This document shows positions 1 through 20,385 of a stretch of 20,385 nucleotides of DNA, one piece after another. The stretch's first letter is position 1, and the number at the start of each line of letters is the position of its first letter. The stretch is from the IMG/VR virus record IMGVR_UViG_3300037493_000426, positions 1 through 20,385 of that record; one strand, 5' to 3'. Position numbers and translations under genes: made by a program. The stretch comes from a virus. The notes under the pieces were generated by a model. It saw only the letters and a program-made list of their open reading frames with translations. It was not told the origin of the DNA and did not search any database.

Positions 1-216
1 ACCTGTTACCTGTGCTCAAAGAGCGTAGGGAACAAGGACATAAAGATAGATCACATCCATCCCGTAGTTGACCCACTTAAAGGCTGGGTGAGCTGGGATA
101 GCTTCATCGAACGCCTGTTCGTGGAGATGGACGGCTACCAAGCCCTCTGTGTAGCCTGCCACCAGAGCAAGACCTCTGAAGAACGGCTTGTTCGCAAGGC
201 TGTTAAACTCCGCTAA
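1..216 (+). CDS. HNH endonuclease, 3' part (start lies outside the window)
   Basis: Frame 1 is open from the first base to a TAA at 214-216, giving 71 residues with no start in view. Visible are a CxxC zinc pair (residues 2 and 5), the catalytic-type motif IDHIHPVVDP (16-25), a region GWVSWDSFIERLF, and a second zinc pair with histidine, LCVACHQSKT (49-58). CxxC + DHxHP + CxxCH is the standard order of zinc-bound HNH nucleases, and the visible part matches small phage HNH proteins of about 80-130 residues. These nick or cut DNA and often sit near packaging or replication genes. The next gene starts one base after the stop, so the two are probably cotranscribed. The family call is firm; the role (packaging, repair or homing) is not visible here. 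Confidence 0.85.
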   Translation, partial: TCYLCSKSVGNKDIKIDHIHPVVDPLKGWVSWDSFIERLFVEMDGYQALCVACHQSKTSEERLVRKAVKLR

Positions 217-217
217 C

Positions 218-949
218 ATGAAGAAATTTGTAATAGTCTCTGACATTCACGGCAATCATGCAGACCTTTATGCCACCGCCGCCGCCCTAGCCTTCACCAA
301 AGACTTCAACCCAGAGATACGAATTATAGCTGGCGACTTGTGGGACTTCTCAGCCATCCGCAAGGGAGCCTCAGAGGAAGACAGGGCCATAAGCATGAGG
401 GACGACTTTGAGGCAGGGGCAAATTTTGCCGACTCCTTCTTCAAGGGAGGAAAGCAAAACACCCTAATGCTGGGCAACCACGATGTCAGAGCATGGGACT
501 TGGCCGAGTCCACAGATGCCGTTAAAGCCGATTTGGGGCAAAGAATGGTGCAAGACATACAAGCAGTGGCAAAGAGGAACAAAGCCTCTCTAATCCCCTA
601 CGATAGCCGCCTAGGGGTTGTGTCGATTGGCCATTTGAACGTAGTGCATGGCTTCCATACGGGAGTGTCAGCCTGCGCCTCCCATTCTCGCATCTACGGC
701 AACGTAGTTTTCGGCCACTGCCACTCCATAGAGTCCTACTCAACTCCAGGTCTAAAACCTCAAGAAGCCCGCTGCATAGGCTGTTTGTGCGATCTCAACC
801 CCGGCTACGCCAACAGGAAGACAGGCAAACTCCGCTGGAGCCACGGCTGGGCCTACGGCTGGGTAGAAGACGACGGGAGCTATTCGATCTTTCAAGTGCG
901 CGGCATCAACGGAAAATTCCGCGCCCCCACAGACATAAAAACCTACTAA
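218..949 (+). CDS. Calcineurin-like metallophosphoesterase
   Basis: This 243-residue protein carries the ordered motifs of the calcineurin-like phosphoesterase superfamily: SDIHGNH (residues 8-14, D-x-H), AGDLWDF (38-44, GDxxD), LGNHD (85-89), HGFH (144-147) and GHCHS (166-170). These supply the ligands of a two-metal site that hydrolyses phosphomono- or diesters. Phage members include protein phosphatases, nucleotide phosphodiesterases and DNA-repair-like nucleases, and the sequence does not say which this is. I chose ATG 218 because MKKFVIVSDIHG places the first beta strand at the N terminus and lies one base after the upstream stop; the longer reading from 188 runs into the HNH gene. No Shine-Dalgarno sequence precedes it (CTCCGCTAAC-ATG). 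Its stop TAA overlaps the next ATG as TAATG, suggesting translational coupling. Confidence 0.88.
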   Translation: MKKFVIVSDIHGNHADLYATAAALAFTKDFNPEIRIIAGDLWDFSAIRKGASEEDRAISMRDDFEAGANFADSFFKGGKQNTLMLGNHDVRAWDLAESTDAVKADLGQRMVQDIQAVAKRNKASLIPYDSRLGVVSIGHLNVVHGFHTGVSACASHSRIYGNVVFGHCHSIESYSTPGLKPQEARCIGCLCDLNPGYANRKTGKLRWSHGWAYGWVEDDGSYSIFQVRGINGKFRAPTDIKTY

Positions 950-1197
950 TGAAAAACAACCCTTGGAGTGAGATGGACAAGCTAATGGCGGAAACTACCG
1001 TTTCCCGTAAGGACGGGTGGTGGTCTATGCGGGACTTCGCGGACAACTACAAGTGCCCCAGAAGCACAGCCCGATCACGAATTGACTCTTGGCTTGCGCT
1101 AGGCGCACTTGAGAAGAAAGCGGGAGTAGTGATGGATGGAAAACGCGGCTCCTACTACCGCTACGTCAAAACCTTTTGCAATGGTCTAAAAGGATAA
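949..1197 (+). CDS. Small winged-helix-like DNA-binding protein
   Basis: An 82-residue protein beginning MKNNPWSEMDKL, whose ATG overlaps the phosphoesterase stop (TAATG). The segment from WWSMRDFADNYKCPRSTARSRI to LGALEKK reads as helix-turn-helix: residues in the MRDFADNY region form the first helix and CPRSTARSRIDSWLALG the recognition helix and next turn. It is followed by KRGSYYRYVKTF, which resembles the beta wing seen when small wHTH proteins end on a strand pair. A role as transcription regulator is inferred from fold-like features only. Its last 23 nt also form the 5' acceptor and D arm of the tRNA-like RNA at 1175-1268, so mature RNA and intact mRNA cannot come from the same transcript. 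It could instead be a replication accessory DNA-binding protein. Confidence 0.55.
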   Translation: MKNNPWSEMDKLMAETTVSRKDGWWSMRDFADNYKCPRSTARSRIDSWLALGALEKKAGVVMDGKRGSYYRYVKTFCNGLKG

Positions 1198-1268
1198 GAC
1201 CTCAGTGCTACCAACGGGACGCCGTTGGGGCTAGACTGAGAATGGAGGTTCGAGCCCTCCTTGCAAAA
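1175..1268 (+). tRNA. tRNA-like RNA with an enlarged anticodon arm (possibly non-decoding)
   Basis: The 94-nt element has a 7-bp acceptor (TTTGCAA with TTGCAAA, 1175-1181 and 1261-1267), TG at positions 8-9, a D arm with stem GTCT/AGAC and GG in its loop, a T arm GGAGG-TTCGAGC-CCTCC with the consensus T loop, and discriminator A at 1268. No CCA is encoded. The anticodon stem TCAGT/ACTGA encloses 28 nt instead of 7. Inside, CTA/TAG and CCAACG/CGTTGG pair into a longer hairpin with loop GGACGC. No joining of the two loop edges to 7 nt puts a U at position 33, so I assign no anticodon. Readings: tRNA with a 21-nt insertion, decayed tRNA, or a tRNA mimic. It lies between two coding regions on the same strand, overlapping the first by 23 nt. 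Confidence 0.65.
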
Positions 1269-1274
1269 TCTACT

Positions 1275-1517
1275 ATGAACAACGGCCTGTCCCCCAACGA
1301 CCCGCTCTATTGGTTTAAGAACCTACCAAAAGAGCTAGCAGTGTTGGTTCAATTGGAGGACGACAAACTCATGGAGCTACCAAGACACTACAAGTTCAGA
1401 ATGATGGGGGTGAATAAGGAACTCACCGCCTATTGTGAAGTGGTGGGAGGAGCCAATTGCGGCCTCCGCTTCTACCTGAGCGACAATGGAATTAGCGCGA
1501 TGGAGCCTACCGATTGA
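1275..1517 (+). CDS. Hypothetical protein, 80 residues
   Basis: The gene starts at ATG 1275, six bases after the discriminator base of the tRNA-like RNA, and ends at TGA 1515-1517. The longer reading from 1176 would run through the RNA and is less likely. The product begins MNNGLSPNDPLYWFKNLP and holds a likely mixed alpha/beta small domain (LAVLVQLEDDKLMELP; KFRMMGVNKELTAYCEVVGG; GLRFYLSDNGI). I recognise no family, signal peptide or membrane segment. There is no Shine-Dalgarno sequence (AAATCTACT-ATG). If the RNA upstream is cut at its 3' end, this mRNA would keep only about six bases of leader. The gene overlaps the end of the convergent late block by 11 bp. The reading frame is likely real from its packing and composition; its function is unknown. 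Confidence 0.6.
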   Translation: MNNGLSPNDPLYWFKNLPKELAVLVQLEDDKLMELPRHYKFRMMGVNKELTAYCEVVGGANCGLRFYLSDNGISAMEPTD

Positions 1518-4251
1518 GCAAATAGTCATCAATAGCCATTTGTTGTTCATGGCTAAAATCTCCCATCATTTGCATATAATCACCGTAACCTGGCTTACCC
1601 ATAGCACTTTGAATCAAAGCAATTCCAGCCGCAGTTTTCTTTGGAGCCAATTGAAGTAAACGAGCATCTGAGAACAAGGCTACGTTAGCAGGAGTTGCTT
1701 TGCTCATTAAAGCTTTACCTGAAGCTTGTTCCAACGCATAAGAAGCAAAACCAGCCATAGCTAAATTTCGATATGGCAAACGACCAATAAGACCCGTAAT
1801 CCTACGTCCTTGCTGGCTGGCCTTAGCTTGTGAAATGCTGTTAGCCATTTCGTATCTAGTCCAGTTTTTGATTAGATCGAGCCTATCTTTGCCAATAACA
1901 GCCTCAACCGACTGGCTTTGCTGCTTGTTCTTGAACACATTATTAAGCATCTGCTCAAAGCTGTAAGTGTTCTTGCCAGATTCTACGGTGGATTGAGCCA
2001 AGACACGAGCCTTCTCAAATAGGGTTTGGAAGGCTGTATCAGCAATGTTCTTTTGCTGTTCAGGAGGCAGTTTAGCAATGACGCTCTTAACGTATTCTGG
2101 ACGATATTTGCCAGATAGAACCAATCCCTCAAAGAACTCGGCTGGACGTTCAGCAACATGGACCACATTGCCATTGTTGATTTGGGACACCAACGAAGAG
2201 GTCATGTTAGACCGGCGTTCAGCAGCCAATTTGATGGCATTTTTGTAATAGCTGTTTGCCTTGTTTATGCCTTCTCTCTCAGCAATAGCCATAGCTTCAT
2301 TGATGGCCCCAATCGCGGGAAGGGTATCACTAGTGAACAAGCCATTCATGTTCTTCATGGCGTTTACCTGACGGCCAGCTTGTTCAATGAACTGCCAACG
2401 GTTGCTGCCATTGAAAAGTGTATTCTTAACCGAGCTATCAATAGCATTAAGCGATTGAGCTAGTTTGCCAATGTCGGCTATTTCTACATTACCAATGTTC
2501 ACCTTAGATGAACCCATCAATCTATCAACAACAGAACGCCTTAAATTATCAAATGTCTTGGTTGGAATGACGGCTTTAGCCGCAGCCCAATCAGCCGTTC
2601 CACCACGGGCAAGCAGTTCAACAACCTCCTCGGGGTTAGTAAAACCATCATTAACCAATCTGCCAACAAACTCGCTTGCCTCAACAGGCTCAATCATGGC
2701 CTTGTAAGCATTATTAGCAGCACGAAGTTTTGCAGCTCCATTACCAGTAAGCGAAGCAACAGAACGGTCAATGTCTAGAGACAACGCTTTGTAAATTTCT
2801 TTAGCCTGACCAATGTTCATGCCTGGGAACAAGTCGGACTTACCGCCGCCAATAATAGCTCCGATTTGACTACGAAGTTGACGAGCAGCACCCAAGTCCT
2901 GTTTTGCTCCAACAATGTCCTGTAATCCAGTTACAGTGGCTCTTAATGGGGCAAGAAGTGCGCTTTCTTCACCGCTAACGGTGGCTGGAAATTGTTTAAC
3001 GGCTTGACGAATGACTTTCTTGGTATTATCCAACGAAACAAACTTGCCACCAGTTCCCAACCATTTAGCCGTAGAACCAATCTCTCCCAATGCTTCTTCG
3101 TAGAGCAAATCGGTGGCTTGTTTGGCATCAATAAACTTTTGTTTAGCACCACCAATTGCGGCCAAACCAGCTTCACTTGGTTCAAGAGTAAACGGAACCG
3201 TTGCAGCCTTAATACGAGCCATTGCCTTTGCTTCAAGGGAAGTAGCGGCTTGTTCAGCCATTCCTACAGACTGAGCGCGTAACGCTTTATCTGTTTGCGT
3301 AAGGCTCTCAGCCAAAGCATCACCAGCTTCAACGGAAGAAAGTTTAGCTGGGTTAGCGGTGCGGATAGCATCAGCCAATTCAGCAGAAGTAGATGGATTG
3401 TAGCCTTCTTTTTGAAGAGCTTGCTTGGCTGCTTTGCCCTCATCCATGAATGCTTCGATATTGGACGAAAGAGCAGATCGCGTCCGAGCCATTTGAACAA
3501 CCTTTTCCAAAGCTTTAGGAGCAACAACACCCAATGCTGTTTCAATTGCCGTTCCCTGAGCGCGGCGACCTAAGATTTCAGGGGCGTTAATTGGCTGTCC
3601 GGTAAGACCGCGAAAAGCCGCATCTTGCAAAGCTCCAAAAACATTGGATGCCAAAGCGCTAACACCAGATACTTGGGCAAGTTTAGCTATGCCACCAGCA
3701 GTTCCTGGGGTTTTACCTAATGTAGAAACAATACCAGCAGTAAGTTCTGGACCGCTAGATGCAATTTCGGCTATATCACCAGCATCCAACCCAGCGGGAT
3801 CATCAACTACCCATTTGAATCCATTAGTCTTGTCGGGAATGCGAACTAAAGCCCGATTGCTACTAAGTGGAATGAATGAATCCTTTCCGTATTCGCTTTC
3901 GTAATAAGCTTTTTTTTCGGGAGCAGTAGGAGCAAAACCAGCTACAAATCGTTGAGCCATCGGAACCGTTTCCGTTGGAGATACAGGTTCAGCTAGGCCA
4001 AGCTGCTGTTGAACATTACGAGCACGTTGCTGCGCCATCTGTTGCTCATTGCCAGCAACAAGTTCAGGAATAGTAGATGGGTCGCGTTCTTGTGCAACTG
4101 GAGTTTGTTGAGCCATTGGTTGCGCTTGAGTGAGTGCAGCAGGCGCAGCCGATTGCTGTGAAATGTATGACTCAATCTCAGAAGCGGTTGGCTCCCGATT
4201 AGCCTCAATTTCAAATGTCCCCTTGTTGGTTTCGATTTGATATGTTGGCAT
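1507..4251 (-). CDS. Large putative internal (ejected) virion protein, 914 residues
   Basis: Last gene of the late block. The start ATG at 4251 gives MPTYQIETNKGTFEIEA followed by PTASEIESYI, an N-terminal beta-then-helix pattern I associate with large internal virion proteins of podoviruses; the 26 residues upstream in frame lie inside the previous gene. Residues about 35-100 are Gln/Ala/Pro-rich and probably disordered. The rest is overwhelmingly Ala/Lys/Glu/Gln helical with no Cys and no recognisable enzyme motif, including no lytic transglycosylase signature. Near the C terminus a hydrophobic stretch (RNLAMAGFASYALEQASGKA) could insert in a membrane. Together with the next two genes it resembles the three ejection proteins common in T7/P22-like viruses, which form a channel across the host envelope. 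The function is inferred from size, composition and position. Confidence 0.6.
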   Translation of the reverse strand: MPTYQIETNKGTFEIEANREPTASEIESYISQQSAAPAALTQAQPMAQQTPVAQERDPSTIPELVAGNEQQMAQQRARNVQQQLGLAEPVSPTETVPMAQRFVAGFAPTAPEKKAYYESEYGKDSFIPLSSNRALVRIPDKTNGFKWVVDDPAGLDAGDIAEIASSGPELTAGIVSTLGKTPGTAGGIAKLAQVSGVSALASNVFGALQDAAFRGLTGQPINAPEILGRRAQGTAIETALGVVAPKALEKVVQMARTRSALSSNIEAFMDEGKAAKQALQKEGYNPSTSAELADAIRTANPAKLSSVEAGDALAESLTQTDKALRAQSVGMAEQAATSLEAKAMARIKAATVPFTLEPSEAGLAAIGGAKQKFIDAKQATDLLYEEALGEIGSTAKWLGTGGKFVSLDNTKKVIRQAVKQFPATVSGEESALLAPLRATVTGLQDIVGAKQDLGAARQLRSQIGAIIGGGKSDLFPGMNIGQAKEIYKALSLDIDRSVASLTGNGAAKLRAANNAYKAMIEPVEASEFVGRLVNDGFTNPEEVVELLARGGTADWAAAKAVIPTKTFDNLRRSVVDRLMGSSKVNIGNVEIADIGKLAQSLNAIDSSVKNTLFNGSNRWQFIEQAGRQVNAMKNMNGLFTSDTLPAIGAINEAMAIAEREGINKANSYYKNAIKLAAERRSNMTSSLVSQINNGNVVHVAERPAEFFEGLVLSGKYRPEYVKSVIAKLPPEQQKNIADTAFQTLFEKARVLAQSTVESGKNTYSFEQMLNNVFKNKQQSQSVEAVIGKDRLDLIKNWTRYEMANSISQAKASQQGRRITGLIGRLPYRNLAMAGFASYALEQASGKALMSKATPANVALFSDARLLQLAPKKTAAGIALIQSAMGKPGYGDYMQMMGDFSHEQQMAIDDYLLNR
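1533..1555. other. Short inverted repeat at the convergent gene junction
   Basis: TAGCCAT (1533-1539) and ATGGCTA (1549-1555) form a 7-bp stem with a 9-nt loop, inside the last codons of the large minus-strand gene and 16 bp beyond the end of the plus-strand gene. There is no U run on either strand, so it is at most a weak terminator or a pausing site between converging transcripts. Confidence 0.3.
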
Positions 4252-4255
4252 TATA

Positions 4256-5452
4256 TTACTTAAGTTTTTTAACTGAAATAATCTCAAGACCTTCCGGAGC
4301 AGCTCTTTCCTTGGCTTTGATATTACCAAGTTTAACTAGTGTTTCCTTGATGGTTATTAAATTCTTAATTTGTTCTTCCTCTGGAAGCGTAGGATCAATC
4401 TTGGCAATGTTGTTAGCCAAATCTTGACCTTCTTGATTGGTAATTTGACCAAGCCCAGTTGCGCCAGTTTTGCTCATGGCTTTCATAGACATGATGTTTT
4501 CCAGCTTAACGGCAGATTTGATGCTATCCAACCTAGAAATTAAAATTTTGCTTGAACCTCCAGACGGAAGCATAGCTCCAACTGCTGCAACTGGAGCAAA
4601 TCCCTGAATTGTCCCACCGGCACCACCTCTAAGCAAATTGATTGATTGGTCAATGTTATCAATTGTTGTTCCAAGCATTGTTTTTTGAGCAGCTACTTGA
4701 TCTAAAAAGTTGGCATCTTCTAATGCTTTTTTAGCGTCATCTTTGTCTTTTTCGTAGGCAAATTTTTCTTTTGCCAATGCAAGCGTTGGACTTGGTTGAC
4801 CAGCCGCCGATGCCTGAGCATCAGCCCGACGAGCTTCTGCACGAAGTTTATCAACCTCTGCATTGAGCTTAAGAATTTCTGCTGGATCACGGGGTTTGGG
4901 TTGAGCGCGAAGTTCAGCTTCACGCGCATTAACCATCGCGTTAGCAACGGAAGCAATCTTGTTGGGATCAATGTTAGCAGCAAATCCACGCTCAATAAAC
5001 TGTTGAACGCCAATTGGCGTAGTCTTGTAAGCCGCGCCATCCATTGGAAGTTGTTCAAACGAAGCACCGCCTTGGATTGCAGCACCAGCAGCAGGAGCAT
5101 TGGTTTGGCTAAACAAACCACTTAACTTTTGTTTTTCTTGTTCTCCTTGCAGGAAATTGGCAAATGCTTGTGCCCCAACTGCACCAATACCAGCGGCTGC
5201 TGCTTTTTCATCAACACCAAAGTTTTTTACAATGAAATCAACGCCCTGTTGTTTTACCTTCTTCTCTTCTTCCTTCTTGTAATACTTCTCGATGCCAGAG
5301 GCTACTTGCTGGCCCAGTCCAGCCAAGCCCTGACCAATTAGCTCGGCCCCACGCGCCTGCGCCTGAGCACCTTGAAGCGCACCCTGCAAGAATGGAGTGT
5401 AGTCTGTACGGCCTAGAGCCGCATTTACCTGTGAGCCAGTTTGAAAAGCCAT
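4256..5452 (-). CDS. Putative internal virion protein, 398 residues
   Basis: The protein opens MAFQTGSQVNAALGRTDYTP and continues with an Ala/Gln/Gly-rich helical region (LQGALQGAQAQARGAELIGQ). A strongly charged segment, IEKYYKKEEEKKVKQQG, follows at about residues 54-70, then a long run likely to form coiled coil (AEILKLNAEVDKLRAEARRADAQ, about 190-215). The C-terminal third (MSKTGATGLGQITNQEGQDL, then LPEEEQIKNLITIKETLVKLG) looks like a compact helical domain. TGATGLGQI is reminiscent of a turn in transglycosylase or ejection proteins, but no catalytic Glu context is clear. It sits four bases before the 914-residue gene and 15 bases after the 290-residue gene, with no Shine-Dalgarno site. 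A DNA-ejection or inner-core role is inferred from composition and order. Confidence 0.55.
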   Translation of the reverse strand: MAFQTGSQVNAALGRTDYTPFLQGALQGAQAQARGAELIGQGLAGLGQQVASGIEKYYKKEEEKKVKQQGVDFIVKNFGVDEKAAAAGIGAVGAQAFANFLQGEQEKQKLSGLFSQTNAPAAGAAIQGGASFEQLPMDGAAYKTTPIGVQQFIERGFAANIDPNKIASVANAMVNAREAELRAQPKPRDPAEILKLNAEVDKLRAEARRADAQASAAGQPSPTLALAKEKFAYEKDKDDAKKALEDANFLDQVAAQKTMLGTTIDNIDQSINLLRGGAGGTIQGFAPVAAVGAMLPSGGSSKILISRLDSIKSAVKLENIMSMKAMSKTGATGLGQITNQEGQDLANNIAKIDPTLPEEEQIKNLITIKETLVKLGNIKAKERAAPEGLEIISVKKLK

Positions 5453-5467
5453 AGTATTAAATTAACC

Positions 5468-6340
5468 CTACTTTTTGATGCCACCAGCCGCTACTGCACC
5501 ACCCATTTGCATAGCACCGCTGATAATAGCCGCATTAGCCTGAGCTTTAGCTCCAGCCAAAGCTGCCTGCGATCCATAAATAGACGCATTGTAGTTGGAA
5601 AGATTGCTCGCATTCTGGAGAGCAAGATTGACCCCAGCGTTAGGATCACTGAAACGAGGGCCAACAGGCCCCTGAGCTTGCTGATAGGCCAAGCCCTGCT
5701 GTCCTTGTGCATATTGCATAGCCGAAGAAGGACGGCCAAGAATGGACATGAGAGGGCTGGAAAACTGCTGGTTATACATCTGGGCAAGCTGGCCCGCGCC
5801 CATAGCTTCCTGACGTTTAGACGACAAGAATCCCTCACGCCCTAGAATTTCGGCTGCTACGGAAGACTGATCGCCAATGCGCCCTCTAGCCATCCCTGCG
5901 CTACGGGCTTGCTGTTCAGCTAGACGACGTTGCTCAGGGGTGAGTCCTTGGGACTGCCCATAGAGCTGCATAGCCAATTGGTTCTGCTGGTTGGCAATAG
6001 CCGCCGCATAGGGATCGGCCTGACGCATAGCTTCCGTCACCCCAGAGCCATATTGACCAATGGCGGCTACGTCTCCTGCTCGCTGTTGAGCCAAGGCTTG
6101 ACGTTCAATTTCGCCTAGCTGTTGGGTGCCTTGCCCCAAAAGATTGATGCCGCCCTGTTGATATTGCCCAATGTCGGCTAGGTTGAGCGCGGCATATTGA
6201 GGACGATATTGCTGCTCCAACCCAAACGTCAGAGCTTGGAGTTCTGGATTGGCAAACTGCCGCTGATAATCCAGCATAGATTGACCCGCATTCACGCCTG
6301 TGGGCGCAGGGGGAGGAGTGGGCGTTTTCGTCTTGCTCAT
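5468..6340 (-). CDS. Putative internal virion protein, Gln/Ala-rich, 290 residues
   Basis: The product starts with a Thr/Pro-rich tail (MSKTKTPTPPPAPTGVNAGQ) and then runs for over 200 residues in Gln, Ala, Tyr and Gly (NPELQALTFGLEQQYRPQY, GQYQQGGINLLGQGTQQLGE). It ends in a small hydrophobic glycine-rich stretch (AIISGAMQMGGAVAAGGIKK) that could be a membrane-inserting helix. I recognise this architecture from podovirus and metagenomic phage proteins that lie just before the largest internal virion protein and are treated as ejected core components; no domain name follows from the sequence alone. Its ATG overlaps the stop of the preceding gene (ATGA), indicating coupled translation. No enzymatic motif is visible. 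Confidence 0.55.
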   Translation of the reverse strand: MSKTKTPTPPPAPTGVNAGQSMLDYQRQFANPELQALTFGLEQQYRPQYAALNLADIGQYQQGGINLLGQGTQQLGEIERQALAQQRAGDVAAIGQYGSGVTEAMRQADPYAAAIANQQNQLAMQLYGQSQGLTPEQRRLAEQQARSAGMARGRIGDQSSVAAEILGREGFLSSKRQEAMGAGQLAQMYNQQFSSPLMSILGRPSSAMQYAQGQQGLAYQQAQGPVGPRFSDPNAGVNLALQNASNLSNYNASIYGSQAALAGAKAQANAAIISGAMQMGGAVAAGGIKK

Positions 6341-6681
6341 TTGTGCTTTAGTCTATCATAAAGCCGCACAGCGTCATAGACGGCCAACTGTTGAGCTTTA
6401 AGCCCCTTGTCCCTCATCCAAGCAATCTTGGGCAGGAAGAACGGAGCTTGGCTTAAAAACCACTCCAAACAGCGTTTGCCAGCGGCATAATGGACATACC
6501 AAGCGTCAGGCTGGGCTGGAAACCAATCGGCCTCTCCTATCTCCGCCCTCACCGGCTTAAACATCATAAACCTATCAGGCGCGGCCACCACATAGGCATT
6601 AACCAGGTAGTAGCCTAAGTCCTGCTCAAAGTTGAGGCCATGTTTAACGTAATGAGCCTTGGCTTGCTCAATTGGGGTCAC
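6337..6681 (-). CDS. Hypothetical late protein, 114 residues, GTG start
   Basis: The start is GTG at 6681, sharing GTGA with the stop of the preceding fibre-like gene; there is no closer ATG that keeps the conserved-looking N terminus MTPIEQAKAHYVKHG. The sequence is rich in aromatic residues (GYYLVNAYVVAAPDRFMMF, ADWFPAQPDAWYVHYAAG, FLSQAPFFLPKIAWMRD) and looks like a compact alpha/beta fold with an amphipathic C-terminal helix. Both ends overlap neighbours by four bases, so it is translated within the structural block. It might be a minor virion component or a morphogenesis factor. I do not recognise the family. Confidence 0.5.
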   Translation of the reverse strand: MTPIEQAKAHYVKHGLNFEQDLGYYLVNAYVVAAPDRFMMFKPVRAEIGEADWFPAQPDAWYVHYAAGKRCLEWFLSQAPFFLPKIAWMRDKGLKAQQLAVYDAVRLYDRLKHK

Positions 6682-7205
6682 GGAACAGCAGTGAGGGCCA
6701 CCTTATACTCGTTAGTGCCATCAATCGTCACCAACAAGAAAACGCCACCACCATCGTTCTGGAAGCCAAACTGAATGGCATTACCTCCCGTGCCACTATT
6801 CAATTTGACTGTGCGCCCAATTGTTGCGCTAGTAAGGATTTGTTTAGCGGCAAGAATTGTTAGGTCTCCACTGGGGGATAGATTGTTGCACGAAATGTTG
6901 CCCGTAGCGGAAATTGCGGCTCCAACATCTAACGATCCTACAATGGTTTGATTGCCGGGGATGGCTACGTTAGCGGGCGTAGCACCCACAACAGGCACCC
7001 ATGACGGGGCTCCCGCTGAGAGCAGGGTTGGGGTGATGCCAGCAGTTTTTACTCTAAGCACCCCGCTAGACACCTCTAGGGAACTATTGTCGGTGGCTCC
7101 TCCATTCCCGGCTACAAACGTAGCACTATCCACTAGGGCGTTTAAATTGCCTGCGGTAACTTGATTGCCGGTAGCGAAGGTGTGACCTTTGGATAGAATA
7201 GCCAT
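6678..7205 (-). CDS. Small fibre-like virion protein, 175 residues
   Basis: Thr/Gly/Asn/Ser-rich, with almost no charged residues in its first 130 positions. After the N terminus MAILSKGHTFATGNQ, which includes a likely anchor helix (VTAGNLNALVDSATF), it runs in beta-prone repeats (SLEVSSGVLRVKTAGITPTLL; NQTIVGSLDVGAAISATGNI) and ends in a strand-rich domain (IQFGFQNDGGGVFLLVTIDG). The KGHTF start resembles the KGYTF start of the following tailspike (MSDIKKGYTFTDKS), so both could dock on the same tail surface. This composition is typical of phage tail fibre or appendage proteins. No SD site is seen before ATG (AAACTACTCTC-ATG). Confidence is high that it is an appendage-like structural protein, low for a specific name. 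Confidence 0.55.
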   Translation of the reverse strand: MAILSKGHTFATGNQVTAGNLNALVDSATFVAGNGGATDNSSLEVSSGVLRVKTAGITPTLLSAGAPSWVPVVGATPANVAIPGNQTIVGSLDVGAAISATGNISCNNLSPSGDLTILAAKQILTSATIGRTVKLNSGTGGNAIQFGFQNDGGGVFLLVTIDGTNEYKVALTAVP

Positions 7206-7245
7206 GAGAGTAGTTTATCAGGAGGGAGACGTTAAAAATATATGG

Positions 7246-9948
7246 TTAGAAATTGTTTAACACTTGATTGTTTGCGCCATTGTCCGTGACGCACGTTCCA
7301 GCTCGCGCCGTTCCTTTTGAGTTGTAAAGTTGATTCAAAGCAACAAGTGATCGGTCAGAGCCCGAGTTAAGCACAATTCCACTGCTCTGTCCTTCCATTT
7401 TGTTCCCCACAATCGTATGATTGCTGCTGTCCATTGAAATAGCAACGTCACCAGAACCGCAACGAAGAAAGTTATTGGTAATTGTTGCCCAGTCGCTATT
7501 AGCATTTATGTCAATGCCCGTGAAAGCCGCGCTGCCCTCTTTGTCAAAATTGCCGCTAGTTATAAAACAACGGTTGCAATTATTGACGTTAATCCATGAG
7601 GAAACAGCTTTTATATGACAATTTGTTACGTTTAGCTGCTCCTCTACGGTGGTTGTATTCCAGTATATCCCAGTGTCTACCAAAACAAACGTGCATTCAG
7701 AAACGGTGACACCTTCCCATGAATTACTGCCAATAACTCTAATTCCATAAGCGTGGCCTTGAACATTAACATTGCTTATGTCGCAAACCGTCGGTGAACG
7801 ATTTACGTCTGGGGCCGTGCTGTCTAAAAAAATAGCATCCCCGCCATTTGCAATCGAATTATTTGCAGAAACCGTGCGAACACTTTTTATTACCGCGTTA
7901 GGACAATTTATTAAATGTATCGCATCTTTCCAGTATTTTGTGACAGTATATCCTTCAAAAGATATGCGACGAATTTCATAACCAATTGAAGACCCGTTTA
8001 CGTTTTCTCCTGAAATTTTCAGCCCTTTGTAAACTCCCGCTTGACTAGCACAAATACTAAAATCTTCAACCGTAATGACATTTGATGTGGTTGCGCCTTC
8101 TGTTTGCGCTACGCTTGCAATTATTTCTATTCCGTTGCTTGCTGTGCTAAAGAAAAGTTTGGTAACACCAGCTCCGTCTCCTCGCAAGCAGATGCTTTGA
8201 GAGTTAGCGGTTTGCGTAATGGTCCAAACTCCAGCTAGGTTGTAGCTAACAGCCGGAGCAGGCATATAGATACATCCGCCACCATAAGTAAGCATCGCGG
8301 TAGCTGCCGCATTAAAGGCGGGTAAATCATTGGTGCTCCCATTCCCGGTAGCCCCAAAATCTTTTACGTTAAATACGTCTCCCGCTCTTGCTTGAAAGGT
8401 GCGAGCAGAAGCCCCGGTTGCATTGGGATTGGACGTGCAGGAGTTTAGGAGTCCGCTGGTTGGTGTTCCAAGGGCTGGGGTGGTAAGCGTAGGAGACGCC
8501 TGCATTACAAATGTGCTACCAGTGCCGGTTTGTGCGGCTACGGACGTGGCGTTACCAACGCTAGTGATGGGACCAGTTAAATTGGCATTAGTAGTAACCG
8601 TAGCAGCATTGCCAGAAATGTTGGTTTGATCGCCCGTATTTGTGCCACTAAGATTGGACCCACTAACCGTGCCAGAGGCCGCAACTGATGTTGGCGTAAT
8701 TGCTCCAAGTGAGAGACTAATGGCTGGAGTGGTGGTCGAATTTGTAACAGTGCCACTTACGCCATTTGCAGTTGTAACACTAACATTAGTTACCGTCCCG
8801 GTTCCACCAGCAACCGAATTGATGGTTTGATTGGGCCATGAACCACTAATTGTGACGTTGGACCCAGCAACAAGACTGGGGCTGGCGGTTCCGGTTCCTC
8901 CATTAGCAACAGCCAAGGTTCCACCGAGGGTGAGCGTTCCACTACTTGTAATTGGGCCACCCGTAAGAGTAAGTCCCGTGCTTCCTCCAGAACCGGAAAC
9001 ACTTGTAACCGTTCCGCCAGATGAGGGAGAACTATTAGTGACGGTAAAATTGGGGTAGGTGCCTGAAACGGAAATGCCCGCGCCAGCCGCTATTGCAACT
9101 GTTTGGTCGGGTGCTGAATTTGTTACAGTAAAACTAGGATAGGTTCCTGATGTCGTAATTCCTGTGCCACCAGACAACACTACAGTTTGATCTGGTGCGC
9201 TGTTTGTAATGCTGAGTGTGCCACTTGATGTGATGGGGCTACCAGAAATTGTTATTCCAGTTCCAGCAGTGGCCGCGACACTTGTAACTGTTCCCGTGAA
9301 CGCATCGTTAGATGTAACCGTAAAACTAGGATAGGTGCCTGTGATGGACGTAGTTCCAGCCCCAGTGAGAGAAACGGTTTGATCGGGCGCAGAATTTGCG
9401 ATGGTAAAATTTGGATACGTCCCGCTGGTGGTGATGCCTGTGCTGGCCGTAAGGGCCACAATTTGATCGGGTGCGGTATTCGTGATGGTGAGCGTGCCCG
9501 AGGTGGTAATTGGGCTACCTGAGACGGTGATTCCTGTGCCAGCGGTAGCCGCCACTGATGTAACAGTTCCTGTAGCTGAATCGGCAGAGCTAATCGTAAA
9601 GCTGGGGTAGGTGCCTGTAACCGTTGTAGTCCCAGCCCCTGTCAAACTAACCACTTGATCTGGGGCAGTGTTGTTCACCGTAATGCTTCCGCTAGTAGTA
9701 ATAGGACCGCCACTAACGCTAACGCCTGTCCCTGCTGTAAGATTGACGGAAGTCACCGTGCCCGTTCCACCTCCCGTAGCCGCAATGGACGGACCATTTG
9801 CCGTAGGAGTGATGGTGATGTTCGTTCCAGCCACCAAGTTGAGCTTGGCATCGTCCAGCATCTTGTTCAGCCGAATGGCTGTCTCCTTGTTGGAGACCCA
9901 ATCCGTTGACTTGTCAGTGAACGTGTAGCCTTTTTTAATGTCGGACAT
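7246..9948 (-). CDS. Tailspike / tail fibre with pectate-lyase-like beta-helix, 900 residues
   Basis: Three regions are visible. Residues 1-60 (MSDIKKGYTFTDKS, then a helix with NKETAIRLNKMLDDAK) look like the virion anchor. About 62-530 are low-charge Gly/Thr/Ser repeats: GTVTSVAATAGTGITVSGSP recurs with small changes, joined by TAPDQ or SAPDQ and TGTYPSFT, then fibre modules such as NLSGTNTGDQT. From residue 536 (FNVKDFGATGNGSTNDLPAF) begins a right-handed beta-helix of the pectate-lyase-3 type, known in phage depolymerases, with many NxT/NC rungs to the end. It probably binds or cleaves host glycan; catalytic residues cannot be assigned by eye. The beta-helix DNA (7246-8343) is clearly more AT-rich than its surroundings. 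The ATG overlaps the stop of the nozzle-like gene (TAATG). Confidence 0.8.
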   Translation of the reverse strand: MSDIKKGYTFTDKSTDWVSNKETAIRLNKMLDDAKLNLVAGTNITITPTANGPSIAATGGGTGTVTSVNLTAGTGVSVSGGPITTSGSITVNNTAPDQVVSLTGAGTTTVTGTYPSFTISSADSATGTVTSVAATAGTGITVSGSPITTSGTLTITNTAPDQIVALTASTGITTSGTYPNFTIANSAPDQTVSLTGAGTTSITGTYPSFTVTSNDAFTGTVTSVAATAGTGITISGSPITSSGTLSITNSAPDQTVVLSGGTGITTSGTYPSFTVTNSAPDQTVAIAAGAGISVSGTYPNFTVTNSSPSSGGTVTSVSGSGGSTGLTLTGGPITSSGTLTLGGTLAVANGGTGTASPSLVAGSNVTISGSWPNQTINSVAGGTGTVTNVSVTTANGVSGTVTNSTTTPAISLSLGAITPTSVAASGTVSGSNLSGTNTGDQTNISGNAATVTTNANLTGPITSVGNATSVAAQTGTGSTFVMQASPTLTTPALGTPTSGLLNSCTSNPNATGASARTFQARAGDVFNVKDFGATGNGSTNDLPAFNAAATAMLTYGGGCIYMPAPAVSYNLAGVWTITQTANSQSICLRGDGAGVTKLFFSTASNGIEIIASVAQTEGATTSNVITVEDFSICASQAGVYKGLKISGENVNGSSIGYEIRRISFEGYTVTKYWKDAIHLINCPNAVIKSVRTVSANNSIANGGDAIFLDSTAPDVNRSPTVCDISNVNVQGHAYGIRVIGSNSWEGVTVSECTFVLVDTGIYWNTTTVEEQLNVTNCHIKAVSSWINVNNCNRCFITSGNFDKEGSAAFTGIDINANSDWATITNNFLRCGSGDVAISMDSSNHTIVGNKMEGQSSGIVLNSGSDRSLVALNQLYNSKGTARAGTCVTDNGANNQVLNNF

Positions 9949-12101
9949 TAGGAAGCAGAAGTGGTGGAGGAGAACGCCAGCATACCCGTTATCTTTACAG
10001 CGCGAACTTTGGGCCTACCCACGGTTTGAGAGACGGTGAGTTGTGCTCCATAGGCTCGTTTATTTCCCAAACGACCACGGAAGCTCTCGTCTTCTCCTGA
10101 ATCAACAAGACCCAGGTTGCCGTAGTCTTCAGTTCCATCTAGGTTTTCCGTCTCCAAGGAAATAGCCAAGTTGGACTCCATCTCTGGCGAGCTTTCCATG
10201 TGGATTTCGTAAGTATTGAACTTCTTACGGTCCATTGTGCCAAAGGTATATTGCCGGGTGGTGAGCTCGGCATCAATGCTGTGGGTGGTGGAAGCCCCGC
10301 CTACGCTCAATGCAAGCGTATCTACGGCTGCTGTTCCACTATCAATGAGATGGATGCCGCCAAGTTCTGTAATGGCGTAGAGGCTGTTTATCCCACCTGC
10401 CCCAGCGCGAACAAACTCACGGATGTTCCAACCCTGTTGGTTAACTACGTCAATACTTTCCCAACCAGCGTTCAAGAAGTTGTAAATTGCTATCTTGTTG
10501 TTGGCCGTCTGCCCTATTGGGGTGTAGGCCAAGTAGTAACGGTTGTTGTGATAGACTCCAACCGCATTCGTAACCAGAGTGGGGTTGATGTCCTCAATAG
10601 TGGGATTGATGGCTTCCGACAAAGGAACGCTCACCCCACGAAGGTTGTAAAGATCGTCAAACTCAATGCCATACACCCCGTTGTCCGACAGGAACATGAT
10701 TTTGTTACCCACCTGAGCAATGGACTTGCGCGAGCAACATCCCACTTCACGGGTGATTTCCCTAACTACGGAGTTACCCAGGTCCGCCCCAATACCACTA
10801 ATCAAATGGATGCTGTTACGGTTGAAAACAATGAGATTGTCCTCAGCAAAGGGTTGCAGGGCCACAGTGTAGTCTGCGCCTCCCGAGGCAATGCGGAACT
10901 GGTTCTGGATTTGATCGTAGGTGTTTTGGTCTAGGATGTCCGAGACAATAATTTCGTCTGCTACGTTCCTAGCGGTGATAGTAGGACTGCCGGACGATCC
11001 CGTGGACAAGAACTTGAAAGGCATGAAAAGCCGCCGCTGGTGATAGATGGCATACTCAGGGCAGGGCATGTGCGTAAACCCAAGCCCAATGGACTGTCTC
11101 TTGCCTACAGCCACCGTTGTAGCAGCAGAATCGGGTGCGTCAGCCTTGAATAAAAACGTGTTAGCCGTCTTTTCATACACAACGTATTGCTCCAAGCTAT
11201 TAAGCCCGGTGGTTCCTTTGTCGCTAATGCGAACCAAGTCTCCCACCTCTACGTTATGAGCCGTGGCGGTGATGGTGACTACTCCCGAAGCAATGACGGC
11301 ATTATTTGCCGATTGGAAGATGGTAGGTTGGGTGTATGCACCATTGTCAACAAGGGCAAAAGTAGGGGCGGCAAAATCGCCGTTCCATTCCAAAGCCGTA
11401 AGACCGTTCCTAAAAATAAACAGGTAGTTGAACGCTTGGATGAGATTGACATCTTCTGACAAAGCTACGGCTGCGGGATAGGCTATTTCCGTTACGCTTG
11501 CATCGCTTAACTTGATGAGTCTCACCTTGGTGTTGGTGGCCAACGCTATGTATTCCGAGCTATTGGAAGCTGGGTCTGAAAACAAACAACTGCCATAGAC
11601 GTTGTTAATGGCCGTGTCGTCCAAAATGGGCGCACCCGCTACACCGCTACCACTGTAGGTTTCGGTTCCAGTGAGTCCCGGCATTACAAACGTAAAGGTG
11701 GTGCTTCCCGTCACCGTAATGAGCCGATTGGAAGAGGTGGCAAGCGTTCCGTTTAGCCCTACAATGGACACTAACGTGCTACTGGTAAACCCATGAGCCG
11801 CCGAAGTAGTTACAGTAACTATGGTAGATGCGCGAGTTGCAGAACTAATTGTCCTGTTGGTGTAAAGCGTAAACGGAAGGGTGAGGGCTGTGCTACCTAC
11901 GGTGATGGGGGTTCCAAACACAGAAATACCCTTACGCACCTGCCATGCGCCGTCCACATCCATGCGCCCGTTTTGACTCACGGCCACTTCCCCAGCTTTA
12001 AGCTGATCGGGACGTAAGCGGCTGTTTATCCGCTGGAAAACAGTGTCCCCATCATCAACTTGCTGGTTGTCCAATTGTCCGAATGAGCTATAGCGTGGCA
12101 T
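9948..12101 (-). CDS. Tail nozzle / stabilisation-like protein (T7 gp12 or P22 gp10 type), 717 residues
   Basis: The start is MPRYSSFGQLDNQQVDDGDT, followed by an N-terminal domain (FQRINSRLRPDQLKAGEVAVSQNGRMDVDG) that I associate with the beta-propeller tail proteins closing podovirus tails. The body alternates strands typical of propeller blades, for example EYIALATNTKVRLIKLSD, NLIVFNRNSIHLISG and NKIMFLSDNGVYGIEFDD; the C-terminal part (RQYTFGTMDRKKFNTYEIHM) looks like a beta-sandwich. Two related beta modules seem to be inserted, at residues about 88-155 and 268-328. In T7 and P22, such proteins hold the packaged DNA and carry fibres, consistent with the tailspike gene directly following. 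The specific homology is from pattern memory, not a search. Confidence 0.6.
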   Translation of the reverse strand: MPRYSSFGQLDNQQVDDGDTVFQRINSRLRPDQLKAGEVAVSQNGRMDVDGAWQVRKGISVFGTPITVGSTALTLPFTLYTNRTISSATRASTIVTVTTSAAHGFTSSTLVSIVGLNGTLATSSNRLITVTGSTTFTFVMPGLTGTETYSGSGVAGAPILDDTAINNVYGSCLFSDPASNSSEYIALATNTKVRLIKLSDASVTEIAYPAAVALSEDVNLIQAFNYLFIFRNGLTALEWNGDFAAPTFALVDNGAYTQPTIFQSANNAVIASGVVTITATAHNVEVGDLVRISDKGTTGLNSLEQYVVYEKTANTFLFKADAPDSAATTVAVGKRQSIGLGFTHMPCPEYAIYHQRRLFMPFKFLSTGSSGSPTITARNVADEIIVSDILDQNTYDQIQNQFRIASGGADYTVALQPFAEDNLIVFNRNSIHLISGIGADLGNSVVREITREVGCCSRKSIAQVGNKIMFLSDNGVYGIEFDDLYNLRGVSVPLSEAINPTIEDINPTLVTNAVGVYHNNRYYLAYTPIGQTANNKIAIYNFLNAGWESIDVVNQQGWNIREFVRAGAGGINSLYAITELGGIHLIDSGTAAVDTLALSVGGASTTHSIDAELTTRQYTFGTMDRKKFNTYEIHMESSPEMESNLAISLETENLDGTEDYGNLGLVDSGEDESFRGRLGNKRAYGAQLTVSQTVGRPKVRAVKITGMLAFSSTTSAS

Positions 12102-12112
12102 TGGCTCATTCT

Positions 12113-12126
12113 ACCAGCAAGCTGGT
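12113..12126. repeat. Short hairpin in the leader of the nozzle-like gene
   Basis: ACCAG-CAAG-CTGGT forms a 5-bp stem with a 4-nt loop in the 31-nt gap before the ATG at 12101. A perfect 10-bp palindrome, CTACCGGTAG, follows at 12133-12142 over the stop of the upstream gene. This is one of the few spaced and structured junctions in a block that otherwise uses overlaps, so it may tune translation of the large downstream gene. Confidence 0.3.
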
Positions 12127-12132
12127 CTCTCT

Positions 12133-12366
12133 CTACCGGTAGGCTGCTGTCTTACGCGCAATGGACTTAGGTTGTTTTACAAACTGCTTACCGGCCTTCA
12201 TTCCCTTACGTTTGGCCGCATTGGTGGCCGCAATTTCAGCTCGGCTCAGTCCCTTGAAAGCTGCTGACGGTAGATAGCGTTCGCCCGTCTTTAGACTGGG
12301 CTTGCCTGACGACGTGCGCCATTTCTGGCTGGTCCAATTGACCAAGCTACGTTGTTGAGGCTTCAT
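12133..12366 (-). CDS. Small basic protein, 77 residues (half of a family seen in phages and large DNA viruses)
   Basis: The start is ATG 12366 (MKPQQRSLVNWTSQKWRTSS), overlapping the previous stop as ATGA; the in-frame extension upstream lies inside the preceding gene. Motifs in order are NWTSQKWRTSSGKPS, TGERYLPSAA, LSRAEIAATNAAKRKG and KAGKQFVKQPKSIARKT. I count 19 Lys/Arg against 2 acidic residues. From memory this W-K-W-x-T-x-S-G-K / GERYLP / KQFVKQP pattern occurs in small proteins of phages and nucleocytoplasmic large DNA viruses, where it often follows a GGRPGQWSARKAQ segment in one chain (I recall the label DUF5872). Here that segment is on the gene immediately upstream. The charge suggests nucleic-acid binding, for example to packaged DNA; this is inference. 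Confidence 0.6.
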   Translation of the reverse strand: MKPQQRSLVNWTSQKWRTSSGKPSLKTGERYLPSAAFKGLSRAEIAATNAAKRKGMKAGKQFVKQPKSIARKTAAYR

Positions 12367-12542
12367 TTGGCCGTCTTGTAGCCGCCACCCTTTTTCTTGT
12401 AGGCTGCGGCTAGGAATTGCGCCTTCCTCGCGCTCCATTGGCCTGGACGCCCACCCTTACTCCCAGACTTAATGGACTGGAACAGGGCCTTACGCATCGT
12501 AGGCTTGGTGTAAACCCCTGCGCTGTTTACGGTGGACTTCAC
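12363..12542 (-). CDS. Tiny basic protein, 59 residues, GTG start
   Basis: Reading from GTG 12542, which shares GTGA with the stop of the 41-residue gene upstream, gives a chain containing MRKALFQSIKSGSKGG, RPGQWSARKAQFLAAAYKK and KGGGYKTAK. It has 14 Lys/Arg and no acidic residue. An internal ATG at residue 16 is an alternative start that keeps the recognisable motif. SKGGxPGQWSARKAQxLAxxYKKxGGGY is, from memory, the N-terminal half of the family whose C-terminal half is the next gene; the stop TGA overlaps that gene's ATG (ATGA). The call as a gene rests on motif recognition, exact overlaps on both sides and absence of internal stops. Function is unknown, probably nucleic-acid binding. Confidence 0.6.
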   Translation of the reverse strand: MKSTVNSAGVYTKPTMRKALFQSIKSGSKGGRPGQWSARKAQFLAAAYKKKGGGYKTAK

Positions 12543-12664
12543 GAACAGGACTTGCGTTTGCCGTAGCCTGCCTTACCGAAGCCTTTAGGCTCCTTTTTGC
12601 CTTCCATCTTTTCGTGCTTCATCATTTGCTTGCGCGACTTATACTTGCCTTCGTTGTTTTTCAT
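12539..12664 (-). CDS. Tiny Lys-rich protein, 41 residues
   Basis: MKNNEGKYKSRKQMMKHEKM continues to a glycine/lysine tail, GFGKAGYGKRKSCS. It has 14 basic and 4 acidic residues and an early amphipathic helical stretch. The ATG overlaps the previous stop (ATGA) and the stop overlaps the next GTG (GTGA), so it fits exactly into a chain of coupled small genes. Nothing in it names a function. It may be a virion DNA-associated peptide like its neighbours or a regulatory peptide. The interlocked overlaps on both sides are the main evidence that it is expressed. Confidence 0.5.
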   Translation of the reverse strand: MKNNEGKYKSRKQMMKHEKMEGKKEPKGFGKAGYGKRKSCS

Positions 12665-12813
12665 TTCACTGCCTTGCGTTTAGTTGGGTTGGGTTGACGA
12701 ACGACCGTTTTGAGGCCGCTCTTAGGTTTGTCCACGTTAGGACCATACTTGAATTGAATGGCATTCTCCGAGATGGAGATGGATGCTTGAGGAGTTTTAG
12801 GCATGTAAATCAT
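12661..12813 (-). CDS. Small basic protein, 50 residues
   Basis: I chose ATG 12813 (MIYMPKTPQASISISENAIQ), two bases after the previous stop (TAATATG); ATG 12804 is an equally possible start. The first half looks like two beta strands (ASISISENAIQFKYG), and the second half is an extended Pro/Lys tail (NVDKPKSGLKTVVRQPNPTK) ending RKAVK. Ten Lys/Arg stand against two acidic residues. The stop overlaps the start of the 41-residue gene. No family is recognised. Confidence 0.5.
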   Translation of the reverse strand: MIYMPKTPQASISISENAIQFKYGPNVDKPKSGLKTVVRQPNPTKRKAVK

Positions 12814-12814
12814 A

Positions 12815-13057
12815 TTAGCAGGACCAGGCTTTCCTAGACCAGTAATTGGCCGAGAGTTTGTTAGAGGTGCCTTTAATGCCCCCAGAACGGGCGCAATAGG
12901 AGGCTTTACGGGCTGGAACGCTTTTCTTAATCGTCATGTTGGCGTCGCCAAAACGTATCACCTTAGACTTCCCGTTAGCACAGGCGCGAACTACGCTCTT
13001 CTTCCCGCCGCTAATGTCCCGCCTGGGACTGTTACAGGGTAGGTTACGAGGGTTCAT
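12815..13057 (-). CDS. Small basic four-cysteine protein, 80 residues (conserved phage structural-type family)
   Basis: Motifs in order: PRRDISGGKKSVVRAC, NGKSKVIRFGDANMTIKKS, VPARKASYCARSGG and KLSANYWSRKAWSC. I remember the combination KxxRFGDxxMxIKK / PxRxxSFxARHxC / KxxAxYWSCKxW from small proteins in tailed phages, sometimes annotated only as structural. Here the usual second Cys of the YWSCK box reads Arg (YWSRK), while Cys appear at residues 8, 26, 55 and 80, enough for a zinc site or disulfides but unproven. Net charge is about +16. The first 14 nt overlap the single-TM gene in another frame. Nucleic-acid binding or virion association is inferred. Confidence 0.65.
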   Translation of the reverse strand: MNPRNLPCNSPRRDISGGKKSVVRACANGKSKVIRFGDANMTIKKSVPARKASYCARSGGIKGTSNKLSANYWSRKAWSC

Positions 13058-13208
13058 TCTTCTTGTATTCCTTGTGCCATTTCCAAATGAGGTAGGCCAA
13101 TCCTACCAAACCACCGATGATGCCGATGAGACTGTTAATTTGACTTAAACCTAAAGAGGCGGCGGCTGGGGTGGATGCCACAAGAATGTCTTTCTCGTAG
13201 GAGTTCAT
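13044..13208 (-). CDS. Single-transmembrane small protein, 54 residues (holin-like or holin regulator)
   Basis: MNSYEKDILVASTPAAASLG leads into one clear membrane helix with glycine packing positions (SLIGIIGGLVGLAYLIWKW, about residues 26-44), and ends in a charged tail, HKEYKKNEPS. The ATG overlaps the stop of the 3TM holin-like gene (ATGA), so the two are probably translated together. Single-TM proteins next to a holin may act as a second holin, a pinholin or an antiholin; the topology expected from the positive tail is N-out, C-in. No spanin lipobox is seen. The gene is below usual ORF length cut-offs, but the hydrophobic segment and the tight overlaps support it. Confidence 0.6.
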   Translation of the reverse strand: MNSYEKDILVASTPAAASLGLSQINSLIGIIGGLVGLAYLIWKWHKEYKKNEPS

Positions 13209-13603
13209 CGCTTACGGGTCATTCTGTCACCAAACCACCAGCCTACACAATTGAAGGCCGCAAATTGCACTTCATCCACCATGTCGGCTTGTTCAAAATC
13301 TGGGACGTTGAAGAAGATGATGGTGACAAGAATAAGGAGCAGAAGGGTGATGGCTGGGCGGAACAAGGTGAGAACATTCGCCGCCCAAGGTGCGGTGTTT
13401 ACCGGTGCAATCGCCGCATTCTGACTGGCGGTAAACGCTTCCCATTGGGCTTTGTCAGCCGCTATTTCGGCCATAGCTTTGGCCTTCTCTAGCTCGCGCT
13501 TATGCTCTTGACTAGCCTTGTAGTTCTCAAAGAACCCATTGCCAATGCGTAAGAGAACACCGAGTGCTCCGCCGCCTAGTGCATTTGTAAGGAGGTCAAG
13601 CAT
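13205..13603 (-). CDS. 3TM-type holin-like membrane protein, 132 residues
   Basis: The N terminus (MLDLLTNALGGGALGVLLRI) is a hydrophobic glycine-rich helix, followed by a charged coiled-coil segment (KRELEKAKAMAEIAADKAQW), a strong membrane helix LFRPAITLLLLILVTIIFF (about residues 80-98), and a C-terminal hydrophobic segment ending in GWWFGDRMTRKR. The order RPxITxxL... then WxFGDR is that of the three-TM holin family first described for gene transfer agent release (GTA_holin_3TM), which permeabilises the inner membrane at lysis. It lies in the middle of structural genes, which occurs in other podoviruses. No endolysin is next to it. The start ATG 13603 has no SD (ATAAGCC-ATG). Confidence 0.7.
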   Translation of the reverse strand: MLDLLTNALGGGALGVLLRIGNGFFENYKASQEHKRELEKAKAMAEIAADKAQWEAFTASQNAAIAPVNTAPWAANVLTLFRPAITLLLLILVTIIFFNVPDFEQADMVDEVQFAAFNCVGWWFGDRMTRKR

Positions 13604-13606
13604 GGC

Positions 13607-14134
13607 TTATACGGCTTTAGGGTTGGTGAGACGGCGGAACAAAAAATAGGGCCACCAAATGATCTTAGGCACCTTAGTAATCTTCACGTTGCTATTCTGC
13701 ACAAACGGCATCTCCGCATCCCAAACCTTCACCCTAATTGGCGACCCATCCGGTGAGGTCGTGTCGAGTATGGAAACGTTCTGCGTAGGAGCGCGGCCTC
13801 GGGTCCAGTAGTTGTCATACTGGCCCAGCTCAATCGTGCCGCTGACGCAGGAGCCGTAAATCGTGTAACCGTTAATCGCGCCCTTGACCGTAATCGAACC
13901 GCCCACCGTGCAGTTCTGCACCGTGTAACTGGAGCCCCGCACGCAGTCGATGGAGTCCTCACGGCTGGCTGGAATCGTGAGACCGCTGATGACAAGCCCG
14001 GTGCAGTTGGAGCACTTCACCAAGTCGTCCCAGTTTTCTGGGTCGAGCGGAGCCTGCCAGCTAGCCGCGTCCACGGTTGTCCCGTCGTCAACGGGTCCGT
14101 AGCTGCGCCAGTTGGTATCGTTTGTCCCACTCAT
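13607..14134 (-). CDS. Small beta-solenoid-like late protein, 175 residues
   Basis: After MSGTNDTNWRSYGPVDDGTT the middle third reads as regularly spaced strands and turns: CSNCTGLVISGLTIPAS, DSIDCVRGSSYTVQNCTVGG, SITVKGAINGYTIYGSCVSG, TIELGQYDNYW. This about 20-residue rung pattern with stacked Cys/Asn is like a short right-handed beta-helix. The C terminus (VPKIIWWPYFLFRRLTNPKAV) is aromatic and basic, perhaps a membrane or partner contact. It begins in an ATGA overlap with the 50-residue gene and ends three bases before the holin-like gene. Its position suggests either a glycan-interacting appendage or a lysis-associated protein. I know no named family for it, and the DNA here is GC-richer than in the flanking late genes. 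Confidence 0.5.
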   Translation of the reverse strand: MSGTNDTNWRSYGPVDDGTTVDAASWQAPLDPENWDDLVKCSNCTGLVISGLTIPASREDSIDCVRGSSYTVQNCTVGGSITVKGAINGYTIYGSCVSGTIELGQYDNYWTRGRAPTQNVSILDTTSPDGSPIRVKVWDAEMPFVQNSNVKITKVPKIIWWPYFLFRRLTNPKAV

Positions 14135-14283
14135 TCTTCTTTCTTCTCAGCCAATTGCTTTAGAGCCTTGCTGATCTGTTCCGCGCACTTGCGGACAAGA
14201 TCGTGGTCGTCGGCCTTTAATGGCGCTTGGCGGGCTGCTGCGTAAAGGTTCTGGAGTGCTTGGAGTGCTTGTTCGTTGGTCAT
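14131..14283 (-). CDS. Small helical protein, 50 residues
   Basis: MTNEQALQALQNLYAAARQA is followed by PLKADDHDLVRKCAEQISKA and LKQLAEKKEE: two amphipathic helices joined by a short turn, with a very charged end. The gene fills the space between the long fibre (four bases after its stop) and the beta-solenoid-like gene (ATGA overlap). Small helical-hairpin proteins of this kind could be fibre assembly chaperones or scaffolds; that role is only a guess from location. Confidence 0.55.
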   Translation of the reverse strand: MTNEQALQALQNLYAAARQAPLKADDHDLVRKCAEQISKALKQLAEKKEE

Positions 14284-14287
14284 GTGA

Positions 14288-16504
14288 TTAGGCGTTTGCA
14301 ATGGTGGTCACGGTGCCAGAGCTGCCGCGATATTTAAGTGCGCCAGATTCGACGTAGAGAACGCCGCCATCTGTTGGGTTGGAGGCTGGAACGGTCTGTG
14401 CGTTAAGTATGCCGATAACCTTAACGCCGCCGCCAAATTGGTCAGGTGTGTTAATTCCAAGGTTACCGCTGTTTGAAATCGTCATGCGCACGCCGGTTGG
14501 CGAACCGCTCGCTGTTACTGCAATTTGTAAAGCAGCGGCACTGTTTTCACCTATTAAAAATCCATTAGTTGGGTCACCCAGAAAAATACCATCACTAACC
14601 GATGCTGCCACACTACTGCGTACATCAAGTTTACCATACGGACTCGCCGTCCCAATCCCGACATTCCCACTGCTCGTCGCAAAGTTGGCTCCTGTGGTGC
14701 TGCTCAACGCGCCGGTGACGGCGAGGCCGGTGGGACTCCAAGTTCCGAGGCTTGCCCCGTTGCCCATGAAACCGAGCGTGTTGCCACCCGCACGATAGAA
14801 TCCCGTGTCGGTGTCGTTGATGAAGTAAATTGCGCCCGTAGCTGTTCCGGCTGTGCCGTCAGACAAAAGGACGCTCTTATTCGCAATGAGATTGGATGTT
14901 GCGGCTAAGGTTACGTCTCCCGTCGCGCTCAACGCTCCGGTGACGGCGAGGCCGGTGGAGGTGAAGGTGCCAGATAGCGATCCGCCACCATATACTACAA
15001 CATTATCGCTGTTTGAATATAGAAGCAGATCGTTGCTGCTTCCACCTAACGCAACTTTCTTCAGGCTAACAACTCCTTTTTCAACTCCCGCAGCCCGCAT
15101 AGAAATATACGAGCCATAACTTGAAGCAGAAGTGCTATTTATTACCAGACCATTGCTTACATTTGCCGTGCCTCCAGTACCTATGGTTATGTCAGAACTG
15201 GCAGTCAGACCGGTAAACGCGCCCGTGCTCGGCGTGGTGGCTCCCACCGTGCCGTTGATGTTTATGCTGGCCGTGCCCGTCAGGTTCGTCACCGTGCCAG
15301 AGCTAGGTGTGCCCAATGCGCCACCGTTGACTACCGGTGCGCCTGCTGTGCCTACGTTGACCGCCAGAGCCGTTGCAATGCCCGTGCCGAGACCGGAGAC
15401 GCCCGTGCTAATGGGCAGACCGGTGCAGCTCGTCAGGGTGCCGCTCTGAGGCGTGCCGAGGATTGGCGTGACGAGGGTTGGCGAGTTGGACAACACCACA
15501 TTGGTTGTGCCCGTGGAGGTAGAAACGCCTGTTCCACCAGAAGCCACTGCAATCGGGGTGGTAGCACTAACGGTGGTAAAGGCACCTGTAGATGCCGTAG
15601 TTGCGCCAATGGCTCCCTGTAAACCCGTGCTGGTGACAGAGGCTTTTTCTACGCCGCTAATCTTTAGCGAGTGACTACTAGCATCAAAGATGGCAGGGCG
15701 GAAGGTTGTTTGAGCATTGTCGAAGAACACCAAAGCCGCGCCACTTCCAGAAGATTGACCGGAAATACCTACTCGATCACCACTTGTAAGTTGACCAATA
15801 ACAGCTTGATAGCCGCTATCGCTGAGTGCTGTAACAGAAGTAGCTGCCACCGTGCTAGGAGTTGTTGCTCCTACGGTGCCATTGATGTTGAAAGCTGCCG
15901 CCGTTCCGGTGATGTTAGTGCCTACTAAGGCTGAAGGCGTGCCCAGCGCAGGAGTAACCAGCGTTGGAGAATTGGCAAACACTAGCGAGCCGCTACCTGT
16001 TTCGTCACTAATGACCCCGGCAAGTTCTGCCGAAGTGGTGGCTGCTAAAGCCGAAAGTTTGTCCGTCGTTACCACCAAGGTCTTAGAGGCCGGAATGGTT
16101 GTGCCATTTAACGTGGTTGTGCTAGACGACGACAGACTCGTGAAAGCCCCCGTAGATGGGTTTGCTGCCCCAATAGCCGTGTTTGTAATGCCAACAGCGG
16201 AATAGTCGGTGCTATCCCCAACCACGGCTCCTGTGCGCCCAAACACGCTAGAAACAGCGTCCGTCAAGTCCACCTTCTCCCAGGCTGTGCCGTTGCTGAT
16301 AATCCAGTCACCTACGGCAAAGCTAATGCTAAACTGCGTGCCAGCCGCGCTCACCACATAGTAGTCTCCCTTAGACAGAGCGTCAGGAGGACTTACCAGC
16401 GTAGGGGTGTTGGTAGCCGCGTTCCACGTCCCGTCATAATTAACCTGACCGGAAGTAAGTAGCGGCGGCGAGTAGTTTACAACTTGGTCAAAAAGTCCGG
16501 ACAT
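14288..16504 (-). CDS. Long repeat-rich tail fibre, 738 residues
   Basis: The N-terminal region includes YDGTWNAATNTPTL and SVFGRTGAVVGD, both common in phage tail fibres, then a long low-charge stretch of repeats: NGTVGATTPST and GATTASTGAFT variants, SPTLVTPALGTPSA and SPTLVTPILGTPQS. Near the C terminus GNVGIGTASPYGKLDVRSS is a typical fibre-tip module; the protein ends in LNAQTVPASNPTDGGVLYVE and KYRGSSGTVTTIANA. No peptidase S74 chaperone triad is seen. Trimeric host-recognition fibre is the likely role. Long DNA repeats accompany the repeated protein. It ends four bases before the 50-residue gene, whose product might help folding. Confidence 0.75.
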   Translation of the reverse strand: MSGLFDQVVNYSPPLLTSGQVNYDGTWNAATNTPTLVSPPDALSKGDYYVVSAAGTQFSISFAVGDWIISNGTAWEKVDLTDAVSSVFGRTGAVVGDSTDYSAVGITNTAIGAANPSTGAFTSLSSSSTTTLNGTTIPASKTLVVTTDKLSALAATTSAELAGVISDETGSGSLVFANSPTLVTPALGTPSALVGTNITGTAAAFNINGTVGATTPSTVAATSVTALSDSGYQAVIGQLTSGDRVGISGQSSGSGAALVFFDNAQTTFRPAIFDASSHSLKISGVEKASVTSTGLQGAIGATTASTGAFTTVSATTPIAVASGGTGVSTSTGTTNVVLSNSPTLVTPILGTPQSGTLTSCTGLPISTGVSGLGTGIATALAVNVGTAGAPVVNGGALGTPSSGTVTNLTGTASININGTVGATTPSTGAFTGLTASSDITIGTGGTANVSNGLVINSTSASSYGSYISMRAAGVEKGVVSLKKVALGGSSNDLLLYSNSDNVVVYGGGSLSGTFTSTGLAVTGALSATGDVTLAATSNLIANKSVLLSDGTAGTATGAIYFINDTDTGFYRAGGNTLGFMGNGASLGTWSPTGLAVTGALSSTTGANFATSSGNVGIGTASPYGKLDVRSSVAASVSDGIFLGDPTNGFLIGENSAAALQIAVTASGSPTGVRMTISNSGNLGINTPDQFGGGVKVIGILNAQTVPASNPTDGGVLYVESGALKYRGSSGTVTTIANA
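14704..14958. repeat. 30-bp direct repeat inside the fibre gene
   Basis: The 30 bp at 14704-14733 recur at 14929-14958 with one mismatch (core CCGGTGACGGCGAGGCCGG). On the coding strand each encodes a TGLAVTGALS segment of the fibre. Such spacing suggests past unequal recombination in the fibre gene. Confidence 0.8.
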
Positions 16505-16505
16505 T

Positions 16506-16826
16506 TTAGAGGTGGTTGAGTTCGCTAATCGTGAATTTGCCTGATCCGCTGATAGCTATTACCTTGGCTGCTTGAGCCCAGCTACGGCTCCAAATGCCGC
16601 TATTACCGTCTTTGATGATGTGTCCATCTGAAGTAGTGGGAGCCACTCCGTCAATTGACATACGGGCGTCACAGCCTTCAAGGGACCAATAGACATGGGT
16701 GGCGTCAGCAGTGAGGGCTGCAACAATAAAGTTGGTGGCCGTGCTGTTCACCGTGAGATTGCGATGGAGTGCCCCATTGGCGGCAATCACCTGCATAGGA
16801 CCGTTTACTACGCGAGAATTAGCCAT
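16506..16826 (-). CDS. Small virion-like protein, 106 residues (paralogue 2 of a tandem pair)
   Basis: MANSRVVNGPMQVIAANGAL precedes a beta-rich domain with VYWSLEGCDARMSIDGVAPT, TSDGHIIKDGNSGIWSRSWA and a final strand KFTISELNHL. The block DGxxPTxxxGHxxxxxxxxxWS is shared with the upstream gene at 16828-17139, so the two arose by duplication. From memory, similar about-100-residue proteins occur between adaptor and fibre genes of podoviruses and are detected or predicted as structural. A head decoration or tail-knob accessory role is plausible but not shown. One base separates its ATG from the previous stop (TAA-C-ATG), with no SD site. Confidence 0.55.
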   Translation of the reverse strand: MANSRVVNGPMQVIAANGALHRNLTVNSTATNFIVAALTADATHVYWSLEGCDARMSIDGVAPTTSDGHIIKDGNSGIWSRSWAQAAKVIAISGSGKFTISELNHL

Positions 16827-16827
16827 G

Positions 16828-17139
16828 TTAGTTGGTGAATTGACTGATGGTTACTACTGCGGAGGTTCCTGTGTGGCGAAGGAGCTTGGCGGAAAGCACC
16901 GCGTCTTTGCTCCAGAAAGCATACCAATTATTTGGAAGAACATGACCGTTAGACGCAGTGGGCGTGCTGCCATCAAACGTAACAATGACACCAGCTGTAT
17001 GCACCGTTACGAAGAACGAGTTGGTCTTGTAGTCAAAATTGGTTGAATCAAATTGAACTGCCGTTGCTCCTACGGTGAGATTTTGGATAGGAGCCGTGCC
17101 GTTAGGTTTGGGATAGAGATTTACTACGAAGCTATTCAT
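16828..17139 (-). CDS. Small virion-like protein, 103 residues (paralogue 1 of a tandem pair)
   Basis: MNSFVVNLYPKPNGTAPIQN leads into a beta domain with NSFFVTVHTAGVIVTFDGST and PTASNGHVLPNNWYAFWS, then KLLRHTGTSAVVTISQFTN. Alignment by eye with the next gene keeps the DGxxPTxxxGH block, a tryptophan-serine after it, and a final TIS-type strand. Its ATG overlaps the adaptor stop (ATGA). It is probably a structural accessory of capsid or neck, like its paralogue. The N-terminal 30 residues differ between the two, which could reflect different partners. Confidence 0.55.
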   Translation of the reverse strand: MNSFVVNLYPKPNGTAPIQNLTVGATAVQFDSTNFDYKTNSFFVTVHTAGVIVTFDGSTPTASNGHVLPNNWYAFWSKDAVLSAKLLRHTGTSAVVTISQFTN

Positions 17140-17909
17140 CGTCGGAAGGAGCGGGAATTATGGGTTGAGATGCGGTGGCCTATCATACCAGTGGCACGAG
17201 AAACGTCAGTCTTTTGCAACTGATCGTCAAGGATGCCTTTGGCAATGTTTTCTTCTAAAACTGCTTTTTCATTCTGCCCATCTTGCCGCAAGAAGTCAGC
17301 AAAGCTAGCATGGGCAAGGTAGTTGAACCACTCGCCAGGGATGTTGGTGCTGGCTGAAGTGTAGGCAGCGTCAGCTACTTTCTTGTAGGTGACGTAGGTG
17401 TTAGTAGAGGGGGCGGTGTCGCCCACCAAATAGGCACCTTCGTAGGTGACGTAATACTCCAACTCTGGGGCCGAATAGAGATAGAACGGCTGATAGGTTT
17501 TGTGAATGCGAAGAAACGTATCAATGGTGCTCTTACCCGCCTGAGTGAATGGGACAATGTTGGTGCTTAGGGAGGCAGTGCCTGTTCCTGATCCCGTAGC
17601 TGTAGCGGTAAACACAACCCCCACCGTGTTAGCAGAAGCCCCAATGGACACAAAGTTGGTGTTACCCACCGTCAAAATGGTGTAGGTGCTGCCCGCTTCA
17701 ATGGCGTTAGCTGCTACGGTTGGGGTGCTAATGGTTCGTTTCTCACCCACCACTAGGTAGCGCGGCCAATAGTCAGTGGCTTCGTAGGCAGCATTTGCCC
17801 TACGATTGACCAAGCTATTCATAAAGGTGAGTTCAGTGGCCGTAAAATCGTTTACGCCAGCTAGAGCCTTTATCCTAAGAAGCAAGTCGCTGTATGTGCC
17901 GTCGGCCAT
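17136..17909 (-). CDS. Head-tail adaptor / tail-tube-A-like protein, 257 residues
   Basis: The helical N terminus (MADGTYSDLLLRIKALAGVN, then NSLVNRRANAAYEATDYWPR) and C-terminal part (GEWFNYLAHASFADFLRQDG, QNEKAVLEENIAKGILDDQL) fit the adaptor family (T7 gp11 or P22 gp4-like) that joins portal and tail. The position just after the capsid gene agrees. Between the halves, residues about 70-114 (EAGSTYTILTVGNTNFVSIG through FTATATGSGTGTAS) look like an inserted beta module that I know as a recurrent insertion in phage structural proteins. The ATG overlaps the previous stop (TAATG). I am fairly confident of a neck or adaptor role and less of the exact family. Confidence 0.6.
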   Translation of the reverse strand: MADGTYSDLLLRIKALAGVNDFTATELTFMNSLVNRRANAAYEATDYWPRYLVVGEKRTISTPTVAANAIEAGSTYTILTVGNTNFVSIGASANTVGVVFTATATGSGTGTASLSTNIVPFTQAGKSTIDTFLRIHKTYQPFYLYSAPELEYYVTYEGAYLVGDTAPSTNTYVTYKKVADAAYTSASTNIPGEWFNYLAHASFADFLRQDGQNEKAVLEENIAKGILDDQLQKTDVSRATGMIGHRISTHNSRSFRR

Positions 17910-18220
17910 TAGATTTTATTGGGACTGAGATGGGGGAAACGCTTTTGAAAGTCTTTGATGAATCCACGGTCGCGCATGGCTTCTGCACCATACTTGTTCC
18001 TCATGTTAAACCACTCCCAAGCTGGAGTTACGGCAACACAACGTAAGCTGTTAAACCCTTGTCCCTGGGCTTTCTTCACCTTGTCAGCGTGCTTAGCGCA
18101 AATGGTTTCGCGCTCATTCTCCCACGCTTCTTTTAGTTTCACTCCGTATCGGAGTTCGTTGAACAACGCACGGTTGGCTTCACTGTTTGAGCTTCGTGGT
18201 AATTGGGTGATGATGTCCAT
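17909..18220 (-). CDS. Hypothetical head-region protein, 103 residues
   Basis: I chose ATG 18220 (MDIITQLPRSSNSEANRALF) because it follows directly after the U run of a predicted terminator; ATGs at 18235 and 18247 lie within the terminator hairpin. The chain is helical, with ELRYGVKLKEAWENERETIC, FNSLRCVAVTPAWEWFNMRN and KYGAEAMRDRGFIKDFQKRF as main segments, ending FPHLSPNKI. No membrane or enzyme signature is seen. Small genes between capsid and adaptor often encode head-completion or decoration factors; I do not recognise this one. Its stop overlaps the adaptor start (TAATG), so its translation probably sets adaptor output. Confidence 0.6.
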   Translation of the reverse strand: MDIITQLPRSSNSEANRALFNELRYGVKLKEAWENERETICAKHADKVKKAQGQGFNSLRCVAVTPAWEWFNMRNKYGAEAMRDRGFIKDFQKRFPHLSPNKI

Positions 18221-18256
18221 AAAAAAGGCTTGCATGGATAATACCACACAAGCCTT
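18221..18256 (-). terminator. Intrinsic terminator after the capsid gene
   Basis: On the minus strand AAGGCTTG (18256-18249) pairs with CAAGCCTT (18232-18225), an 8-bp perfect stem with a 16-nt loop, followed by a U run at 18224-18221. It begins about 20 bp after the capsid stop. Partial readthrough would give more capsid and scaffold mRNA than downstream tail mRNA, a common head/tail dosage control. Confidence 0.8.
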
Positions 18257-18276
18257 GAAGCTACTCTAACGATTTA

Positions 18277-19251
18277 TTAAGCAACCACCGTAATCTTACC
18301 ATGCGCCAATGGCGAATAAACCTGAAGCGTCAGAGCTGCGTCAATGAAGCCGCGCTCGCCGCCGCCCTGATTTGGAAGCCGGGTGCTACCAATGCTCATC
18401 AGTTCAGCAACGCCAACGTAGTCGGGGTTGATGAGATAGCCGGTCGTAGCCGAAGGCATACAAGCAGGATTGCCGTTAATAACGGTGATGATGCCGAAAT
18501 CGCTATCGTAGGTGTTCACCGAGAGGGTGATTTCCTTGTCGGTAGCCATTTGGTTGACGTGGAACACGTTCTCGTTGGTGTTGCCGTCCGAACGGGCAAA
18601 GCCAGAGATGGTGCGACGCAGGGTCGTGCCAGCAACAAGCGTGAGGGCATCCACCGTTCCCGTTTTCTCGAAAATCGAGGCAACAAGACCGTTGAAAGCG
18701 GACTCCGTTAGTGCGCCTGAGCTATGAATAGAAGCCGCTGGGGTGCGATAGGCTGCTGGAACGTCCGCAGGACCAGCGGATGCAAGCCAGTTGCCAAGAC
18801 CACGCGATGCGTAAGCCGTTGCGCTGCCGTCTTCCACTGCACGATCTTGCGTGCCAGCAACAACTGCCTCAATGTCGCGCTTCATCTCGCGGATGGCTTT
18901 TGCCTCCGCTTCAGCAATCTTAGCTGGACCAACAGACTCAACAGCGTCCTGAAGTTGGGACACCATGTAGTTCTTCTGGAACAACTGGATGTAATTGCCG
19001 AGACGGGCGCGGCCAGAGAATTTGTCCACGAAGGTGGAAATATCCTGACCCTCGCGCACACCAGCAGTCACTGGGGTAGCAAGAGAGTCAACAGTCCACT
19101 CATTGAAAGTGGCTGTGGCTTTGCTCTTTTTAGCAAGAGAGGTGAGTGGGGTCTCCTCGGGGGCGAGGACCGTCAGAACGTCCGTAAGGTCTTCGCGGTT
19201 AGAAACGGCAGAGCCGGGATTGGTGGTCGAATAGGTATTTGAAAAGGCCAT
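18277..19251 (-). CDS. Major capsid protein, SU10-like family, 324 residues
   Basis: The N terminus MAFSNTYSTTNPGSAVSNRE is followed by DLTDVLTVLAPEETPLTSLA and by FNEWTVDSL (residues 49-57), the E-W-x-x-DSL signature of SU10-type HK97-fold capsid proteins. The following charged stretch and RARLGNYIQLFQKNYMVS fit the E-loop and spine-helix region, with a further helix AKIAEAEAKAIREMKRDIEA. The C terminus (TLQVYSPLAHGKITVV) closes a beta-rich P/A-domain pattern. Length matches the family. It follows the scaffold-like gene by five bases and is followed by an intrinsic terminator. The ATG has no Shine-Dalgarno site (ATCTAACTATC-ATG), notable for what should be one of the most expressed proteins. 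Confidence 0.85.
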   Translation of the reverse strand: MAFSNTYSTTNPGSAVSNREDLTDVLTVLAPEETPLTSLAKKSKATATFNEWTVDSLATPVTAGVREGQDISTFVDKFSGRARLGNYIQLFQKNYMVSQLQDAVESVGPAKIAEAEAKAIREMKRDIEAVVAGTQDRAVEDGSATAYASRGLGNWLASAGPADVPAAYRTPAASIHSSGALTESAFNGLVASIFEKTGTVDALTLVAGTTLRRTISGFARSDGNTNENVFHVNQMATDKEITLSVNTYDSDFGIITVINGNPACMPSATTGYLINPDYVGVAELMSIGSTRLPNQGGGERGFIDAALTLQVYSPLAHGKITVVA

Positions 19252-19256
19252 GATAG

Positions 19257-20339
19257 TTAGATTTTAGAATGTTGAAGAGCACGAAGTTTTGCGAAGTCCT
19301 TATAACTAGACGATTTTCCAAATCGTTCACTAAGGTCTTTCAGGGCCTTGCTCTGACGAGCTTCAGGCTTTAGGGAGTCGGCGGACTGGTTAATAATTGG
19401 GCTGTTCGGGGACAGTTTAACGGATGGTTTAGTATCCACTGGCCGCCGAGCATACAAACTATTAGCCGCATGAGCCAAGAGATACGGGATTTGTGGAGCC
19501 AAATCAGGCAGGGATTTCTCCAAGCCCTTCAGACGCTCATCACTCATCATTGCCTCGTATTGCTTACGGATGTCGTTGTCCTCGCCTTGCATCCAGGGTA
19601 GTTCCGCTTTGGAACGCTCAACTAGGACTTGGCGCAAGGCTGTGCGATCTTGGGCCAGTTTAATTTCCTTATGTTGTGCTGGAAGGTAGGTGTCCCGTGC
19701 TTTACGGGCTTTCCTTGCAGCATCCTTTACGTCGCGTTTCGTGTATTCCTTGCCATTGACGTTAGCTACAACGTCATCACCAGCAAGGTCTTCACTCTTA
19801 TCAAGAAGGTCTTCGGCCCAATCAATTACCTCGTTTACCTCTGTGAATTTTGTTTGTAATTCTTCAGGGGTGGCAACGGTGGCATATGGGTTGTTTTCCA
19901 CTTTAGCTTCTAGTGGACCTTCTTCACGACGGGCGATTTCAGCTTGGAGCTGTGCCAACTGCTCTTCAGCAATGCGTCGCTTGGCGGTGAGTTCACCGAA
20001 CCTAGCAACAGCTTTGCTTCCGAGTTTTGACGCAAGCTCTTTAAGCTCCGCTTCACTCATGTTTTCCATCTCAACGTCCTTAGAAAGAACTTTTGCTTCT
20101 TCTTGAGCGTTCGACTGCGTTACCTCCTGCTCAGGCTCTTTGGGCTGTTCAGTGGGTTCCGTAGCTTCTGGTTCAGGAATTGGCTTCTCCGCGATGGGTG
20201 GTGGCGTGGGCGAATTTTGCGCCTTAGCTGCCTCCATCTTGGCTTTATACCTCTGAGCAACAAAGTTGCTCGGCGATATGTTGGACATCACTGGTTTTTG
20301 GGCGGCTCCAGCGTTAGCCGTTTGGACTTCATTAGGCAT
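19257..20339 (-). CDS. Head scaffolding-like protein, 360 residues
   Basis: Residues 1-40 (MPNEVQTANAGAAQKPVMSN and SPSNFVAQRYKAKMEAAKAQ) are followed by a Pro/Glu-rich disordered region to about 80. An acidic coiled-coil segment comes next (SEAELKELASKLGSKAVARF, then RRIAEEQLAQLQAEIARREE, about 95-150), then helical segments including DEVVANVNGKEYTKR-type charged turns, and a C terminus DLSERFGKSSSYKDFAKLRA. The disordered N terminus, long coiled coil and location directly before the major capsid gene are those of phage scaffolds, which guide shell assembly and leave or are digested. No protease motif is present. The gene begins with no SD site (AAGAAACAAC-ATG). Confidence 0.7.
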   Translation of the reverse strand: MPNEVQTANAGAAQKPVMSNISPSNFVAQRYKAKMEAAKAQNSPTPPPIAEKPIPEPEATEPTEQPKEPEQEVTQSNAQEEAKVLSKDVEMENMSEAELKELASKLGSKAVARFGELTAKRRIAEEQLAQLQAEIARREEGPLEAKVENNPYATVATPEELQTKFTEVNEVIDWAEDLLDKSEDLAGDDVVANVNGKEYTKRDVKDAARKARKARDTYLPAQHKEIKLAQDRTALRQVLVERSKAELPWMQGEDNDIRKQYEAMMSDERLKGLEKSLPDLAPQIPYLLAHAANSLYARRPVDTKPSVKLSPNSPIINQSADSLKPEARQSKALKDLSERFGKSSSYKDFAKLRALQHSKI

Positions 20340-20385
20340 TGTTGTTTCTTAGCCTTTACGCCGCTAAGGGTTGCGAGCCCCCATT
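20340..20385 (-). other. Window edge before the scaffold gene; probable end of an upstream head gene
   Basis: On the minus strand two frames are possible here. One ends at TAA (20358-20356) after the codons for NGGSQPLAA; another continues through to a TAA that overlaps the scaffold start (ending KAKKQHA). Also, CTTAGC/GCTAAG can pair over a 9-nt loop just before the ATG. With 46 bases I cannot choose, nor name the gene; a portal protein would be expected by position. Confidence 0.3.

Follow-up and report, generated by a model that had tools for sequence, protein, structure and literature searches.

A conserved tRNA-like RNA of uncultured phages in which a hairpin arm replaces the anticodon loop

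Introduction

The tRNA genes of phages are usually read as codon supplements. The stretch of viral DNA analysed here (hereafter, the window: 20,385 nt, positions 1 to 20,385 of IMG/VR record IMGVR_UViG_3300037493_000426) encodes an RNA that has the body of a tRNA but lacks an anticodon loop. This locus raises the question whether such an RNA is a tRNA interrupted by an intron, a tRNA gene in decay, an element of a polycistronic mRNA, or a molecule that employs the tRNA fold for an end other than decoding.

Results

A tRNA body with a replaced loop

The tRNA-like RNA occupies positions 1175-1268 (+), from the acceptor to the discriminator, with 28 nt where the anticodon loop would be. The Rfam tRNA model (RF00005) covers this span across all 71 model positions at 41.1 bits, above the gathering cut-off of 29 bits (E 1.1e-7 for that search), and aligns the 28 nt as an insertion in the place of the 7-nt loop; the family covariance model, R1, scores the RNA at 104 bits. 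ARAGORN with default settings called no tRNA in the window, and an Rfam scan of the whole window at gathering scores returned no match, the tRNA-like RNA included. The predicted single-strand fold (-36.5 kcal/mol) has a z-score of -3.84 against dinucleotide shuffles, one of 200 shuffles being equally stable.

The 5' strand of the acceptor, UUUGCAA (1175-1181), pairs with 1261-1267 within the 3' segment UUGCAAA plus discriminator A (1261-1268), which gives 7 bp, or 8 bp if a 1174-1268 pair is added; no CCA is encoded at the 3' end. The D arm, GUCU-AAAAGGAUA-AGAC (1184-1200), has G18 and G19 at 1192-1193; the anticodon stem joins UCAGU (1202-1206) to ACUGA (1235-1239); and the T arm is GGAGG-UUCGAGC-CCUCC (1244-1260). 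All of these elements lie on the plus strand.

Distribution among phages

Besides the window, 26 contigs of uncultured phages carry the same RNA, and each record that was searched in full has a single copy. These relatives were collected by two routes: a search with the 80-aa protein encoded downstream of the RNA fetched 11 phage contigs, 10 of which carry it, and pattern scans of IMG/VR added more, with R1 used to sort the candidates. The carriers include contigs of 50.7 and 68.6 kb (L012 and L013), a 37-kb contig whose downstream region differs (L064) and a 21-kb contig with different genes (L033). The last of these harbors the most divergent member (L033:167-280), which was found by pattern, was left out of the building of R1 and nevertheless scores 67 bits with that model (E 1e-17). 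Ordinary tRNAs in the searched loci reach only 22-46 bits with R1, so that the family is separate from them.

Outside these phages, the searches were negative. When 84,980 genomes of bacteria and archaea were scanned with the pattern, two matches appeared, both attributable to chance, and a scan of 299 genomes of one phylum, in which few candidates were scored per genome, yielded nothing beyond two weak matches as long as an ordinary tRNA (71-72 nt), at no more than 42 bits. The nearest named phage, C75C1 (capsid 57%, terminase 44%), is without the RNA, and the matches listed by blastn against named phages were short (20-29 query bases) and mostly within annotated tRNAs. At the expected place in one relative, L011 (L011:2620-2680), the RNA is missing as after a deletion, with just TCACAA left at the position of the acceptor 3' strand, ahead of the downstream ATG. 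This phage has likely lost the RNA, which would therefore be dispensable in at least one lineage.

Separately, a tRNA-rich 138-kb virus encodes an ordinary tRNA-Arg(ACG) (L104:5645-5720) whose elbow is unusual in the same way (A19-U56, TTTGAGC T loop); this tRNA scores 46 bits with R1 and possibly hints at the origin of the family.

Covariation of the stems and the elbow

The main covariation test involved 14 divergent members (a 17-member version was also run). Both-sided changes occur at 17 of the 32 pairs, 98.4% of pair cells form standard pairs, and the covariation score was reached in none of 500 shuffles; when the partners were slid by 1-3 columns as a control, pairing fell to 43-53%. 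The covarying helices are the acceptor (five of seven pairs with both-sided changes), the D stem, the T stem (three of five pairs), the anticodon stem, where the top pair alternates between U-A and G-C and the third between A-U and G-C, and the extension that replaces the loop (five of 10 pairs). The tertiary elbow pair 19-56 covaries as well, being G-C in the window (G19 with C56 at 1251) and in L012, and A-U elsewhere. U8, G18, T54, T55, A58 and the purines of the D loop are invariant across the aligned members. Pair 1-72 is mismatched in many members, and the acceptor is therefore weaker in these.

A U-G pair, 1209-1229, is invariant in all members, and in most of them a G-U pair closes the D stem at its base. 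Because of these conserved pairs, the RNA is assigned to the plus strand; a DNA cruciform and an RNA of the reverse strand were considered and rejected, given that conserved G-U pairs fit only the plus-strand RNA.

The same data bear on the possibility that the locus is a decayed tRNA gene or an artefact of assembly or local insertion. That pair 1-72 is weak or absent in many relatives could be cited in its favor. However, the RNA is common to independent contigs from many samples, and its stems and elbow are kept by compensatory change; this explanation is contradicted by the covariation and is all but excluded.

A constant hairpin in place of the anticodon loop

The 28-nt extension (1207-1234, +) is kept in all 27 contigs. 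Comparison of homologues shows that GCU (1207-1209) pairs with GGC (1229-1231), followed by a single bulged purine, A1210 in the window, and a 7-bp helix (1211-1217 with 1222-1228) the sequence of which is free except near the base. The helix is capped by the tetraloop GACG (1218-1221), which is invariant in every aligned member in two alignments; GACG was demanded by the first two search patterns, and the members found without that demand also carry it. On the 3' side, a bulge (1232-1234) measures 3 nt in every aligned member and is free in sequence, the variants in relatives being TAG, TTT, AAT, CAA, CAT, TGA, TAC, TAT and AAA. The constant core of the hairpin can thus be written as GCU-R-C ... 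GACG ... GGGGC.

The insert is 28 nt long in almost every member; L033 has about 20 extra nt on the strand opposite the 3-nt bulge. These extra nucleotides could form a hairpin of their own (AGCATG/CGTGCT).

An earlier note, made from the sequence alone, had proposed a tRNA-like RNA at 1175-1268 with 28 nt for the 7-nt loop, a 7-bp acceptor, a GTCT/AGAC D stem, GG in the D loop, the T arm GGAGG-TTCGAGC-CCTCC, discriminator A and some 15 bp in total in the long arm, and all of this held. The pairing of CTA with TAG that it placed within the insert failed: this pairing uses the hypervariable 3-nt bulge and is not conserved in relatives.

A bulge of fixed length and free sequence, combined with a constant loop and flanking pairs, is the pattern of a recognition element mounted on a hinge. 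That the constant hairpin is a binding site is inferred from the pattern of fixed and free positions; there are no binding data.

Evidence against a decoding role

A decoding tRNA is expected to fold into a cloverleaf (acceptor, D and T arms) held by elbow contacts, as this RNA does (as indicated by the RF00005 score of 41.1 bits and the covariation of the arms and the 19-56 pair), and to carry a 7-nt anticodon loop with U33, which this RNA lacks. The most obvious rescue is a small intron in the anticodon loop, spliced out to yield a decoding tRNA. In support of this possibility, the insertion sits at the usual intron position, and ARAGORN with introns allowed proposes a tRNA-Gly(acc) with an 8-nt intron. 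Against it, U33 is absent at every 5'/3' junction of the insert that restores a 7-nt loop in all 14 members, so that the exons of such a pre-tRNA could not be rejoined into a valid anticodon loop. Furthermore, no homologue with an ordinary anticodon loop was found among the relatives collected; the insert keeps its 28 nt in almost all members, and compensatory changes in its apical helix surround a loop that never varies; the archaeal splice motif has paired bulges, whereas the insert has a single bulge of 3 nt; and a group I intron would be far longer than this insert. The lack of any splice junction that gives U33 in any member makes both an intron and a decoding role very unlikely, with the proviso that there are no biochemical data on aminoacylation or ribosome use.

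The earlier note had preferred a non-decoding mimic over an intron-bearing or decayed tRNA and had remarked that no junction supplied U33 in the window; the latter observation held and extends to the 14 members. It had also proposed collecting homologues and examining the extra helix for covariation. Both were done, the extra helix and the elbow covary, the former strongly, and the preference for a mimic is supported.

Comparison with known tRNA-like RNAs

With a canonical tRNA (RF00005), the mimic shares the acceptor, the D and T arms, a 4-nt variable loop, U8, A14/A15, G18, T54, T55, A58 and the 19-56 elbow pair. It differs in the absence of an anticodon loop and U33, in an arm of about 15 bp that ends in a constant GACG-capped hairpin, and in the frequent mismatch of pair 1-72. 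No Rfam 15 family other than tRNA matches the RNA at gathering score.

Like the mimic, the bacterial Y RNA YrlA (RF02553) is small and does not decode; it combines D, T and acceptor arms resembling those of a tRNA with a separate stem for protein binding (PMC8394870). The ends of YrlA itself form the large Ro60-binding stem, whereas in the mimic the ends form the acceptor and a tetraloop closes the extra arm. None of the five phages tested reached the RF02553 cut-off (19.6 bits at best, over the 3' half of the RNA plus the following tRNA, against 69), and no match was listed for the region in the window at E values up to 10. Judged by covariance model and architecture, the mimic does not fit YrlA or the bacterial Y RNAs; there are no data on Ro60 (Rsr) binding.

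The tRNA-like domain of tmRNA resembles the mimic in combining a tRNA acceptor and T arm without an anticodon. In contrast, the mimic has a complete D arm, consists of only 94 nt and includes no mRNA-like region or tag. Neither a tmRNA call by ARAGORN nor an Rfam match was obtained, and the defining features (mRNA-like region, tag peptide, pseudoknots) are lacking; the size and content of the RNA exclude a tmRNA.

The closest analogue in design is the engineered "tRNA scaffold", in which a foreign hairpin is substituted for the anticodon loop of a tRNA body, an arrangement that makes stable RNAs and has even been used to present a coat-protein operator (PMC3753655). That scaffold is man-made, whereas the hairpin of the natural mimic is conserved and covarying. 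We found no description of this RNA in the literature searched; subscription papers were mostly outside that search.

Gene neighborhood and a possible cis-acting role

In the window, the RNA is flanked by a small upstream ORF (949-1197, +) that resembles helix-turn-helix (HTH) proteins (Pfam HTH_23 only at E 0.058), with its last codons and stop inside the 5' part of the RNA, and by the 80-aa ORF (1275-1517, +). The latter is conserved in relatives, usually directly after the RNA, and belongs to no known family according to homologue and family searches. The stop codon of the upstream ORF falls inside the RNA in most members, and therefore 5' cleavage would cut the upstream mRNA before its stop codon, which counts against an excised RNA. 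The upstream gene itself varies among relatives, encoding the HTH protein, a 208-aa phrog_3704 protein, or what we take to be, by reading the sequences without a database match, a DnaQ-like exonuclease or a metallophosphoesterase; such diversity fits an independent RNA gene. The phrog_3704 gene (L001:5300-5923; named ferredoxin or PurM in cyanophage records) directly precedes the mimic in several phages. It was considered as a fixed partner and rejected: the Pseudanabaena phage Pam5 relative is without the RNA, and the window is without the gene.

In several phages, the 3' end of the RNA lies 1-7 nt ahead of the downstream ATG, leaving no room for a ribosome-binding site. Inverted repeats (1223-1230/1292-1299 and 1221-1227/1280-1286) suggested that one strand of the hairpin might pair with the beginning of the downstream gene; this was rejected, since the hairpin changes in relatives and the gene start does not.

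In two relatives, a genuine tRNA-Thr(UGU) follows the mimic: 3 nt downstream in L062 (L062:5779-5851) and, with a second hairpin in between, in L032 (L032:3311-3383). Other relatives, such as L084 (L084:14983-15057), have a single tRNA-Thr(UGU) elsewhere in the genome. A tRNA-Thr directly after the mimic is the layout of a small tRNA-type array, which suggests, in the absence of processing data, that the mimic may be matured by RNase P and related enzymes; RNase P cutting that tRNA would free the 3' end of the mimic.

Between the mimic and the 80-aa ORF, seven loci (L005:5925-5990, L007:2801-2866, L032:3245-3307, and in L009, L010, L026 and L030) contain a second conserved structured RNA. A long stem closes this RNA and encloses two hairpins (CGG..CCG; AAGCC..GGCTT/TAGCC..GGCTA); where L005/L007 and L032 differ, the differences are compensatory. 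A copy in L020 has no Rfam match.

The main rival of a free RNA is a cis-acting element of a polycistronic mRNA that serves as a processing site or a stability or translation switch between the upstream and the 80-aa genes. It is supported by the overlap with the end of the upstream ORF, the proximity to the downstream ATG, and the failure to find a promoter-like site adjoining the RNA. However, in the phages that have them, the second hairpin or the tRNA-Thr breaks the adjacency to the downstream gene, the neighbors are quite different in L013, L033 and L064, and a cis element would need neither a covarying tertiary elbow nor an invariant apical loop. We consider this explanation unlikely.

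Discussion

The data support a tRNA mimic that is real, under selection and non-decoding. What it does is inferred, and there are no expression, processing or binding data; on balance, we favor, with moderate confidence, a stand-alone phage RNA that presents its hairpin in trans. Under this scenario, the mimic would be transcribed on the plus strand together with the neighboring small genes and probably excised by host tRNA-processing enzymes, with CCA added afterwards. It would fold into an L-shape with an intact elbow, a step supported by the covariation, in which the anticodon arm gives way to a longer arm, bent at the fixed 3-nt bulge and capped by the constant hairpin. The tRNA body would supply stability and access to the tRNA-handling machinery, and the constant hairpin may be the site at which an as yet unidentified protein or RNA of the phage or the host binds in trans. 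In effect, the mimic would be a natural counterpart of the engineered scaffold.

A narrower form of this explanation is a decoy or decoy-like antagonist of a host defense factor that recognizes the elbow, the acceptor or the hairpin. Phages use tRNAs against tRNA-targeting defenses such as PARIS (PMC11455837), and the RNA behaves as an accessory gene in different phage backgrounds. However, it lacks the anticodon loop, the very part that known anticodon nucleases cut, and no link to a defense system was found. The decoy role, which had been suggested along with the mimic, is thus not shown and appears unlikely; just the mimic part is supported.

In a bolder version, the stand-alone mimic would represent a class of phage RNA not described before: a "tRNA scaffold" of natural origin with a bent protein-binding hairpin arm. 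Host tRNA enzymes would mature it, and during infection it would act in trans, perhaps capturing a host factor or organizing a phage protein. This version is compatible with the evidence, but we rate it as somewhat less likely than not.

This RNA is overlooked by standard tRNA finders at default settings; as a defined 94-nt molecule with a constant loop, it is directly usable as bait to fish for its partner. That a phage RNA is conserved with its tRNA body retained and its anticodon exchanged for another recognition element implies that phages use the tRNA fold for other ends, too.
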